Source: Pseudarthrobacter sp. (GTDB lineage Bacteria > Actinomycetota > Actinomycetes > Actinomycetales > Micrococcaceae). From it: DNA of 64,000 nt. The translations under genes and the position numbers were made by a program. The notes under the pieces are model-generated. The model did not search any database. It was not told the origin of the DNA and was given only the letters and a program-made list of their open reading frames with translations. The stretch's first letter is position 1. Each line of letters opens with the position of its first letter. Below are positions 1 through 64,000 of this stretch, one piece after another. Location: positions 124,001 to 188,000 of the forward strand of contig JAPSJV010000001.1 in the NCBI GenBank assembly GCA_031178005.1. Direction: 5' to 3'.

Positions 1-669
1 CTCGGAAGCTACCACCCAGCCGCGCTCCAGCCGGCCGAGGACCAGCGGGCGGATGCCGTAGGTGTCGCGGGCGGCGTAGAGGGTTCCTTCGTCCATAAAG
101 ACGAAGCAGAAGCCGCCCTTGATCTTGGGAAGCAGCTCGATGGCGGTCTGTTCGAGGGTCTTGCCCTCTTCGCCTTCCAGCAAGGCCGTGACCAGGGCAG
201 TGTCAGAAGTGTTGCCCTGCTTCATTTCGCCGCTGAGCTGTCCGCCGTTGCGTTCCATGATCATGGCGTTGAGCTCGGCGGTGTTGGTGAGGTTGCCGTT
301 GTGGGCCAGGGCGACGGTGCCAGTGCTCGTAGCACCGAGCGTCGGCTGGGCATTGGCCCAGTGGCTGGCGCCGGTAGTGGAATAGCGGCAGTGGCCGACG
401 GCCAGGTGCCCGGTCAGGGTGTTCAGCGTGGTCTCGTCGAAGACCTGGGAAACGAGGCCCATGTCCTTGTAGACGTTGATCCGCTGGCCGTCGCTGGTAG
501 CTATACCAGCGGACTCCTGACCGCGGTGCTGCAATGCATACAGCCCGTAATAGGTAAGTTTTGCTACTTCTTCACCTGGTGCCCAGACTCCGAAGACGCC
601 ACAAGCGTCCTGCGGGCCTTTTTCGCCAGGGAGAAGATCATGGGAAAGTTTTCCATCGCCGCGTGCCAC
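1..669 (-). CDS. purF: Amidophosphoribosyltransferase, N-terminal part (cut by window edge)
   Basis: PurF makes 5-phosphoribosylamine from PRPP and glutamine, the first committed step of purine synthesis in the cytosol. The 223 codons present cover the glutaminase (Ntn hydrolase) domain. A 22-residue propeptide precedes Cys23 in the context DACGVFGVW, the expected nucleophile exposed by processing. GHCRYSTTG and MKQGNTSDT follow, matching the family. The GTG start gives the usual short propeptide; no in-frame ATG lies between it and Cys23. The phosphoribosyltransferase domain lies beyond position 1. The next pur genes in this window, purD and purC, are about 48 kb away. The identification is firm; only the exact start is open. 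Confidence 0.95.
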   Translation of the reverse strand, partial: MARGDGKLSHDLLPGEKGPQDACGVFGVWAPGEEVAKLTYYGLYALQHRGQESAGIATSDGQRINVYKDMGLVSQVFDETTLNTLTGHLAVGHCRYSTTGASHWANAQPTLGATSTGTVALAHNGNLTNTAELNAMIMERNGGQLSGEMKQGNTSDTALVTALLEGEEGKTLEQTAIELLPKIKGGFCFVFMDEGTLYAARDTYGIRPLVLGRLERGWVVASE

Positions 670-725
670 TGGTCGATTATCTCACGATATGGGGTAGACC
701 GATTCCGCTGGTTTGGCTTATGACT

Positions 726-1076
726 TTAGGAACCTTCGGTGCGGGAGCCGCCGTCGTTGGGGTCTGTTTCCTGGGCGGCCTCGGAAGCCTGCCCGGGTAC
801 CGCCTCAACCACCGCAGTGCGGGCACGCTTGAGGCTCACCCGGTCCAGGACCAGCGCGGCGATAGCGCCCAGCAGCACGCCGCCCATTGCGCAGACGATC
901 AGGAAGAAACCGAAAACAGCGTTGGGGTCGTAAGCAGGACTGCCGGGCAGCGCGAAGGCGATAATGCCCGCAACCACAAAGCCCAGCACGCCGCCCAGGA
1001 TCATAAACGGGACGTAGCGGGGCGCGCGGCGGACCGAAACTTCGCGGCGCTCTGCCGGGTTTTCTTCGAAAGGCAT
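726..1076 (-). CDS. Small two-helix membrane protein of unknown function
   Basis: This 116-residue protein has a charged N-terminus with several Arg residues and two hydrophobic segments, near residues 21-43 (starting YVPFMILGG) and 53-78 (AVFGFFLIVCAMGG). A hydrophilic, acidic and Ser/Gly-rich tail follows. Only the membrane topology can be read. The ATG chosen is preceded by AAAGGTAGG about nine bases upstream; a start 21 bases earlier would overlap that ribosome-binding site. It lies upstream of purF on the same strand with a 56-base gap, so it may share a transcript with purF. No enzymatic motif is visible. Confidence 0.8.
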   Translation of the reverse strand: MPFEENPAERREVSVRRAPRYVPFMILGGVLGFVVAGIIAFALPGSPAYDPNAVFGFFLIVCAMGGVLLGAIAALVLDRVSLKRARTAVVEAVPGQASEAAQETDPNDGGSRTEGS

Positions 1077-1141
1077 GGCATCCAGCCTACCTTTCATCTA
1101 TGGAGCCCCTCAGCTGAGCCCTGGAATTCGGCGGTCGGCCC

Positions 1142-1720
1142 CTAGGGTTTGCCCAGCGGCCCGCCGAGAGGCGGGATGTCATCGTCCCTGTACTGGTGTA
1201 CTTCGTCGCGGAAGCGCTCACCGGTATTCGCCGAGGTGCCTTCTTCGCGGGTTGTGTCCTGGGTGGTTCCACCCTGGATCTTCCCGCGCCAGGCACCGGT
1301 GGCATAGCCTTCGTCCTCGATGAACTCCTTGAACCGCTTGAGATCGGCTTCGGCCTGCCGTTCCACCACGTGCAGCTTGTCCCCGGCCTTTTCAAGCATG
1401 CCTTCGGGTTCGTATTCGAGCGTTAGCCGGATGGATGTGCCGCTGCCGGCCTCTGCGAACTCGACGGCGCCGGAATTGGCGGCCCCTTCGGTTGCCGTCC
1501 AGGAAACCTTCCGGTCCGGGACCTGCTCCAGGATGCGGGCCTTCCACTGCCGCTTTACGCCGCCGATCTCAGCCTCCCACTCCAGTTGCTCGTCGCTGAG
1601 CTGGGTAACCCGCTTCACCCCGCCCATGAAGTGCGGAAACTCCTCGAACTGGGTCCACTGGTTGTACGCCGTGCTCACCGGCACGTCCACAATAATGTCC
1701 TTCTCCACCTTGGTAGTCAT
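1142..1720 (-). CDS. SRPBCC (START-like) family protein with charged C-terminal tail
   Basis: The 192-residue protein begins with a polyketide cyclase/dehydrase-like SRPBCC fold, residues about 1-145. Recognisable signatures are the opening VEKDIIVDVPVSTAYNQWTQ and FPHFMGGVKRV, then a beta-rich core and a long C-terminal helix (KAGDKLHVVERQAEADLKRF). The last 45 residues are rich in Gly, Thr, Glu and Arg and look disordered. Such proteins bind hydrophobic ligands in a cavity; the ligand here is unknown. A good ribosome-binding site, AAGGAGA, precedes the ATG. The upstream region holds a short dyad, TAAGCATACTTA (1769-1780), of unknown meaning. It is probably a single-gene unit. Confidence 0.88.
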   Translation of the reverse strand: MTTKVEKDIIVDVPVSTAYNQWTQFEEFPHFMGGVKRVTQLSDEQLEWEAEIGGVKRQWKARILEQVPDRKVSWTATEGAANSGAVEFAEAGSGTSIRLTLEYEPEGMLEKAGDKLHVVERQAEADLKRFKEFIEDEGYATGAWRGKIQGGTTQDTTREEGTSANTGERFRDEVHQYRDDDIPPLGGPLGKP

Positions 1721-1842
1721 GGCATCTCCTTAGCTGGATCAACTGTGCTAGTGGAATCCTGACATTGATAAGCATACTTACGGTGAGGGGGTGCCCACCA
1801 GTAGTGCCGCAACGAACGATGCCGGCCTGCCGCCTTCGCGGA

Positions 1843-4500
1843 TCAGGCCTCCGTGGGCAGGTGGTCTCCGATCAGTGCCAGGTTCTGGATGGCGGCCAGT
1901 CCGAACTGGGCGGCATCATTGGTGGAGACCGTCCGGGCCTCCTCTACCGGCAGCAGGGTCAGCGGCGGATGGATGGTCTGGCTGGTGAATGCGACCGAAG
2001 GATCAAGGTGTTCGCCGCCCACCGTGAAGCTCTCCCACGCCTGTACGGCCAATTCGGGATCGTTCAGCCGGGCTGCCGCGTAGGCAGTCAAGCGGCTGTG
2101 TGCCTGAGTCAGATAGATCCCCTTCAGCGGCTGGCCGACTGCCTCCCGCTGTTCCTCCGGAGCTGCCAGGAAGAGCCGGCAATACTGCAGCCAGGCCCGC
2201 TCGAAGTCCGGATCCGGCGCCAGGTCAAGCAGCTCGCTGCAGATTTCCACCAGGCCGAACACCGCACTGAGGTGGGAGACGCTGATCCGTTCCCGTCCGG
2301 CGTCGAACCTTCCCTTGTCCAGGTCATACAGGGCCTCACCCGTCAGGAAGCCGTACTTCAGGGCGCCGATATCCGCCATGGTCCCCAGCAGCCGGTCCCT
2401 GGAGCGCGGGTTGCCCGTACGTTCCCAGTCCGTGAGCCAGGTGGCGGCCAGGGATCCCCAGTCCGTGCCAAGCCCCACACCCAGGGCGTTCCGGTCCGGC
2501 CGGTACGTGTCCGCATCCGGACGGACTTTGCGGACAGGGTCCAGGCCCAGGAAGTTCTGGTCGCTGTCCACCAGCTCGGTCAGCAGATCGCCAGTGCGCT
2601 CATCCGCCGTGAGGTAGTAGTAGAAGCGGCGGTATGCAGGTGTGCTGATCCGAAGCTGCTTGGCGCTGCAGCCCCAGTGCTGGACATTGTGCCGCGTGCC
2701 CAGGCCGCGCCACGGGCCCAGGTGGTAGACGTCCACCTCTCCCGTGTGGCGCGTCATTGCCTCCACAAACCGGAAAACATCGGCCCGTCCTGATCGCAGG
2801 TACATGTACCAGAGCCACAGATCCGGCGAGAGTTCCGAGTTGTCCCAGGCATATCCGCCGACGTCGTACCGCCACACGTGCCGGTCGGCGTCGTAGGTGT
2901 GCATCACGTCGCCGTAGTTCCAGAAGCCGTACCAACGGCGCTGTTCCACCTGGCCGGTGTAGAAATCGAACAGGAAATCCAGCTGGTCTTCCAGGTCTGA
3001 GCGGGCGGGTGTTGAGCGGTCCGCCGGCGCCCAATCACCAAAAACACCGGCGGCGTGCAGCGAGTCGGGGCTGGCCTGCAGCAGGGGCGGGTTGGCCACG
3101 GCGGCGGCGTCAACGGCCAGCGACCCGGTGGTGGGTGTGGCCTCGTAGGCGAACAGGGTCAGCTCGTGGGTGCGCGCGATGCCAGTGGGGCTGCCGAACC
3201 CGGGCTCGTAGTCCTCGTAGGTGATTTCCAGGCCGTCCAGCTGTTCTTCGAAGGTATCCTGGCCCAGGCCGTCGTGATAGAAACGCAAGTCCATCGGCTG
3301 GGCCTCGGGGGAATAGAGCCAGGCCGTGACCGTTGCCTCGTCGGTCGCGGCGCCGCGGATATCCAATTGCCCCGGGTGGGACTGCCAGAAGTTACGCACA
3401 CCAACTCCCAGCCCGCCGTCGGGAGTGCTCAGGGAACAGAAGCCCCCGGCGCGGGTGCCCCCGCTGATGCCCACCCAGCCATGTCCGGCGGCGGTGCGCT
3501 TGCGCAGTTCAAATCCGTCCGCCGTGAGCTGGGCCAGCGTGAAGTCGTTCCACGCAGGAATGAGGTGCAGCCGGGTGGAGACTTCAGGGTTCCATTCGGC
3601 CACTGGTAGCGTTGCCTGCCCGGAGACCTGTGCATCGCGGACCGCCTGCCCGGGATCGCGGCGGAGCCCGGTGAGGCCACGGACTCCCTCCGCGAGGAAG
3701 CCGCCGTCGGCTCCCGCAATGCGGACGTGCCTGTTGTGCAGATCGGCTGCGAGGGGGACGGCGAACCGCACGCCAAGGCCCGCCAGGAAATCCTGCGCGG
3801 CGTCGCCGTCGTAGATGAAGCTGTGGACCATGCGGATGCTGGGGGCACCCGCGTGGAAGTAAAACCTCACCACAAACGGCAGCCAAACGCGGTCACCGCC
3901 GTTGTCTTGGCGGTGCTGGCCTTCGATTTTGACGACGGCGCGGACGGGGCCGGCCTGCTCAACCGTCAGTGAGGCCACCCGTCCCGTGAAGCCACCCCTG
4001 GTGACTGTCCCCGTCTCTGACGCCGGCTCCTGCTGGAGCAGGCTGACCAGCCGGGCGTCCGTGGCCACTACGGCATCGCCACGGGACAAGGTGCGGAAAA
4101 GTGCCGGTCCGGTCCGGTCCATCACCATCGTGGTGGCCCCGGTGGAAACGGTGACGGTGGCAGCCTCCTCGGTAACCGTCACCCGGGGTGCGCCTGGCTC
4201 TGGGGAGGGGGCGCCGCCGTCGTTCATCACCTGGTAGCTGACCGACGGCGATGCGGCAGCCGGCAGCGCGAGTCCCGCCCACTTCAGGGATCCGTCGGGC
4301 CAGGTGGCGAGTGGCCAGGCCTGGCTGGCAACGGGAAGTCCTTGGGCATCGCGGACGGTGAGTCCGGATGCGTCCGCGACGATCCCACGGGGAAACGGCA
4401 TGCCCCACGTGGTGCCGCCGCTGAGTGTGGCGGGAGCGCCGCCGTCGATCCAGTTCACCTGGGTGGTTTTAGTCAAGGTCTGCAGTGTCCCGTCTAGCAA
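1843..4500 (-). CDS. Exo-rhamnogalacturonan lyase family protein (PL26, PcRGLX/YetA-like)
   Basis: This 885-residue protein matches the three-domain layout of PcRGLX/YetA-like lyases. An N-terminal RIFT-barrel region is at about residues 10-100 (GMPFPRGIV, PLATWPDGSLKWAGL). A central beta-sandwich follows to about 430, then a C-terminal alpha/alpha-toroid with RRWYGFWNYGDVMHTYDADR, WDNSELSPDLWLWYMY and HNVQHWGCSAKQL. Family members cleave rhamnogalacturonan I backbone ends by beta-elimination. No signal peptide is visible, so the enzyme probably acts on imported oligosaccharides. The TTG start is uncertain; a downstream GTG near VNWIDGG is an alternative. No pectin transporter or regulator lies beside it, but two LacI-like operators lie just upstream (4567-4590). 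Confidence 0.85.
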   Translation of the reverse strand: MLDGTLQTLTKTTQVNWIDGGAPATLSGGTTWGMPFPRGIVADASGLTVRDAQGLPVASQAWPLATWPDGSLKWAGLALPAAASPSVSYQVMNDGGAPSPEPGAPRVTVTEEAATVTVSTGATTMVMDRTGPALFRTLSRGDAVVATDARLVSLLQQEPASETGTVTRGGFTGRVASLTVEQAGPVRAVVKIEGQHRQDNGGDRVWLPFVVRFYFHAGAPSIRMVHSFIYDGDAAQDFLAGLGVRFAVPLAADLHNRHVRIAGADGGFLAEGVRGLTGLRRDPGQAVRDAQVSGQATLPVAEWNPEVSTRLHLIPAWNDFTLAQLTADGFELRKRTAAGHGWVGISGGTRAGGFCSLSTPDGGLGVGVRNFWQSHPGQLDIRGAATDEATVTAWLYSPEAQPMDLRFYHDGLGQDTFEEQLDGLEITYEDYEPGFGSPTGIARTHELTLFAYEATPTTGSLAVDAAAVANPPLLQASPDSLHAAGVFGDWAPADRSTPARSDLEDQLDFLFDFYTGQVEQRRWYGFWNYGDVMHTYDADRHVWRYDVGGYAWDNSELSPDLWLWYMYLRSGRADVFRFVEAMTRHTGEVDVYHLGPWRGLGTRHNVQHWGCSAKQLRISTPAYRRFYYYLTADERTGDLLTELVDSDQNFLGLDPVRKVRPDADTYRPDRNALGVGLGTDWGSLAATWLTDWERTGNPRSRDRLLGTMADIGALKYGFLTGEALYDLDKGRFDAGRERISVSHLSAVFGLVEICSELLDLAPDPDFERAWLQYCRLFLAAPEEQREAVGQPLKGIYLTQAHSRLTAYAAARLNDPELAVQAWESFTVGGEHLDPSVAFTSQTIHPPLTLLPVEEARTVSTNDAAQFGLAAIQNLALIGDHLPTEA

Positions 4501-4566
4501 GATGGCCGCCAGAAACGCCGGGCCGGACCCCGGCCAAACATCACCTGCAACGGTGCAAGGCGACGA

Positions 4567-4590
4567 GAAAGCGATTTCTGATTCGTTTCA
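4567..4590. promoter_or_regulatory. Two adjacent LacI-family-like operator sequences upstream of the PL26 lyase
   Basis: GAAAGCGATTTC (4567-4578) and TGATTCGTTTCA (4579-4590) abut each other 67 bases upstream of the lyase start. Both resemble the LacI-family consensus TGAAANCGNTTTCA with a central CG. Each has near-palindromic arms. The regulator is not encoded nearby. Binding is inferred from sequence only. Confidence 0.45.
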
Positions 4591-4740
4591 AAACTAGCGT
4601 TGCCGGGATCACCGCCGCAAGGGCAGTCCACGTACATCTCGAAAATTTCTTCTCTACAGGACCTCGAAAACATCCCCGGAGTGGTTCACTGGAAGCCACG
4701 GTCACCGCCCGCAGGGGCCCGTCTTTGGAGGGGCAGCGCC

Positions 4741-5304
4741 ATGCCGAAGATTGTTTTTATGATGTCCGTGTCCCTTGACGAGTTCTTCGAGGGACCGGAC
4801 CGGGACCTTAGTTGGTCAGCGGTGGACGAAGAACTGCACCAGCACTTCAATGATGAGTGCAAGGCGCTGGGGGCATTCATGGATGGAAGAATCACGCACG
4901 AGCTGATGGCAGCATACTGGCCCACGGCTGACCAGGACCCGGCCAGTACGCCAACTGAGGCCGAGTTTGCCGGGATCTGGCGGGACAAGCCCAAGTTCGT
5001 TTTCTCCCGGACCCTCACCACGGCGCACTGGAACGCTACGGTGCTGCACGACATCGTGCCCGAACAGATAGCGGAACTGAAGGCGAAAGCCGTTGGTGAC
5101 CTTGGCCTGGGAGGTGCCAACCTGGCCGCCACTTTCATGCGGCATGACCTCATTGACGAGTTTCGGATCTACGTCCACCCTGTGGTGATCGGCCAGGGAA
5201 CCCGGCTGTTCCAGGTCCCGGACCTCAGTATGAACCTTAGGCTCGCCGGGACCAGGGCCTTTGGCAATGGGGTGGTCCAGCTGCGCTACGAGCGGGCCTC
5301 ATAA
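4741..5304 (+). CDS. Dihydrofolate reductase family protein (RibD C-terminal-like)
   Basis: The 187-residue protein has the RibD C-terminal/DHFR-like fold: an N-terminal strand PKIVFMMSVSLDEFFEGPD, a central KFVFSRTL, then the NADPH-binding GGANLAATFMRHDLIDEFRI and the ending VIGQGTRLF. Proteins of this family are NAD(P)H-dependent reductases of unassigned substrate; genuine folate reduction is unlikely. The ATG was chosen because GGAGGGG lies seven bases upstream, although the reading frame is open further upstream. It precedes an FMN reductase on the same strand by 126 bases, so the two may be separate units. Confidence 0.88.
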   Translation: MPKIVFMMSVSLDEFFEGPDRDLSWSAVDEELHQHFNDECKALGAFMDGRITHELMAAYWPTADQDPASTPTEAEFAGIWRDKPKFVFSRTLTTAHWNATVLHDIVPEQIAELKAKAVGDLGLGGANLAATFMRHDLIDEFRIYVHPVVIGQGTRLFQVPDLSMNLRLAGTRAFGNGVVQLRYERAS

Positions 5305-5430
5305 GGAGCCGCGGAACCTCTGGCAGGGCCCGCTTTTCTGTGCTCAACTGGGAATGGCTCACGCCTTATGAACCGCTCTACATCCTCATATCCGCAGCCG
5401 GCAGCTGCCGGTTCACAGGAAGGGTTGCTC

Positions 5431-6018
5431 ATGGCTCAGTACAAGATCGGATATTTCGTCGGGAGCCTCGCTTCCGCATCCATCAACCGCACACTCTCCA
5501 AGGCGCTGATCAAGCTCGCGCCGGAGGGCTTTGAATTCAATGAAATCCCCATCCGGGATCTCCCCCTTTACAGTCAGGACTACGACGACGATTTCCCGGC
5601 TGAGGCGCGGGCCTTGAAGGCTGCGATTGAGGGCTCTGACGGGATTCTCATAGTGTCACCGGAGTACAACAGGTCAATTCCCGGGGCACTGAAGAATGCC
5701 ATGGACTGGGGATCCCGCCCCGGGGGGAGCAATTCGTTTGCCCGTAAACCCACGGGGATTATCGGGGCCTCGCCTGGCGGTATTGGCACGGCCGTGATGC
5801 AGTCGTCCATGCGCAGCGTGCTGAGCTTCCTTGATGCTCCGCAGCTCAATGCCCCCGAGGCCTATATAACTTTCAAACCCGACGTCTTTGGTGACGACGG
5901 GGAAGTCGGTGATGAGTCCACCGCGGGCTTCCTGAGGCATTACATGGATGAGTATGGTGCCTTTGTGCAACGCGTCCTCGCCGTGAATGCTCCCGGCCAC
6001 ATAGGTGATGCCGGCTGA
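5431..6018 (+). CDS. NADPH-dependent FMN reductase family protein
   Basis: The 195-residue protein is a flavodoxin-like NAD(P)H:quinone/FMN reductase. The FMN phosphate-binding loop is GSLASASINRTLSKAL near residues 11-26. The isoalloxazine loop is VSPEYNRSIPGALKNAMDW near 78-96, which contains the family PEYN motif. GIIGASPGG follows. Such enzymes are cytosolic and reduce flavins, quinones or chromate-like oxidants; the substrate here is not known. The ATG at 5431 has AGGAAGGG seven bases upstream and is preferred over an earlier in-frame ATG at 5368. A GAF-ANTAR gene begins 24 bases downstream, so co-transcription is possible. Confidence 0.93.
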   Translation: MAQYKIGYFVGSLASASINRTLSKALIKLAPEGFEFNEIPIRDLPLYSQDYDDDFPAEARALKAAIEGSDGILIVSPEYNRSIPGALKNAMDWGSRPGGSNSFARKPTGIIGASPGGIGTAVMQSSMRSVLSFLDAPQLNAPEAYITFKPDVFGDDGEVGDESTAGFLRHYMDEYGAFVQRVLAVNAPGHIGDAG

Positions 6019-6042
6019 CATCTCCACTTTGGATGGGACGCC

Positions 6043-6777
6043 ATGGGTGCTCCGGAAGAGATGGGCGACCTTGAACGGCTGCAGGATCCTGTGGCCAACA
6101 TGGTGGACATCCGGGGATTCCTGGAGGGAATGACCGGCTTGGCAGCTGCAGCGCTGAGCCGGCTCTCCGGCGCCCGTGTTGAATGTGCTGTCACCTTGAG
6201 GCGGCGGAAACGGTCCGACACCGCGGCAGGCAGCAGCCTCGATGCATTGCTCCTCGACGGTATTGAGCAGCGGCTGGGCGATGGCCCGTGCCTCCATGCT
6301 TTGCGCACTGGGAGTCCTGTGCTGATGGCTGACCTCGGAACGGACCCCCGGTGGCCGGGGTTCCGCCGGGAGGTGATGGCGAAGGGCTTCCATAGCACCC
6401 TGGGCATTCCATTGGATGCAGGAGGGAATGCCGAGGCGGCGTTGAACTTCTTTGCCAGGGACCCGGCTCTCCTGACGGAAGAAACGGTCCGGGATGCTGG
6501 ACGGTTTGCGGATGTGGCCGGCCGGGCATTGCGGCTTGGCCTGCGGATCGCTGCGGCTGAGCTTCGGGCTGCGGACTTGGAGGCGGCCATGGACTCCAGG
6601 ACGTCAATCGATTTGGCCCGCGGCATCCTGATGGCGCAGAACCGCTGCACTCCTGAGGCCGCCTTCGACATTCTCCGCAGGGTCTCCAGCAACCGGAACC
6701 GGAAGCTGCATGACATTGCGGAGAGCCTTGTTGCCGGGATTGGTGGATCTCCCGGGCGCCTGCATTTTGACGAGTGA
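6043..6777 (+). CDS. GAF and ANTAR domain-containing protein (1 of 3)
   Basis: This 244-residue protein has a GAF sensor domain (about residues 25-165, with LGDGPCLHALRTG) followed by a C-terminal ANTAR RNA-binding domain (about 180-235, starting near MDSRTSIDLARGILMAQNRC). ANTAR proteins bind paired hexaloop hairpins in nascent RNA and prevent premature termination. The GAF ligand is unknown. The protein ends LHFDE, resembling the tails of the two other GAF-ANTAR proteins in this window. It follows the FMN reductase by 24 bases. An alternative start is the in-frame ATG at 6061. No partner kinase is adjacent. Confidence 0.9.
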   Translation: MGAPEEMGDLERLQDPVANMVDIRGFLEGMTGLAAAALSRLSGARVECAVTLRRRKRSDTAAGSSLDALLLDGIEQRLGDGPCLHALRTGSPVLMADLGTDPRWPGFRREVMAKGFHSTLGIPLDAGGNAEAALNFFARDPALLTEETVRDAGRFADVAGRALRLGLRIAAAELRAADLEAAMDSRTSIDLARGILMAQNRCTPEAAFDILRRVSSNRNRKLHDIAESLVAGIGGSPGRLHFDE

Positions 6778-6780
6778 CCA

Positions 6781-6809
6781 TTGACATTGATGCACCGTGG
6801 GCATAACGT
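6781..6809 (+). promoter_or_regulatory. Promoter of the ArsR-family gene
   Basis: TTGACA (6781-6786) is followed after exactly 17 bases by TAACGT (6804-6809), which fits the TANNNT pattern of actinobacterial -10 elements. The predicted transcription start falls at or just before the ATG at 6818. No ribosome-binding site precedes that ATG. The transcript is therefore probably leaderless. Confidence 0.6.
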
Positions 6810-6826
6810 ACAACCAAATGGTTGTA
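6809..6826. promoter_or_regulatory. Perfect inverted-repeat operator overlapping the ArsR start codon
   Basis: TACAACCA and TGGTTGTA form a perfect 8-base inverted repeat around a two-base spacer (AA). It starts in the -10 element and covers the predicted transcription start and the ATG at 6818. This is the position expected for steric autorepression by the ArsR protein it precedes. Winged-helix ArsR regulators bind dyads of this size. Confidence 0.7.
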
Positions 6827-7150
6827 GATCAGAGAAGTGATGCTGAGATCGACAGGGTTTTCCAGGCCCTGGCGGATGGTACCCGGCGGGATATTGTCGC
6901 CCGGGTGACCTCGTCGGAGTACTCGGTTTCGAGGCTTGCTTTGCTGTACGCCATGAGCTTTGCCGCCGTCCAGAAACATGTGGCGGTTTTGGAGCGTGCT
7001 TCCCTGGTGACCAAGGAAAAGCGCGGACGGGAGCAGATTGTGCGCGGAAACCATGAAGGCCTGGCTAAGGCCCGCCGTCTGCTCGACGAGTACGAGGCGT
7101 TGTGGCATCAGCGCGCCGAACGCATCGCAGACATCCTGAACGAAAACTAG
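6818..7150 (+). CDS. ArsR-family winged-helix regulator paired with an SRPBCC gene
   Basis: The 110-residue protein is a compact winged helix with no metal-binding cysteines: FQALADGTRRDIVARV leads helix 1, and SFAAVQKHVAVLERASLV is the recognition region, followed by a wing (EKRGREQIV). This subgroup typically sits next to an AHSA1/SRPBCC gene, as here (26 bases downstream), and represses its own operon. The ATG at 6818 was chosen over the GTG at 6797 because the promoter spacing puts transcription start at this codon. The palindromic operator 6809-6826 spans the start. The inducing ligand is unknown and may bind the partner protein. Confidence 0.92.
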   Translation: MVVDQRSDAEIDRVFQALADGTRRDIVARVTSSEYSVSRLALLYAMSFAAVQKHVAVLERASLVTKEKRGREQIVRGNHEGLAKARRLLDEYEALWHQRAERIADILNEN

Positions 7151-7175
7151 CCATCAACCAGCAAGGGGAATCATC

Positions 7176-7673
7176 ATGGCAGTCATCAGTTCCACCAAAA
7201 ACCCGGAGGCACTGAGCCTCACCCTCGTCGCAGAGTTCGACGCCGGCGTCGAACGTGTGTGGGAACTCTGGCAGGACCCGCGCCAGCTGGAGCGCTGGTG
7301 GGGACCGCCCACCTGGCCGGCCACCTTTGAGCAGCACGACTTCGTCCCGGGCGGCAAGGCGAGCTACTACATGACCGGGCCGGACGGCGAAAAGGCCCGT
7401 GGCTGGTGGCGTTTCACCGCCGTTGACGCGCCGAACAAACTGGAGTTCGACGACGGTTTTGCTGACGAGCGCGGCGAGCCCGTCGATGATCTGGGGACTA
7501 CTCATGCCGTGGTCACCCTGGAGTCCGCGGGTAGCGGTACGCGGATGACTGTCCATTCCACGTTCGAATCCGAGGACCAGCTCGAAAAGATGGTGGAAAT
7601 GGGCATGGAAGAAGGCATGAAGGAAGCCATGAACCAGATCGACGGCATCCTGGCGGAGCAGCCGCAGCACTGA
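7176..7673 (+). CDS. SRPBCC/AHSA1 family protein
   Basis: The 165-residue protein is an activator-of-Hsp90-homology-like SRPBCC domain. It has the hallmarks VERVWELWQDPRQLERWWGP and WRFTAVDAPNKLEF, then GTRMTVHSTFESEDQLEKM and a C-terminal amphipathic helix. Such proteins enclose small hydrophobic molecules, but no ligand can be assigned. It lies 26 bases after the ArsR regulator with CAAGGGGAA ahead of its ATG. The two form an operon under the palindromic operator at 6809-6826. The C-terminus is Met/Glu-rich (MEEGMKEAMNQ). Confidence 0.92.
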   Translation: MAVISSTKNPEALSLTLVAEFDAGVERVWELWQDPRQLERWWGPPTWPATFEQHDFVPGGKASYYMTGPDGEKARGWWRFTAVDAPNKLEFDDGFADERGEPVDDLGTTHAVVTLESAGSGTRMTVHSTFESEDQLEKMVEMGMEEGMKEAMNQIDGILAEQPQH

Positions 7674-7700
7674 ATGCAGTGACGCACACGCGCGGGCCGG

Positions 7701-8171
7701 CTACAGCTCCAGCGTCATGTAAACGCTGTTCGGATCCTCAACATAGGAGCCGAACGGCGGGCAGGGCTTAAAGCCGGCCTTTGCGTAAAGGGCCCGGGCT
7801 GGACCGAAGAAGTCCATGCTGCCGGTCTCCAGGGAAACCCGGCGGACCTGCCGCAGGCGGGCGTCGGCCAGGGTGTGCTGCAGGAGTGCGGACGCCACGC
7901 CCTGGCCGCGCCGGGCCGGATCGGTCCGCATGCTTTTGAGTTCCTCGTGGCCGGGGTCGAGGGTTGTCCCTGCGGCCAGTGCGGCGGTTCCGGCGATGGC
8001 GTCCCCCGCCATGGCCACCCACAGCCGCACCTGCGGTACCTGCAGGGCATCAAGGTCCAGCGCGTGGCGGCTCTCCGCCGGGGCAGTGCGCGCCATGTCG
8101 TCCAGGTGGGCCTGCAGGAAGCTGCCCAGCCGCAGGTCTGAAAAATCGGCACGCTCAATGCGCAGGGTCAT
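7701..8171 (-). CDS. GNAT family N-acetyltransferase
   Basis: The 156-residue protein has the acetyl-CoA-binding motif A, MRTDPARRGQGVASALLQHT (R-R-G-Q-G-V), near residues 81-100. Motif B follows, with ETGSMDFFGPARALYAKAGF. It resembles PaiA/YsnE-type GNAT proteins; the acceptor substrate is unknown. Its ATG overlaps the stop codon of the upstream MerR gene (ATGA at 8168-8171), so translation is coupled and the MerR protein probably controls it. The gene converges with the SRPBCC gene 27 bases away. Confidence 0.92.
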   Translation of the reverse strand: MTLRIERADFSDLRLGSFLQAHLDDMARTAPAESRHALDLDALQVPQVRLWVAMAGDAIAGTAALAAGTTLDPGHEELKSMRTDPARRGQGVASALLQHTLADARLRQVRRVSLETGSMDFFGPARALYAKAGFKPCPPFGSYVEDPNSVYMTLEL

Positions 8172-8587
8172 GGAGTCTCCTGCGAACTTGCCGGGAGGGA
8201 TTCCTGCCCGGCAGTGTTGCCGCCCAGGCTCTCAATAAATTCGTCCGCCTGCGCCAGGTTCCGTGCCATCTTGGCGCGTTCTTGGACGGCTTGCTCCAGG
8301 AACCCTGCCAGCCGGTCCTGTTCCTCTTCGCTGGGAGTTCTCCCCGAAGACAGGATGGCCAGGATGTCCGCCATTTCCTCGAGCGAGAACCCCAGGGGCT
8401 TCATCTGCTTGATCACCATAAGGCGGTCGAAATCGTCCTCCGAATACACCCGGAAACCACCCTCGGTACGGGCCAGTGCGGGGAGTAGGCCAACCTCGTC
8501 ATAGTGCCTGATGGTCCGAAGAGACAGGCCGGTGCGTTCCGCGAGCTCGCCGATATGCATGGTCAAGCTGCCGATCTTTGCCGTCAT
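8168..8587 (-). CDS. MerR family transcriptional regulator
   Basis: The 139-residue protein carries a standard MerR N-terminal winged helix: MHIGELAERTGLSLRTIRHY, then DEVGLLPALARTEGGFRVYS, and then a dimerisation coiled coil (EDRLAGFLEQAVQERAKMARNL). The C-terminal effector region is short and lacks metal-binding cysteine pairs. An ATG at 8587 with GGAGG seven bases upstream is preferred over the internal Met10. It is the first gene of a two-gene operon with a GNAT acetyltransferase. A dyad at 8614-8643 upstream probably serves as its operator. Confidence 0.92.
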   Translation of the reverse strand: MTAKIGSLTMHIGELAERTGLSLRTIRHYDEVGLLPALARTEGGFRVYSEDDFDRLMVIKQMKPLGFSLEEMADILAILSSGRTPSEEEQDRLAGFLEQAVQERAKMARNLAQADEFIESLGGNTAGQESLPASSQETP

Positions 8588-8613
8588 GGGACGCCTCCAT
8601 CCTGGTCGGGCTT

Positions 8614-8643
8614 AAACTCTACCATCACGTTAGGGTAGGGTTT
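8614..8643. promoter_or_regulatory. Candidate MerR operator upstream of the MerR/GNAT operon
   Basis: AAACTCTACC (8614-8623) and GGTAGGGTTT (8634-8643) are inverted copies with nine of ten bases matching, separated by ten bases. On the minus strand the proximal arm contains TAGAGT, a plausible -10. MerR proteins bind dyads lying within the promoter, as seen here. A matching -35 element is not obvious. Confidence 0.5.
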
Positions 8644-8758
8644 GAGGTGCAGTAAGTCCCTAAGACTCGTCCTGCCCGGTGCGACGCCGCGCCCCCACAT
8701 TCTTCCAACAATAAGAAGGCGCTTACACGCGTCTTCCGGACCATGAACGGAGCCGGCA

Positions 8759-10282
8759 ATGGCCGTCAAAGCCGCGAGGGATGCCCACGCAGAGACCCCC
8801 GAACAGTTGCAGTCAGTGATTGGCACCCTGAAATCCCCGCGTCGGCTCAAGACTGAAGTCCTGGCCGGCCTGGTCGTGGCCCTGGCACTGATCCCTGAGG
8901 CCATCGCCTTCTCGATCATCGCCGGGGTCGATCCGCGCCTGGGGCTCTTCGCCTCGTTCACCATGGCCGTGACCATCGCCTTCGTCGGCGGCCGCCCAGC
9001 CATGATTTCGGCAGCAACCGGAGCCATCGCCCTGGTGATTGCCCCGCTCGTGAAGTCCCACGGCATCGATTACTTTATTGCCGCCGTCGTTCTGGCCGGT
9101 GTCTTCCAGATCATTCTGGGACTCTCGGGTGTTGCCAAGCTCATGCGCTTCATCCCCCGGTCGGTCATGGTGGGCTTCGTCAACGCCCTGGCCATCCTGA
9201 TCTTTATGTCCCAGGTGCCCGAGCTTCTGGGCGTTCCTTGGCTGGTGTACCCGCTGGTTATCCTTGGCCTGGCCATCGTCTTCGGCCTGCCTAAACTCAC
9301 CAAAGCCGTCCCGGCCCCACTCGTTGCAATCGTGGTCCTGACGCTTATTACAGTCTTTGCGTCCGTGGCGGTCCCGACCGTCGGGGACAAGGGTGAACTG
9401 CCCGAATCGCTGCCCTCGCTGTTCATCCCCAACGTTCCATTGACCCTTGAAACCCTGCGGGTCATCTTCCCGTTCGCCGTGGCCATGGCATTTGTTGGCC
9501 TGCTGGAATCACTGATGACCGCAAAACTGGTCGATGACGTCACGGACACCCGTTCCAACAAGACCCGCGAAGCATGGGGCCAGGGCGTGGCGAACATCGT
9601 CACCGGATTCACCGGCGGCATGGGCGGCTGCGCAATGATCGGCCAGACCATGATCAACGTCAAGGCCTCCGGTGCCCGCACCCGGATCTCCACCTTCCTG
9701 GCCGGGATGTTCCTGCTCATTCTGGTGGTGGTCCTTGGCGATGTCGTCTCAGTGATCCCGATGGCCGCATTGGTGGCCGTGATGATCTTCGTATCCGTGG
9801 CCACGTTCGATTGGCACAGCATCCGTCCCGGAACCCTGAAGATGATGCCGAAGAGCGAGACCACCGTGATGCTCGCCACCGTCGTCGTCACCGTCGCCAC
9901 CCACAACCTCGCCATCGGCGTAGGCGTGGGGGTGCTGGTCGCCATGGTGATGTTCGCCCGCCGGGTGGCGCACTTCGTCACCGTTGAGCGGTCCGTCAAG
10001 GCCATAGACGGCCGGGAAACCGCCACGTACGTGGTGGACGGAGAACTGTTCTTCGCTTCCTCCAATGACCTGTACACCCAGTTTGAATACGCACATGATC
10101 CGGCGCACGTAGTGATCGACATGCACGCTTCCCATCTGTGGGACGCCTCCACCATTGCTGCGCTGGACGCAATCACGGAGAAGTACCACGCACACGGCAA
10201 GGACGTGAAGATCGTCGGCCTCAACGATGCCAGCGTCCTGATGCGTGAACGCCTGGGTGGCAAGCTCGGCGGCGGCCACTAA
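8759..10282 (+). CDS. SulP family inorganic anion transporter
   Basis: The 507-residue protein is a SulP/SLC26-type permease. It has about 12 hydrophobic segments between residues 25 and 400, including the N-terminal AGLVVALALIPEAIAFSIIA and the conserved GGMGGCAMIGQTMINVKASG. A C-terminal STAS domain follows, about 410-505, with VIDMHASHLWDASTIAALDA. Relatives import sulfate, bicarbonate or dicarboxylates; the substrate cannot be told. The ATG has a weak GGAG upstream. It is followed by an acyl-CoA ligase 47 bases downstream, possibly by read-through. Nothing nearby suggests sulfur metabolism. Confidence 0.93.
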   Translation: MAVKAARDAHAETPEQLQSVIGTLKSPRRLKTEVLAGLVVALALIPEAIAFSIIAGVDPRLGLFASFTMAVTIAFVGGRPAMISAATGAIALVIAPLVKSHGIDYFIAAVVLAGVFQIILGLSGVAKLMRFIPRSVMVGFVNALAILIFMSQVPELLGVPWLVYPLVILGLAIVFGLPKLTKAVPAPLVAIVVLTLITVFASVAVPTVGDKGELPESLPSLFIPNVPLTLETLRVIFPFAVAMAFVGLLESLMTAKLVDDVTDTRSNKTREAWGQGVANIVTGFTGGMGGCAMIGQTMINVKASGARTRISTFLAGMFLLILVVVLGDVVSVIPMAALVAVMIFVSVATFDWHSIRPGTLKMMPKSETTVMLATVVVTVATHNLAIGVGVGVLVAMVMFARRVAHFVTVERSVKAIDGRETATYVVDGELFFASSNDLYTQFEYAHDPAHVVIDMHASHLWDASTIAALDAITEKYHAHGKDVKIVGLNDASVLMRERLGGKLGGGH

Positions 10283-10329
10283 CCAACTGTTCATTGGCGC
10301 CGGGGCTGAACACACGCAAGGATTGGGAC

Positions 10330-12018
10330 ATGCAGAACACTGACGTGCAGCCCTGGGTGAAGAACTACCAGCCGGGAGTCCCCGCGGAGATTGATCTTCC
10401 GGATGAGTCCCTGGTGCACATGCTGGATCGCTCCGTGGCCGAGGCCGGCAAACTTCCTGCATTGGAGTTCTTCGGCCGCCGCACCAGTTACGCCGAGCTG
10501 GGTGAACAGGTGGACCGCGCCGCCGAGGGCCTGCGGCTGCTGGGGGTTAAGGCGGGTGACCGGGTGGCGCTGCTCCTGCCCAACTGCCCGCAGCACGTGG
10601 TGGCGTTCTATGCAATCCTGCGGCTTGGCGCCGTGGTGGTGGAGCACAACCCGCTGTACACAGCCCGGGAACTCCGGCACCAGTTTGAGGACCACGGCGC
10701 CAAGGTGGTGATCGCCTGGGATAAAGCCGCCGACGCCGTCACGTCCTTCCCTGCGGACATCGGCGTTGGGCACGTGGTTTCCGTGAACCTCCTGGATGAG
10801 TTCCCAACAGTCAAACGCCTGGCCTTGCGGCTGCCGGTCAAAAAACTGCGCGAAACCCGAGAGTCCCTGAGCTCACCGGCGCCCGGCACCATGCCTTGGA
10901 AGCAGTTGCTCAGCCACGGCCCGCTGGTGGCCAACCACCCGCGGCCCGCCGTCGGAGATCTCGCAGCCATCCAGTACACCTCGGGCACCACCGGACGGCC
11001 CAAGGGCGCCATGCTGACGCACCGGAACCTGTACGCCAACGCGTTGCAGGGCGAGGCCTGGATGCACGGCGCGGAATACGGCAAGGAAATCTTCTACGCC
11101 ATCCTTCCCATGTTCCACGCCTTCGGACTGACGCTTTACCTGACCTACGGCATCCGCAAGCAGGGTCTCCTGGTGCTGTTCCCCAAGTTCGATCCAGACC
11201 TGGTGCTGGCAGCCATGAAGAAATCCCCGGCCACCGTTTACTGCGCCGTGCCGCCCATCTACGAGCGCACGGCCTTGGCGGCAAAAGAGAAGGGGATCTC
11301 GCTGAAGTCCTGCAGGTTCTGCATCTCCGGTGCCATGAACCTGCCGGACCACGTGGTGGAACTGTGGGAATCTGTCTCCGGCGGGCTGCTGGTTGAAGGC
11401 TACGGGATGACCGAATCCTCACCCGTAGCTATGGGCAACCCGTTCCACCCCACGCGGCGCCCCGGAACCATCGGCGTCCCCTTCCCTTCCACCCTCATGC
11501 GTGTGGTGGACCTGGACAGTCCCGCCGTCGAGGTTGCCCAGGGCGAGCCCGGAGAGCTGCTGATCAAGGGGCCTCAGGTGTTCCAGGGCTACTGGAACAA
11601 CCCTGAGGAAACCGCCAAGGCCCTCACCCCGGACGGCTGGCTGCGCACCGGAGACGTCGTCACGGTGGACCCTGATGGATTCACCACCATTGTGGACCGG
11701 GCCAAGGAACTCATCATCACCGGTGGCTTTAACGTTTCGCCCTCTGAGGTGGAATCGGTGCTTTGCCAGCACCCGGACGTCGCCGACGCCGCCGTAGTAG
11801 CCAAGGCACTGGAGCGGGGCGGCGAGATGGTGGTTGCCGCCGTCGAACTTGTTCCGGGGGCGGAACTGGACGAGGAAGCCCTGCGTGAATTCTGCCGTGG
11901 GAACCTCGCGGCGTACAAGGTGCCCAAGCACGTCGTGGCCATCGGGGATATGCCCCGGTCCATGCTGGGGAAGATCCTCCGCAAGCAGGTCCGCGAACAG
12001 GTCCTGCCGCTGGTCTGA
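10330..12018 (+). CDS. Long-chain fatty acid-CoA ligase (AMP-forming)
   Basis: The 562-residue protein is an ANL-superfamily adenylating enzyme that activates fatty acids with ATP and CoA. The P-loop-like A3 motif is YTSGTTGRPKGAML. The A5 motif is GYGMTESSPV, A7 is GWLRTGDVV, A8 is ELIITGGFNVSPSEVE, and the C-terminal catalytic lysine lies in GKILRKQVRE. An ATG with AAGGA seven bases upstream is favoured over a TTG 36 bases earlier. The chain length of the substrate is not deducible. It lies directly after the SulP gene on the same strand and has no beta-oxidation neighbours. Confidence 0.94.
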   Translation: MQNTDVQPWVKNYQPGVPAEIDLPDESLVHMLDRSVAEAGKLPALEFFGRRTSYAELGEQVDRAAEGLRLLGVKAGDRVALLLPNCPQHVVAFYAILRLGAVVVEHNPLYTARELRHQFEDHGAKVVIAWDKAADAVTSFPADIGVGHVVSVNLLDEFPTVKRLALRLPVKKLRETRESLSSPAPGTMPWKQLLSHGPLVANHPRPAVGDLAAIQYTSGTTGRPKGAMLTHRNLYANALQGEAWMHGAEYGKEIFYAILPMFHAFGLTLYLTYGIRKQGLLVLFPKFDPDLVLAAMKKSPATVYCAVPPIYERTALAAKEKGISLKSCRFCISGAMNLPDHVVELWESVSGGLLVEGYGMTESSPVAMGNPFHPTRRPGTIGVPFPSTLMRVVDLDSPAVEVAQGEPGELLIKGPQVFQGYWNNPEETAKALTPDGWLRTGDVVTVDPDGFTTIVDRAKELIITGGFNVSPSEVESVLCQHPDVADAAVVAKALERGGEMVVAAVELVPGAELDEEALREFCRGNLAAYKVPKHVVAIGDMPRSMLGKILRKQVREQVLPLV

Positions 12019-12130
12019 GCGCTGGCGCGAACGCCGGGAAACGCCGGTGGCTGCGGAACCGCCGCCCGCCGAACCCCTGAAGGGCGGCTGGCGGCGGTTC
12101 TTCGGCCGGCGGGAGTAGAACGCCCGGGCG

Positions 12131-12772
12131 CTAGACGGTGCGGGGTGCCTTGGCCAGGTTCTCGCGCAGTTCATCAGCGTTCTGCTTGACCACGTAGGCG
12201 GGGCGGTCCCGCTCTACACGCCAGCTCTCGGACAGCGCACCGACGTGGACGGTGTCGAAACCGAACTCGTCGTAAATGCGGGTCACCAGCTCCGCAGCCT
12301 CCGGATGGTCGCTGGCGGTGGCAAGCGCCCGCCGGTTCTCCGTGCCCGCGGGCGCCCCGTCGGTGGTGATGTCAGCTGCCATGATGTGGTTGAATCCTTT
12401 GGCCACCTTGGACTGGGGAAGGTGCTCCTGCAGCAGGCCGGAGGTGGTGGCCTCGCCGTTGTCCAGTTCCGGGATGCGGCCGTCCCGTTCCCAGTAATAG
12501 TTGTTGGTGTCGATGACGGTCTTCCCCGCCAGTGGCTCCACGGGAATGTCCTTGTACGCCTTCAGGGGAACGGTGGCCACCGCAAAGTCGCCGGCGGCCG
12601 CGGCCTCTGCCGCTGTTGCCGCACGGGCCTTGGGACCAAGTTCCTCAACCAGTGCCTCCAGGGTCTCCGGGCTGCGCGAATTGCTGATTACCACGTTGTA
12701 TCCGAGCTCGACTGCCTTGCGGGCAACCTGGCTGCCAATTTGTCCTGCACCGATGATTCCAATAGTTGTCAT
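12131..12772 (-). CDS. NADPH-dependent F420 reductase-type oxidoreductase
   Basis: The 213-residue protein starts with a Rossmann fold, TIGIIGAGQIGSQVARKAVE, followed by VVISNSRSPETL. The Asn-Ser-Arg after strand 2 suits NADP(H). The C-terminal part (WRVERDRPAYVVKQNADEL) matches F420-oxidoreductase-like family members. Relatives reduce F420 or act on unknown substrates; F420 use cannot be shown here. The ATG at 12772 is the natural N-terminus of the fold. The frame stays open far upstream, but that part only mirrors the opposite gene. It is transcribed alone, convergent with the acyl-CoA ligase. Confidence 0.88.
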   Translation of the reverse strand: MTTIGIIGAGQIGSQVARKAVELGYNVVISNSRSPETLEALVEELGPKARAATAAEAAAAGDFAVATVPLKAYKDIPVEPLAGKTVIDTNNYYWERDGRIPELDNGEATTSGLLQEHLPQSKVAKGFNHIMAADITTDGAPAGTENRRALATASDHPEAAELVTRIYDEFGFDTVHVGALSESWRVERDRPAYVVKQNADELRENLAKAPRTV

Positions 12773-12988
12773 GTGCGGGGCAACCGCCTCCTGGCCGCGG
12801 GTATTTCCTTGATGACGAAGTATGTCGGTGAAGGAGGAAAGTGGAGGCAATGCGGGCACATCCTGCGGAAGTTTCCGGCTTTCGGCGTACTCTTCCGCCC
12901 CGGGCCACGGCTGCCTAGACTGGCAGGACAATTGTGCGGACCGCCGCAGATTGGCCCGCGCGTCGCACTCTGTTTCAGGAGATGACCC

Positions 12989-13894
12989 ATGCGTACCCTC
13001 ATTCCCGCGGCAGCCGCCGTCGTACTCCTTGCCCTGACCGGAACCGGCCCCGCTGCGCTGGCAGCGCCTGAGCCGCCAGGGGTGATCGTCCTGCCGGAAG
13101 CCACCGGTGCGGAGGGAATCGCTGCCGGAAAGCAGGGTACCTTCTATGCGGGCGACCGGATTGACGGCGACATCTACCGCGGTGATCTGCGGACCGGAAC
13201 CGCTGACGTGTTCATAGACGCACCGGATGGCAGGGTGGCGATCGGCATGGTGGCTGACCAGAAGAACAACCTGCTGTTCGTCGCTGGCGGCGGGACCGGC
13301 GACGCTTACGTTTATGACACCGATACAGGCGCCGAGGTTGCGGCCTTTGAATTCACAGACGCCGGGTTTGTCAACGACGTCACCCTTACCCATGGCGGGG
13401 CCTGGTTCACCAACTCGAATGCGGGCGAGCTGTACTTTGTGCCGGTGGCCAAGGACGGCACAGTGGGCGGTTTTGAGGTTTTGGATATGAGCGGCCCGGC
13501 CGGTGAGGCCGGTCCCGGCTTCAACCTGAACGGCATCACCACCGCTCCTGGCGGCACCCTGGTGGTGGCGCATTCAAGCCTGGGGGAGCTCTACACCGTA
13601 GATCCCGTGACCGGCATGAGCGCGCTGGTCGAAGGTGTCAGCGTTCCGGCGGCAGACGGCATCGAGATCCGCGGCGGCACCTTATGGGCCGTGCAGAACC
13701 GGTTTGACCAGGTCAGCCGCATCAGCCTCGCGGACGACCTGTCCTCCGGAACTCTTGACGGCGTTATCACCAGCCCTGATTTCCAGACCCCAACGACGGC
13801 TGCCCTGTTTGGCAACACCTTGGCCGTGGTCAACGCGCAGTTCTTCTACCCGGCCGATCCGGAGTTCGAGGTGGTGCTGGTCCCGGTCCGGTGA
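12989..13894 (+). CDS. Secreted SMP-30/gluconolactonase-like beta-propeller protein
   Basis: The 301-residue protein opens with a Sec signal peptide (MRTLIPAAAAVVLLALTGTG, cleavage likely after ALA near residue 25). The rest is a repeating beta-propeller: EGIAAGKQGTFYAGDRIDGD, GDAYVYDTDTG, FVNDVTLTHGGAWFTNSN, FNLNGITTAPGG and ADGIEIRGGTLWAVQNRFDQ. These blades resemble SMP-30/NHL-type propellers. Lactonase activity is possible but unproven; the divalent-metal residues cannot be assigned with confidence by eye. A GGAG ribosome-binding site precedes the ATG. It converges on amt with only 11 bases between them. Confidence 0.85.
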   Translation: MRTLIPAAAAVVLLALTGTGPAALAAPEPPGVIVLPEATGAEGIAAGKQGTFYAGDRIDGDIYRGDLRTGTADVFIDAPDGRVAIGMVADQKNNLLFVAGGGTGDAYVYDTDTGAEVAAFEFTDAGFVNDVTLTHGGAWFTNSNAGELYFVPVAKDGTVGGFEVLDMSGPAGEAGPGFNLNGITTAPGGTLVVAHSSLGELYTVDPVTGMSALVEGVSVPAADGIEIRGGTLWAVQNRFDQVSRISLADDLSSGTLDGVITSPDFQTPTTAALFGNTLAVVNAQFFYPADPEFEVVLVPVR

Positions 13895-13905
13895 GTTTCC
13901 GTGTG

Positions 13906-15207
13906 CTAGACCAGGCTGCTTTCCCGGGCGGGCGTGGAACCCCGTGCTGAAGTGAATCCCGCCGGGGTGAAGTGTCCGCCACCGGCGTCGCCAAAGGAGT
14001 ATGCGCGCTCGGCATGAAGGGCCAGATCCACGCCCACCGTTTCCGCCTCATGGCTGACGCGGAAGCCCATCGTCTTGTGGATCAGGAGGCCGACGCCGGC
14101 AGTCACCAGGCCGGAGAGCGTCACAGTGATCAGGACTGCTGCGGCCTGGGCCACCAGTTGCTGGAAGCCGCCGCCGTAGAAGAGGCCACCTGCCTGGCCG
14201 TCAGCGGGGAGTGCGATGAAGCCCAGGGCCAGCGTGCCGATCAGCCCGCCGCCCAGGTGGACTCCCACTACGTCCAGGGAGTCGTCCAGGCCAAACCGGT
14301 ACTTGAGGTCAACAAACCAGCAGCACGCGGCGCCGGCCACCGAGCCCAGGCCGATCGCGGCCAGCGGGCTGATGTTGGCGCAGGAGGGGGTGATGGCGAC
14401 AAGGCCTGCCACTACGCCGGAGGCGGCGCCCAGCGACGTGGGGTGGCCGTGCCGGATCTTCTCCACCGCGAGCCAGCCCAGCATTGCTGCGGCCGGCGTC
14501 ACCAGGGTGTTCACCCAGATCAGGCCCGCCTGCTCTGCTGTAGTTGCAGCGCCACCGTTGAAGCCAAACCAGCCGAACCAGAGGATGGCAACGCCGAGCA
14601 TGATGAACGGCAGGTTATGGGGGCGGTGGTTGGGGTCCTTGGCGAAGCCGTGACGCTGCCCCACCACCAGGGCCAGGACCAGCGCGGCGGTACCGGAGCT
14701 GATCTCGACGACGGCGCCGCCGGCGAAGTCGATCACCTGGCCGAAGATGGCTGTCACGGCGCCCCCGGCACTCATCAGTCCACCGCCCCAGATCATGTAA
14801 GCAAGCGGGCAGTACACCAGGGTGATCCAGATGGGGACGAACAAAGCCCAGGAGCTGAACTTGGCGCGGTCCGCGATGGCGCCGCTGATCAGGGCCACCG
14901 TGACAATCGCGAAGGTGGCGCCATATCCGGCGTTGATGAGCTGGGGTGAGCCCATGAGGTTCTGCAGGCCGAAGTTGGCCAGCGGATTGCCGAACAAGCC
15001 CAGGAATCCGTCGCCGGTGGTCATGGAGTAGCCCCACAACACCCAGACGACGCCCACGATGCCGGCCGAGATGAAGCTCATCATGATCATGTTCAGCGCG
15101 GCTTTTGCACGGGTCATGCCGCCGTAGAAGAGCCCCAGGCCCGGTGTCATGAAAAGCACCATGGCGGCTGAAACCATCAGCCAGACGTGTTGGGCAGTGA
15201 GTTCCAC
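13906..15207 (-). CDS. amt: Ammonium transporter
   Basis: The 433-residue protein is an Amt/MEP/Rh channel with 11 transmembrane segments. GLGLFYGGMTRAKAALNMIM lies at the first two helices, and WVLWGYSMTTGDG, FAGGAVVEISSGTAALVLAL and FGWFGFNGG follow. The conserved pore histidine is visible in LDVVGVHLGGG. It imports ammonium or ammonia under nitrogen limitation. The GTG start has AGGGAA upstream. No glnK or glnD gene follows. Two GlnR-type boxes lie upstream (15371-15386 and 15430-15445), consistent with nitrogen control. Confidence 0.96.
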   Translation of the reverse strand: MELTAQHVWLMVSAAMVLFMTPGLGLFYGGMTRAKAALNMIMMSFISAGIVGVVWVLWGYSMTTGDGFLGLFGNPLANFGLQNLMGSPQLINAGYGATFAIVTVALISGAIADRAKFSSWALFVPIWITLVYCPLAYMIWGGGLMSAGGAVTAIFGQVIDFAGGAVVEISSGTAALVLALVVGQRHGFAKDPNHRPHNLPFIMLGVAILWFGWFGFNGGAATTAEQAGLIWVNTLVTPAAAMLGWLAVEKIRHGHPTSLGAASGVVAGLVAITPSCANISPLAAIGLGSVAGAACCWFVDLKYRFGLDDSLDVVGVHLGGGLIGTLALGFIALPADGQAGGLFYGGGFQQLVAQAAAVLITVTLSGLVTAGVGLLIHKTMGFRVSHEAETVGVDLALHAERAYSFGDAGGGHFTPAGFTSARGSTPARESSLV

Positions 15208-15370
15208 CAGCTGTTCCCTTTCGACGAAACCTGTGGCAAGCGCGGCGGCCTGCGGCAGGCCTGACGTTTCCCCCGCTCAATGTTCGCGGCGGGATGTTTC
15301 AGGTAAAGCGTCCAAAAGTTGCGCCGGTGTTACGGCAAACGGCCCTGTATGAAGTTCACGTGTCCGGATT

Positions 15371-15386
15371 GTTTCGGTGATGTTAA
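15371..15386 (-). promoter_or_regulatory. GlnR-type box, proximal to amt
   Basis: Read on the minus strand this is TTAAC, six bases, then GAAAC. It fits the actinobacterial GlnR consensus gTnAC-n6-GaAAC except at the weakly conserved first base. It lies 164 bases upstream of the ammonium transporter start, a classical GlnR target. Confidence 0.55.
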
Positions 15387-15429
15387 CAAGCCCCGGATAT
15401 CCCCGGTCGGCCGGGACGGCACCCGTTTC

Positions 15430-15445
15430 GTTTCCTGTTTGTAAA
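15430..15445 (-). promoter_or_regulatory. GlnR-type box, distal to amt
   Basis: On the minus strand this reads TTTAC, six bases, then GAAAC, the same match quality as the proximal box. The two boxes start 59 bases apart. Paired boxes are usual at GlnR-controlled amt promoters. Confidence 0.5.
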
Positions 15446-15462
15446 CGCGGCCTCACGCAAAC

Positions 15463-15490
15463 GGGCGGCCACCCGCATGGGTGACCGCCC
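15463..15490 (-). terminator. Hairpin terminator after gntP
   Basis: GGGCGGCCACCC and GGGTGACCGCCC form a 12-base stem with one mismatch around a GCAT loop. It lies 24 bases beyond the gntP stop codon on the minus strand. It is GC-rich with no strong T-run. Confidence 0.6.
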
Positions 15491-15513
15491 GCCGTCGTAC
15501 TTCACCTGGGTGG

Positions 15514-16917
15514 CTAGCCCGCGACGCCTGCCACAGCGAAGATGGCAGCTGCGATACCGAAGCCCATTACACCGATGAGCGTTTCCAGCACCGTCCAGGT
15601 CATCAGGGTGGTCTTGACGTCCATGCCGAAGAACCGGCCCACCAGCCAGAAGCCGGAGTCGTTGACGTGCGAAACCACTACCGAACCTGCGGCGACGGCG
15701 ATAACCAGCGCCGCCACCTGCATGCCGTTGAGCCCGGCGAGGGCAACGGCCGGAGCGATCAGGCCTGCGGTCGTGGTGAGGGCTACCGTGGCGGAACCCT
15801 GGGCAATGCGGAGGATCGCTGAGATCAGGAAGCCGGCCAGGATCAGCGGGATTCCGGCATCGCCCAGAACGTCTGCCAGGGCCGCGCCGATCCCGGAGGT
15901 CCGGAGGACGCCGCCGAACATACCGCCGGCACCGGTAATCAGGATGACGGAGCAGACGGGGCCGAGGGAGGACTCAAGCAGCTTCTCCAGGGCGCCGGCA
16001 CCCTTGCCGCGGCGACGCCCCAGCACGAACAGGGCTACCAGCACGGCAATCAGGAGGGCCACCGGGGTTTCGCCGATGGTGCGCAGCACCTGATACCAGG
16101 TTTCGGCCTTGGCGCTTTCCGGCAAGAGTCCGGACGAAGTTGCGGTGCTGAGCCCGGTGTTGAGGAAGATCAGGACCAGGGGGAGCAGCAGGATCAGCAC
16201 AACGGTGCGGAAACGCGGCGGGTTGGCTTCAGCCTCGGCGTCGGCGCGGCCCAGCAGTTCGGGAACCGGAAGGACCAGCTTCTTTCCTGTCCACAGGCCG
16301 AAGAGGTAGCAGGTCACGTACCAGGTGGGGATGGCGGCAATGAGGCCGGCGATAACCACCAGGCCCACGTTCGCGTCAAAGAACGTCGCAGCCGCAACGG
16401 GGCCCGGGTGCGGAGGCAGGAAAATGTGCATCACGGAGAAGGCTCCGGCGGCGGGCAGGCCGTAGCGGAGTACACCGCCGCCGAGGCGGTGCGCGACGGC
16501 GAAGACCACCGGCAGCATCACCACCAGGCCGGCGTCGAAGAAGATGGGGAAACCAAAGATCAGTGACGCGACGCCCAGCGCAAGGGGAGCACGCTTCTCG
16601 CCGAAGAGGTTGATGAGGTAGTCGGCCAGCGCCTTGGCGCCGCCGCTGGTCTCAACGATCCGGCCCAGCATGGCGCCCAGGCCCACCAGCAGGGCAACGG
16701 TGCCCAGGGTGCTGCCGAATCCGCCAACCAACACGCTGACCACCTTGTCCGCCGGAATGCCGGTGGCAAAGGCGGTGGCGAGGCTGATGAGGATCAGGGC
16801 CAACAGCGCGTGCATGCGCAGTTTGATAATGAGGAACAGCAAGGCCACGATGGCGAGGCCGGCGATCAGGAGCAGCGGGCCTGCTCCGAGGGTTTGTTCC
16901 CATCCTTCGATGGTCAT
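15514..16917 (-). CDS. gntP: GntP family gluconate:H+ symporter
   Basis: The 467-residue integral membrane protein matches GntP permeases. It has about 12 helices, with LLIAGLAIVALLFLIIKLRM at the N-terminus and the family motif region SLIFGFPIFFDAGLVVMLPV. MHIFLPPHPGPVAAATFF and HVNDSGFWLVGRFFGMDVK follow; the last is strongly conserved in gluconate permeases. It brings gluconate into the cell for phosphorylation by the kinase encoded 31 bases upstream on the same strand. GGAGA precedes the ATG. A hairpin at 15463-15490 closes the operon. Confidence 0.95.
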   Translation of the reverse strand: MTIEGWEQTLGAGPLLLIAGLAIVALLFLIIKLRMHALLALILISLATAFATGIPADKVVSVLVGGFGSTLGTVALLVGLGAMLGRIVETSGGAKALADYLINLFGEKRAPLALGVASLIFGFPIFFDAGLVVMLPVVFAVAHRLGGGVLRYGLPAAGAFSVMHIFLPPHPGPVAAATFFDANVGLVVIAGLIAAIPTWYVTCYLFGLWTGKKLVLPVPELLGRADAEAEANPPRFRTVVLILLLPLVLIFLNTGLSTATSSGLLPESAKAETWYQVLRTIGETPVALLIAVLVALFVLGRRRGKGAGALEKLLESSLGPVCSVILITGAGGMFGGVLRTSGIGAALADVLGDAGIPLILAGFLISAILRIAQGSATVALTTTAGLIAPAVALAGLNGMQVAALVIAVAAGSVVVSHVNDSGFWLVGRFFGMDVKTTLMTWTVLETLIGVMGFGIAAAIFAVAGVAG

Positions 16918-16948
16918 GGTTCTCCTTTGAAACGGGGTGGGCGGGGGA

Positions 16949-17479
16949 CTAGTTGGGGACGTTCAGGTGGAGCGCGGACAGCACGTCCTCCACCAGTTGT
17001 TCGGGGGTGTGGCTGATGTCCAGCACCAGGCTGCCGGTGGCGATTTCTTCATCAGTCAACGGTTCAAGGGTGGCCAACTGGCTGGGCAGCAGCGTGGGCG
17101 GCATAAAGTGTCCGGTGCGGTTCTGGATGCGCTCGCCCAGCAGTTCGGGATCGCCGTTAAGGTGCAGGAAAACAACGTTGCCATCGGCTTCGCTGAGCAG
17201 GTCCCGGTAGCTCTGCTTCAGGGCTGAGCAGGTCAGGACGGTGCACTGGCCGGCGTCTGCCTGCTTGGTCATCCAGTCCCGGATGGCAGTGAGCCAGGGC
17301 CAACGGTCTTCGTCGTTCAACGGGGTGCCGCTGTTCATCTTGGCGATGTTGGAGGCAGGGTGGAATTCATCGGCCTCAGCCATGGTCCAGCCCAGGCGGG
17401 CGGACAGCGCTTCGGCGAGGGTGGTTTTGCCGGAACCGGCAACACCCATCACCACAAGATGCGTGGCAGCAGACTTCAT
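16949..17479 (-). CDS. gntK: Gluconokinase
   Basis: The 176-residue enzyme phosphorylates gluconate with ATP to give 6-phosphogluconate, feeding the pentose phosphate pathway. The Walker A motif is MGVAGSGKTTLAEAL. The family signature region EADEFHPASNIAKMNSGTPL follows, then DRWPWL and TCSALKQSYRD. Length and motifs fit the GntK family. The ATG at 17479 was chosen because GGAGGTAG stands seven bases upstream, although the frame is open further upstream. It is the first gene of the gntK-gntP operon and is divergent from an FCD-type regulator. Confidence 0.95.
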   Translation of the reverse strand: MKSAATHLVVMGVAGSGKTTLAEALSARLGWTMAEADEFHPASNIAKMNSGTPLNDEDRWPWLTAIRDWMTKQADAGQCTVLTCSALKQSYRDLLSEADGNVVFLHLNGDPELLGERIQNRTGHFMPPTLLPSQLATLEPLTDEEIATGSLVLDISHTPEQLVEDVLSALHLNVPN

Positions 17480-17553
17480 TGTTCTACCTCCGTAGAAGAC
17501 GTCGTTGGCTTCAGGTGAAGCTTCTGGCACCGACAATACTCGGTGTGAGAAAT

Positions 17554-17588
17554 AAGATAGCACCATTTCATAATTTAGGTACTATCTT
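17554..17588. promoter_or_regulatory. Long inverted repeat, probable operator of the gluconate regulator
   Basis: AAGATAGCACC (17554-17564) and GGTACTATCTT (17578-17588) pair at ten of eleven positions around a 13-base AT-rich centre. The repeat lies in the gap between gntK and the divergent FCD regulator, where it could control both. Local base composition is clearly more AT-rich than the flanks. Confidence 0.6.
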
Positions 17589-17663
17589 TTCGTGACACTG
17601 GTCATATCTTTCGTCAAACTCGCATAGACTGTGCATGCGCTTTGGGGCGCAGAGGAGGCAAGA

Positions 17664-18407
17664 ATGTCGATGACGACACCCATTTCCGTGCCGGGAGCAG
17701 GGCCACGTACGCTTCCGGGAGCTACGCCGGATGCCCTGCACGTGCGGGTGTTGGATGCCCTGGGCGAGGCAATAGTCTCCGGAGACCTGCCGCCCGGCCA
17801 GCGGCTCACGCTGGAGGGCCTGCAGCAGGAATACGACATCTCCCGCACCCTCGCCCGTGACACCATGCGGGTCCTTGAATCCATGAACCTGGTCTACTCC
17901 CGCCGCCGGGTGGGCATCGTGGTGCAGGAGCAGGAGTACTGGAACTACTACGACCCCAAACTGGTGCGCTGGCGGCTGGCATCCCGGCACCGCGCGGAAC
18001 AGTACGCCAGCCTCACCGAACTGCGGATCGCCGTCGAACCCATCGCTGCTGCGGGTGCCGCGAAACGCGCCGGAGCAGGCGAACGACGGCGGCTGGCGGC
18101 TTTGGCGGCGGAGCTCCGGCGGCTGGGGGAGGCCGGGGACCTTGAGGCTTTCCTGGCGGTGGACATTGAGTTCCACCAGTTGCTTCTGCACAGCTGTGGA
18201 AACGAGATGTTCAAGGCGCTGGACGTGATGGTGGCCGAGGTGCTGTCCAGCCGTACGCGCCAAGGGCTCATGCCGTTCAAGCCTCGTCCGGAAGCGCTCA
18301 AAGCCCACGAAGATGTGGCATTGGCCGTGGCCGACGGGGATGCTGCCGCGGCGGAAGCTGCCATGCACCACATCCTGGACGAGGTGCGGACGGCGATGGG
18401 GCTTTAG
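17664..18407 (+). CDS. GntR-family FCD-domain regulator of the gluconate operon
   Basis: The 247-residue protein has an N-terminal winged helix (about residues 20-90; EAIVSGDLPPGQRLTLEGL, then YDISRTLARDTMRVLESMNL). A C-terminal FCD ligand-binding bundle follows (about 100-240), with LRIAVEPIAAAGAAKRA, DIEFHQLLLHSCGN and HEDVALAVADGD. The Asp/His residues expected for a metal-dependent FCD pocket are present. Divergence from gntK makes it the likely gluconate or 6-phosphogluconate-responsive repressor, acting through the dyad at 17554-17588. GAGGAGG precedes the ATG. It converges with the DUF202 pair ten bases away. Confidence 0.9.
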   Translation: MSMTTPISVPGAGPRTLPGATPDALHVRVLDALGEAIVSGDLPPGQRLTLEGLQQEYDISRTLARDTMRVLESMNLVYSRRRVGIVVQEQEYWNYYDPKLVRWRLASRHRAEQYASLTELRIAVEPIAAAGAAKRAGAGERRRLAALAAELRRLGEAGDLEAFLAVDIEFHQLLLHSCGNEMFKALDVMVAEVLSSRTRQGLMPFKPRPEALKAHEDVALAVADGDAAAAEAAMHHILDEVRTAMGL

Positions 18408-18417
18408 CCTCCTCTGA

Positions 18418-18750
18418 TCAGGAGGCCAGTACCACTGCAATTCCCAGGCCGCCCAACGTCACGCACGCCAGCGATGTCCAGAGTACGGCGGCTACGTCTG
18501 CGCCCAGCCGTTCGGTGGCAATACCGTGTGAGCTGGCCCGGTAACGGCGCCGCTGGGTGAAGTAGATGGCTCCGGCGGCCGTAACTGCAACCGCGAAAAG
18601 CGCCAGGATGGGCAATCCGTGCAGGGGCAGCCAGCGCAGGAAGATGGCGCTGACCGTGATGAGGGCCATCATGGTGCGGCCCCACGCCAGCGTGGTCCGT
18701 TCAGGCTGCAGGCCAGGGTCCTGGTGCGGAGACAACGTCCTTGCCGGCAT
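18418..18750 (-). CDS. DUF202 membrane protein, second of a pair
   Basis: The 110-residue protein has the DUF202 signature near its N-terminus (QPERTTLAWGRTMMALITVS). Three hydrophobic segments follow, including LPILALFAVAVTAAGAIYF and LWTSLACVTLGGLGIAVVLA. The function of the family is unknown. It follows a YidH-type DUF202 paralogue by four bases on the same strand; the two are commonly found together and may form a complex. The upstream gene is the longer member. Confidence 0.88.
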   Translation of the reverse strand: MPARTLSPHQDPGLQPERTTLAWGRTMMALITVSAIFLRWLPLHGLPILALFAVAVTAAGAIYFTQRRRYRASSHGIATERLGADVAAVLWTSLACVTLGGLGIAVVLAS

Positions 18751-18754
18751 GGGG

Positions 18755-19156
18755 TCAGTCCAGCAGGATGACGACGAGCACCACTGCTGCGGCCAGCGCC
18801 CCGGCTCCGGCCAGGAGCGGAATAATCAGCGGCAGTGGGAGCGGGGCCTTGTTGCGCATGCTTCGTTCCACCCGCAGCCACCGGACGGCTGCACCCGCGC
18901 TCAGCAGCATGCCCAGGCCCAACAGCAGGATCGCGATGCCCTGCCGGACGGGCTCAATGAAGAGGTCGGCAGTAAAAGCCTCGATGGCGATTCCGCCCGC
19001 CAGCAGGGCCATGGCCGTGCGGATCCAGGCCAGGAAGGTGCGCTCGTTGGCCAGCGTGAACCTCGGATCCGGCTCGGAGCCGCCCGGGAGCAGGCGCTCG
19101 GCAAGCCGGCTGCGGCGGAAAGGCTGTTCGGGAGATTGGTCGCTGGGCACGTTCAC
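18755..19156 (-). CDS. YidH-type DUF202 membrane protein, first of a pair
   Basis: The 133-residue protein contains the DUF202 core: DPRFTLANERTFLAWIRTAM, then hydrophobic segments AGGIAIEAF, IAILLLGLGMLLSAGAAVRW and LIIPLLAGAGALAAAVVLVV. A basic N-terminal extension of about 30 residues precedes it. The conserved NERTFLAWIRT block is the family mark. It has a GTG start. The partner DUF202 gene starts four bases after its stop, so the pair is surely co-expressed. No biochemical role is known. Confidence 0.88.
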   Translation of the reverse strand: MNVPSDQSPEQPFRRSRLAERLLPGGSEPDPRFTLANERTFLAWIRTAMALLAGGIAIEAFTADLFIEPVRQGIAILLLGLGMLLSAGAAVRWLRVERSMRNKAPLPLPLIIPLLAGAGALAAAVVLVVILLD

Positions 19157-19311
19157 AGTTTAGCCACCAGCCTACGGACGGCCCTGCCCGCAAAGACGGC
19201 CCTGCCCTGCAAAAGCGTTGCTGGGTACCGCCGTTCCTACGGGGGAGGGCCGCTCGTCTTCCAACGCGTAGGCGGAGGGAATGCCTGGCGGTCGAATCCC
19301 GTTGCCCGGGC

Positions 19312-20343
19312 ATGACACGAATTGGTTTTCTCTCCTTCGGCCATTGGGGTCCCGGGCAGGGTTCCCGCACTCGCACCGGTGGTGAGGCCCTGACCCAGGC
19401 CATCGAACTCGCCGTGGCGGCGGAGGAGCTTGGCGTCAACGGCGCCTTCTTCCGCGTGCACCACTTCGCCCGTCAGCAGGCTTCTCCCTTCCCGCTGCTG
19501 GCTGCCATCGCAGCCCGGACCAGCCGTATTGAAATGGGTACGGGCGTGATCGACATGCGTTACGAAAATCCCCTCTACATGGCGGAAGAAGCCGCAGCTG
19601 TGGACCTGATCAGCGGCGGCAGGCTGCAGCTCGGCGTCAGTCGCGGTTCACCCGAACCGGCCCTCAACGGAGCTGAGGCCTTCGGCTACCATCCAGGGCC
19701 GGGAAAGACGGACGCGGACATGGCGCGGGAGCATACGGAGCTGTTCCGCAAGGCCATCAGCGGAGCGGGCGTTGCCCCGGCGGACCCCCGGTATACGGGG
19801 ACATCGGGTTTGTTGCCCGTATTGCCGCAGTCGCCCGGGCTCGGCGAGCGGATCTGGTGGGGTGCCGGCACCAGGAAGACGGCAGCATGGGCGGCGGAAC
19901 AGGGGATGAACCTGATGAGCTCCACGCTGCTGACGGAGGACACCGGGGTGCCATTTGATGAGCTGCAGGCCGAGCAGATTGAGGTGTTCCACTCTGCATG
20001 GAACGAGGCCGGCCACAGTTTCACGCCCCAGGTGTCCGTCAGCCGCAGTGTCCTGCCCATCGTGGATGCAGAAGACCAGCAATACTTTGGCGGATCGGCG
20101 CTGCGGGACGTCCGGGACCAGGTTGGGCGCATTGATGGTTCCATTGCCCGATTCGGTAAGAGTTACGTGGGCTCTCCGGAAGTACTGGCGGAACAGCTCG
20201 GCAAAGACGCAGCAGTCCAGGCTGCCGATCTGGTCATGCTGACGGTGCCCAACCAGCTGGGGGTCGATTTCAATGCCAAGCTTTTGGGGAACATCACCAG
20301 GCACATTGCACCCGCAATCGGGTGGAAGCCGCTCGAAGCCTAG
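19312..20343 (+). CDS. LLM class flavin-dependent oxidoreductase
   Basis: The 343-residue protein is a luciferase-like monooxygenase-fold enzyme. It begins MTRIGFLSFGHWGPG and continues with AIELAVAAEELGVNGAFFRV, then TSRIEMGTGVIDMRYENPLY and EEAAAVDLISGGRLQLGVSR. These are typical TIM-barrel strands that bind FMN (or F420). The C-terminal VGSPEVLAEQLGKD is conserved in the family. The substrate is unknown. No ribosome-binding site is evident ahead of the ATG, so the mRNA may be leaderless. It is followed by a hairpin at 20344-20365. Confidence 0.9.
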   Translation: MTRIGFLSFGHWGPGQGSRTRTGGEALTQAIELAVAAEELGVNGAFFRVHHFARQQASPFPLLAAIAARTSRIEMGTGVIDMRYENPLYMAEEAAAVDLISGGRLQLGVSRGSPEPALNGAEAFGYHPGPGKTDADMAREHTELFRKAISGAGVAPADPRYTGTSGLLPVLPQSPGLGERIWWGAGTRKTAAWAAEQGMNLMSSTLLTEDTGVPFDELQAEQIEVFHSAWNEAGHSFTPQVSVSRSVLPIVDAEDQQYFGGSALRDVRDQVGRIDGSIARFGKSYVGSPEVLAEQLGKDAAVQAADLVMLTVPNQLGVDFNAKLLGNITRHIAPAIGWKPLEA

Positions 20344-20365
20344 ATCCGGTAGTCGGCTACCGGAT
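20344..20365 (+). terminator. Hairpin after the LLM oxidoreductase
   Basis: ATCCGGTAG and CTACCGGAT form a perfect nine-base stem around a TCGG loop. It begins directly after the stop codon. No T-run follows, so termination is probable but not certain. Confidence 0.5.
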
Positions 20366-20508
20366 TAGCATCGGGGGAACCAACCCGTCACACTGTCCGT
20401 TGGGGGTATTAACGGCTTGGGGGCAAACCACTAGGTCATAAATGGTCCGCCCCGGGCCATATGACGAAAGCAGGACAAATTGACCCAAGCCCACCTAGGC
20501 TTAACTGC

Positions 20509-21597
20509 ATGATCAGGCTCCGACGGCTGGCGAACGCAGCATCTGTGATGACCACACCCTTCACGCCCGAAGATTTTCTGGCGTTGTTCAACCCTGTGTT
20601 CTCATCACGCCAGCTTCGCGGCGTGGTGACGCGCGTGGTCCAGGAGACGGCTGAGTCGGCCACCATCTTCTTCAAGCCCGGCCGCGGCTGGCATGCCCAC
20701 CTGGCCGGCCAGTGGGCGCGGATCGGCGTTGAACTCGACGGCGTGCGTCATTGGCGGTCATATTCCCTGAGCGCCGCGGCGGGCAAGAACCCCGCGATCA
20801 CCGTGACCAACATGGGCGCCGTTTCCGGCACCCTGGTCCGGGACACGCGCCCCGGCGACATCCTCTTCCTGGCACCCCCGCAGGGCGACTTCGTCCTCCC
20901 GGAGCACCCCCGTCCCCTCCTGATGCTGACCGCGGGCAGTGGCATCACTCCGGTGATGTCCATGATCCGTACGCTGATTCCGCGGCGCCCGGATGCCGAC
21001 GTCGTACTCATCCACTCATCCCGCACCCCAGGTGAGAGCCTGTTCCGGGAAGAGCTGGCCGAGCTGGCAGACCAGTTCCCCAACTTCCGCCTGGCGCAAT
21101 GGTTCACCCGCAGGCAGGGCCGCATGGACTTCAGCTCCATGAAGGAAATCGAAGAGATCTGCCCGGACTGGAGCGATCGTGCCGCCTATGCGTGCGGCCC
21201 CGAAGGCTTCCTGGACGACGCCGAGGCCCTCTGGAACCAGACCGCCCTTGCCTCTCCTGATGCATCCACCGAGGCCTCCGGCGGCTGCAGCCTCAAAATC
21301 GAACGTTTCAGTACCAGCCTGGCCGGTGGGGATGGGCGCGACGGCGGACTGGTCACCTTTGAGTCCTCGGACCGCGAAGTTCAGGCCGACGGCGCCACGC
21401 CCCTTCTGGACGTCGGCGAAGATGCAGGCGTACTGATGCCCAGCGGCTGTCGGATGGGCATCTGCCACAGTTGCCTTACCCCGCTGCTCTCCGGCAATGT
21501 GCGCGACCTCAGGACCGGTGAAGTCTCTGGCGAGCCGGGCCAACTAATCCAAACGTGTGTTTCGGCAGCTGCCGGACCCGTCAACCTCGAAATCTGA
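20509..21597 (+). CDS. Ferredoxin reductase with C-terminal 2Fe-2S domain (desaturase electron donor)
   Basis: The 362-residue flavoprotein has three parts. An FAD domain carries HWRSYSLSAAAG. An NADPH domain carries PLLMLTAGSGITPVMSMIR and YACGPEGFLDDAE. A plant-type 2Fe-2S ferredoxin domain at the C-terminus has cysteines in SGCRMGICHSCLTPL and a later QTCVS. It passes electrons from NADPH to the desaturase whose gene starts ten bases downstream. The ATG at 20509 gives the family-typical start MIRLRRLANAAS; an earlier ATG lies in sequence with no homology. This pairing is known from the Mycobacterium Rv3230c-DesA3 system. Confidence 0.93.
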   Translation: MIRLRRLANAASVMTTPFTPEDFLALFNPVFSSRQLRGVVTRVVQETAESATIFFKPGRGWHAHLAGQWARIGVELDGVRHWRSYSLSAAAGKNPAITVTNMGAVSGTLVRDTRPGDILFLAPPQGDFVLPEHPRPLLMLTAGSGITPVMSMIRTLIPRRPDADVVLIHSSRTPGESLFREELAELADQFPNFRLAQWFTRRQGRMDFSSMKEIEEICPDWSDRAAYACGPEGFLDDAEALWNQTALASPDASTEASGGCSLKIERFSTSLAGGDGRDGGLVTFESSDREVQADGATPLLDVGEDAGVLMPSGCRMGICHSCLTPLLSGNVRDLRTGEVSGEPGQLIQTCVSAAAGPVNLEI

Positions 21598-21607
21598 GGA
21601 GCAACGA

Positions 21608-22771
21608 ATGTCAGTAACAACAACAAGCAGGCCGGCTGCTGCCGGCACCACCAAGCCCCGTCCCGGCGCGCTCGCCGATTCCGGCAGCCCGCTGGTGCGC
21701 CCTCCGGCTGCCGCCCACCTTACTGACGAGCAGGTTGCGGAGCTGGGCCGCGAACTTGACGCCATCCGCGACGACATCCTGTCCAAGCGGGGCGCTTCCG
21801 ACGCTGCCTACATCCGCCGCATGGTCAAGATCCAGCGTGGCCTGGAGCTTTCCGGCCGCGCTGCGCTGCTGGTCAGCAAGAACAAAGGCGCCTGGGTTGC
21901 CGGTACCACCCTGCTCAGCCTGTCCAAGATCATGGCCAGCATGGAGCTGGGACACAACATCCTCCACGGCCAGTGGGACTGGATGCGGGACCCGGACATC
22001 CACTCCACCACGTGGGAATGGGACTTTGTCACTCCCGCGCGCTCCTGGCAGCACACCCACAATGACCTCCACCACCGCTGGACCAACGTTGTGGGCAAGG
22101 ACCGCGACGTCGGATACAACCTGCTGCGCATGGACCCGGATCAGGAATGGAAGCCCTTCAACCTGGGCAACCCGATCTACAACGCGCTGCTGGCACCTGT
22201 CTTCGAGTGGGGCATTGCCCTCTACGATCTTGAGATCCCGGAGTACAAAGAGGGCCTGAAGTCCAAGGAAGCCATGCTCAAGGACCTCAAGTCCCTGGGC
22301 CGCAAGGTAGTCACTCAGTTCACCAAGGACTACGCAGCAACTCCCGCACTGGCCATGCTCACCGGTTCCGGCAAGCAGGCACTGGTGGGTACGCTCACGG
22401 CCAATGCAGTCCGCAACGTCTGGGCGCACGCCGTCATATTCTGCGGCCACTTCCCGGAAGGAACGGATACCTTCACCGAGGAAATGGTGGAGGGTGAGAC
22501 CCGCGGAGACTGGTACGTCCGGCAGATGATCGGCTCGGCCAACATCTCCGGTTCCAAGTTCATGCACCTCATGACCGGAAACCTTTCCCACCAGATCGAG
22601 CACCACCTCTTCCCGGACCTGCCGTCCAACCGCTATGCGGAAGTGGCACCGCGCGTCCGCGAAATCTGCCAGCGCTACGGCCTGAAGTACACCACCGGCC
22701 CGCTGCTGAAGCAGGTTGGCTCGTCCTGGGCCAAGGTATTCAAGCTGGCACTGCCCGGCAAGCCTGCCTAG
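21608..22771 (+). CDS. Membrane fatty acid (acyl-CoA) desaturase
   Basis: The 387-residue di-iron desaturase inserts a double bond in acyl chains. The three histidine boxes are present: HNILH, HTHNDLHH and HQIEHH. Hydrophobic stretches between them are modest, e.g. AGTTLLSLSKIMASMELG. The N-terminal 40 residues are Pro/Ala/Thr-rich and probably flexible. GAGGAG precedes the ATG. It is co-transcribed with the ferredoxin reductase, ten bases upstream. The system likely adjusts membrane fluidity in the cold or on demand. A hairpin follows at 22784-22833. Confidence 0.94.
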   Translation: MSVTTTSRPAAAGTTKPRPGALADSGSPLVRPPAAAHLTDEQVAELGRELDAIRDDILSKRGASDAAYIRRMVKIQRGLELSGRAALLVSKNKGAWVAGTTLLSLSKIMASMELGHNILHGQWDWMRDPDIHSTTWEWDFVTPARSWQHTHNDLHHRWTNVVGKDRDVGYNLLRMDPDQEWKPFNLGNPIYNALLAPVFEWGIALYDLEIPEYKEGLKSKEAMLKDLKSLGRKVVTQFTKDYAATPALAMLTGSGKQALVGTLTANAVRNVWAHAVIFCGHFPEGTDTFTEEMVEGETRGDWYVRQMIGSANISGSKFMHLMTGNLSHQIEHHLFPDLPSNRYAEVAPRVREICQRYGLKYTTGPLLKQVGSSWAKVFKLALPGKPA

Positions 22772-22783
22772 TTCCCGTTTTCC

Positions 22784-22833
22784 AAACGGCCCGTCCGACA
22801 TATCCCATTTGGGACGTGCCGGCTGGGCCGTTT
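22784..22833 (+). terminator. Hairpin after the desaturase
   Basis: AAACGGCCC (22784-22792) and GGGCCGTTT (22825-22833) pair perfectly, with a second internal CCCATTTGGG palindrome in the loop. TGTTTGTC follows the stem. It lies between convergent genes and may end both. Confidence 0.55.
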
Positions 22834-22860
22834 GTTTGTCCGGTTGTTCTCTTTGGCTGG

Positions 22861-23763
<903 letters not shown>

Positions 23764-23889
23764 CTATGGACAGCGGCTGGAGGACAGAACCCCGTAGTCA
23801 GTCGGGGCCTTTTGGTAGCGGGGGGACTTCCTCCTCAAGTTACCTCCCTCATTTCCCCGAGTACTTGACGCTGCCTGGAATACATGGTT

Positions 23890-23913
23890 GGTTAGTTACG
23901 TAAGTAGCTAACC
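23890..23913. promoter_or_regulatory. Imperfect 24-base palindrome upstream of the YtrA-type regulator
   Basis: GGTTAG and CTAACC are the outer arms, enclosing TTACGTAAGTAG, which is itself nearly symmetrical. It lies 33 bases upstream of the TTG start of the GntR/YtrA gene. YtrA regulators repress their own ABC operon from such dyads. A TTGACG (23865-23870) upstream may be a -35 element. Confidence 0.5.
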
Positions 23914-23945
23914 GAATAGGCTGCAGTGAACAGATAGGCCGGCAC

Positions 23946-24305
23946 TTGGACGACTCGCGACCGATCTTTATCCAGATCGCAGAAAAGGTCGAAAACGACA
24001 TCATCGAAGGGACGCTCCCGGAAGAGGAGCAGATCCCTTCGATCAATGAGTTCGCGGCGTTCTATCGGATCAATCCGGCCACCGCGCTGAAGGGGGTAAA
24101 TCGTCTTGTTGACGACGGCATCGTGGCAAAACGCAGGGGGATCGGCATGTTTGTAACAAAGGGGGCGCGGAACCGGCTGATAAAACGCCGGCAGGAGCGC
24201 TTTGCGGCGGAGTACGTCCAGCCGCTGATCATCGAAGCCCAAAAACTGGGCATCAGCATTGACGACCTGGCGGGCATGCTGCGCGCCGAGAGGATTGACG
24301 CATGA
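23946..24305 (+). CDS. GntR-family regulator, YtrA subfamily
   Basis: The 119-residue protein has a GntR winged helix (DSRPIFIQIAEKVENDIIEG, then IPSINEFAAFYRINPATALK and GIGMFVTKGA). A short C-terminal tail of about 45 residues follows, the hallmark of the YtrA subfamily. These regulators sit at the head of ABC transporter operons, as here: its stop overlaps the ATG of the ATPase gene (ATGA at 24302). A TTG start is needed; the upstream Shine-Dalgarno is weak. It probably represses its own operon through the palindrome at 23890-23913. Confidence 0.92.
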   Translation: MDDSRPIFIQIAEKVENDIIEGTLPEEEQIPSINEFAAFYRINPATALKGVNRLVDDGIVAKRRGIGMFVTKGARNRLIKRRQERFAAEYVQPLIIEAQKLGISIDDLAGMLRAERIDA

Positions 24306-25225
24306 GCACGCCACTGGTCCGCGCCAGCGGACTTACCAAAAGCTATGGCGGGATGACCGCCGTCGACTCCGTTGATTTCTCCCTGGAGGAAGGCCGGATC
24401 TACGGCCTGCTGGGGAGGAACGGTGCCGGGAAAACCACCATCATGCAGATGCTCACCGGCCAGCTGTTTCCGACGTCAGGAACTGTCGAAATCATGGGCC
24501 GGGAACCCGCGGAAAATGCCGAGGCGCTGCGCAGGATGTGCTTCATCGCGGAGTCCCAGCGCTACCCCGACAGCTTCTCGGCGCGGCATGTCTTCAAGGC
24601 AGCCCGCTGGTTCTTCGAAAACTGGGACGCCGAATTCGCCGAGCAGCTCACTGCTGAGTTCAGGCTTCCGCTGAAGCGCCCCATCAAAAAGCTCTCCCGC
24701 GGCCAGCTCTCTTCCGTCGGTGTCATCGTGGGCCTGGCGTCCCGGGCTCCGCTGACCTTCTTCGACGAGCCGTATTTGGGGCTCGACGCCGTGGCACGGC
24801 ATCTCTTCTACGACCGGTTGCTGGAGGACTACACGGAGCATCCGCGGACCGTGGTGCTCTCCACCCACCTGATTGATGAAGTAGCAAAACTCCTGGAACA
24901 CGTCATCATCATCGATCAGGGCCGCATCCTCCTGGACCAGGACGCAGACGAGGTGCGTGGATCGGCCACCACCGTGGCCGGACCGCAGCGCACCGTGGAC
25001 TCCTTCATTGTCGGACGGTCGGTGATTGGCCGCGAAGGACTGGGCGGTCTCTCGTCAGTAACTGTCCAGGGCCGGCTCAGCCAGCCTGATCGCGTGCAGG
25101 CTGCTGAACTTGGCCTCGAGCTGGCACCCGTATCGCTTCAGCAACTCGTCATCCACCTCACCGGATCCGCACCTGAGGGTGCAGCAAACACATACGGCAA
25201 CTCCAGCAAGGAGGCGGCAGCATGA
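24302..25225 (+). CDS. ABC transporter ATP-binding protein (YtrB-like)
   Basis: The 307-residue ATPase has Walker A GRNGAGKTT, signature LSRGQLSS (a variant of LSGGQ), Walker B LTFFDEPYLGLD and switch histidine in VVLSTHLID. A C-terminal extension of about 90 residues after the nucleotide-binding domain is of unknown fold. It is translationally coupled to the YtrA regulator upstream and the permease downstream (ATGA overlaps at both ends). The transported substrate is unknown. Relatives in YtrA operons respond to cell-envelope antibiotics. Confidence 0.93.
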   Translation: MSTPLVRASGLTKSYGGMTAVDSVDFSLEEGRIYGLLGRNGAGKTTIMQMLTGQLFPTSGTVEIMGREPAENAEALRRMCFIAESQRYPDSFSARHVFKAARWFFENWDAEFAEQLTAEFRLPLKRPIKKLSRGQLSSVGVIVGLASRAPLTFFDEPYLGLDAVARHLFYDRLLEDYTEHPRTVVLSTHLIDEVAKLLEHVIIIDQGRILLDQDADEVRGSATTVAGPQRTVDSFIVGRSVIGREGLGGLSSVTVQGRLSQPDRVQAAELGLELAPVSLQQLVIHLTGSAPEGAANTYGNSSKEAAA

Positions 25226-25986
25226 CCGCACTGGCCAGCTCCCCATCGCTACACGTCAAAGCCGCGCCCCGCTCACGGGAGATCCTGCGGATTGTCCGGC
25301 TCCATACTGTGAACCCGTCCATCTTCTTCGGTTCCCCGCTGCTGATCCTCGGCGCCGCCTGGGCTGTTAGTGCGGTAATTGCCTTGATCATGCTGGGTGC
25401 CGGATCCTCCACAGAGGATCTGGAGGGCATGCGCTATAGCTGGGCTGTCCTCTCGCCGCAGTGGTATCTGATGGTGGTGGGTATCCAAGCGGTTGGACTG
25501 ACTTTCTCCTTCGCCCTCGGATTCGGCGCCACCCGCCGGGACTTCTGGTTGGGAACCAGCCTGATGTTCGTGGCCACCTCGGCGGTGTTCGCCGCGTTGA
25601 TTGCCTCATTGGTCCAGCTGGAGATTGCCACCGGCGGCTGGGGGATAGGGATGCATATGTTCAATGCGCTCTGGTTCGGCCACAACGGATGGCTGATGGA
25701 CTTCTACAGCGCCTTTGCGCTGCAGCTGCTGGTCCTCTTCCTCGGGGCAAGCATCACTACCGTTTACATGCGGTGGCGGATGCGCGGCATGATGGTGGTG
25801 CTGTTCTCAGCGATCACGGTGCTGCTGGGGCTGGTGGCCATTATGACCCTGGGCGGGCACTGGCCAGCCGTCATTGACTGGTTCGGTTCCATCGGCATGG
25901 CAGGCATATTCACCGTCCTGCTCGGTATTGCCTTGGTGTGCGCCGCCGCCGGATACCTGGTGATCCGGCGGGCGACACCACGCTAG
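25222..25986 (+). CDS. ABC transporter permease subunit
   Basis: The 254-residue membrane protein has about six hydrophobic segments: FGSPLLILGAAWAVSAVIAL, WYLMVVGIQAVGLTFSFALG, LMFVATSAVFAALIASLVQL, ALQLLVLFLGASITTVYM, LFSAITVLLGLVAIMTLGG and MAGIFTVLLGIALVCAAAG. It has no ATPase motifs. Its ATG overlaps the ATPase stop, so it is the membrane partner of that protein. The operon ends in a strong hairpin at 25989-26031. Confidence 0.9.
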   Translation: MTALASSPSLHVKAAPRSREILRIVRLHTVNPSIFFGSPLLILGAAWAVSAVIALIMLGAGSSTEDLEGMRYSWAVLSPQWYLMVVGIQAVGLTFSFALGFGATRRDFWLGTSLMFVATSAVFAALIASLVQLEIATGGWGIGMHMFNALWFGHNGWLMDFYSAFALQLLVLFLGASITTVYMRWRMRGMMVVLFSAITVLLGLVAIMTLGGHWPAVIDWFGSIGMAGIFTVLLGIALVCAAAGYLVIRRATPR

Positions 25987-25988
25987 GG

Positions 25989-26031
25989 ACGACGCCTGAA
26001 GCTGCGCTTGGGGCGCTGCTTCAGGCGTCGT
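25989..26031. terminator. Strong convergent hairpin between ABC operon and GAF-ANTAR gene
   Basis: ACGACGCCTGAAGC (25989-26002) and GCTTCAGGCGTCGT (26018-26031) form a perfect 14-base stem with a 15-base loop. The right arm contains the stop codon and last codons of the minus-strand gene. It probably terminates plus-strand transcription from the ABC operon. Confidence 0.65.
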
Positions 26032-26818
26032 AGTACGTCTTGACCGGCCCCTGGCCCAGATTCAGCACCACCGTCCGGGCAACTTCCCGCAGCTTGATGT
26101 TGCGGGTGCTGGACGCCGTCTTCAAGATATTGAAGGCCTCGATCTGTGTGCAGCGGTTCTGCGCCATGACGATCCCAACAGCCATATCGATCACGGTCCG
26201 GGTCTCCAAAGTTGCCCGCAGGTCTGCCGCCGCTTCGCTGTAGCGGGCCAGTCTCACAGCAAGGTCCAGGGCCATCGACGTCTGGCGGACAAAGTCTTCT
26301 GCGATGGCCCGGGTATGCCCGTCGAAGCGGTTGGCCCGTCCGGAGTAGAGGATCAAAGCCGCCCGGGTATCACCTTCCAGTTTGAAGGGCACAGCCAGGA
26401 GTGAACGGATGCCCAGCTCCATCAGCATGTCCGTATAGACGGGCCAGTCGGTAGCAGCCTCCAGGTCCGGGAGTTCAATAGTCACCTGCTCCCGGGAAGC
26501 TTTCATGCACGGACTGTCGCTGAAGCGGTATTGGACCTGTCCGATCTCCTCGGCTTCAGCATTGCTGTTGGCCACCGTCACCGGTTTGCGGTGCCGCCAA
26601 AGGGTGACTCCACAGAGAACTTCGTCTCCCGGTGCGGACAGGGTTCTCGCGGACATGCCTGCGAGTTCACGGAGGAACACCTCCACGTCATCGCTGTCCA
26701 GGACTAGCTGGTGTAGGTGCTCAGATATTTTTGCTTGGAATTGCGCTGTTGACTCGCTGGCCACGGTTGTTTGGTGCCATTCGCTCAGGTCAAAACGAGC
26801 CGGCCCTGCCTCGCTCAA
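26021..26818 (-). CDS. GAF and ANTAR domain-containing protein (2 of 3)
   Basis: The 265-residue protein has a GAF domain (about residues 40-190), with VLCGVTLWRHRKPVTVANSN, SPCMKASREQVTIELPDLE and RSLLAVPFKLEG. A C-terminal ANTAR domain follows (about 200-255; TRTVIDMAVGIVMAQNRCTQ). It is clearly paralogous to the GAF-ANTAR protein at 37665-38414. Its C-terminus is KTYYDA. The start is a TTG just after AAGGGG; the spacing is unusually short, so this start is uncertain. The role is RNA-binding antitermination, with unknown targets. Confidence 0.88.
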   Translation of the reverse strand: MSEAGPARFDLSEWHQTTVASESTAQFQAKISEHLHQLVLDSDDVEVFLRELAGMSARTLSAPGDEVLCGVTLWRHRKPVTVANSNAEAEEIGQVQYRFSDSPCMKASREQVTIELPDLEAATDWPVYTDMLMELGIRSLLAVPFKLEGDTRAALILYSGRANRFDGHTRAIAEDFVRQTSMALDLAVRLARYSEAAADLRATLETRTVIDMAVGIVMAQNRCTQIEAFNILKTASSTRNIKLREVARTVVLNLGQGPVKTYYDA

Positions 26819-26961
26819 CCCCTTGATGCGGGGGAGTGCGGCGGAAACAGAGGCGGATCGACGAACGTTCTTGCGGCCTCTGCTTAACCTTTGGAAAGTA
26901 TTGCATGACTCGGCCTCTGTTTCGAGTCCGTGGACAAACCGTTGACCTGTGACGATGTCTC

Positions 26962-28089
26962 TTACCCCAAGAGGGTAAAATCTGCCCGCCCGTGCCGAAC
27001 TCCATTGACTTGAATCTCCACGGCATGAGGCCCGGGATGATGAACCCGGGTGGTCATTTGGCGGAACGAGTGACGTTTGGTCAACCGCCTGGTTTCGCCC
27101 GGGGTTAACGCCACAGCTGCAAGTTTGAACACCTTGCCGGAATGGGTGCCGTTGGCCTTCAGGTATTGCACTACATAGTCCACGGCCAGCAGCACGTCTG
27201 TGTTCCCGGTATTGGTGATATCGAATTCAAACCGCAGCTCGTCCGGCATCGTCAGCAGTCCGCGTTCCAGCCGCGGGGTGGACAGCTGGACCGACGCCGG
27301 CGTGAACCCCATCAGCGCCAGCGCGCCGGGGTGGGCCTTCTTGATGAGCGTCCGAAGTCCATGGCGCACCAGCCGTAACGTAGAGCCATCGGGGCCTCCG
27401 GGTGATGCCAGCCATCGTCCCGCCGCTTCTACCACCGCGTCCGGGGCGTGCCGGGCCAAATCGTTGAGATGGTTCGCCACGGACCGCCGGACATATTCGC
27501 TTGGGTCCTGATACAACGCATCCAGCAGCGGCAGGGTGTGGTGTCCGCTGGCGGTGAAAGCAGGGACTCGGATTGCCCAGGGCAGGTACGGCCTGGTGCC
27601 CTCGCTGGCCAGTCTGCGGACGTGTTCATCGGGGCTGGCGGTCCAGGCCTGGATCAGTTCGAGGCACCGTTCGGGCCTGGCATTGAGGAGCCGGCGGATG
27701 GCAAACTCGCTGGTCAACCTGTGGGTCAGCTCGCCCAGCAGCGCCAGGCAATCGTCGAAGTCGCCGGGGTTGCTGGATTCAAGGGCAAGCGTCACCGCTG
27801 CTTCGGACAGGGGCCAGAGCACCCAGCCGGTGAGTTCCGGGTGGGGGAGGGCGGCGCGGAAGATGCGTGCCGCCGTCGTGTATTCCCTGCCCTGCATATT
27901 GGTGCCGGCGCTGTAGGAACGCACGTCGGACTCTAGTGCAGCGGCGATCTTGTCCGTGCGGGCACGCAGGCTCAGCCCGTCCAGCCCGGTTGAGGCCTCC
28001 CGCAGCCGCGGCCAAACTGACCCCGGTCCCGCGGCGGCGAGCGTAGCGGCCAGTTGCCCCACGTTGGTCCGGTTGATCTGTTCGTTCAT
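26962..28089 (-). CDS. DNA alkylation repair glycosylase, AlkC type
   Basis: The 375-residue protein is an AlkC/AlkD-superfamily HEAT-repeat DNA glycosylase that excises alkylated bases. HEAT-like helices run from about residue 35 to 260 (EFAIRRLLNARPERCLELIQ, HVRRLASEGTRPYLPWAIRV, YVRRSVANHLNDLARHAPD). The RPYLPWAI block with Arg, Pro and Trp is typical. A C-terminal Ig-like beta domain follows (about 280-370; LRFEFDITNTGNTDVLLAVD, HHPGPHAVEIQVNG), a feature of the AlkC branch. The ATG at 28089 lacks a clear ribosome-binding site; a GTG nine bases earlier is an alternative. Confidence 0.88.
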   Translation of the reverse strand: MNEQINRTNVGQLAATLAAAGPGSVWPRLREASTGLDGLSLRARTDKIAAALESDVRSYSAGTNMQGREYTTAARIFRAALPHPELTGWVLWPLSEAAVTLALESSNPGDFDDCLALLGELTHRLTSEFAIRRLLNARPERCLELIQAWTASPDEHVRRLASEGTRPYLPWAIRVPAFTASGHHTLPLLDALYQDPSEYVRRSVANHLNDLARHAPDAVVEAAGRWLASPGGPDGSTLRLVRHGLRTLIKKAHPGALALMGFTPASVQLSTPRLERGLLTMPDELRFEFDITNTGNTDVLLAVDYVVQYLKANGTHSGKVFKLAAVALTPGETRRLTKRHSFRQMTTRVHHPGPHAVEIQVNGVRHGRADFTLLG

Positions 28090-28204
28090 GACACCCACAG
28101 CATCAGGCTACCCCAGGCCCCTTCCCCGCACTCCCCTCCCCGTCGCCGGACACCCCGCCCCTGCTCCCCCAGGCTCCGCACCACCCCGCACGATCTCCCC
28201 CGCT

Positions 28205-28263
28205 GAGTGGTTAGATAATGCCGATGTGCCACGATCAAAGCGGCATTACGTCGCCGCTCGGCG
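28205..28263. repeat. Diverged copy (c) of a 59-60 nt intergenic hairpin repeat
   Basis: The arms GAGTGGTTAGATAATGCCG and CGGCATTACGTCGCCGCTC match the same arms of copies at 31614-31672 and 34028-34087. The loop has the same length as in the first copy but a different sequence. It ends with the shared CTCGGCG. The inner stem is lost, so this looks like an older copy. It lies in the leader of the PAP2 gene. Confidence 0.55.
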
Positions 28264-28291
28264 CAAGGGAGTTACAGTTTTCAGCACAACC

Positions 28292-29101
28292 ATGTCCACA
28301 ACAGTGCGAACGGACTCCCCAGTGGCAGAACAGGCAGCAGCTCCTTCGGGCTGGTGGCAAGGCTTCAACCAGAAGTTTGTGGTCGAGGAACGCTATATGG
28401 AGCCGGCCGACCGCGCAGGCCTGTACCGGACCTCGGTGGTCCTTGCCGCGTCCGGTACTGCCCTGTTCCTTCTTGCGCTCGCCAGCGTGCTGCTCAACGG
28501 CGGACTTGCAGCCATCGATGAGCCGTTGCGGAACTGGCTGCTGGACACGCGGTCGGATGCCGCCACCGGAATCATGCGGTTCCTCGCTGTGCTGTTTGGG
28601 CCGATAGCACTGCCGATCATTGTGCTGGTGGTGAATGTGGTGTGGGGCTTTACGGCCCGGCATGCCTGGCGGCCCATTCTGCTGGCGGCCGGGATGCTGG
28701 GCGGAGTAGGGATTTCACAGGTTGTGCTGCATTTGGTTGACCGTTCGCGGCCGCCCATCGAACTGATGCTCTTTGGAATTGACCATACTTATTCATTCCC
28801 CTCGGGGCATGTGCTGGGCGCCTGTGACTTTCTGTTGATCGGGGCTTATCTGATCGCTTCCAGGTCCCGGAACCCCAAAGTCAGCATGGTCTGCTTCACC
28901 GTCGCAGCTTTCGGCATCGTCCTGGCTGCCCTTAGCCGCCTGTACCTTGGCTATCACTGGTTCACCGATGCGTTTGCGTCCTTCTCGCTGGCCTTGGTGA
29001 TCATGGGCGGCATCATGGCCCTGGACACTTGGCGGACGGCCAGGATCCCGGGCGAGCCCATTACGGGCGGGCTTTCCACCGCGGAATCCCCGGGCGACTA
29101 G
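28292..29101 (+). CDS. PAP2 family phosphatase
   Basis: The 269-residue membrane phosphatase has the three-part phosphatidic acid phosphatase type 2 signature: HLVDRSRPPIEL (motif 1), FPSGHVLG (motif 2) and SRLYLGYHWFTDA (motif 3, catalytic His). Six hydrophobic helices carry these, e.g. VVLAASGTALFLLALASVLL and IALPIIVLVVNVVWGF. It dephosphorylates lipid phosphates such as undecaprenyl diphosphate or phosphatidate at the outer membrane face. The ATG was chosen where the homologous N-terminus begins; no good ribosome-binding site is present. Its stop overlaps the stop of the convergent MerR gene by four bases. Confidence 0.9.
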   Translation: MSTTVRTDSPVAEQAAAPSGWWQGFNQKFVVEERYMEPADRAGLYRTSVVLAASGTALFLLALASVLLNGGLAAIDEPLRNWLLDTRSDAATGIMRFLAVLFGPIALPIIVLVVNVVWGFTARHAWRPILLAAGMLGGVGISQVVLHLVDRSRPPIELMLFGIDHTYSFPSGHVLGACDFLLIGAYLIASRSRNPKVSMVCFTVAAFGIVLAALSRLYLGYHWFTDAFASFSLALVIMGGIMALDTWRTARIPGEPITGGLSTAESPGD

Positions 29102-29520
29102 TCCGGCAGGCCCTGCCCGCCACTTTGCTTCCGGCTCCGGCTACGCGCCCGTTTCAGGTCCTTGCGAAGCTTCGCGTTGGCGGCTTCCAGTTCAAGGACT
29201 TTAGCCACGCCCGCCAGATTGAGCCCCTCCTCCAGGAGTTCGCTGATCCGCACAAGCACCGCCACATCACGGTCGCTGTATTGCCGGGTGCCTCCTGGGG
29301 TGCGATGAGGCGTCAACAGGCCGCGTGTTTCGTAAAGCCTTATGTTCTGCTGGCCGGTCCCAACAAGGTCCGCAACGACCGAAATGGCGTACCGGGCCCG
29401 GATGTTACTGGCGGCGGGGCCGGCATCGTTCGGCTTAGGCGTGTCCTGAAGGTGCTCGTCTGCCCCGTCTGAGGGCCCGATCCTGGGAACCCCTTCCGGA
29501 AGCTGTGCGTCGGTGGACAT
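29098..29520 (-). CDS. MerR family regulator next to hsp20 (HspR-like)
   Basis: The 140-residue protein has a disordered N-terminus of about 40 residues, then a MerR winged helix: ARYAISVVADLVGTGQQNIR, LYETRGLLTPHRTPGGTRQY, and a coiled coil (EEGLNLAGVAKVLELEAANA). It resembles HspR, the heat-shock repressor. It is divergent from hsp20. The upstream dyad at 29585-29608 is a plausible operator, but the HspR (HAIR) consensus CTTGAGT-N7-ACTCAAG is not found. It therefore may use a different site. Confidence 0.85.
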   Translation of the reverse strand: MSTDAQLPEGVPRIGPSDGADEHLQDTPKPNDAGPAASNIRARYAISVVADLVGTGQQNIRLYETRGLLTPHRTPGGTRQYSDRDVAVLVRISELLEEGLNLAGVAKVLELEAANAKLRKDLKRARSRSRKQSGGQGLPD

Positions 29521-29547
29521 TTTCCTCCAAAAACGGGCGATCGGGGG

Positions 29548-29576
29548 TTGCAGTTACTTCTCTTCAATGCTATAAA
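29548..29576 (+). promoter_or_regulatory. Promoter of hsp20
   Basis: TTGCAG (29548-29553) and TATAAA (29571-29576) are separated by exactly 17 bases, a good sigma-A type promoter. Transcription would start near 29583, right at the dyad 29585-29608 and about 70 bases ahead of the hsp20 ATG. Confidence 0.6.
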
Positions 29577-29584
29577 AAATCTAT

Positions 29585-29608
29585 ATCCACCACCATAGAT
29601 AGGTGGAT
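29585..29608. promoter_or_regulatory. Dyad downstream of the hsp20 promoter, probable MerR operator
   Basis: ATCCACC and GGTGGAT form a perfect seven-base inverted repeat with a ten-base spacer. It lies just after the predicted transcription start of hsp20, where a bound repressor would block transcription. It differs from the HAIR sequence bound by HspR. Confidence 0.5.
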
Positions 29609-29653
29609 GGGTAGGCCCAGTAAAGCACATCAAAAACCTGAAGGAGTGGGAAA

Positions 29654-30082
29654 ATGATGCTAATGCGTACGGATCCGTTCCGTGAGCTGGACCGGCTGAC
29701 CCAGCAGGTATTTGGCACCACTGCACGGCCGGCCGCCATGCCGATGGATGCTTGGCAGGAAGACGGTGAATTCGTTGTAGCCTTCGACCTGCCCGGTGTG
29801 GACGTGGACTCGGTTGACCTCAATGTTGAGCGCAACGTCCTCACTGTCCGCGCCGAGCGGCGGGATCCCACGCAGCCAAACGTTGAGTTGGTTGCTTCCG
29901 AACGCCCGAGGGGTGTGTTTAGCCGCCAGTTGATCCTGGGTGATTCCCTGGATACGGAGAACGTTAAGGCGAGCTATACCGACGGCGTCCTGACCCTGCG
30001 GGTCCCTGTCGCTGAGCAGGCCAAGCCGCGGAAGATCGAGATCGAGACCAAGAAGGACCATATGCAGGAGATCGGGAGCTGA
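29654..30082 (+). CDS. Hsp20/alpha-crystallin small heat-shock protein
   Basis: The 142-residue chaperone holds denatured proteins in a refoldable state. The alpha-crystallin domain spans about residues 35-130: [52 protein letters not shown] and [29 protein letters not shown] block and a C-terminal IEIE-type motif fit small heat-shock proteins. AAGGAG precedes the ATG by seven bases. It is divergent from the MerR regulator and followed by a J-domain gene 133 bases downstream. Confidence 0.95.
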
Positions 30083-30126
30083 TCCTTCCGGCGGGACCTC
30101 TTGGGCCGGCTCCGGCACGGAATCAT

Positions 30127-30161
30127 CCGGGTGGGCAGTAGCAGTTGTACTGCCCACCCGG
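30127..30161. terminator. Perfect hairpin between hsp20 and the J-domain gene
   Basis: CCGGGTGGGCAGTA and TACTGCCCACCCGG form a perfect 14-base stem with a seven-base loop. It begins 44 bases after the hsp20 stop and is not followed by a T-run. It may terminate, attenuate or protect the hsp20 mRNA. Confidence 0.5.
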
Positions 30162-30215
30162 GCCGTCAATCCTGCCGGAACCTGGATCTCCTGCTGGTGA
30201 TGGAGCTGAACGGTC

Positions 30216-30638
30216 ATGCGCGAACCCGACTATTACTCGATTCTCGGCGTCGATCCACGCTCGACGCCGGCGCAGGTCTCCCGCGCTTACCGCACCTTCA
30301 TGCGGACCCATCATCCCGACGTCGAACATGCGCCTGCGGACCAATCTGAACTCCTGCGGATCATGGAGGCATTCGCCGTTCTGCGGAATCCGGTGCGGCG
30401 GGCTGAGTATGATTCCCGGCGGTCCCGCCGTCCGGTGCCGACGAAACCTGATGCCACCGGGCGCGGCGCAAAGCGCGACGCCGGGCCGGTCGTCCGTGAG
30501 CACCCCCAGAAGGCTCGGAGCGGGGAAGCCCGGGACATTCCGGTGCGCCGTGGCCCATCGGTGCCGCGGCAGTCTGAACGAAATTCCCCTGCCATCCGTG
30601 TTACGCCTGTCCGGTGGGAGAGCGGACCCTGGTCCTAG
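30216..30638 (+). CDS. Short J-domain (DnaJ-type) protein
   Basis: The 140-residue protein has an N-terminal J domain of about 65 residues: EPDYYSILGVDPRSTPAQVS, RAYRTFMRTHHPDV (HPD motif present) and PVRRAEYDSRRSR. The HPD tripeptide stimulates DnaK ATPase. The remaining half is basic and Pro/Arg-rich with no recognisable domain; the zinc finger and C-terminal domains of DnaJ are absent. It follows hsp20 on the same strand, suggesting that it hands Hsp20-bound clients to DnaK. A perfect hairpin lies between the two genes. Confidence 0.9.
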   Translation: MREPDYYSILGVDPRSTPAQVSRAYRTFMRTHHPDVEHAPADQSELLRIMEAFAVLRNPVRRAEYDSRRSRRPVPTKPDATGRGAKRDAGPVVREHPQKARSGEARDIPVRRGPSVPRQSERNSPAIRVTPVRWESGPWS

Positions 30639-30810
30639 CCGTTTGGCGGCTTTGACATTTCCTTTTGGTTAACTCTTATGACTGCCTTGTCATCCGTGGC
30701 TGACCTGCGGATACACTGCAAGGACGGCGGCCGGATTTGGGGAACGGTTCTTGCTCTCTCGCCATCGGCGCCTTTATTTTGCGAATTTGTAACCTCCTGA
30801 AAGGCGCACC

Positions 30811-31590
30811 ATGGTCAAGGACAATCTCAAGGCAGCTCCGGTAGCTCCCGACGCCGATGCCAGCACCTCCACTGTTTCCCGCTTGGGTGCAGAAGTACTG
30901 GGCACTTTTATTCTTGTTTTCGGTGGTGTGGGCACCGCATTGTTTGCTGCACAGTTTCCGGGCGAAGCGAATCCGCTGGGCGTGGGCTTCCTCGGTGTCG
31001 CATTGGCCTTCGGGCTCACTGTGGTTGGCGCGGCCTACGCTGTCGGCCACATTTCCGGAGGCCACTTCAATCCCGCCGTCACCATCGGCCTGTTCGTTGC
31101 AGGGCGCTTCCCGGCCAAGGACATCGCAGGCTACGTTGTGGCGCAGATTGTGGGCGGCGCCCTCGCTGCAAGCCTGCTCGCGGCCATCGCAGCGGGCGGA
31201 CCGGCAGGCTTCTTTGATGCGGCCCGTGCAGGCGGCTTTGCTTCGAACGGGTTCGGCGAACACTCGCCCGGTGGCTTCTCGATGCTGTCTGCGCTCCTGA
31301 TCGAGGTAATCCTGACGGCGGTGTTCCTCTTCGTCATTCTTGGTGTCACGGACCGGCGGGCCACTCCCGGTTTTGCTGCCTTGACCATTGGCCTGACGCT
31401 GACCCTGATCCACCTGATCAGCATCCCCGTAACCAACACGTCAGTGAACCCGGCCCGCTCCATCGCCACCGCACTGTTCGCAGAGCCGTGGGCGCTGGGC
31501 CAGCTGTGGCTTTTCATCGTGGCACCCATTGCCGGCGCCGCGTTGGCCGCCGTCGTCTACAAGCTGGTGTTCGGGCGGGCTAAGGCCTAG
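30811..31590 (+). CDS. aqpZ: Aquaporin (MIP family)
   Basis: The 259-residue channel protein has six helices and both NPA loops: GGHFNPAVT near residue 92 and [10 protein letters not shown] near 214. [20 protein letters not shown] begins helix 1. The second NPA is followed by Arg, and the pattern resembles water-selective AqpZ rather than glycerol facilitators. The long leader (about 130 bases) carries TTGACA at 30652-30657 as a possible -35. It is a monocistronic gene followed by a repeat hairpin at 31614-31672. Confidence 0.94.
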
Positions 31591-31613
31591 CCAAGCCTTG
31601 GCACGCCCCCATC

Positions 31614-31672
31614 GAGTGGCGAGTAAATGCCGCTTAGGTTCGTCCTAAGCGACATTTGCTCGCCACTCGGCG
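31614..31672. repeat. Intergenic hairpin repeat, copy (a)
   Basis: GAGTGGCGAGTAAATGCCGC and GACATTTGCTCGCCACTC are the outer arms, with an inner stem CTTAGG/CCTAAG and a TTCGT loop. Almost the whole 59-base unit folds back on itself. It lies between the aquaporin gene and the convergent EamA gene, where it may also terminate. It shares sequence and length with the copies at 34028-34087 and 28205-28263. Confidence 0.75.
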
Positions 31673-31697
31673 TTGGGGGTGGAGGGCTTGTGAAGGT

Positions 31698-32618
31698 TTA
31701 CCTCCGCAACCGCACCCGGACGGCGATCCCCGCGCACAGGATGACGGCGAGCCCGCCAAGCATGGTGGACCAGGTCAGCTCCTCGCCCAGCAGGAGGCCG
31801 GCCCAGCAGATCGTCAACACGGGCTGGACCAGTTGGATCTGGCTGACCTGCGCCATTGGCCCGATGGCGAGCCCGCGATACCAGGCGAAGAAGCCCAGGA
31901 ACATGCTGATCACGCCCAGGTAGACGAACGCTGACCATTGCCAGAGGTTACCGGTAGGCTGTTGCTGTGCCACGGCGACCGAAGTCAGCAGGATCATCAC
32001 CGGGGAGGCCAGCACCAGGCTCCACGAGACCGTCTGCCAGGCTCCCAGTTCGCGCGACAACAGGCCGCCTTCCGCGTAGCCCACTGCCGCTGCCACTACA
32101 GCTCCCAGCAGCAACAGGTTGCTCCAGTGCAGTTGCCCTGCGCCGCCGGAGTGAACCACAGCGAAGCCGATGGCGGCAACGGCTCCAGCCAGTGTTGCCC
32201 ACCAGAACGGCGCGGGAAGCCGTTCACGGCCACGGATGGCCGCGGCCGTTGCTGTTGCGGCTGGCAGCAGGGCCACCACCACTGCTCCGTGGCTGGCCGG
32301 CGCCGTAGTCAATGCATAGGAGGTCAGGAGCGGGAAGCCGACGACGATTCCTCCTGCGGTGACAGCAAGCCGTCCCCATTGCGCCCCTTGCGGAAGCCGT
32401 TGCCGGGTCAGGGCCAGCGCGGCTGCTGCGAGCAGGGCGGCCACGACCGCCCGCCCGGCTCCGATGAAGAGCGGCGACATTCCGGCTACGGCTATCCGGG
32501 TGAAGGGGATGGTGAGCGAAAAGGCCGCTACGCCCAGAAGGCCCCATAGTAGGCCGGCGGAGGGATGACGCGATATCGGAGGCGCTGTTTTGATAGTAGC
32601 GCTACTATTGGCTCTCAT
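31698..32618 (-). CDS. EamA family transporter (DMT superfamily)
   Basis: The 306-residue membrane protein has ten helices in two EamA repeats (LLWGLLGVAAFSLTIPFTRI and LGAVVAAAVGYAEGGLLSRE start the halves). It probably exports amino acids or small metabolites. The next gene, divergent, is a MocR-type regulator, a common pairing. The ATG at 32618 overlaps the MocR ATG by two bases, so the EamA promoter must lie inside the MocR coding sequence unless another start is used. No ribosome-binding site is obvious. The family identification is good; the substrate is not known. Confidence 0.88.
   Translation of the reverse strand: MRANSSATIKTAPPISRHPSAGLLWGLLGVAAFSLTIPFTRIAVAGMSPLFIGAGRAVVAALLAAAALALTRQRLPQGAQWGRLAVTAGGIVVGFPLLTSYALTTAPASHGAVVVALLPAATATAAAIRGRERLPAPFWWATLAGAVAAIGFAVVHSGGAGQLHWSNLLLLGAVVAAAVGYAEGGLLSRELGAWQTVSWSLVLASPVMILLTSVAVAQQQPTGNLWQWSAFVYLGVISMFLGFFAWYRGLAIGPMAQVSQIQLVQPVLTICWAGLLLGEELTWSTMLGGLAVILCAGIAVRVRLRR
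32593..32608. promoter_or_regulatory. Perfect 16-base palindrome, probable MocR operator and promoter
   Basis: ATAGTAGC followed directly by GCTACTAT is perfectly symmetrical. It contains TACTAT, a good -10, on both strands. On the plus strand this places transcription start at the MocR ATG (32617), so a leaderless mRNA is likely. It overlaps the coding start of EamA on the minus strand. Confidence 0.65.
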
Positions 32619-34029
32619 GAACAACGATAGCAGTTCGAGGATTGTGGAGCGACTGTCCAGCTGGGTTGCAGCAGCGGCTCCCGGTGCGCGGCTGCCGTCG
32701 ACCCGCTCGTTGGTGGCGGAATTCCAGGCGAGTCCGGTCACAGTGCAGAAGGCCCTGCAGACACTCACCGCCCGCGGCCTGGTCGAAAGCAGGCCCGGTG
32801 TCGGGACATTCGTCCGGGCAGTCCGCACGGCCAAGCCTTCGGACTACGGATGGCAGACCGGCGCACTCCGCTCTCCGCAGGGCCGGCTTCGGGCCCCCTC
32901 CACCACGATGCGGGACACCTCGAACGACGTTATCGCCTTCCATTCCGGTTATCCGGACCGTGAGCTTCTCCCGGAACGCCTGGTCCGGGCAGCCCTCACC
33001 CGCGCGGCCCGCAGCGATGCCGCGATTTCCCGTTCTCCGGCTTCAGGTCTTCCGGAACTGCAGGCCTGGTTTGCACAGGAGCTTGCCGCCGCCACACCCG
33101 CCGGCGTCGCCCCGCCCGCAGCAGCGGACGTGGTGGTGTTGCCGGGGAGCCAGAGCGGGCTGAGTTCGATCTTCCGGGCACTGCTGGGCAATGGTCAGCC
33201 GTTGCTGATGGAATCACCCACGTACTGGGGCGCCATCCTGGCCGCCTCGCAGGTGGGTGTCCCGGTAGTTCCTGTTCCCAGCGGCCCCAACGGGCCGGAT
33301 CCCGCCGAGTTGGCCCGGGCCTTTGAAGAGAGTGGCTCGCGGGTTTTTTACGCGCAGCCCAACTACGCCAACCCCACGGGCGCACAATGGTCTCCGGCGC
33401 TCCGGGAACAGATCCTGGATGTGGTGCGGCAATACGGCGCCTTCATCGTCGAGGATGACTGGGCACACGATTTCGGGATCAGTACCAGCCCCGTCCCGCT
33501 CGCCGGCCAGGATGACTCCGGGCATGTTGTGTACCTCCGGTCATTGACCAAGAGCGTTTCTCCCGCAATCCGGGTGGCGGCGGTCATTGCCCGCGGCCCC
33601 GCCAGGGAACGACTCCAGGCTGACCGTGCCGCCGAATCCATGTACGTCAGCGGCCTTCTGCAGGCTGCCGCGCTCGACGTCGTCACGCAGCCAGGGTGGC
33701 AAACCCACCTCCGCGGCCTCCGCCATCAGCTGCAGTCACGGCGGGATCTCTTGGTCACCGCCCTGCGCGGACAGGTGGAGGAAGCGCACATCACGCAGGT
33801 TCCCGCAGGCGGGCTGAACTTGTGGGTCCGGCTGCCGGACGCTGTTGATCCCGTGCAGCTGGGCATGGACTGCGAGCGTGCCGGCGTGATGATTGCTGCC
33901 GGTACTGAATGGTTTCCGGCCGAGGCGGAAGGACCGTACCTTCGCCTGAACTACGCTGGCCCGAATCCGGCCGGGTTCGCCGAAGGGGCCAGGATTATCG
34001 GCCAGACCCTGCGTCTCCAGCATCGGTGA
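32617..34029 (+). CDS. MocR-type regulator (GntR winged helix fused to class I aminotransferase fold)
   Basis: The 470-residue protein has an N-terminal GntR winged helix (about residues 10-75; PGARLPSTRSLVAEFQASPV, QTLTARGLVESRPGVGTFVR). A fold-type I aminotransferase domain follows (about 100-465): PGSQSGLSSIFRALL, QPNYANPTGAQWS, and VYLRSLTKSVSPAIRVAAVI with the PLP-binding Lys in SLTKS. MocR proteins sense amino acids or vitamin B6. It is divergent from an EamA exporter. The palindrome 32593-32608 is its likely operator. The mRNA appears leaderless. Confidence 0.92.
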   Translation: MNNDSSSRIVERLSSWVAAAAPGARLPSTRSLVAEFQASPVTVQKALQTLTARGLVESRPGVGTFVRAVRTAKPSDYGWQTGALRSPQGRLRAPSTTMRDTSNDVIAFHSGYPDRELLPERLVRAALTRAARSDAAISRSPASGLPELQAWFAQELAAATPAGVAPPAAADVVVLPGSQSGLSSIFRALLGNGQPLLMESPTYWGAILAASQVGVPVVPVPSGPNGPDPAELARAFEESGSRVFYAQPNYANPTGAQWSPALREQILDVVRQYGAFIVEDDWAHDFGISTSPVPLAGQDDSGHVVYLRSLTKSVSPAIRVAAVIARGPARERLQADRAAESMYVSGLLQAAALDVVTQPGWQTHLRGLRHQLQSRRDLLVTALRGQVEEAHITQVPAGGLNLWVRLPDAVDPVQLGMDCERAGVMIAAGTEWFPAEAEGPYLRLNYAGPNPAGFAEGARIIGQTLRLQHR

Positions 34030-34087
34030 GCGGCGAGCAAATGCCGCTTAGGGTTCGTCCTAAACGGCATTAACTCGCCACTCGGCG
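34028..34087. repeat. Intergenic hairpin repeat, copy (b), overlapping the MocR stop codon
   Basis: GAGCGGCGAGCAAATGCCGC and ACGGCATTAACTCGCCACTC are the outer arms and CTTAGG/CCTAAA the inner stem. One extra G in the loop makes it 60 bases. The first bases belong to the MocR stop codon. It matches copy (a) at 31614-31672 at most positions. Confidence 0.75.
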
Positions 34088-34265
34088 CAGAGGTCCGTGG
34101 AGAGGTCGGCGCAGGGGTGGCACAGGGTCGGCGCAGGGGCTGGTTGGGTAAGGCCGGGCGGGGCTCGTCAGCCCGCGCAGGTTGTGGGATTCTGGGACCA
34201 CTGGACGTGCGCTGTGTCCGGAAAGAAGCGGGCCCGGCGGCCCGGGAAGCGAGGAAATGACGGCC

Positions 34266-35750
34266 ATGCACATCAGTGCCAAGGAGCTTGCGGCCCTGAT
34301 TCCGCCTGACTTCATCTTGGGTGCTGCAACCTCCGCGTTCCAGATCGAGGGCGCCGTTTCCGAAGGCGGCCGCGGCCCTGCCGGCTGGGATGTTTTTGCC
34401 ACCAGGCCGGGAGCCATCGTCAGCGACCATAGCCCGGCGGTTGCCGCCGATCATTATCACCGGATGCCGGCCGACGTCGAACTTTTGAAGCAGTTGGGTG
34501 TGGATTCCTATCGTTTTTCCCTGGCGTGGCCGCGGATCCAGCCCACCGGAAAGGGCCCGGCCAACCAGGACGGCCTTGACTTCTACGACCGCCTGATCGA
34601 CCAGCTCCTGGCCAACGGGATATCGCCGATGGTCACGCTCTATCACTGGGACACTCCTTTGCCCCTCGACGACGGCGGAGGCTGGATGAACCGCGATACC
34701 GCCTACCGGTTGGCGGACTTTGCCGCAATTGCCGCCGAGGCGTTCGGTGACCGCGTGGAGCGCTGGGTAACCATCAACGAACCGGCCACGGTGACCGCCA
34801 ACGGATATGCATTGGGGCTGCATTCGCCCGGCGAAAAACTCATGCTGAAATCATTTCCCACTGTCCATCACCAGCTGCTGGGCCATGGCCTGGCGCTGCG
34901 GACCCTGCGGGAGGCGAAAGTGATTGGCGAGGTAGGCATGACCAATGTCTACTCGCCCACCGTGCCGAACTCCATCAGTCCGCTGGACAAGATCGCGGCG
35001 GGGATTGTGGACCTGGCGCAGAACCGTCTCTATGCGGACCCCGTGCTTACCGGCAGCTATCCGGACGTCATCGGGGCCGCCCGGTTCTTCTCGTCCTTTG
35101 AGCACCCGGCAGAGGACATGGAGCTTATTTCCCAGCCCTTGGATTTCTACGGGCTCAACTACTACATGCCCACGCGGGTGGCGGCCGGAAAGGGCGAGGG
35201 CGTGGTGCCCCAAGGCATGGCCGATGCGCTGGGCGAGGACCTGGACGAATCGTCCGGTGTCACGCCCTTCCACATTGCCCCCTGGCCGGATACTCCCATT
35301 ACGTCCTACGGCTGGCCCGTTAAGCCGGAGTACCTGGCTGTGGCGTTGAAAGAGATGACCGAGCGTTACCCCAAGTTGCCGCCGGTGATCATCACGGAGG
35401 GCGGGGCCAGCTTCGAGGACATCGTGGTGCGGGACAAGTCCACCAACCGCAGTTTCATTCCGGACGAACGGCGCCTCAAATACCTGTCCGATCACCTGGA
35501 AACAGCGCTTCGGGCCACGGCGCCGGGCGGCGAAGCGGAGGCAATGAACCTGCGCGGCTACTACGTGTGGTCCCTGCTGGACAATTTCGAGTGGTCCGGC
35601 GGCTATGAGCAGCGGTTTGGCCTGGTCCACGTTGATTTTAAAACCCTGGAGCGCAGCCCCAAAGCCTCCTACTACTGGTTCCAGGAACTGATTGAGGAGC
35701 GCAACCTGGCTTCAAGTGCCAGCCAGGCCGTGGCGGCAGCCGCCACTTGA
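34266..35750 (+). CDS. Glycoside hydrolase family 1 (beta-glucosidase)
   Basis: The 494-residue enzyme releases sugars from beta-glucosides or related aryl glycosides. The catalytic acid/base is in WVTINEPATVTANGYALG and the nucleophile in PPVIITEGGASFED. FILGAATSAFQIEGAVSEGG is the characteristic N-terminus, and YVWSLLDNFEWSGGYEQRFG the family C-terminus. There is no signal peptide, so it acts in the cytosol. The ATG at 34266 has GAGGAA nine bases upstream; the in-frame ATG at 34257 is too close to that site. No sugar transporter adjoins it. Confidence 0.94.
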   Translation: MHISAKELAALIPPDFILGAATSAFQIEGAVSEGGRGPAGWDVFATRPGAIVSDHSPAVAADHYHRMPADVELLKQLGVDSYRFSLAWPRIQPTGKGPANQDGLDFYDRLIDQLLANGISPMVTLYHWDTPLPLDDGGGWMNRDTAYRLADFAAIAAEAFGDRVERWVTINEPATVTANGYALGLHSPGEKLMLKSFPTVHHQLLGHGLALRTLREAKVIGEVGMTNVYSPTVPNSISPLDKIAAGIVDLAQNRLYADPVLTGSYPDVIGAARFFSSFEHPAEDMELISQPLDFYGLNYYMPTRVAAGKGEGVVPQGMADALGEDLDESSGVTPFHIAPWPDTPITSYGWPVKPEYLAVALKEMTERYPKLPPVIITEGGASFEDIVVRDKSTNRSFIPDERRLKYLSDHLETALRATAPGGEAEAMNLRGYYVWSLLDNFEWSGGYEQRFGLVHVDFKTLERSPKASYYWFQELIEERNLASSASQAVAAAAT

Positions 35751-35781
35751 GCCAGGACCCGGCGGGCCCCGCAAGCACGGC

Positions 35782-36882
35782 CTACATCAGCCCGAGGTTC
35801 TCCAGCCGCCGGGCGATTCCGGCGCCGTCCGGAGCGTAGATCCATGGCACCTTTTCGGCACTGTGGTCCCCGTGTTCGGTATGCCCGCCAGCCAGGACCG
35901 ATTCGCTGACGGAGAGTTGCCGGATGGCGATGGCGGCCACTTTGTCCGGGTTCTTGGCGGCGAATCCCGAGTAGATCTCCTCGTCGTGCTGGCCGTTGTC
36001 GCCGAACAGCAGCCATTTTATGTCCGGGAACTCGTCGGCCAGCCGGTCCAGGTTGCGGTGTTTGTGCTCGGGTCCACTGCGGAACCAGCGGTCCGGCGTC
36101 AGCCCCCAGTCCGTCAGCAGCATGGCCCCCGAGGGGTACATGTTCCGGACCAGGAACCGCGCCAGGGTGGGCGCGGCATTCCAGGGACCGGTGGAGAGGT
36201 AGATAACCGGAGCGTCGGGGTGCCTGACGGTCATCCGGTCCAGCATGACGGCCATTCCCGGTGTGGCCATCCTGGCGCGCTCGCTGAGTACAAAGGTGTT
36301 CCAGAGGGCCAGGAAGGGCCGGGGCAGGGCAGTGACCATCACGGTGTCGTCGATATCGCAGACAACGCCCAACCGGGTCTCCGGGCCAATGACCCGGACC
36401 TGGGCCTGTGCTTCGTCGGTGCCATCCGCCCGGAAAGTGACGGTGTGCCAGCCTGGCGCAAGCTGGACTTTGATAACGACGTCAACCAGGCCGCCGCGGT
36501 CCGCCCTGACCTTGGTCCGGACGCCGCCGATCTCAATGTCCACCACCGCATGCTGGATGGGGACGCTGGTGAAAGCACTCCAGCCACGGACATTCTGCGT
36601 ACCGTTCCGCATGGCCTGGTCTGCCCGGCTTCCCGGTTTGGGGGAGGTTGCCAGCAGTGCCCTGCCGAAGACCCGGACCCATTCCGTGGAGCCGTAACCG
36701 TAGTAGGCGATCATCTTGGGTTTGAAGTTCCAGCCCCGGGCCACCTTCAGCCGCGCACTGTTGGCGGCATCTGAGATCCGGTGCGCCAGGCGCAGGGCGG
36801 GGCCTGCGACGCCGGCACTTGGCTTGGGTGCGTTGTCCTCCGCAGGCTGGTGCGAGGGGGAGTCCTGCGGGGCCGTTTCCAT
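35782..36882 (-). CDS. App1 family phosphatase (DUF2183)
   Basis: The 366-residue protein contains the phosphatidate phosphatase APP1 catalytic domain (about residues 170-330) of HAD type: VVCDIDDTVMVTALPRPF carries the DxDxT nucleophile. YLSTGPWNAAPTLARFL and LLFGDNGQHDEEIYSGF follow. The N-terminal 160 residues include KVARGWNFKPKMIAYYGYGS and a basic stretch. It may dephosphorylate phosphatidic acid or related lipids; the bacterial role is not settled. The ATG at 36882 is preferred over a GTG at 36903, which overlaps its own ribosome-binding site. A DUF72 gene lies upstream, on the same strand. Confidence 0.87.
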   Translation of the reverse strand: METAPQDSPSHQPAEDNAPKPSAGVAGPALRLAHRISDAANSARLKVARGWNFKPKMIAYYGYGSTEWVRVFGRALLATSPKPGSRADQAMRNGTQNVRGWSAFTSVPIQHAVVDIEIGGVRTKVRADRGGLVDVVIKVQLAPGWHTVTFRADGTDEAQAQVRVIGPETRLGVVCDIDDTVMVTALPRPFLALWNTFVLSERARMATPGMAVMLDRMTVRHPDAPVIYLSTGPWNAAPTLARFLVRNMYPSGAMLLTDWGLTPDRWFRSGPEHKHRNLDRLADEFPDIKWLLFGDNGQHDEEIYSGFAAKNPDKVAAIAIRQLSVSESVLAGGHTEHGDHSAEKVPWIYAPDGAGIARRLENLGLM

Positions 36883-36929
36883 GGGTTCCACTCTGCCATA
36901 CACCTCCGTCCTGGGATCGGCCTAAAGCG

Positions 36930-37655
36930 TTACCGAAGCAACCCCAGCAATGTCTGCGCGTTCCGGACGGCGTTCCCGCCGCCGTCGTTGTTGAAATACG
37001 CGTAAACGTCCTTGCCGGCCTGTTCCCACTCGCGGATCCGGTCCGCCCACCAGCCGAGATCGGCGTCGGAATAGGATCCCGCGTAGAGGTGATGACGGTC
37101 CGGCCCATGGAAGCGCACGTAGCAAAAGTCCGCAGTCGCCCGCAGGACGCAAGGCAGGCCCGCGCCGCTCATCACGCAGTACGCGGCATTGTGCCGTTCC
37201 AGGAGTTGGTAGACATCCTCGTGCTCCCACGAGGAGTGGCGGAATTCTACGGATACCCGGATCCAGCGGGGCAAGGCTGCGAGAAAGTAGTCGAGCCTTG
37301 CATCGTCGCGTTCCAGGTCCGGCGGCAACTGGGCCAGCAGCACGGCCCGGCGCGGCCCCAGCTCATGCCAGCAGTGGATGATCCGTTCCACCCACACTTC
37401 GGGAGACTGGAGTCGACGGGCATGCGTGAGCCCGCGGGGAGCCTTGACCGACATCGCGAAGCCGTCCGGCAGCCGGTCCCGCCAGCCGGCAAAGGCAGTG
37501 TCACGCGGCCACCGGTAGAAACTGGCATTTAACTCAACTGTGCGGAAATGCTCCGCATAGTGCGCCAACCGCTTCGCTGCGGGCAGTCCGGGCGGATAGA
37601 GCACGTTTTCCCAATGGTCGTAGCTCCAACCGGACGTCCCGACGTGGGTTGCCAC
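36930..37655 (-). CDS. DUF72 domain-containing protein
   Basis: The 241-residue protein is a complete DUF72 (YecE-like) TIM-barrel protein: THVGTSGWSYDHWENVLYPP at the N-terminus, then TVELNASFYRWPRDTAFAGW and SVKAPRGLTHARRL. Later RISVEFRHSSWEHEDVYQLL and DVYAYFNNDGGGNAVRNAQ are the typical closing motifs. The biochemical role is unknown. It lies between the App1 gene (47 bases) and a GAF-ANTAR gene (9 bases) on the same strand; co-transcription is likely. Confidence 0.92.
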   Translation of the reverse strand: MATHVGTSGWSYDHWENVLYPPGLPAAKRLAHYAEHFRTVELNASFYRWPRDTAFAGWRDRLPDGFAMSVKAPRGLTHARRLQSPEVWVERIIHCWHELGPRRAVLLAQLPPDLERDDARLDYFLAALPRWIRVSVEFRHSSWEHEDVYQLLERHNAAYCVMSGAGLPCVLRATADFCYVRFHGPDRHHLYAGSYSDADLGWWADRIREWEQAGKDVYAYFNNDGGGNAVRNAQTLLGLLR

Positions 37656-37664
37656 TGCGGTCCT

Positions 37665-38414
37665 TTAGTCGAAGTGTGTCCGCAGATCCCCGCCGCCGGC
37701 GGAGCGGACCACTGCCGCGGCCACGTCCCGCAACTTCATGTTCCGGGTGCTGGACGCCGACATCAGGAGCCGGACGGCTTCTTCCTGGCTGCAGCGGTTC
37801 TGGCCGATGATCACGCCGATTGCGGTGTCGATGACGGTCCGCGAATCCATGGCAGCCTGCAAGTGGTTGGCTTTCTCGGTCCGGTTGGCGAGCCTGACTG
37901 CCAGGCTAAGGCCGGTGGACGCTTGCTCCACAAAGCCCACGGCCTCCTGGACCTCCTTCTGGCTGAATGCCTTGGGCTGGTCTGAATACAGGTTCAAGCC
38001 GGCCCGGGCGTCGTCCCCGGTAAGTTCAAAGGGCACCGCCAGTACCGAGCGGATGCCCCGCTGGACTATTGCGTCGCTGTACTCGGGCCAAGTCTGGTCA
38101 TGGGCCAGGTCCGGGACGTGGATCAGGACCTTCTCCCGGCAGGCTTTCAGGCACGGACCGTCCTTGTACTTGTACTGGACCTCGTCCAGCAGTTGGGCTT
38201 CCTCACTGCTTGAAGCGACGGTGGCGGCCGAGCGGTGCCGCATCAGGGTAATTCCGCAGAGCACCCGGCCGCGGCGGCCGGACAGCGCTTCCGCGGAATG
38301 CGTGGCGAGGCCGGCAAGGAAGTCTTCCACATCCTGGGTGTCCAGCAACAGATCCTGGACCTTCTCCATGACGGAGGACTGTGTGGCGTGTTCGGTGGTG
38401 GACGGTTCGGTCAT
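37665..38414 (-). CDS. GAF and ANTAR domain-containing protein (3 of 3)
   Basis: The 249-residue protein has a GAF domain (about residues 20-180) with VLCGITLMRHRSAATVASSS, DGPCLKACREKVLIHVPDL and RSVLAVPFELTG. The ANTAR domain follows (about 185-240; MDSRTVIDTAIGVIIGQNRC). It is a close paralogue of the protein at 26021-26818. It ends THFD. Start chosen at 38414, the first ATG of the homologous region; a frame upstream is open but non-homologous. It is the first gene of a set with DUF72 and App1 phosphatase. Confidence 0.9.
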   Translation of the reverse strand: MTEPSTTEHATQSSVMEKVQDLLLDTQDVEDFLAGLATHSAEALSGRRGRVLCGITLMRHRSAATVASSSEEAQLLDEVQYKYKDGPCLKACREKVLIHVPDLAHDQTWPEYSDAIVQRGIRSVLAVPFELTGDDARAGLNLYSDQPKAFSQKEVQEAVGFVEQASTGLSLAVRLANRTEKANHLQAAMDSRTVIDTAIGVIIGQNRCSQEEAVRLLMSASSTRNMKLRDVAAAVVRSAGGGDLRTHFD

Positions 38415-38589
38415 GATGGCTCCGGCTGGTGTTGCGCGCTGTGTGCGCGTTCCTGATACGCCGACTGGGCGCAGGGCTAAATACCCGCCGGCAACTGCAT
38501 ACCGTCCCTTCAGGCTACACCCGGAGGGCAGGACATGGCCCGGACGTTTTCCTGCCCGCCCGCCGGAGCTGTATGGCACCCTTGAGTCC

Positions 38590-40374
38590 ATGGCACTCAT
38601 TGAGGACTATGCGATGGTAGGGGACCTTCACACTGCAGCTTTGATCAGCACCGAGGGTTCCATTGACTGGATGTGCCTGCCGAGGTTTGATTCGCCGGCC
38701 TGCTTCAACGCGCTGCTGGACTCACCTGAGGCGGGACGTTGGCTCCTGGCACCCGACGGCGGCGGGCGGTGTACCAGCCGGCGTTACCTTGAGCGGACCC
38801 TGGTTTTGGAAACCACGTGGGAGACGCCCGGGGGAACAGTCCGGGTGCTGGACTTTATGCCGCCGCGTGATGAGGTGGCGGACATCGTCAGGATTGTCGA
38901 GGGCGTCAGCGGCAGCGTGCGGATGCGCGGGGAACTGGTGCTTCGCTTTGACTATGGCCACATCATCCCGTGGGTCCGGAGGGATAAAGCGGGCCTGCAT
39001 GCGATTGCAGGCCCGGACTCCGTCTACCTGGTGACCACGGCGCCGCTGCATGGCGAGAACATGCATACGGTCAGCGAATTTACGGTTGAAGCGGGCCAGC
39101 GGGTGCCTTTCGTGCTGACCTGGGCGCCCAGCCACCACCCCCGGCCCCGTTCCGTGGATGCCGAGGTGGTATTGGATCAGACCGTGTCCTACTGGCGTGA
39201 CTGGTCCGAAAAGTGCACTGTGGACGGCCCCTACAGGGACGTCGTCGAACGTTCCCTGATTACCTTGAAGGCGCTGACGTACGTGCCCACGGGCGGGATC
39301 GTGGCGGCCGTAACAACGTCGCTCCCGGAACAGCTTGGCGGTCCGCGCAACTGGGACTACCGCTATTGCTGGCTGCGTGACGGGACGTTGACCCTGCAGG
39401 CCCTGCTGGCAGTGGGTTACACGGACGAGGCTGCACGCTGGCGGGACTGGCTGCTCAGGGCCGTGGCCGGCGACCCTGCGGACCTGCAGATTATGTACGG
39501 AATCCATGGTGAGCGGAGGCTGCCGGAGACCGAACTTCCGTGGCTCAGTGGCTACGAGGACTCCAAGCCGGTTCGGGTCGGGAACGGCGCAGCTGACCAG
39601 CTGCAGATCGATGTGTGGGGCGAGGTACTGGACTGCCTGGCCCTGACCAGAAGCTCGCTGCTCAAGCACAGCGATGAAGCGTGGACGCTGCAGAAGACCC
39701 TGATGAGGCACCTGGAAAAGATCTGGGACCAGCCGGACAACGGGCTGTGGGAGGTCCGCGGCCCCCGGCGGCACTTCACCCATTCCAAGGTGATGGCCTG
39801 GGTGGCGGCGGACCGTATGGTCAACGGCGTGCGGGAGTGGGGGCTGGACGGCCCGGTGGAGCGCTGGGAGCAGCTGCGCGAAACCATCAGGGCGGACATC
39901 ATGGCCAACGGGTTCGATCCGGTGCGCAACACGTTTATCCAGTCCTATGGGCGGCCGGAGCTGGATGCGAGCCTGCTGCTGATTCCACGCGTGGGTTTCC
40001 TGCCGCCGGACGATCCCAAGGTGCTGGGCACCATTGAGGCCGTGCAGAAGGAGCTCACCCAGGACGGCTTTGTGCTTCGCTACCGTCCCGAAGTGAGCGA
40101 CGACGGCCTGCCGGGCAATGAGGGCGTCTTCCTGGCCTGTTCCTTCTGGCTGGTGGAGGCGCTGCTGGGGGCGGGGCGCCGTCGGGAGGCCACCGACCTT
40201 TTCGAGCGGCTCCTGGAACTGCAGAACGACGTCGGCCTGCTGAGTGAGGAATGGGACGTTGGTGCCGCCAGACAGCTGGGTAACACGCCCCAGGCATTCA
40301 GCCATTTTGCCCTGGTGACCAGCGCCGTGGCGCTGCAGCAGGCGGAGGCTCCCCGCAGCGACCAACCTCTGTAG
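38590..40374 (+). CDS. Glycoside hydrolase family 15 protein (glucoamylase/trehalase-like)
   Basis: The 594-residue enzyme matches actinobacterial GH15 proteins of about 600 residues. IEDYAMVGDLHTAALISTEG and SIDWMCLPRFDSPACFNALL open the N-terminal beta domain. The (alpha/alpha)6 barrel has GGPRNWDYRYCWLRDGTLTL and QLQIDVWGEVLDCLAL. NEGVFLACSFWLVEALLGAG holds a catalytic Glu candidate. Actinobacterial members include trehalases as well as glucoamylases; the substrate here is open. There is no signal peptide. It is divergent from the GAF-ANTAR/DUF72/App1 set. Confidence 0.92.
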   Translation: MALIEDYAMVGDLHTAALISTEGSIDWMCLPRFDSPACFNALLDSPEAGRWLLAPDGGGRCTSRRYLERTLVLETTWETPGGTVRVLDFMPPRDEVADIVRIVEGVSGSVRMRGELVLRFDYGHIIPWVRRDKAGLHAIAGPDSVYLVTTAPLHGENMHTVSEFTVEAGQRVPFVLTWAPSHHPRPRSVDAEVVLDQTVSYWRDWSEKCTVDGPYRDVVERSLITLKALTYVPTGGIVAAVTTSLPEQLGGPRNWDYRYCWLRDGTLTLQALLAVGYTDEAARWRDWLLRAVAGDPADLQIMYGIHGERRLPETELPWLSGYEDSKPVRVGNGAADQLQIDVWGEVLDCLALTRSSLLKHSDEAWTLQKTLMRHLEKIWDQPDNGLWEVRGPRRHFTHSKVMAWVAADRMVNGVREWGLDGPVERWEQLRETIRADIMANGFDPVRNTFIQSYGRPELDASLLLIPRVGFLPPDDPKVLGTIEAVQKELTQDGFVLRYRPEVSDDGLPGNEGVFLACSFWLVEALLGAGRRREATDLFERLLELQNDVGLLSEEWDVGAARQLGNTPQAFSHFALVTSAVALQQAEAPRSDQPL

Positions 40375-40475
40375 CCGTACCGTCCATCTCGCCGGAATTG
40401 GAAAAAATAAGTACACTTACTAAACGGGAATTGCCCGTGGTTCACAAAGCAGTGACATTCAGGGGAGTGGTAGGC

Positions 40476-40721
40476 ATGCCAGGGTACTTCGAACTCGTGG
40501 ACGCGCCAGACGGTGGATACCGTGTGAGGATGCTGGACGGCACCGGGAAATTGATGGCGATTTCCGTGACCTTCCCCAGTAAGCGTGCCGCGGTGGCAGG
40601 AGTTTCCCGTGCCCGCGAGATCGCCGGCACCGGGCTGATCCGGGACCGCAGCCACGAGGCCAGGGCATCGCAGGATGGCAAGGTCAGTCACCGTGGCACC
40701 CGGACCGCAGCGGGATCGTAG
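40476..40721 (+). CDS. DUF1508 (YegP-type) small protein
   Basis: The 81-residue protein has one YegP/DUF1508 unit: MPGYFELVDAPDGGYRVRML, followed by SVTFPSKRAAVAGVSRAREI. The family has a beta-beta-beta-alpha fold and no assigned function. The ATG was chosen because AGGGGAG lies 9 bases upstream; an in-frame extension to 40398 is unlikely. The stop overlaps the GTG of the HAD gene (TAGTG), so the two are translationally coupled. Confidence 0.85.
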   Translation: MPGYFELVDAPDGGYRVRMLDGTGKLMAISVTFPSKRAAVAGVSRAREIAGTGLIRDRSHEARASQDGKVSHRGTRTAAGS

Positions 40722-41434
40722 TGGCTGCGGAGTCCTCTATTGCGTTTGGAGCCAAGCCGCGGGCGGTTATTTTCGACGTCGACGGCACCCTGGTTGATTC
40801 CGCCTACCTGCACACATTGGCATGGTGGCACGGGTTCCGGCAGGCGGGCTACACGGTTCCGATGGCCCACATTCACCGCCTGGTGGGAATGACCGGGAAG
40901 CAGTTGGTGAAGGAGCTGCTGCCGTCCGCCCGGGACTCGGAAAGCGTCTCCGAAATCCTGGCATCGCACAGTGCCGTTTTTGCCACCTATTGGCCCTCCC
41001 TTACTGCGCTGGATGGGGCCAGGGACCTGCTGGCCAGCTGCAAGGAATTTGGCCTGCGCGTCGTGCTGGCCACTTCAGCACGGGAACGGGATTTGCAGGA
41101 ATTGCGGCGTACGCTCGGCGCCGATGACTTTATTGATGCGGCCACCAGTTCCAAGGATGTGGTCAAAAGCAAGCCGGAGCCGGATATCCTACTCGCCGCT
41201 CTGGATTCCGTTGGCGTTGCCGTGGAAGACGCCGTTTTTGTCGGTGACGCAGTCTGGGACATGATGGCGGCGCGCCGGATCGGGATGCCCTGTGCGGGGC
41301 TTCTGTGCGGCGGTACGGGTGAAGCCGCGTTGCGGGATGCCGGCGCCGACGAGGTCTACGGTGGCCCCGACGAGCTGCTGGACAATCTGGAGAGCAGCGT
41401 GATCGGCCAGTTGCTGCAGCGCGTCCAGGGCTGA
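40721..41434 (+). CDS. HAD family hydrolase (phosphoglycolate phosphatase-like)
   Basis: The 237-residue protein has all four HAD motifs: DVDGTLVDSAYLHTLAWW (motif I, two aspartates), VVLATSARERDLQELR (motif II), KSKPEPDILLAAL (motif III Lys) and VFVGDAVWDMMAARR (motif IV). The cap between motifs I and II is helical, as in phosphoglycolate or beta-phosphoglucomutase relatives. The substrate is unknown. A GTG start overlaps the upstream DUF1508 stop. It ends three bases from the convergent small gene. Confidence 0.93.
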   Translation: MAAESSIAFGAKPRAVIFDVDGTLVDSAYLHTLAWWHGFRQAGYTVPMAHIHRLVGMTGKQLVKELLPSARDSESVSEILASHSAVFATYWPSLTALDGARDLLASCKEFGLRVVLATSARERDLQELRRTLGADDFIDAATSSKDVVKSKPEPDILLAALDSVGVAVEDAVFVGDAVWDMMAARRIGMPCAGLLCGGTGEAALRDAGADEVYGGPDELLDNLESSVIGQLLQRVQG

Positions 41435-41437
41435 TTG

Positions 41438-41665
41438 CTAGGGCTGCGGATCCTCGATCGCCTCTGCTTTGTCCCAGGCGACTTTAACTGAGACGCCGCC
41501 GTCGTGGTCGCGGTTGATGGTGGTGATGATGTCCTCCGCTAGGGCGCCCATCGCCATGATTTTCTCCTGGTAGCCGGAGACCAGCGCCGCCAGGGTTTCC
41601 TCGCTCCACTCGCCGGGCCGCATTCTGGTGGAAATTTCCACGGGTTCTGGATCGTAGATGGACAT
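41438..41665 (-). CDS. Small conserved-looking protein of unknown function
   Basis: The 75-residue soluble protein is acidic. It contains STRMRPGEWSEETLAALVSG and MAMGALAEDIITTINRDHDG. Helix-forming segments and an ending VAWDKAEAIEDPQP can be seen, but no domain is recognised. The start has GGCGAG near it. The gene is alone on the minus strand between an HAD hydrolase and an SDR gene. Coding is supported by sequence quality and by the absence of a better frame. Confidence 0.65.
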   Translation of the reverse strand: MSIYDPEPVEISTRMRPGEWSEETLAALVSGYQEKIMAMGALAEDIITTINRDHDGGVSVKVAWDKAEAIEDPQP

Positions 41666-41720
41666 ATTCTCGCCTTCCCTCGCTGCTTGTGGCCAGTCTA
41701 CTTATTTCCGACGGCGGCGG

Positions 41721-42527
41721 TCAGTGGTTGCCGTTCCCGCGCCAATTGTCGGACCCAAGGGCAGCGCCTGCCATTGGTCCCATCTGAAGCATGCCGCCGT
41801 CCACTGCCCACGATGCTCCAGTCACGTACGACGCCGCCGGCGACGCCAGTAAATTTACGACGGCGGCGATCTCCACCGCGCGTCCGGAACGTCCCAGCGG
41901 AATGCCCGGGTTGAGGTCCGGTTCCGGATCGTCGCCCTCCCGCCCGGACATCGGCGTCGAGATGGCGCCCGGCGCGACCGAATTGGCGGTGATGCCGAAT
42001 TCGGCCAGTTCCAGGGAGATGTTCTTGATGAGTCCGCCGAGTCCGTGCTTGGCTGCGACGTATGCGGAGGCATGCACCTTGGGCTGGCTCTCGTGGACAG
42101 AGGTCACGGCGATGATCCGGCCGCCGCGGCCTGCAGCGACCATATGCTTGGCTGCGGCCTGGATGCAGATAAAGGCTCCGTTGAGGTTGATGTCCAAGGT
42201 CCGTTTCCAGGTATCCGGGTCCAACTCGAGGAACGGCCGCCCGTCGCCGGCTCCCGCGTTGTTCACAAAAACGTCCAACCCGCCCAGATCCTGGATCAGC
42301 GCCTGAATAGCCATTGCGCACTCAGGTACATCGCTGGTATCCAACTGCCGGATGTACGCCTGCCGGCCCTCGGTACGCACCTGCTCCGCGGTGTGTTCCG
42401 CTCCGTCACGGTCCGAGTGCCAGGTGATTCCGACGTCCATTCCGGACCGGGCCAGCTCGACGGCGGTGGCCCGGCCGATCCCGGAGTCGCTGCCGGTCAC
42501 AATGGCTGTGCGGGGTACGAATTCCAT
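41721..42527 (-). CDS. SDR family oxidoreductase
   Basis: The 268-residue protein is a classical short-chain dehydrogenase. It has the cofactor motif TGSDSGIGRATAVELARSG and the NNAGAGDG loop. The active-site Ser is in VTSVHESQP and the Tyr-Lys pair in SAYVAAKHGLGG. ITANSVAPGAISTPMSG completes the fold. An NAD(P)-dependent alcohol or ketone oxidoreductase role is likely; the substrate is unknown. It is expressed as a single gene, divergent from a tiny membrane protein gene. Confidence 0.94.
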   Translation of the reverse strand: MEFVPRTAIVTGSDSGIGRATAVELARSGMDVGITWHSDRDGAEHTAEQVRTEGRQAYIRQLDTSDVPECAMAIQALIQDLGGLDVFVNNAGAGDGRPFLELDPDTWKRTLDINLNGAFICIQAAAKHMVAAGRGGRIIAVTSVHESQPKVHASAYVAAKHGLGGLIKNISLELAEFGITANSVAPGAISTPMSGREGDDPEPDLNPGIPLGRSGRAVEIAAVVNLLASPAASYVTGASWAVDGGMLQMGPMAGAALGSDNWRGNGNH

Positions 42528-42642
42528 AGGAAGTCCTTCCGGTACGGCGTGTCCTTCGGGTGGAGCCTCTGCAGTTCAACCTAGTGCGGCTTCGGCCGTC
42601 AGTCGAGGATTTGCCCGGGCTGTCCTGTATTAGGGTGTGGGC

Positions 42643-42795
42643 ATGGGGGAACACGATTTTGGGTATATCGCGGGAAAAGCCGTCATTCTGAGTGAACAGG
42701 AACTGGCGGGCTGGGGTGTGCTGGGGCTGGGGATTGCCGCGTTCCTGTTTTGGGCGGGGTACCGGGTGGGCCGTCGCAAGGCACGTGACAGCTAA
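42643..42795 (+). CDS. Very small single-span membrane protein (50 residues)
   Basis: The 50-residue protein reads MGEHDFGYIAGKAVILSEQE at its start. One hydrophobic helix follows, about residues 24-40 (WGVLGLGIAAFLFWAGY), then a basic tail with VGRRKARDS. The layout (acidic outside, helix, basic inside) is that of a small type I or III membrane protein. It lies between the SDR and aldo/keto reductase genes on the plus strand. Coding is likely from the coherent topology, but the function is unknown. Confidence 0.55.
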   Translation: MGEHDFGYIAGKAVILSEQELAGWGVLGLGIAAFLFWAGYRVGRRKARDS

Positions 42796-42848
42796 GCCAG
42801 CGCCCGCGCGGAAGCCGGCAAATCCGCTGTCTTATATTCCCGTCAACG

Positions 42849-42854
42849 TATAGT
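42849..42854 (+). promoter_or_regulatory. Likely -10 element of a leaderless aldo/keto reductase transcript
   Basis: TATAGT ends six bases before the ATG of the aldo/keto reductase gene, and no ribosome-binding site precedes that ATG. Transcription would start at or next to the start codon. A convincing -35 sequence is not visible. Confidence 0.4.
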
Positions 42855-42860
42855 CGAACG

Positions 42861-43841
42861 ATGGAACAACGCACACTCGGAAAAACCGGACGAACCGTCT
42901 CCACCGTGGGACTGGGGACATGGCAGCTCGGGGCGGACTGGGGAAACGTCGACGACCAGCAGGCACGCAGCATCCTTGAAGCGTCCGTCGAAGCCGGGGT
43001 GACGTTCTTTGATACTGCCGACGTCTACGGCGACGGGCGCAGCGAACAGGCCATCGGCGCGTTCCTGGCGGACAACCCGGACCTTAAAATTACAGTCGCC
43101 ACCAAAATGGGCCGTCGAGCCGAACAACAGCCCCAGCATTACAACCTCGCGAACTTCCGTGAGTGGACCGACCGCTCCCGGAAGAACCTGCGCGCTGACC
43201 GGCTGGACCTGGTGCAGCTGCACTGCCCGCCGACGTCGGTCTACAGCAATTCAGAGGTCTACGACGCACTGGACACACTGGTTTCCGAGGGCGCCATAGC
43301 CAACTACGGTGTCAGCGTCGAACGCACGGACGAGGCGCTGGAGGCCATCCGCCACGAAGGCACAGCCTCGGTCCAGATCATCCTCAACGCCTTCCGCCTC
43401 AAGCCCCTGGACCAGGTACTTCCCGCGGCAAAGGCCGCCGGTGTTGGCATCATTGCCCGCGTCCCGCTGGCCTCGGGGCTGCTGTCCGGGAAGTACACAA
43501 AGGACACGTCGTTTGCGGCCAACGACCACCGGAACTACAACCGGGACGGTAGCTCGTTCGATGTCGGCGAGACGTTCTCCGGCGTCGATTACCAGCGGGG
43601 GCTGAAAGCCGCTGCCGAGTTTGCTGCCCTGGTCCCGGAAGGCGCCACCGCCGCCCAGGCAGCGATCGCCTGGATTACCGCCCAGGACGGCGTGACCTCC
43701 GTAATCCCGGGGGCCCGCAGCGTGGAACAGGCCAGGCTGAATGCCGCGGCAGGCGACTTGGCACTGGATCCAGCATTCGACGCCGGCGTCCGCTGGATCT
43801 ACGACCACTACTTCCGCGAATCCATCCACCCGCGCTGGTAG
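42861..43841 (+). CDS. Aldo/keto reductase
   Basis: The 326-residue protein is a (beta/alpha)8 NADPH-dependent oxidoreductase. TFFDTADVYGDGRSEQAIGA holds the catalytic Asp and Tyr, VATKMGRRAE the Lys and VQLHCPP the His. SGLLSGKYT and VTSVIPGARSVEQARLN match the AKR12/13-type cofactor regions. The substrate is unknown. The mRNA is probably leaderless. Confidence 0.94.
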   Translation: MEQRTLGKTGRTVSTVGLGTWQLGADWGNVDDQQARSILEASVEAGVTFFDTADVYGDGRSEQAIGAFLADNPDLKITVATKMGRRAEQQPQHYNLANFREWTDRSRKNLRADRLDLVQLHCPPTSVYSNSEVYDALDTLVSEGAIANYGVSVERTDEALEAIRHEGTASVQIILNAFRLKPLDQVLPAAKAAGVGIIARVPLASGLLSGKYTKDTSFAANDHRNYNRDGSSFDVGETFSGVDYQRGLKAAAEFAALVPEGATAAQAAIAWITAQDGVTSVIPGARSVEQARLNAAAGDLALDPAFDAGVRWIYDHYFRESIHPRW

Positions 43842-43863
43842 CCACTGCCGTGTGCCGGGGCCG

Positions 43864-44475
43864 CTACTGGTCGAGGAGCGGCAGTTGACGGGCGGTATCA
43901 ACGTCGGCGCCGGTGTCCAGGTCGCTGCAGTCCACCAGGCTGATAAGTCCGGGATTGGCCTGCAGGAATGCCCTGGCTCCGGCGTCTCCCTGGGCGGACT
44001 CAGCGGCTTCGGCGCGGAGCGATGAGTCGATCAGGATGGGATGGCCGCGCCGGAGCTTTCCGTCCGGGCCGCGGTATGCCGCGGCAGTGACCCGGCCAGA
44101 TTGATGAGCAGCGAGGAGCCTCGCGACCAGTCCGGGGCTCATTCCCGGCTGGTCCACCAGGGCTATCAGGACGTTGTCCCGGGGATCCGCCGCCGCAATG
44201 CCAAGCTTCAGCGAGCCGCCCATGCCGTCTGCCCAGCCGGAGTTTTCCACGACCGTGCAGCCGGCCAGCCCCGGCAGTTCCCGGACCCGTTCCCTGCCGG
44301 CTCCCGCCACCACCACAACGTGGCGGGCACCGCCGTCGGACAGCATCTCTGCCTGCACCTCCACCAGGGTGCGGCCGCGGAACGGAAGCAGGGCTTTGGG
44401 GCCCCGCCCCAGCCGCGTACCGGCACCCGCGGCGAGCAGGACCGCCGTCGTCCGCCGGTCAGTTTGAGGTCCCAT
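43864..44475 (-). CDS. MobA-like nucleotidyltransferase (NTP_transf_3)
   Basis: The 203-residue protein has the sugar-nucleotide/MobA-type signature AVLLAAGAGTRLGRGPKALL and VLIALVDQPGMSPGLVARLL, then GHPILIDSSLRAEA. Such proteins add GMP or CMP to molybdopterin or activate sugars. The molybdopterin oxidoreductase gene at 46845-48473 gives weak support for a cofactor role (MocA/MobA-like). An ATG at 44475 was chosen over a GTG three codons earlier. It is convergent with the aldo/keto reductase. Confidence 0.88.
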   Translation of the reverse strand: MGPQTDRRTTAVLLAAGAGTRLGRGPKALLPFRGRTLVEVQAEMLSDGGARHVVVVAGAGRERVRELPGLAGCTVVENSGWADGMGGSLKLGIAAADPRDNVLIALVDQPGMSPGLVARLLAAHQSGRVTAAAYRGPDGKLRRGHPILIDSSLRAEAAESAQGDAGARAFLQANPGLISLVDCSDLDTGADVDTARQLPLLDQ

Positions 44476-44552
44476 TCCCAACACCCTAGCGGGGCCTCAC
44501 GGCCATGCATGAATACGGGGAGAATACGGCAGGCGTGCCTTAGTATCAGGAC

Positions 44553-45200
44553 ATGATGGCAAACCGGGGGTTAGCGCTTTTCAGATTTTTCTTCGCGGCA
44601 TTGGGGTTCGCGGCGATCACTTCGCAGTTCGCGTTCAACGTGCAGAACATCGCGGACTACAAGCCGTTGAACTTCTTCAGCTTCTTCACTGTGGAATCCA
44701 ACATTATTGCCGCGGCCACCTTCGCAATTGCGGGTTGGTACGCCTGGCAGGGCAGCAGCCCGCGCTGGCTTGAACTGCTCCGCGGCGGCGCCACGATGTA
44801 CATGGCCATTACCGGAATTGTTTACAGCCTCCTGCTCAGCAACGTGCAGGTGGATACGGCGGTTCCGTGGATCAACGTGGTCCTGCACTACACCATGCCC
44901 ACCGTGCTGGTGATTGACTGGCTGGTGGACCTGCCCCGGCGCCGGATATCGCTCAAGGAATCCCTGGTGTTCCTGGTGTTTCCTGTGCTGTACCTGGCAT
45001 ACAGCCTGATCCGCGGGCCGATTGCGGACTGGTACCCGTACCCGTTCCTGGACCCGCGCATCGAAGGGTACGGAACTGTCATGGTGATGTCAGTGCTGAT
45101 CGCGGTGGTGGCGTTTGTCCTGGCGGTCATTATGGCGCTGTCGACGCGGCTGCAGAACACGGTGCCGCACCCGGTTTCAGTTCCGGCCAGCGGAAGGTAG
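44553..45200 (+). CDS. Pr6Pr family membrane protein
   Basis: The 215-residue protein has six hydrophobic segments: LALFRFFFAALGFAAITSQF, FFTVESNIIAAATFAIAGW, GATMYMAITGIVYSLLLSNV, VVLHYTMPTVLVIDWLV, SLVFLVFPVLYLAYSLIRG and VMSVLIAVVAFVLAVIMAL. The HYTMP and RGPIADWYPYPFLDP blocks are typical of Pr6Pr/FAR-17a-like membrane proteins. The function is unknown. A tandem-repeat tract lies directly downstream. Confidence 0.88.
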   Translation: MMANRGLALFRFFFAALGFAAITSQFAFNVQNIADYKPLNFFSFFTVESNIIAAATFAIAGWYAWQGSSPRWLELLRGGATMYMAITGIVYSLLLSNVQVDTAVPWINVVLHYTMPTVLVIDWLVDLPRRRISLKESLVFLVFPVLYLAYSLIRGPIADWYPYPFLDPRIEGYGTVMVMSVLIAVVAFVLAVIMALSTRLQNTVPHPVSVPASGR

Positions 45201-45212
45201 GGCGTTTACGTG

Positions 45213-45272
45213 GCGCTAAGGCTGCTGGCGCTAAAGCTGCTGACGCTAAAGCTGCTGACGCTAAAGCGGCAG
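45213..45272. repeat. Four 15-base tandem repeats at the end of the sterol-carrier-like gene
   Basis: Units GCGCTAAGGCTGCTG, GCGCTAAAGCTGCTG, ACGCTAAAGCTGCTG and ACGCTAAAGCGGCAG run head to tail. The stop codon of the minus-strand gene (45261-45263) lies in the last unit. It occupies the gap between Pr6Pr and that gene. No function can be assigned. Confidence 0.8.
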
Positions 45273-45680
45273 CAGCGCGGAGAGGTCCGCCCGTAAACCG
45301 GAGGCTGCTACGCGGCCGGCCCGGACGGCGTCGTCCCAGCTCAAGGCGCCTGTGACCATCGCCAGCCAGGTGGCGGCGTCGCACTCAATAACGTTTGGTG
45401 GAGTGCCCCGGGTATGCCGGGGACCTTCGACGCATTGCGTCACACCAAACGGCGGCACCCGCACTTCAACCGAGTTGCCCGGCGCCCTGGCGGTGAGTTC
45501 CTCGAGGGAGTAGCGGACCGCGGTGGCGGTGACGGTCCGCGGAACGGGCGGCACCGCGGTCACGGCGGTCACTGCGGACGAATCTGCCGGCGAAGGCCCG
45601 GCGTTCAATGCGGCCGTATGCCACGCCTGCAGGGCGGCTCTGCCTTCTTCAATATCGATCCGACGGCGGGCTACGGCCAC
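45261..45680 (-). CDS. Sterol carrier family protein
   Basis: The 139-residue protein resembles the actinobacterial sterol-carrier (SCP2/MDMPI C-terminal-like) family: RYSLEELTARAPGNSVEVRV, FGVTQCVEGPRHTRGTPPNV and IECDAATWLAMVTGALSWDD. The closing ADLSALLPL is typical. The GTG at 45680 was chosen because GGAGG lies eight bases upstream; a TTG at 45698 is within the ribosome-binding region. The ligand is unknown. The C-terminus and stop codon sit in a tandem-repeat tract. Confidence 0.75.
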   Translation of the reverse strand: MAVARRRIDIEEGRAALQAWHTAALNAGPSPADSSAVTAVTAVPPVPRTVTATAVRYSLEELTARAPGNSVEVRVPPFGVTQCVEGPRHTRGTPPNVIECDAATWLAMVTGALSWDDAVRAGRVAASGLRADLSALLPL

Positions 45681-45770
45681 AATCGCCGCCTCCTTCAATC
45701 AATGGTGGTCCGCGCCCGGCAGCAGCCGGGCTGCACACGGAATTCTGGGTCAGGCCTCATACTCGAACAG

Positions 45771-46787
45771 CTACTCCAGCAACGCGGAAACCGCCTTGCC
45801 CAGCCGGATCTTCCCCACCGGCCGGCCGCCACCCAGTACAGGGTTGACCACTTTTTCCAGGACGCTGGCTACGCCGGGAATGTCCACCGCGTCCGCCACG
45901 GCAAGCAGCGTCAGCGCCACCAGCGAGGTACCACGGAGATTGCCGTCCAGCATCTTGACCGCCACAGACACGCCCTGCGGAGTAGCCATGGCGAGCACGC
46001 CCTCGGCACCGATTTTGGCAATGATGCCCAACTCGTCCATCACGATGGTGTTTGCTTCCCCCTGGCCTTGGACGGCCCAGGGGTAGTCCAACATGGAGGT
46101 GGCGATGGTGGCCGCGCGGGCATTGGAGCTTTTGTCCCCGGGCGCTTTAGCCAGCAGGGAGTAGGCGCGTGCCAGCCCGGTCAGCGAAACCGCGGCAACC
46201 GGGGCCCCGCAGCCGTCGATGCCGAGGTGCGCAATGCGTTCGCCGCTGTATTCCTCGATGACGGCGCGGATCCGCTGCTGCAGGGGGTGGTTTGGTTCCA
46301 GGTAACTGTGCAGATCCCAACCGTTCTCGGTGCAGGCCCACAAGAACGCGGCGTGCTTCCCCGAACAGTTGAATGCCAGTTTGGACTTGCCGTTGCCCGA
46401 GCGGATCAGCCATTCGCGGGCGGTTTCATCCTGCGGCCAGTCTGCCGGGCACTGCAGGTCTTTGACGCTGACGCCCGCGGCCTTGAGCATGCCTTCAACA
46501 ATGTCCATGTGGTCCAACGATCCCACGTGGCTGCCACAGGCCAAGGCGACCTGCGCGCCGCGCAACGGAACTCCGGACTGCATGGCGGCCAGGGCCTGGA
46601 AGGGTTTGAGGCTGGAACGGGCAAAAACGGGCGAAGTGATGTCGCCAAGTTCGGTCACAACGGAACCGTCAGCTGCAAGGACTACTGCCGATCCGATGTG
46701 CCTGGATTCCACAAAACCGCTGCGCTCCAGGACGGCGAGTTCGACGGCGGACTCAACAGTGAAGGTTGCGTGCGGGTTGTGCGGCAT
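45771..46787 (-). CDS. L-asparaginase II family protein
   Basis: The 338-residue protein matches the L-asparaginase II (Asparaginase_II) family, which differs from the E. coli AnsB fold. Motifs: ITSPVFARSSLKPFQALAAM at the N-terminus, ALACGSHVGSLDHMDIVEGM, NCSGKHAAFLWACTENGW and IDGCGAPVAAVSLTGLARAY. The conserved SSLKPFQ and CSGKHAA blocks identify the family. It releases aspartate and ammonia from asparagine. It is transcribed in the same direction as the molybdoenzyme gene upstream with a 57-base gap. Confidence 0.9.
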   Translation of the reverse strand: MPHNPHATFTVESAVELAVLERSGFVESRHIGSAVVLAADGSVVTELGDITSPVFARSSLKPFQALAAMQSGVPLRGAQVALACGSHVGSLDHMDIVEGMLKAAGVSVKDLQCPADWPQDETAREWLIRSGNGKSKLAFNCSGKHAAFLWACTENGWDLHSYLEPNHPLQQRIRAVIEEYSGERIAHLGIDGCGAPVAAVSLTGLARAYSLLAKAPGDKSSNARAATIATSMLDYPWAVQGQGEANTIVMDELGIIAKIGAEGVLAMATPQGVSVAVKMLDGNLRGTSLVALTLLAVADAVDIPGVASVLEKVVNPVLGGGRPVGKIRLGKAVSALLE

Positions 46788-46844
46788 GCAGCCAGTCTAG
46801 GGGACCTCCGGCCTACGGCATGGTTGCCTCGACGAACGGGCACC

Positions 46845-48473
46845 CTATTCCACGGTGACCGTGATTGTGTGCCAGCCAGAGGCACCATCAGGGACGGGAT
46901 TTGCCTTCCTTTCGGTCTGGACCTGGCCGGAATTGTATACGGCTCTGGCTCTCAGTTCATGCCTTCCGGGGACAGCCTCCCAGTCGAAGGACCATTGCCG
47001 CCAGGCGTCTACGGTTACTTCCTGGGACAGCATGGCCTCGGACCAGTCGCCGTCGTCAACCTGTACCTCAACGCCGCTGATGCCCACATGCTGTGCCCAG
47101 GCGGTGCCGCCAACCGCAACCCTCCCTGCGGGAACCCTTGCGGATTCCCTGGGAACTTCCAACCGGGCCATGGTCTTGACAGGACCACGTTCTGACCAGC
47201 CACGCTGGGTCCAGTACGCCTCCTTGTCAGCGAACCGCGTCACCTCGAGATCCACCAGCCACTTGGTGGCGGAGACGAAGCCGTACAGTCCGGGCACCAC
47301 CATGCGCACCGGGTAGCCGTGGTCCAGCGGAAGCGGTTCGTCGTTCATGCCCACGGCCAGGATGGCGTCGCGATCGTCCTGCAGGACCTCCAGGGGAGTG
47401 GAGGCCGTGAAACCGTCCACCGAGGTCGACAGCACCATGTCTGCGCCGGCAAGGGGCCGTGCGCGGGCCAGGACTTCGCGCAGCGGCAGGCCAAGCCACT
47501 TTGCATTGCCGACCAGGTCACCACCCACCGGGTTGGATACACAGGCAAGGGTTACGTAGGTCTCGATGAGGTCGGCGTCGAGCAGGTCCTGGAAGGTCAG
47601 CGTGATCTCCTCCTCAACCAGGCCGTGTACACGCAGGGCCCACGAGCCGGCGTCGATATCCGGAACGCGGAGCGCGGTGTCGATCCGGTAGAAATCGTCG
47701 TTGGGCGTCAGCCAAGGGTCCACACCGGGCGTGCTGGACTGTACTGCGGGCGGTACAGGAGGGGCTGCCCGGGCCGGTGCCGGAAGCTTCAGGGCACTCC
47801 GCGCCTGGAGGGCGGCATTCCGGGCGGCTCCCAGCATCTGCCCGCCAACGGCCATCACCGCTACGGCTGCCGCCGTCCAGCCGGCCATCAGGAAAAAGCG
47901 GCGTGAGGAGCCTGGCTGGCTGCCTGTAGCTTCTCCGGCCTCGGACTGTCCACCTGCCCCGGACTGCCCACCTTCGCGAGGCCGCCCGCCGGCCCCATGC
48001 CGCGGCACGAGGTTTACCAGCAGCCGCAGAACCACTATGCCGGCGACCGTCCCGGCTGCGGTGGGCAGGACATCCAGTTGCTGGGCCCCTGCCCGCGTCA
48101 GCACACACGCCACGATCACCGTGCCCATCAGGATTACTCCGGAAACACCCGCCCACCATTTCCGGTAAGCCAGCACCCCCAGCAGACACGCCAGCACCAT
48201 GATGGTGAACGCCATTCCCGCCAGTAGCGCGGCCTTGTCGTTCGTACCGAACGCGGCAATCGCGAAATCCTTCAGCCAGGACGGCGTGAAATCAATAAAC
48301 GTAGAGCCCAGCGCAAACAGGGGAGTCAGCCTTGCCGTAAAGAAGGTACCCAGCAGCTCGGCAACGCAAAGCACAACGCCGGCAGCCAGTATGCCTGCCA
48401 AAGCCGCCTGGGTTGCCGCTCCCCCGAGCAACTCCCCGAGGGGCTTCCTGCGGGTCGGGCTGGAGATTGCCAT
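46845..48473 (-). CDS. Membrane-anchored sulfite-oxidase-like molybdopterin oxidoreductase
   Basis: The 542-residue protein joins an N-terminal membrane region to a molybdenum enzyme. Residues 1-155 hold about five hydrophobic helices (AALAGILAAGVVLCVAELLG, LLAGMAFTIMVLACLLGVLA, GVILMGTVIVACVL). A twin-arginine-like SSRRFFLMAGW and a further helix follow near 190. The oxidoreductase domain runs from about 240 to 440 with TYVTLACVSNPVGGDLVGNA (the Cys should ligate Mo). A Moco dimerisation domain ends it. GGAGG precedes the ATG at 48473. The catalytic domain probably faces outward. The electron acceptor is unknown. Confidence 0.9.
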   Translation of the reverse strand: MAISSPTRRKPLGELLGGAATQAALAGILAAGVVLCVAELLGTFFTARLTPLFALGSTFIDFTPSWLKDFAIAAFGTNDKAALLAGMAFTIMVLACLLGVLAYRKWWAGVSGVILMGTVIVACVLTRAGAQQLDVLPTAAGTVAGIVVLRLLVNLVPRHGAGGRPREGGQSGAGGQSEAGEATGSQPGSSRRFFLMAGWTAAAVAVMAVGGQMLGAARNAALQARSALKLPAPARAAPPVPPAVQSSTPGVDPWLTPNDDFYRIDTALRVPDIDAGSWALRVHGLVEEEITLTFQDLLDADLIETYVTLACVSNPVGGDLVGNAKWLGLPLREVLARARPLAGADMVLSTSVDGFTASTPLEVLQDDRDAILAVGMNDEPLPLDHGYPVRMVVPGLYGFVSATKWLVDLEVTRFADKEAYWTQRGWSERGPVKTMARLEVPRESARVPAGRVAVGGTAWAQHVGISGVEVQVDDGDWSEAMLSQEVTVDAWRQWSFDWEAVPGRHELRARAVYNSGQVQTERKANPVPDGASGWHTITVTVE

Positions 48474-48601
48474 AACCTGATCCTCCGCCTGCGCTCTGGG
48501 CGTGGCAAGTTGGGATACCTGTATGTGGATATTTCCCCGTGTATGCACATACGGCAGGCGGGCTTAGGATCGCGGCGGGCCACAAAGTACGCTTGGAGAC
48601 T

Positions 48602-49918
48602 GTGAAGGTACTCGTCATTGGCCCTGGAGGCCGCGAACACGCCATTGTCCGTTCCCTGCTGGAAGACCCCAACGTCTCCGAGGTCCACGCGGCTCCCGGC
48701 AACGCAGGCATCAGCCAACTGGTTCCCACGCATGCCGTCAACGGCAACGATCCCGAAGCCGTTGCCGCGCTTGCCACCAAGCTGGCCGTGGACCTGGTAG
48801 TCGTTGGCCCGGAGGCCCCGCTGGCAGCCGGCGTCGCCGATGCCGTCAGGGAAGCGGGTATCCCCGTTTTTGGTCCCAGCAAGGCCGCGGCCCAGCTGGA
48901 GGCATCCAAGGCCTTTGCCAAGGAAGTTATGGCAGAGGCCGGCGTTCCCACAGCCATGGCGCTCGTTGCCACGAATGCATCAGAAGCCGAGTCCGCACTG
49001 GACACTTTCGGCGCATCCTATGTGGTCAAGGATGACGGGCTGGCCGCCGGCAAGGGCGTAGTGGTCACGAAGGACCGCGCCGAAGCACTGGCACACGCCC
49101 AGTCGTGCTTCGATGCCGGTGGAAGCGTCGTCATCGAGGAATTCCTGGACGGGCCCGAGGTCTCCATCTTTGTCCTGTGCGACGGCCAGAACACGGTGGC
49201 GCTCTCCCCGGCGCAGGACTTCAAGCGCATTTACGACAATGATGAAGGCCCCAACACCGGCGGTATGGGAGCCTACACCCCGCTCGAGTGGGCCCCCGAA
49301 GGCCTGGTCCAGGAAGTCCTGGACCGCGTCGCGCAGCCCACCGTCAACGAGATGGCACGGCGCGGGACTCCGTTCGTCGGCGTGCTGTTCGTTGGCTTGG
49401 CCCTGACCTCCCGCGGAACCCGCGTCATTGAATTCAACGTCCGCTTTGGCGATCCCGAAACCCAGGCGGTCCTTGCCCGGCTCAAAACTCCCCTCGGCGC
49501 GCTGCTGCTGGCTGCCGCGAAGGGCGAACTGGACAAGGCGGAGGAGCTGCGCTGGTCGCGCGACGCCGCTGTCGCCGTCGTCGTTGCGTCCGAAAACTAC
49601 CCGGACACCCCGCGTACGGGGGACCGGATCCGTGGCCTGAAGAAGGTGGACCAGCTGGACGGCGTACACGTCATCCACGCTGGGACTGCCCTGGATGACG
49701 AAGGCAAAGTCATCTCCGCGGGCGGCCGCGTGCTTGCGGTGGTAGCTCTTGGCCGGGACCTGGTGGAAGCCAGGGAAAAGGCGTACGACGGCGTGGAACT
49801 GGTTAAGCTCGACGGCGCCCAGTTCCGTACTGACATCGGGCGCAAGGCTGCGCGCGGCGAAATCAAAGTTGCGGGTACGCGCACCGGCGCGCTGCCCGTC
49901 ACCACTGCAAAGGACTGA
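48602..49918 (+). CDS. purD: Phosphoribosylamine-glycine ligase
   Basis: The 438-residue enzyme makes GAR from phosphoribosylamine, glycine and ATP in purine synthesis. KVLVIGPGGREHAIVRSLLE is the N-terminal signature. The ATP-grasp part has SYVVKDDGLAAGKGVVVTKD, NEGPNTGGMGAY-like motifs (DNDEGPNTGGMGAYTPLEW) and VLFVGLALTSRGTRVIEFN. The GTG start at 48602 has GGAG six bases upstream. purC begins two bases after its stop, so the pair is an operon. purF lies 48 kb away at the window start. Confidence 0.97.
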   Translation: MKVLVIGPGGREHAIVRSLLEDPNVSEVHAAPGNAGISQLVPTHAVNGNDPEAVAALATKLAVDLVVVGPEAPLAAGVADAVREAGIPVFGPSKAAAQLEASKAFAKEVMAEAGVPTAMALVATNASEAESALDTFGASYVVKDDGLAAGKGVVVTKDRAEALAHAQSCFDAGGSVVIEEFLDGPEVSIFVLCDGQNTVALSPAQDFKRIYDNDEGPNTGGMGAYTPLEWAPEGLVQEVLDRVAQPTVNEMARRGTPFVGVLFVGLALTSRGTRVIEFNVRFGDPETQAVLARLKTPLGALLLAAAKGELDKAEELRWSRDAAVAVVVASENYPDTPRTGDRIRGLKKVDQLDGVHVIHAGTALDDEGKVISAGGRVLAVVALGRDLVEAREKAYDGVELVKLDGAQFRTDIGRKAARGEIKVAGTRTGALPVTTAKD

Positions 49919-49919
49919 C

Positions 49920-50855
49920 GTGACAGAGAATCTCCCCGGCGGCCTCGAAACCAACGCCTTGGACTTGCCCGGCTGGACGCATGTGTACTCCGGCAAAGTT
50001 CGCGACCTCTACGAACCGGCCGATGATGCCATCCGCGAGCACCATGGCCAGGACTGTGTCCTGGTGGTGGCCAGCGACCGCATCAGCGCCTTCGACTACG
50101 TACTCGCGAGCGAGATTCCCGACAAGGGCCGGATCCTCACCCAGTTGAGCCTGTGGTGGTTTGACCAGTTGGACGTTGAGCACCACGTCCTGGCCTCCAC
50201 CGTGGAAGACGGCGTGCCGGAAGCCGTGGCCGGGCGTGCCATGATCTGCAAGAAGCTGGAGATGTTCCCGGTGGAATGCATCGCCCGCGGCTATCTCACG
50301 GGCTCGGGCCTGCTGGAGTACCGCGAGTCCGGAACGGTCTGCAGCATCCCGCTTCCGGAGGGGTTGGTGGACGGCTCACGCCTGGACGCCGCCATCTTTA
50401 CCCCTTCCGCCAAAGCCGAGGTGGGTGAACACGATGAAAACATCACCTATGACGCGGTGGTTTCCATGGTGGGAGACGACATCGCGGCCCGGCTCCGCGA
50501 ACTGACCCTGCATATTTACACAGTGGCGGAGGAGATCGCCCGCAAGCGCGGCATCATTCTCGCGGACACCAAGGTGGAGTTCGGCTACGACGCTGTCTCC
50601 GGCAGCATCACCCTGGGTGACGAAGTCCTGACTCCTGATTCTTCACGCTTCTGGGACGCTGCCACCTACAAGCCCGGTCAGGCCCAGCCGTCCTACGACA
50701 AGCAGTACGTCCGCGACTGGCTGACATCCCCCGCGTCAGGCTGGGACAAGTCCACCAACACCCCGCCGCCGGCCCTGCCGGAGGACGTCATCCTGCGGAC
50801 CCGCAGCCGTTACGCCGAGGCTTACGAGAAGATCACCGGGCAGAAGTTCGTTTAG
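49920..50855 (+). CDS. purC: Phosphoribosylaminoimidazole-succinocarboxamide synthase
   Basis: The 311-residue enzyme joins CAIR with aspartate using ATP to give SAICAR. Signatures are VYSGKVRDLYEP, VLVVASDRISAFDYVLAS, FPVECIARGYLTGSGLLEYR and IILADTKVEFGYDAVSG. The length fits bacterial PurC of the long type. The GTG start leaves one base after the purD stop, so translation is probably coupled. The gene converges with the XRE-TPR regulator 29 bases away. Confidence 0.97.
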   Translation: MTENLPGGLETNALDLPGWTHVYSGKVRDLYEPADDAIREHHGQDCVLVVASDRISAFDYVLASEIPDKGRILTQLSLWWFDQLDVEHHVLASTVEDGVPEAVAGRAMICKKLEMFPVECIARGYLTGSGLLEYRESGTVCSIPLPEGLVDGSRLDAAIFTPSAKAEVGEHDENITYDAVVSMVGDDIAARLRELTLHIYTVAEEIARKRGIILADTKVEFGYDAVSGSITLGDEVLTPDSSRFWDAATYKPGQAQPSYDKQYVRDWLTSPASGWDKSTNTPPPALPEDVILRTRSRYAEAYEKITGQKFV

Positions 50856-50884
50856 CCGGCCCGAGCAGCGGGCAGCGCAGCAGT

Positions 50885-52150
50885 TCAGCTTACGTTGGCC
50901 GATGCTGCCGCCCGCTGCTGGGCCAGTTTGATCTCCAGCACGGCGTCCATCGCCTGCTGCACGCGGTCGTTCGCGCCCGCAAAACTGAAGTCCTTCTGGG
51001 CTTCGTCCAGGTACTGCAGCGCTTCCTCGGCCTCACCAGCTGCCTTGAGCGCCTTGCCCAGCAGCAGAGACACCTCACCTGAGGTGTGGCGTGCCAGGGA
51101 TTCACGTTCCGCGTGGATTTCGCGCAGTTTCGCCACGGCGCCGTCGATGTCCCCTGTGAGGTAGAGCCAGCGGGCCCTGATGAATGCCACTTCCAGCTGA
51201 TCCGTTTTGTTGCCGCCAACGATGGACAACGCCAGCTCTGCACGCTCGATCGCGGACAGGGTTTCCGGCTCGACAATCCCGGAGGACAGCCGTACCGCGG
51301 CGGAAGCCTTGTTGAAGCGGGCCCACAGCTCAATGTCGTTTGCAGGGGACAGCATCTTCGCCGCCTGCTCGTGGTAGGTGATGCCGGCCGGATAGTCATG
51401 CCGCATGAATGCCACGTTGCCGATGACCCAGGCCACCTCGCCGGCCAGTTGCGACATGGATTTTTCGTCCACCTGCGAATTCATGGACTGGCAGAAGTCC
51501 CAGGCCTCTTCCAGCCTGCCGCTTTCCGCCAGCGCGCCGATGAGGGCACGGTGCGCACCAATGATCAGCGTGGACCCCTGCGGGAGCTGCTCACAGAGAC
51601 GCACCGCCTCCATGGCATGTTCGACGGCGGCACTCAGGTGGCCCTGCCCCTGATGGGCTGCGGCAAGCATCTGCCGGGCGCGGACTCCCAGACCGGCCGA
51701 TTCCTTGGCCATAGGGTGGTCAAGAAGGTGCTCCATGATGTTCTGGCATTCCTGCCATTCGCCCTGCTTGATCAGGCATTCGGCCTGCATGTACATCATG
51801 TTCCACCAGGCGCTGGTGTTTTTGCCCTCCAGAGCGATCTGCGCCGCGGTGGCAGCGTGGGTTGCGGCCAGCGGATAGTCGCGCAAATCCCAGGCCTGCC
51901 GTGCATACAGTCCGGCCAATACGTATTCGGCATCACTCACGGAGATTGGCTGGCTCCAAGCCTCAAGGGCCTTCGGAGCCAGTTCCAGCCGGCGTGCAAG
52001 CTCTTCTATGACGTCCGCCGTAGGCTCGCGCCGGCCGCTCTCCAGGAGGGATATATAGCTGGGGGAGTATAGGCCTTTTCCGAGCTCGGCCTGTGTCAGT
52101 CCGCGATCAAGTCGTTCAGCGCGGAGCTTCTCCCCGAATCCATTCCCCAC
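50885..52150 (-). CDS. XRE-family regulator with TPR domain (RRNPP-like receptor candidate)
   Basis: The 421-residue protein has an N-terminal XRE helix-turn-helix (about residues 6-62; KLRAERLDRGLTQAELGKGL, YSPSYISLLESGRREPTADV). The rest is helical repeats of TPR type. At least seven units are readable: MMYMQAECLIKQGEWQECQN, ARQMLAAAHQGQGHLSAAVE, RALIGALAESGRLEEAWDF, VAWVIGNVAFMRHDYPAGIT, ARFNKASAAVRLSSGI, AFIRARWLYLTGDIDGAVAK and LLLGKALKAAGEAEEALQYL. This layout is that of RRNPP receptors (NprR, PlcR, Rap relatives). A GTG start has GGAGG eight bases upstream. It is divergent from a 60-residue pre-peptide gene, its likely ligand source. Confidence 0.88.
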   Translation of the reverse strand: MGNGFGEKLRAERLDRGLTQAELGKGLYSPSYISLLESGRREPTADVIEELARRLELAPKALEAWSQPISVSDAEYVLAGLYARQAWDLRDYPLAATHAATAAQIALEGKNTSAWWNMMYMQAECLIKQGEWQECQNIMEHLLDHPMAKESAGLGVRARQMLAAAHQGQGHLSAAVEHAMEAVRLCEQLPQGSTLIIGAHRALIGALAESGRLEEAWDFCQSMNSQVDEKSMSQLAGEVAWVIGNVAFMRHDYPAGITYHEQAAKMLSPANDIELWARFNKASAAVRLSSGIVEPETLSAIERAELALSIVGGNKTDQLEVAFIRARWLYLTGDIDGAVAKLREIHAERESLARHTSGEVSLLLGKALKAAGEAEEALQYLDEAQKDFSFAGANDRVQQAMDAVLEIKLAQQRAAASANVS

Positions 52151-52190
52151 GGGATTTCCTCCTTTTAACAAACAGACTTTCAGCCAATGC

Positions 52191-52221
52191 TTGACAGTGC
52201 CTGTGGAAAACATTTTACAAT
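52191..52221 (+). promoter_or_regulatory. Promoter of the repeat-peptide gene
   Basis: TTGACA (52191-52196) and TACAAT (52216-52221) are good -35 and -10 hexamers separated by 19 bases, a long spacing. TTTACA at 52214 gives a 17-base spacing as an alternative. ACATTTTACAATGT is also a short dyad over the -10. Long spacing often marks activator-dependent promoters. Confidence 0.5.
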
Positions 52222-52256
52222 GTATGTCAACAAGGGCGGTGCTCGCCTCTGTAACG

Positions 52257-52271
52257 AATACGACTCGTATT
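52257..52271. promoter_or_regulatory. Perfect 15-base palindrome just ahead of the peptide gene
   Basis: AATACGA and TCGTATT pair perfectly around a central C. It stands 11 bases before the peptide ATG, directly ahead of its ribosome-binding site GAGGAA. It could bind the XRE-TPR regulator or act on the mRNA. Confidence 0.5.
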
Positions 52272-52282
52272 GAGGAACTCAC

Positions 52283-52465
52283 ATGTTGAAAAAGATTGCA
52301 GCCGCCGCCGTTCTGGCCGGGGCTTTGGCGTTCTCCGCTGCAGGTCCGGCGATCCTTTCTGCTGGTTCCGCTGCGGACATCACAAATGTCTCCACCGCCG
52401 TAGGTAACTGGCCTGACCCGATGAGCAACCCGCAGGCAGTTGGCAACTGGCCTGACCCGATGTAA
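52283..52465 (+). CDS. Secreted repeat peptide, candidate pheromone precursor
   Basis: The 60-residue protein begins with a Sec signal peptide: MLKK, a hydrophobic stretch IAAAAVLAGALAFSAAGPAI, and a likely cleavage after SAGSA near residue 30. The mature part contains AVGNWPDPM at residues 39-47 and again at 52-60, the second forming the exact C-terminus. The corresponding 24-base DNA units (52400-52423 and 52439-52462) differ at two positions, so the repeat was duplicated and kept. GAGGAA precedes the ATG. The gene is divergent from an XRE-TPR regulator. No modification enzyme or immunity gene accompanies it. A peptide signal is the best inference; a structural role is not excluded. Confidence 0.8.
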   Translation: MLKKIAAAAVLAGALAFSAAGPAILSAGSAADITNVSTAVGNWPDPMSNPQAVGNWPDPM

Positions 52466-52531
52466 TCCAAAACCAAGCCTGTCACTGTTCCTTCCGACGC
52501 CGCTGGAGGGCTGCCGGTCAGGAGCAGAACA

Positions 52532-52565
52532 AAAAAGAGGGCCTCCACAAGGAGGCCCTCTTTTT
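52532..52565. terminator. Bidirectional rho-independent terminator between peptide gene and tRNA
   Basis: AAAAAGAGGGCCTCC (52532-52546) and GGAGGCCCTCTTTTT (52551-52565) form a perfect 15-base stem around ACAA. Both strands end in a T-run. It serves the peptide gene on the plus strand and the tRNA on the minus strand. Confidence 0.9.
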
Positions 52566-52568
52566 GAC

Positions 52569-52645
52569 TGGTCGGGATGACAGGATTTGAACCTGCGACC
52601 TCGTCGTCCCGAACGACGCGCGCTACCAAGCTGCGCCACATCCCG
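52569..52645 (-). tRNA. tRNA-Pro (anticodon CGG), CCA encoded
   Basis: The minus strand folds as a full cloverleaf: acceptor CGGGATG/CATCCCG, D arm GCGC-AGCTTGGTA-GCGC, anticodon stem CGTCG/CGACG and T arm GCAGG-TTCAAAT-CCTGT. The anticodon loop TTCGGGA gives CGG, reading proline codon CCG. G37 follows the anticodon, as expected for proline tRNA. The discriminator A and CCA are encoded (52569-52572). The terminator at 52532-52565 lies just downstream. Confidence 0.95.
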
Positions 52646-52746
52646 ATCCGCTGCAAAAGCAACTTTACAAGAATAGCGGATGGCAGGTCCGGAAGCGAAA
52701 TCGGCATCCGGGGGAGGCGAACATGCCCCGGAAAGCGACTCCGGAC

Positions 52747-54576
52747 CTAGACGAGTGAGTCCTTCCAGGCGCCGTGCAGCTTGGCGAACCGGCCGCCGTC
52801 GCCAATCAGTTCCGCGGGAGTTCCGTCTTCCACCACCTGCCCGTCGTGCACTACCAGGACCCGGTCCGCCGTCTCCACGGTGGAGAGCCGGTGGGCGATG
52901 ATCAGGGCGGTGCGGCCTGCGCTGCCTGAGACGCCCGCCAGCAGCCGGGACAGGCCGGTCTGGACCAACCGTTCGGACGGGATGTCCAGCGAGGACGTGG
53001 CCTCGTCCAGGATCAGCACGGCGGGCTTGGCCAGGTAGGCCCGGGCGAAGCTGATCAGCTGCCGCTGCCCGGAGGACACCCGGCCGCCGCGCTTGTTGAC
53101 GTCCGTGTCGTAGCCTTCCGGAAGTTCGGTGATGAAGTCGTGGGCGCCGACGGCCCGCGCCGCGTCCTCGATCTCCTCGCGGCTGGCGGTGGGCCTGCCC
53201 AGCGCAATGTTGTCCGCAACCGATCCGCTGAACAGGAACGCTTCCTGGGTGACCATCACGATGTTGTGCCGGAGATCCTGGGTGTTGAGTTTCCGCAGGT
53301 CCACGCCGTCCAGGGTGAGGGAGCCTGAGGAGACGTCATAGAACCGGGCGATGAGCTTGGCCAGTGTGGACTTACCGGCGCCGGTCTGTCCCACCAGGGC
53401 CACGGTCTGCCCGGCCGGAATGTGCAGGTTCAGCTTTGGGACCACCAGAGGGCCGTCACCGTAGCCGAACTCGACGTCCTTGAAGTCGATGGCGCCCTTC
53501 GCTTCCTTCAGCGCTACGGGGTTCTTGGGTGGCCGGACCGTGGGGATCTCCTCCAGGAGTCCGGAGACCTTCTCAAGGGCCGCCTGGGCGCTCTGGAAGG
53601 AGTTGTAGAACATGGCCATCTGGTCAACGGGCTGGAAGAACCGCTTGGTAGACAGAATCAGGGCCAGCAGGACCCCAACTTCGAGTTCGCCGCCCAGTAC
53701 CCGGAAACCACCCAAAAGCAGGACGACGGCGACGCAGATGTTGCCGATCAGCACCAGCCCGGGCTGGAAGATGCCATTGAGGTTGATGGAGCGGACCGTC
53801 ACCAGCCGGTAGTCCTCCGCCAGCTGGCCGTACTTTCCGGCGTTCTCGCGTTCCTTGCGGAAGGCCTTGACGGCGCGGATGCCGGTCATCGTTTCAACGA
53901 AGTGCACAATCAGCCGGGCTGAGACAACCCGGGACTCCCGGAACGCGATCTGTGAGTGTTTCTGGTACCAGCGGGAGAGGAAATACATGGGCACGCCGGC
54001 CGCCAGGATGAGAAAGCCGCTCCGCCAGTCCAAGGCAAAGATGGTCACGGCGGTGAACACCATAAAGAGCAATCCGGACGCCAGCGAGCTCACGCCGGAA
54101 TCCAGCAGTTCGCGCAAGGCCTCCAGGTCTGAGGTCTGACGGGCAATGATCCGGCCGGAGGTGTAGTTCTCATGGAATTCCAGGCTGAGCCGCTGCGTGT
54201 GCCGGAAGACCCTGACCCGCAGGTCCAGGAGCATGGCCTGGCTCAGTTTTGCCGTGGACGTGACGTACAGCGAGGTCAGGACGGCCGCGATCACGGCGGC
54301 ACAAAGATAGGCGACGCCGGTCATCACCAGTGGCAGGTTGTCCCCGGCCTGCAGCGCGGGAAGGGCGTTGTCGATCCCGAAGGCGATCAGCACCGGCCCC
54401 GCAACCCGGGCTGCCTGGGAGACCACGACCATGGCGATCGTGAGCCAGAACCTGAGCCGAAGCGGATGGATCAGGGAGCCCAGCAAGGCGACCGACCGGC
54501 GTCGTACCGTTTTGCTGTCGCTCTTGCTGAGGTTGGTGTTGTCCTCATTGGCGGTACCGAACGTTGCGGTGCTCAT
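52747..54576 (-). CDS. ABC exporter half, canonical catalytic Glu, variant signature
   Basis: The 609-residue protein has a six-helix type IV exporter domain (about residues 45-340) and a nucleotide-binding domain (about 370-600). Walker A is [16 protein letters not shown]. Walker B is [12 protein letters not shown] with the catalytic Glu. The signature reads VSSGQRQ instead of LSGGQ. Its ATG overlaps the stop of the other exporter half (ATGA at 54573-54576). The two probably form a heterodimer exporting drugs or lipids. It is followed by tRNA-Pro. Confidence 0.94.
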
Positions 54577-56384
54577 CGGATCGCTTCCTCTGCATCGTCA
54601 TCAAGGTCCGACAGTTCTGAGTCGAGGTCCCGCGGTTCGGTCTCCAGGCTGGCGATCACGTACCGGTAGTGCGGATTGGCGGCCAGGAGCTCGGAGTGCG
54701 TGCCCACGGCGGTGATCCGGCCTTCCTCCAGGAGTGCCACCCGGTCCGCTAGTGCCACGGTGGAGGGACGGTGGGCGACGATCAGCGTGGTGGTTTCGGT
54801 CAGTACTTCGCGGAGCCGGGCTTCCACCAGTTCCTCGGTGTTGACGTCCAAGGCGGACAACGGATCGTCCAGCACCAGGACGCGGGGTTTTGCGGCGATG
54901 GCCCGGGCCAGGGCGATGCGCTGCCGTTGCCCGCCGGAAAGGCTCAGGCCTTCCTCGCCGATCAGGGTGTCCACGCCCTCGGGTAGTGAGTAGGCGAAGT
55001 GCGCCTGGGCAACGTCCAGTGCCTCGTCGAGCGCTGCTTCACTGGGCTCCGGCGCGCCCAACAGCACGTTGTCCCGGACTGAATTGGAGAAAAGTGTGGT
55101 GTCCTCGAAGGCGACGGCAACCACCCTGCGCAACTCGCCGACGTCGAACTCCCGCAGATCGACGCCGTCGATGGTGACGGACCCGTCGGTGACGTCATAA
55201 AGCCGGGGGACAAGTTGAAGGAGGGCGCTCTTGCCGCTGCCGGTGATTCCCACGAGTGCCATGGTCTCGCCCGGCCTGACTTCAAGGTTGATGTCCTTGA
55301 GGATGGGTTTGTCCGGCACGTCATCAAAAGCGAAGGTGGCGTTGTTGAAACACAAGGCACCGCGCAATTCCCGCGGCCGCCCCGGGTTTTCGGGGCTGGT
55401 GATGGTGTTGACGGAATCCATCACTTCAAAGTGACGGTCGACGGCGGTCTTGGCGGTGAGTGCCATGGACAGCAGCATGCCGCAGAATTCCACGGGCGTG
55501 GCAATGACCGCCGCTGTGGCGAAGAAGGCAACCAAGGCGCCGATGCTGAGGCTGCCGTCGGCAACGAGCAGCACGCCGGTGACCAGTCCCGCACCGAGGG
55601 CGAGCTCGGGCAGGAGCGTTACCACCATGGTGAACGTGGCAAGGTGTTTGGCCTTGAGGATCTCCGTCTGCCGGAGCTCCTCGGCCTGTTCGTTAAAGCT
55701 TTCCAGCGCTTCGCGGCTGCGGCCAAAGGCTTTGAGGACTCGGATGCCGTGGACGGATTCTTCGACCGTGGTGGCCAGGTCCCCGGCCTGGTCCTGGCTG
55801 AGCCTGGCTACCTTGCTGAAGCGGGTCCGGAAGCGGAAGGCATTGATCATGATGGGCACGGCCGCGGCCAGGAAGATCAGGGCGAGCTGCCAGCTCATCG
55901 CGAACATCACGGCGATGCCGATGATCACGGTGAGGCTGGTGACTACCAGCATGATCGCGCCGAAGGCCATCCAGCGGCGCAGGAAGTTGAGGTCGCTCAT
56001 GGCACGGGACAGCAGCTGTCCGGAACCCCAGCGGTCATGGAAGGACACGGTCAGGTCCTGCAGGTGGTCATACAGCGATACCCGCATCCGGGTTTCCACG
56101 GTGGTTGCCGGGTTGATCACGAAGAAGCGGCGCAACGCTACAAGCCCGGCTTCCGCCACACCCAGGACCAGCACGATGCCGGCCGAGATCCAGACAGCCG
56201 TGGTGGCTCCGCCGGCATGGAGGGTGTCATTGATCAGGACCCGGAGCACCTGCGGGATAGCCAGCGCCACAAGGCTGGCCAGCAAAGCAGAGATCAGGCC
56301 CATCAGCAGTTTGGGCATGATGGGTCTTATGTGTGGATATAGACGGCTGATTGATGTGAAAAATGAACTCTGCGTCTTCGCCAT
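54573..56384 (-). CDS. ABC exporter half with degenerate Walker B
   Basis: The 603-residue protein has the same layout as its partner: six helices (about residues 25-320), then a nucleotide-binding domain (about 350-590). Walker A is [16 protein letters not shown] and the signature [13 protein letters not shown] is canonical. Walker B is [12 protein letters not shown], with Asp where the catalytic Glu should be. This is the mark of the degenerate half of heterodimeric exporters. The C-terminus is acidic. The ATG at 56384 follows GAGAAG; a longer start is possible. It is the first gene of the pair. Confidence 0.94.
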
Positions 56385-56408
56385 GCCGCTTCTCAAGCCT
56401 CTATCGAA

Positions 56409-56429
56409 GTAGTTTCCCCTAGCAACTAC
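56409..56429. promoter_or_regulatory. MarR-like dyad upstream of the ABC exporter operon
   Basis: GTAGTT and AACTAC form inverted arms around a nine-base centre that includes CCTAGC. On the minus strand it reads GTAGTTGCTAGG and AAACTAC, resembling MarR-type operators. It lies about 25-45 bases upstream of the exporter start. No MarR gene is adjacent. Confidence 0.4.
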
Positions 56430-56572
56430 CCTATGCCATGCACTGATACGATTCAGAGCTTTTCCGCACGGTGGGTTGCGACTTTAGGTGAGGGCGGCGG
56501 CTCATGGGCGCCATCCCCAACTGGCTCGCAGTTAACGCTGTCAAAACGCGTTATAAGTGCGTTAACGGCGAG

Positions 56573-57520
56573 TCACCTGGGGGAAGTGAGGGTGAGGAGG
56601 ACCGCTTCCGGCCTGCACGCGATGCGCACCGGAGCGAAACGCGAGGTGCCGATGCCGCCCGAGACGTTGACCGGCGTCGTATGGCCGTTGCTTTCCCAGT
56701 CGTTGAGGCCCTTGGCCCGCCAGGTGGGGAGATCGCAGTTGGCAATGACTGCGCCATAACCGGGGATGCAGATCTGGCCGCCGTGGGTGTGCCCGGCGAG
56801 CAGCAGGTCCGCGCCGGCCTCCGTGAAGTGGTCCAGTACCCGCTGGTAGGGCGCGTGGATGACGGCGACGCGCAGGTGCGGCTTGTTGTCCTGGCCCTTC
56901 GTGCCGCGTGGCCAGCCGGCGTACTGCTCGCGGTTCAGGTGCGGATCGTCCACGCCGGAGAAATCAAACCGCATGCCGTTGAGCGGGATGGACTGGTTGC
57001 GGTTGGTCAGGTCCACCCAGCCGGCCATGCCGAACCCCGAACGCAGGCGAGGCCAATCCAGCTTCTTCGGATCCTTACGGGCCTTGGACGGGCCCAGCAG
57101 GTAGGACGCCGGGTTCTTCAGCGCCGGGGCGAAGTAATCGTTGGAGCCTGGAACAAACACCCCGGGGAATTGCATCAGGGGCGTCAATGCTTCCAGCAGA
57201 GGATCGACGGCGCCCGTGTGGCTGAGGTTGTCACCGGTGTTGACCACCAGGTCCGGTTTCAGCTGGGCGAGGGATTTCAGCCACTCAGCCTTGGCGCGCT
57301 GCCCGGGCACAAAGTGGATATCGCTCAGGTGCAGGATCCGGAACGGCTTCTGGCCGGGCGGCAATAGCGGCAGCTGTTCCTCCCGGACTTCAAACTGGTT
57401 CTTCTCCCAGAGCCCGTATCCAAACGCGGAAAGCCCGACGGCGCCACCCACCCCAGCGGTGCCGGCCAGTCCGCGGCCGAGGGAGCGGGCCCTGGCCGCG
57501 AACGAAGTCACGTCAGCCAT
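56573..57520 (-). CDS. Metallophosphoesterase, membrane-anchored
   Basis: The 315-residue protein has an N-terminal anchor (about residues 15-35; GLAGTAGVGGAVGLSAFGY). The calcineurin-like metal site follows: ILHLSDIHFVPGQ, VNTGDNLSHTG, PGSNDYFAPAL and LLAGHTHGGQICIPG. The five metal motifs are in order. It resembles YkuE/YaeI-type phosphoesterases. The gene begins five bases after the PBP stop codon, so the pair is an operon. Rv3683 beside ponA2 in Mycobacterium is a parallel arrangement. Its substrate is unknown. Confidence 0.93.
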   Translation of the reverse strand: MADVTSFAARARSLGRGLAGTAGVGGAVGLSAFGYGLWEKNQFEVREEQLPLLPPGQKPFRILHLSDIHFVPGQRAKAEWLKSLAQLKPDLVVNTGDNLSHTGAVDPLLEALTPLMQFPGVFVPGSNDYFAPALKNPASYLLGPSKARKDPKKLDWPRLRSGFGMAGWVDLTNRNQSIPLNGMRFDFSGVDDPHLNREQYAGWPRGTKGQDNKPHLRVAVIHAPYQRVLDHFTEAGADLLLAGHTHGGQICIPGYGAVIANCDLPTWRAKGLNDWESNGHTTPVNVSGGIGTSRFAPVRIACRPEAVLLTLTSPR

Positions 57521-57525
57521 GCGGG

Positions 57526-59811
57526 CTAGTCGTCCTTGCCCTTGTCGTCATTCCCGTTCCCGTTGCCGGAGTTATCCGCAGGCGGGGCTGCAGGTGCAGG
57601 GGCATTGGTGGCAGGGGGCTGGGTTGCGGGCGTAGCCGGGCGGGCAGGTGCACCCGAAATGAGGTTGCTGGGCGGCGGGGTAAACGGATTCGTTCCATAA
57701 CCCGGGGCAATATCGCGCATAAAGCTGGTGAACATGGGGCCAGCGATCATATAGCCGTCAATCGCCTCGTAGAAGTTGCCGTTGATGTTCAGGTTCCTAC
57801 CGGGACGGAGCTGGTTGTCCAGAGGATCACCGAACCAGGCAGCCGTGGCCAGGCCGGTGGTGTACCCGACCACCCAGGTGGAGCCGTTGGAATCATTGGT
57901 GCCGGTCTTCGCCGCGATCGGGAAGCTCGTGGTGGTGGAAAGCCGGGGACGGATCAGGGAACCCGAACCGGTGTTCATGACTTCCTGCATGCCATACGCC
58001 ACGCCGCGGGCAACTTCAGGCTTCACCGCGTCAACACAATTGCTCGACTGAGCCGGCAGCTGTGCACCCGTGGGGTCCGTGACTGACGTGATCGCAATCG
58101 GTTCGCAGTACTTTCCGTCATTGGCGAAAGCGGCAAAAGCTGCTGCCATGGTGAGCGGGGCTGTCTGGGTGGAACCGATCAGGTTAGCGAGCGTGGTCAT
58201 CGGCACCTTCGGATTGGGATCGCCGTTCTTCGGGTTGCCGCCGTGGATACCGACGGCATCCACGATCTTCTGGATTCCACACAGATCCACTTGGGCTGCC
58301 GAAGCGAACGTGGCGGTATTGATGGAGTTCTTGAAGCCCTCCAACACATCCATGCTCCGGTACCACTGACGCTCAGCATTCTGCAGGTCGAAGCTGCCCG
58401 GAACCCTGGCGTCATAAAAACCGTCCACTGGTGTGGGGCAGGTGTTCTTCCAGGGGAAACCCGGGGGATACACCCGCCGCGAAGCGTCAACTCTGGTGTT
58501 CATAGACTTGCCCTCGTTCAGCCACTGGGCAAACGTGAAGGGTTTCATGGTGGATCCGGGCTGGAAACCGCCCAGGCCGTTGAGATCGTTGCCGTCCTTG
58601 TCCTGCTGGTCCACGTTGAAGTTCTGGGTTTGGTGGAACTGGCCATCGGCCGGGAGCATGGAGGTGTTTTGGGCCATGGTGATGATCTTGCCGGTGTTCG
58701 GCTGGACGGACACCATGGAGGCGCCCCACTTGTCCGGGTTGGCTCCGGCAGCCGCGTCAGCCTGCGCCTGGGCGTTGGTCTGGGCTACGGGATCCAGCGT
58801 TGTGGTGATGGTGAGGCCGCCGCGGAGAATGGCATTCATGCGATCCTCTTTAGTAGCACCATAGGCCGGGTTGTTTTCCAGCAGGTGAAGGACGTAGTCG
58901 CAGAAGTACGGAGCCGTCGAGGCGTAGGCGCAGCCCTGTCGCGTTGGCGTGACGGTGGTTTCCACCGGCGTAGCCACGGCGGCGTCGTGCTCTTCCTGGG
59001 TAATTTTCTGCTGGTTGAGCATAAGTCCCAGAACCAGGTCCCGGCGGGATTTTGAGGCTTCCGGGTTTGCAATTGGATCAAACGCCGACGGGCTGTTGAC
59101 CAGACCGGCAAGAAGAGCCGCCTGCGGAAGAGTGAGGTCCTTCGCCGAGGTGCTGAAGAAGAGTTTGGACGCGGCTTCAATGCCGTAGGCGTTCTGGTTG
59201 AAGAACACGATGTTCAGGTAGCCCTCAAGGATTTGCTCCTTGCTGAACTCCTTCTCGAGGGCGATAGCGAGCTTCATCTCGCGAAGCTTGTCGCCTACGC
59301 CCTTGTTGACGCCGTTGAGGATGATTTCCTCATCTTTTCCTTCGGCGGAAAGCTTGGAGTTTAGGACGTTGTTAACGTACTGCTGGGTAATGGTGGAAGC
59401 GCCCTGCCGGTTGCCCTGGGCAGTGGCCACCACGGCCCGTAGGATACCTGTGGTGTCAACGCCGCCGTGCTCGTAGAAGCGGCTGTCCTCCACCGCGATC
59501 ACGGCTTCCTTCATAAAAGGAGAGATCTGCTCCAGGCCCACGCGGGTGCGGTTTTCAGCAAACAGCGTGGCGATGACGCTTCCGTCCGCGGCCAGGACCT
59601 TGGTGGACTGGCTGGGCGGCTCTACCTGCAGCTCTGCCGGGAGGGCGTCAAAGAACTCGATGGAGCTACTGGCAGCAGTGCCGCTCACAGCAGCGGCAGG
59701 CACCAACAGGCCCGCCACGAGGACACCACAGATGGCACTGACGCCAAGGAAGCCGAGTAACTTCCCCAGGGTAGTTGCTGTGTCGAAAAGTGGGTTCTTG
59801 CGAGTCGCCAT
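57526..59811 (-). CDS. Class A penicillin-binding protein (transglycosylase-transpeptidase, PonA-like)
   Basis: The 761-residue bifunctional enzyme polymerises and cross-links peptidoglycan outside the membrane. After an N-terminal helix (LLGFLGVSAICGVLVAGLLV) the GT51 domain has AVIAVEDSRFYEHGGVDTTG and QGASTITQQYVNNVL. The transpeptidase has GGFQPGSTMKPFTFAQ with the catalytic Ser, and FPIAAKTGTNDSNGSTWVVG with KTG. The C-terminal tail is rich in Pro, Ala, Thr, Asn and then Asp/Gly, with no PASTA domain. The ATG at 59811 starts MATRKNPLF. A metallophosphoesterase gene follows five bases later. Confidence 0.95.
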   Translation of the reverse strand: MATRKNPLFDTATTLGKLLGFLGVSAICGVLVAGLLVPAAAVSGTAASSSIEFFDALPAELQVEPPSQSTKVLAADGSVIATLFAENRTRVGLEQISPFMKEAVIAVEDSRFYEHGGVDTTGILRAVVATAQGNRQGASTITQQYVNNVLNSKLSAEGKDEEIILNGVNKGVGDKLREMKLAIALEKEFSKEQILEGYLNIVFFNQNAYGIEAASKLFFSTSAKDLTLPQAALLAGLVNSPSAFDPIANPEASKSRRDLVLGLMLNQQKITQEEHDAAVATPVETTVTPTRQGCAYASTAPYFCDYVLHLLENNPAYGATKEDRMNAILRGGLTITTTLDPVAQTNAQAQADAAAGANPDKWGASMVSVQPNTGKIITMAQNTSMLPADGQFHQTQNFNVDQQDKDGNDLNGLGGFQPGSTMKPFTFAQWLNEGKSMNTRVDASRRVYPPGFPWKNTCPTPVDGFYDARVPGSFDLQNAERQWYRSMDVLEGFKNSINTATFASAAQVDLCGIQKIVDAVGIHGGNPKNGDPNPKVPMTTLANLIGSTQTAPLTMAAAFAAFANDGKYCEPIAITSVTDPTGAQLPAQSSNCVDAVKPEVARGVAYGMQEVMNTGSGSLIRPRLSTTTSFPIAAKTGTNDSNGSTWVVGYTTGLATAAWFGDPLDNQLRPGRNLNINGNFYEAIDGYMIAGPMFTSFMRDIAPGYGTNPFTPPPSNLISGAPARPATPATQPPATNAPAPAAPPADNSGNGNGNDDKGKDD

Positions 59812-59848
59812 GTTTTCCACTTTACCGGCAAGGGCTAGGCTTTAGCTC

Positions 59849-60004
59849 ATGACCAAATGGGAGTACGCGACAATTCCGCTCATTATTCACGCTACAAAGC
59901 AGATCCTCGACCAGTGGGGCGAGGATGGCTGGGAGCTTGTCCAGGTGGTCCCCGGACCCGATGGCAACGGACTTGTTGCCTACCTGAAGAGGGAGAAGCA
60001 GTAG
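59849..60004 (+). CDS. DUF4177 small protein (51 residues)
   Basis: The 51-residue protein has the family pattern: MTKWEYATIPLIIHATKQIL at the N-terminus, then DQWGEDGWELVQVVPGPDG and AYLKREKQ. GWELVQV is the family signature. It is of unknown function. RidA starts two bases after its stop, so the two genes form an operon. Divergent from the PBP. Confidence 0.9.
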   Translation: MTKWEYATIPLIIHATKQILDQWGEDGWELVQVVPGPDGNGLVAYLKREKQ

Positions 60005-60006
60005 CA

Positions 60007-60540
60007 ATGACTACTCCTTCCGAAGCCACTGCCGGCGCGGCGGCAGCCCCCGTTTCCGCCGTCGAACAGCGCCTTGCAGAGCTGGGACTGGAGCTTCCGG
60101 AGGTTGCCGCCCCGGTCGCCGCCTATGTTCCGGCGCTCATCTCCGGGAACCACGTGTACACCTCCGGCCAGTTGCCGTTTATTAACGGCAAACTCCAAGG
60201 AATGGGCAAAGTCTCCGCCGGGACCGAAGGCGCCTCGGATGAGGCCACCGTCTCGCCGGAAGATGCGAAGCAGTACGCCGCCATCTGCGCTGTGAACGCA
60301 CTGGCCGCCGTGAAAAGCGTCATTGGCGATCTGGACCGTATTACCCGGATCGTCAAAGTTGTGGGCTTCGTTGCCTCGGATGCCTCGTTCACCGGCCAGC
60401 CCGGTGTGATCAACGGCGCCTCGGAGCTTCTGGGCCAGGTGTTGGGCGATGCCGGCCAGCACGCACGTTCCGCAGTCGGCGTTGCCGTTCTGCCCCTCGA
60501 CTCCCCTGTGGAAGTCGAACTGATTGCCGAATTCAGCTAG
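60007..60540 (+). CDS. RidA family protein
   Basis: The 177-residue protein is a RidA/YjgF-type enzyme with an N-terminal extension of about 30 residues. AYVPALISGNHVYTSGQLPF, YAAICAVNALAAVKSVIG and RITRIVKVVGFVASDASF mark the fold. Rid proteins hydrolyse reactive enamine/imine intermediates such as 2-aminoacrylate. The usual active-site Arg cannot be confirmed from the visible VAVLPLDSPVEVE, so activity is uncertain. The ATG follows DUF4177 by two bases; NUDIX follows by 14 bases. Confidence 0.88.
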   Translation: MTTPSEATAGAAAAPVSAVEQRLAELGLELPEVAAPVAAYVPALISGNHVYTSGQLPFINGKLQGMGKVSAGTEGASDEATVSPEDAKQYAAICAVNALAAVKSVIGDLDRITRIVKVVGFVASDASFTGQPGVINGASELLGQVLGDAGQHARSAVGVAVLPLDSPVEVELIAEFS

Positions 60541-60554
60541 GACCGGTTTCCCCT

Positions 60555-61466
60555 TTGCCTCAGCTAGCCAGACGATTGTTTGTTCTGCCCGACGAGCTTG
60601 TCGGTTCGGCGCAGAGCTGGCTGGAGCACGGCGAACTGACCGCCCGCGCGGCCCGTTTCGCTTCCTCCGTGGTTCTACTCCGGGATTCGCCCAACGGCCT
60701 GGAAACCTGGCTGGCTTACCGGCCGGGTTCCTCGCCGCTGGGCGTTCTGGCGTTTCCCGGGGGATCGCTGGACCCGTCCGACGACGACTCCGTAGGCTGG
60801 CTGGGCCCCTCACCGCAGCAGTGGGCGGAGCTGATGGGAACGGACGACGTCGGGCTGGCGCGCCGGCACGTTGTGGGCGCCATCCGCGAACTCTTTGAGG
60901 AAACAGGAGTCCTGCTGGCTGGGACTGACCTTTCCACCACAGTGGAATCAACCTTCACGCCCGATTGGATGCGGGCACGGACAGCCGTGGCCGAGCAGGA
61001 AAAGTCCTTCACCGAGCTTCTTGCCAAGCGTGGGCTTTCCGTCCGCACGGATCTGCTCAAGCCTTTGGTGAACTGGCTCAGCCCGGACTTCGCGCACCGC
61101 CGCTTCAACACGCGTTACTTTGCTGCCACCGTTCCGCTGAACCAGCAGCCCACTCTGCTTGAGGACAAGGGAGTCTGGGGCCGCTGGGTCAGCCCGGCTG
61201 CGGTTATGGCCACCCGCGACACCACCACCCTGGGCGACGAAGTTGACCAGCCCAACACCGTGGGCCGGGAGCTCGGCGAACTCCTGGTTCCGGGCTCCGA
61301 GATCATGCTGGAGAAGATGGCCAACGCCAACGGCTGCATCGCCTACCTGAGCTACAAGCGGAAAGCCCACGTCTACCAGCCCCGCCTGGTGGAAGAAGAC
61401 GGCAACCTGATGCTCGAGGTCGAAGCCGCAAAGACGGTCGCCGGAGATCCGCAGCGCGAACGCTAA
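60555..61466 (+). CDS. NUDIX hydrolase
   Basis: The 303-residue protein has a NUDIX box with AIRELFEETGVLLAG, which carries the REXXEEXG core. LGVLAFPGGSLDPSDDD precedes it and RFNTRYFAATVP follows. It is longer than a bare NUDIX domain; related actinobacterial proteins are acyl-CoA or nucleotide pyrophosphatases. A TTG start (60555) is needed for the family N-terminus. It belongs to the DUF4177-RidA-NUDIX operon and ends just ahead of a repeat block. Confidence 0.9.
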   Translation: MPQLARRLFVLPDELVGSAQSWLEHGELTARAARFASSVVLLRDSPNGLETWLAYRPGSSPLGVLAFPGGSLDPSDDDSVGWLGPSPQQWAELMGTDDVGLARRHVVGAIRELFEETGVLLAGTDLSTTVESTFTPDWMRARTAVAEQEKSFTELLAKRGLSVRTDLLKPLVNWLSPDFAHRRFNTRYFAATVPLNQQPTLLEDKGVWGRWVSPAAVMATRDTTTLGDEVDQPNTVGRELGELLVPGSEIMLEKMANANGCIAYLSYKRKAHVYQPRLVEEDGNLMLEVEAAKTVAGDPQRER

Positions 61467-61475
61467 GGCAGACTC

Positions 61476-61516
61476 GGTGGTCGAGCTTGTGTCTGGTGGT
61501 CGAGCTTGTCGAGACC
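61476..61516. repeat. Pair of palindromic repeat units 3' of the GIY-YIG gene
   Basis: GGTGGTCGAGCTTGTGTC (61476-61492) is a partial copy and GGTGGTCGAGCTTGTCGAG plus ACC (61495-61516) a full one. The unit is self-complementary around AGCTT/GTCGAG. Inverted copies lie on the other side of the gene at 61871-61918. The full unit overlaps the GIY-YIG stop codon. Confidence 0.75.
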
Positions 61517-61809
61517 TATCGCCGTCCCTGTGAACTGCGACTAACCGAAAGCCCCGGCAAGTCGGCGTAGCGCCCAGCAATGAGCGCTATGCGCTTGGCT
61601 CGGCTCCACCCTTGGACCTGCTTCTCCCGCGCGAAGGCCTCATCAACTCGCGAATACTCTTCAAACCAGACAAGTTCCAGAGGCCGACGACGGCGCGTAT
61701 ATGCAGCCCCTTCACCTGTCTGATGTTGGGCGAGCCGTATCTCCAAATTTTGCATGCTGCCCACATAGTAGGAGCCGTCTGAGCAGCGGAGCATGTAGGC
61801 GAAGGGCAT
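61516..61809 (-). CDS. GIY-YIG nuclease family protein
   Basis: The 97-residue protein contains a single GIY-YIG endonuclease domain of the UPF0213/YhbQ type: MPFAYMLRCSDGSYYVGSMQ supplies the YML...YVG pair, LEIRLAQHQTGEGAAYTRRR the Arg, and WFEEYSRVDEAFAREKQVQG the Glu and Lys. The domain is small and monofunctional. The gene is flanked by inverted pairs of a palindromic repeat, with the stop codon inside one. This suggests a mobile or repeat-associated origin. It interrupts the otherwise conserved NUDIX-Crp neighbourhood. Confidence 0.88.
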   Translation of the reverse strand: MPFAYMLRCSDGSYYVGSMQNLEIRLAQHQTGEGAAYTRRRRPLELVWFEEYSRVDEAFAREKQVQGWSRAKRIALIAGRYADLPGLSVSRSSQGRR

Positions 61810-61870
61810 GAGGCAATTCTGGCCGGCATCCTAGATTCAGACAGATGCTGGTTTGCCTATGTGGATAAAG

Positions 61871-61918
61871 GGTCTCGACGGGCTCGACCATCGGGGACTC
61901 GACGGGCTCGACCACCGG
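61871..61918. repeat. Pair of inverted palindromic repeat units 5' of the GIY-YIG gene
   Basis: GGTCTCGACGGGCTCGACCA (61871-61890) and GACTCGACGGGCTCGACCAC (61896-61915) are inverted relative to the units at 61476-61516, apart from two or three substitutions. Together the four units bracket the GIY-YIG gene symmetrically. Confidence 0.75.
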
Positions 61919-61923
61919 CGGGC

Positions 61924-61967
61924 ACAAGTAAGGCCGGTTCCGACGCATCGGAACCGGCCTTACTTGT
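61924..61967 (-). terminator. Strong hairpin after crp
   Basis: A perfect 20-base stem, starting ACAAGTAAGGCCGG, encloses a CGCA loop. It lies six bases beyond the crp stop codon. The right arm (minus strand) is followed by GCC rather than a T-run. Confidence 0.7.
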
Positions 61968-61973
61968 TTGGAT

Positions 61974-62651
61974 TTAGCGGGAGCGCTGGCGCAGGCGCTG
62001 CATGTCCAGGATGACGACGGCGCGGGCTTCGAGGCGCAGCCAACCGCGCTGGACGAACTCGGCAAGGGCCTTGTTCACGGTCTCGCGGGAAGCGCCTACC
62101 AGCTGGGCCAGTTCTTCCTGCGTGAGCTCGTGGGCCACTAGGACGCCATCCGTTGCAGGACGGCCAAAGCGGTCTGCCAGGTCCAGCAGCGCCTTGGCCA
62201 CACGGCCGGGGACGTCGGAGAAGACGAGGTCGGACAGCGAGTCGTTGGTGCGGCGGAGGCGGCGGGCCAGTGCCTGCAGCAGCTGGGCGGATACCTCCGG
62301 GCGGGTACGCAGCAGGGTGTTCAGGCTTTCGTTACGGAGGCCGGCGAGGCGGGTCTCCGAGACTGCGGTAGCAGTTGCAGTGCGGGGGCTCGGATCAAAC
62401 AGTGCCATCTCGCCGAATAGCTCGCCCGGGCCGAGGATGGCCAGCAGGGACTCGCGTCCGTCCGGAGAGGTGCGGCCGAGCTTTACCTTGCCGGAGACGA
62501 TGAAGTAGAGCTGGTCGCCCTGGTCGCCTTCACGGAAAACCGATGCACCGCGCGAAAGGTCCACCTCTGTCAGCTCATCTGTCAGCAGACGGAACGCTTC
62601 GTCGTCGAGCGTGGCGAAAAGGGGCGCTCGGCGCAGTACCTCGATGTCCAT
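61974..62651 (-). CDS. crp: Crp/Fnr family transcriptional regulator
   Basis: The 225-residue protein has a cyclic-nucleotide-binding domain (about residues 10-115) with LGPGELFGEMALFDPSPRTA (phosphate-binding cassette). A C-helix and a winged helix follow (about 145-220; HELTQEELAQLVGASRETVN with the recognition helix). It corresponds to GlxR/Crp of actinobacteria, a global regulator sensing cAMP. An ATG with GGAGA six bases upstream is used. It is divergent from the MarP gene, and two weak TGTGA-N6-TGSCA sites lie upstream. A strong hairpin follows the gene. Confidence 0.93.
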   Translation of the reverse strand: MDIEVLRRAPLFATLDDEAFRLLTDELTEVDLSRGASVFREGDQGDQLYFIVSGKVKLGRTSPDGRESLLAILGPGELFGEMALFDPSPRTATATAVSETRLAGLRNESLNTLLRTRPEVSAQLLQALARRLRRTNDSLSDLVFSDVPGRVAKALLDLADRFGRPATDGVLVAHELTQEELAQLVGASRETVNKALAEFVQRGWLRLEARAVVILDMQRLRQRSR

Positions 62652-62832
62652 GAAATCTCCTGAATTGATATGTCGGCTGTGACGCTTGTGCCATTGTTTC
62701 AGAATTTTCAAGTGTCTGTGACGTAGTTGGCACGCGAAACGCCCATGAACGGGCTCCCGGACCCCTTATTTGGGGCAGATTGTCAGCCTTCAACATTAGA
62801 ATTGGGTCTTGACCCCTTTGTGAGGAGCCTTT

Positions 62833-64000
62833 GTGTTTGGCCTGACCCTTCTGGACCTGGCGTTGATCCTGGCCCTGATTTCCTATCTTTTTTACGGCCT
62901 GCGCAACGGTTTTTTGGTCACACTCGGCGGGATAGCCGGTTTCGCTGCCGGCGCCGTGGCCGCATTCCTCGCCATCCCGCTGGTCAGCAGCCTGGTCCCG
63001 GACAGCAACTGGCGGCTGACCGCCATCGTCGCTGCCGCCGTCGTGCTGGTGGTCATGGGTCATGGCCTGGGGACCATGATCGGGCGGAAAATCCGCGGAG
63101 CCGTGCGGATCCAGCCGCTCCGCGCCATTGACCGGCTGGTAGGCGGCGTGGTGAATGTGGTGGTGTCCGCGCTGGTGATGTCCATGTTGTCCTTCAGCGT
63201 CAGCACCCTGGGCGTGCCTTTTCTGTCACAGCAGCTCGCAGAATCCAAAGTCATCCGCTTCATAGATACGGCTACTCCCACACCCGTCAAAACCACCATG
63301 GCGCAACTTCGCTCAGTGGTCATCGGGGACGGAATTCCCACCCTGATCGGGATCGGGCAGGGGCAGCCGGCCGTGGTTCCGGATGCCAGCACCGATACCC
63401 CCGCATTGAACCAGGCAGCCCGTTCCGTGCTCAAAATCACGGGTACGGCGTTCCAGTGCGGCCAGAACCAGACCGGTTCCGGCTTTGTGGTGGCTGAGGG
63501 GAAAGTCGTCACCAACGCACATGTTGTTGCGGGCGTGTCGCAGCCGGTCGTGGAGATTCCCGGGGTTGGAGCGCTGCCCGGATCGGTGGTGCACTTCGAC
63601 ACCGTGAACGACCTCGCGGTCATCGCCGTCGCTGGCTTGCCGGCCGATCCGCTGACCCTGGACGGGAACCTTCCTCCCGGCTCGACGGCCGCGTTCTCCG
63701 GCTACCCGCACGGCGGCCCGTTCCAGGCCCAGCCCGCCAGCGTCCAGGACATTGTCACGGTCCTCGTGCCGGACATCTACGGCAACAACGCCGCCCCGCA
63801 GGAGGTTTACCGCATTGCCGGTAACGTGCAGCCGGGAAATTCCGGCGGCCCGTTGCTGACCATGGACGGCGCTGTTGCCGGGGTGGTCTTCGCCAAGACC
63901 ACGTCCAACGAAGAGCAAGGCTTTGCCATCACCATGGCGGACCTGGGTCCACTTGCGGCGCAGGCTCCCTCCCTGAATGCCGCTGTTGCTCCGGGGCCGT
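62833..64000 (+). CDS. marP: MarP-family membrane serine protease (cut by window edge)
   Basis: The 389 codons present cover an N-terminal CvpA-like membrane part with four helices (LTLLDLALILALISYLFYGL, GIAGFAAGAVAAFLAIPLV, and two more). A trypsin-like serine protease domain follows. The catalytic His is in VVTNAHVVAGV, Asp in VNDLAVIAV and Ser in GNVQPGNSGGPLL. This is the MarP (Rv3671c) architecture; in Mycobacterium it protects against acid and oxidative stress from the periplasm. The start is GTG with GAGGAG upstream. The C-terminal end lies outside the window. Confidence 0.93.
   Translation, partial: MFGLTLLDLALILALISYLFYGLRNGFLVTLGGIAGFAAGAVAAFLAIPLVSSLVPDSNWRLTAIVAAAVVLVVMGHGLGTMIGRKIRGAVRIQPLRAIDRLVGGVVNVVVSALVMSMLSFSVSTLGVPFLSQQLAESKVIRFIDTATPTPVKTTMAQLRSVVIGDGIPTLIGIGQGQPAVVPDASTDTPALNQAARSVLKITGTAFQCGQNQTGSGFVVAEGKVVTNAHVVAGVSQPVVEIPGVGALPGSVVHFDTVNDLAVIAVAGLPADPLTLDGNLPPGSTAAFSGYPHGGPFQAQPASVQDIVTVLVPDIYGNNAAPQEVYRIAGNVQPGNSGGPLLTMDGAVAGVVFAKTTSNEEQGFAITMADLGPLAAQAPSLNAAVAPGP

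Follow-up and report, generated by a model that had tools for sequence, protein, structure and literature searches.

Does the divergent gene pair in the window, the whole 64,000-nucleotide stretch of a Pseudarthrobacter sp. genome analysed here, encode a peptide pheromone and its receptor? The earlier note had read it as an RRNPP-like signalling pair, and the comparative data support that reading through the linkage of the two genes in every genus member examined, a conserved repeat, the separate Trp-Pro (WP) peptides of 40 receptor clusters, and a branch of the receptor family that consists of TPR repeats only and lies beside signalling genes. We consider it probable that the pair is a peptide-pheromone module that works like the RRNPP systems, with binding, export and import inferred and without expression data.

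The receptor gene (50885..52150, minus strand) has 421 codons and a GTG start, and lies divergently to the precursor gene (52283..52465, plus strand), which encodes a secreted-type pheromone precursor of 60 residues; the gene arrangement is as previously described. The receptor contains an XRE helix-turn-helix domain at residues 5-64 (51959..52138, minus strand; Pfam HTH_31/HTH_3, with HTH_3 at 8e-11) and matches several TPR models. Its residues 71-391 (50978..51940, minus strand) form a TPR superhelix with a putative peptide groove, as delimited by an AlphaFold model and a 24-row alignment (A1), and the model shows eight TPR-like helix pairs, in agreement with the at least seven repeats counted before. 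The helix-turn-helix part of the model is of low confidence (pLDDT < 50), so its assignment rests on Pfam. The flanking genes are purD- and purC-like toward the end of the receptor gene, and a tRNA-Pro and ABC-transporter genes past the peptide gene, all but the tRNA being named from reading the translations. A hairpin with a 10-bp stem and a 4-nt loop followed by five T (52537..52565, no strand assigned) was read by eye and is absent from the terminator scan; it is the probable terminator of the peptide gene.

The precursor begins with Lys-Lys and a hydrophobic stretch, and the signal previously claimed there is signal-like by hydropathy only. Both exact copies of AVGNWPDPM reported in the earlier note are present, including the C-terminal one, with the first core VGNWPDPM at 52400..52423 and the second, which forms the precursor C terminus, at 52439..52462 (both plus strand and conserved across orthologues). 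The repeat was analysed in a set of 215 copies from 79 named orthologues, collected by searching for WP, a procedure that makes these two residues invariant by definition. Within this set G, D and the second P show no variation, N deviates in three copies and the last M in seven, while synonymous codons are used at G, N, P, D and P, a pattern that bears out the suggestion of a selected protein repeat. The position preceding V/I is unconstrained (A, S, N, Y, T, M, R, G, F, K or L) and the linkers differ, and the constrained unit is therefore the eight residues [VI]GNWPDPM; the core of the nine-residue unit proposed earlier is conserved, but its first residue falls outside the constraint. Similarly, the two differences counted between the DNA units are correct over the eight-codon core, but there are three over nine codons. 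Repeats of the same gene share the V/I residue in 208 of the 214 pairs compared (mean 113.8 and maximum 134 over 2000 shuffles), and the last core residue shows no excess agreement (199/214 versus 200.4 by shuffling) because that position is nearly invariant. Precursors of the 79 named orthologues carry one core in three cases, two in 34, three in 24 and four in 18. Three orthologous peptide genes (L172, L201 and L176) stop shortly past the first core, so that only a single repeat is intact.

The peptide was detected in all 101 genomes of the genus that were searched (every best E-value <= 1.7e-9), and receptor orthologues with 75-100% identity are present in all 37 searched, the source genome included. 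Of 319 relatives in GTDB 220, the best 80 were examined as named loci, and in every one of them the two genes diverge (79 pairs detected by script, and L176 by reading); these 80 relatives belong to Arthrobacter, Pseudarthrobacter and Paenarthrobacter. A lack of conservation of the WPDP repeat in orthologues had been named as grounds for rejecting the proposal, and this is not what is seen. At one locus in the genus (L318, genome G015) the paired peptide has a single SGNWPYPV unit and the receptor is the least similar orthologue (75%), a possible new pherotype.

An alignment of 79 intergenic regions reveals a conserved block between the two genes (52191..52231, no strand assigned), a candidate for the operator and peptide promoter, that reads TTGACA...ACATTTTACAATGT...TGTCAA. 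It contains TTGACA (52191-52196) and, at a spacing of 19 bp, TACAAT (52216-52221), which is overlapped by the inverted repeat ACATT-N4-AATGT (52210-52223), and it is closed by TGTCAA (52226-52231). A sigma-70 scan, which permits only spacers of 16-18, does not report a promoter in this region. When up to three mismatches are allowed, each of 31 genomes has a single copy of a 23-mer from the region, located at the pair, and the reversed 23-mer used as a control has zero matches in the same genomes. As judged from its sequence, the region fits an autoregulated divergent promoter.

The receptor has matches (E <= 0.001) in 107 of 197 Micrococcaceae genomes, of which 88, in 17 of 32 genera, are strong (E below 1e-26) and the other 19 are weak and confined to the helix-turn-helix part by our own count. 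The flanks of 60 divergent family members together with the genus loci yielded 119 receptor genes in 117 loci; five loci (L090-L094), all paired, duplicate others, leaving 114 distinct genes of which 93 are paired. A divergent ORF with a signal-like segment and a Trp-Pro motif is present at 98 of the 119 (68/88 XRE and 30/31 TPR-only genes), a number that differs from the script count of 99 in that the L133 ORF was assigned by reading and a doubtful ORF at L114 was treated as unpaired; L149 is scored as unpaired although a WP peptide lies ~1.6 kb from its receptor. By the same criteria the other three flanks of these genes contain 1, 1 and 6 WP ORFs, and in a background of 30 loci there are 32 matches among 294 genes, 27 of which are receptors, leaving five among at most 267 others. 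The search for TPR-HTH regulators with a divergent WP ORF that the earlier note had called for thus finds such ORFs well above background, and at 12 loci with weak TPR matches there are zero divergent signal-like WP ORFs. That the precursor is a chance ORF is ruled out by its presence throughout the genus, the constrained repeat and the low background of WP ORFs.

When the receptors are grouped at 80% identity, 60 clusters result, with a paired peptide in 11 of 31 XRE clusters and in all 29 TPR-only clusters. The last motifs of the 40 cluster representatives have the consensus [VI]-G-x-W-P-[NDHY], and paralogue motifs include GNWPDPM, GIWPNS, VGEWPH, VGDWPH, IGDWPN, IGWWPN, GGLWPY and NNNWPF. 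The final WP is six or fewer residues from the precursor C terminus in 25 of the 40, there are internal copies too, and the mature form is not known. Two TPR-only receptors in tandem (L122 and L123) each have their own, different WP peptide upstream, apparently a duplicated and diverged pair.

Six receptor residues (W241, N245, W276, N280, R287 and W328) are invariant in alignment A1. N245 and N280 lie in the model in helices 233-249 and 273-289, the first helices of two TPR units, and both are present in all 68 paired XRE receptors and all 31 TPR-only receptors, and in none of nine distant XRE-TPR proteins (six from genomes of other families and three from Streptomyces plasmids). Bacterial pheromone receptors hold the peptide backbone through asparagines. 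Over the whole domain, conserved large residues are not significantly enriched on the first (A) helices of the units (15/137, versus 7/123 on B helices; p = 0.18). The proposed check for co-variation of receptor and peptide did not demonstrate any: the V/I character changes only six times on the receptor tree, too few for the purpose, and shared ancestry therefore accounts for much of the V/I agreement. The absence of an adjacent WP peptide from 20 of the 31 XRE clusters is the main fact opposing a simple one-to-one model, and it partly realises the objection, raised in advance, that homologous regulators might occur without the peptide gene. Most of these 20 solo clusters keep the groove asparagines (N245 in 18 and N280 in 17), so that solo receptors may read peptides made elsewhere.

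Relatives outside the Micrococcaceae are few. In a second family of the order, one receptor (L257) has a divergent peptide with three copies of VGGSWPT and another (L258) a peptide ending in DTWPA, and two more (L320 and L321) have no divergent WP peptide; N245 is present in three of these four receptors and N280 in none, despite the divergent WP peptide in two of them. In a genus whose Streptomyces-like label is our inference, one genome encodes a secreted-type peptide with two DIGWP units (L306, 709-894) divergent from an XRE-TPR gene. The peptide of a second genome has three units (L326, 756-1136), and the receptor piece encoded divergently to it shares 71% identity with the L306 receptor. 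The L326 peptide is followed by an ATP-grasp-like gene, assigned by reading. Given that the DIGWP peptide is found in only two of 101 genomes of this genus and that the L306 receptor lacks both groove asparagines, convergence is possible. No divergent WP peptide was seen at L307, L308 and L310 in the same genus or at L309 and L314 in another family, and a locus from a third family (L311) has a single NWP near the end of its peptide. A phage origin was rejected, as no phage record matched and there was no relative in viral contigs, and so was a plasmid origin, the matches listed (25 of 34 plasmid records) comprising only XRE-TPR proteins of 26-29% identity, nearly all from Streptomyces; three of these Streptomyces-type plasmid genes were examined, and their divergent regions lack a WP peptide.

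The receptor family has two branches, one of XRE-TPR proteins and one of TPR-only proteins that lack the XRE part. Their alignment to the window receptor begins near residue 75 of the latter, and the stretch inspected ahead of the match, up to 45 residues long, shows no obvious extra domain. Within ~2 kb, TPR-only loci have a HAMP-GGDEF-EAL relative in 23 of 29 cases, a DUF7793 protein in 14 and a REC-GAF-histidine kinase relative in 10, compared to none of 31 XRE loci for each. These genes recur as a signalling neighbourhood, in which the TPR-only receptor lies near DUF7793 (SpoIIAA-like) and HAMP-GGDEF-EAL genes (L296, L299, L303, L304 and others), with the REC-GAF-histidine kinase on the opposite side at some loci. 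Gene neighbourhood, and nothing beyond it, suggests that the output of this branch is cyclic di-GMP.

Might the peptide be a ligand of the TPR receptor without reporting density, conveying instead secretion capacity, self versus non-self, diffusion or an intracellular action? Seven of 12 secondary peptide-match loci that were fetched (L150, L151, L152, L153, L154, L155 and L161, in seven genomes) have an ORF that lacks a signal segment and repeats the same core in 2-4 copies (starts inferred; the L153 ORF lies at about 2025-2234, minus strand), and the ~4 kb surrounding each ORF contains no match to the receptor. The V/I/T residue of the leaderless gene is that of the secreted gene in all seven genomes (G002, G027, G035, G058, G072, G081 and G028), and the G028 gene shares the rare T in two of its three repeats. 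Such genes could yield the same core intracellularly, possibly as a private or antagonistic peptide, and the hybrid histidine kinase genes adjoining the TPR-only branch in 10/29 loci also accord with a non-density ligand. The leaderless genes are nevertheless restricted to seven genomes and the paired peptides keep a conserved signal-like segment, and we regard this explanation as unlikely. The leaderless genes and their matching residue also count in favour of the main reading, and a core made inside the cell is most easily understood if the receptor is also intracellular.

A second possibility, which we find quite unlikely, is that the peptide is an effector with antimicrobial, cell-wall or interspecies activity, and that the XRE-TPR protein merely regulates its gene and senses something else. 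Divergent XRE regulators frequently control one neighbour, and arrays of up to eight repeats, as occur in family precursors, would suit a secreted product; solo receptors also exist. Furthermore, the 23-mer operator search of 31 genomes finds no sites besides the pair itself, so no output regulon is visible, although shorter motifs were outside the search. A simple regulator-target relation nonetheless fails to explain the TPR-only receptors, which seem to lack a DNA-binding domain in the part compared and yet have a peptide in 29/29 clusters. The constraint is also limited to the short core with linkers varying freely, and no modification or immunity gene was seen beside the window pair by eye. 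A toxin-antitoxin-like pair, with a small hydrophobic peptide toxin under an XRE antitoxin, is very improbable: a small ORF with a hydrophobic segment does adjoin an XRE regulator, and 11 of 24 members weakly match an XRE antitoxin-type HTH model, but the pair is retained in every genus member searched, the signal-like N terminus is followed by tandem repeats, TPR-only partners exist, and the matches listed include zero from phages and only distant Streptomyces-type XRE-TPR proteins from plasmids.

How closely the pheromone reading can be tied to the RRNPP family is a separate matter. Among RRNPP proteins the receptor fold best matches NprR (Z 23.0, rmsd 5.1 over 320), RapI (22.7) and Rap:CSF (22.4), and the NprR and Rap entries (Z 21-23) rank below several eukaryotic TPR proteins in the same search. 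None of the 18 Pfam and 9 NCBIfam matches of the window receptor is RRNPP-specific, all being generic HTH/TPR or unrelated; no RRNPP-specific model was matched by 24 family members (among the top 25 of 42 Pfam families, the top 25 of 29 NCBIfam families and 19/19 PHROGs); and a PDB sequence search gave 29 matches, generic TPR and designed repeat proteins, without an RRNPP chain. These libraries presumably contain RRNPP-specific models, and the negative result covers model-library matches but not profile-profile comparisons to alignments of Rap or NprR. Two features of RRNPP systems are present, namely a TPR superhelix receptor with an N-terminal HTH, as in the transcription-factor branches, and an adjacent small gene for a secreted-type propeptide (80/80 named orthologues and 98/119 of the family, the signal by hydropathy only), and another, recognisable sequence similarity to Rap, NprR, PlcR, PrgX, Rgg or AimR, was not found. 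With no family-specific sequence match and an unspecific fold match, the system is called RRNPP-like, and homology of its receptors to those of RRNPP systems has not been shown; the window pair is an RRNPP system in design, without demonstrated membership by sequence.

The best reading is thus an RRNPP-like intracellular pheromone system of the Micrococcaceae that works like Rap/NprR-Phr and has rare relatives in other parts of the class. The observations are of a gene for a secreted-type precursor with [VI]GNWPDPM repeats in divergent orientation to an XRE-TPR gene, a conserved inverted repeat that overlaps a promoter-like site in the intergenic region, and many paralogous receptors with their own variant WP peptides. 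We infer that the precursor would be exported, probably by Sec, that proteases would free a short core from every repeat, and that an oligopeptide permease would bring the core back into the cell; the source genome encodes seven SBP_bac_5 binding proteins, which are candidate importers only. The core is predicted to bind the concave TPR groove (W241/N245/F248, W276/N280/R287 and R325/W328) and may then alter the hold of the XRE domain on the shared promoter, such that expression of peptide and receptor would depend on the amount of peptide outside. TPR-only receptors may relay the same kind of signal to the neighbouring HAMP-GGDEF-EAL protein and so to cyclic di-GMP. On a broader view, to which we lean only slightly, the Micrococcaceae have evolved or strongly elaborated a [VI]GxWP[NDHY] language of their own, with XRE switches, TPR-only control of cyclic di-GMP turnover, solo listeners and unlinked leaderless genes for an intracellular core, and VGGSWPT and DIGWPxP variants, found next to related receptors, reaching other actinobacterial families.

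With a conserved multi-copy family of peptides and receptors, the phylum Actinobacteria would have a language of ribosomally made peptides and, as proposed here, a route from these signals to cyclic di-GMP; the predicted eight-residue signals can be synthesised and tested directly. As far as the accessible portions of the sources extend, linear peptide pheromones sensed by TPR proteins in the cytosol are described in Bacillota, and most actinobacterial signals are small molecules or cyclic or modified peptides (PMC10075063, PMC4748050, PMC13220807). In the portions available, the openly licensed literature, preprints excluded, describes neither this motif nor pairs of this kind in Actinobacteria, and a subscription paper or preprint could exist.

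Known signalling in Actinobacteria is likewise cell-cell signalling within the phylum, and employs gamma-butyrolactones and cyclic or modified peptides, whereas the available part of that account does not describe linear peptides of ribosomal origin that are sensed by TPR receptors in the cytosol (PMC4748050). Tandemly duplicated propeptides of Bacillota provide several pheromone units per precursor, according to the part of the source at hand (PMC11343458), and differ from the present genes, which have up to eight copies of one core and belong to another phylum. The resemblance to NprR-NprX and PlcR-PapR lies in an HTH and TPR receptor adjoining the gene of a small secreted-type precursor with a putative short signal toward its C terminus, and NprR is also the top-ranked RRNPP fold match to the window receptor. 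The gene order of those two systems is not known to be divergent, unlike that of the window pair, which further differs in its tandem repeats with a W-P core, its actinobacterial host and the absence of an RRNPP-specific sequence model among the family matches listed. The TPR-only branch resembles Rap-Phr in its pairing of a TPR receptor without HTH with a secreted-type peptide, and it lies beside signalling genes. It differs in that no extra N-terminal domain is apparent in the stretch inspected, up to 45 residues, and Rap acts on phosphorelay proteins whereas the neighbours here are GGDEF-EAL, DUF7793 and hybrid kinase proteins, on which an action has not been shown. Overall, these gene pairs of soil bacteria related to Arthrobacter look like a peptide language similar to one familiar chiefly from the part of the bacterial tree around Bacillus and Streptococcus.
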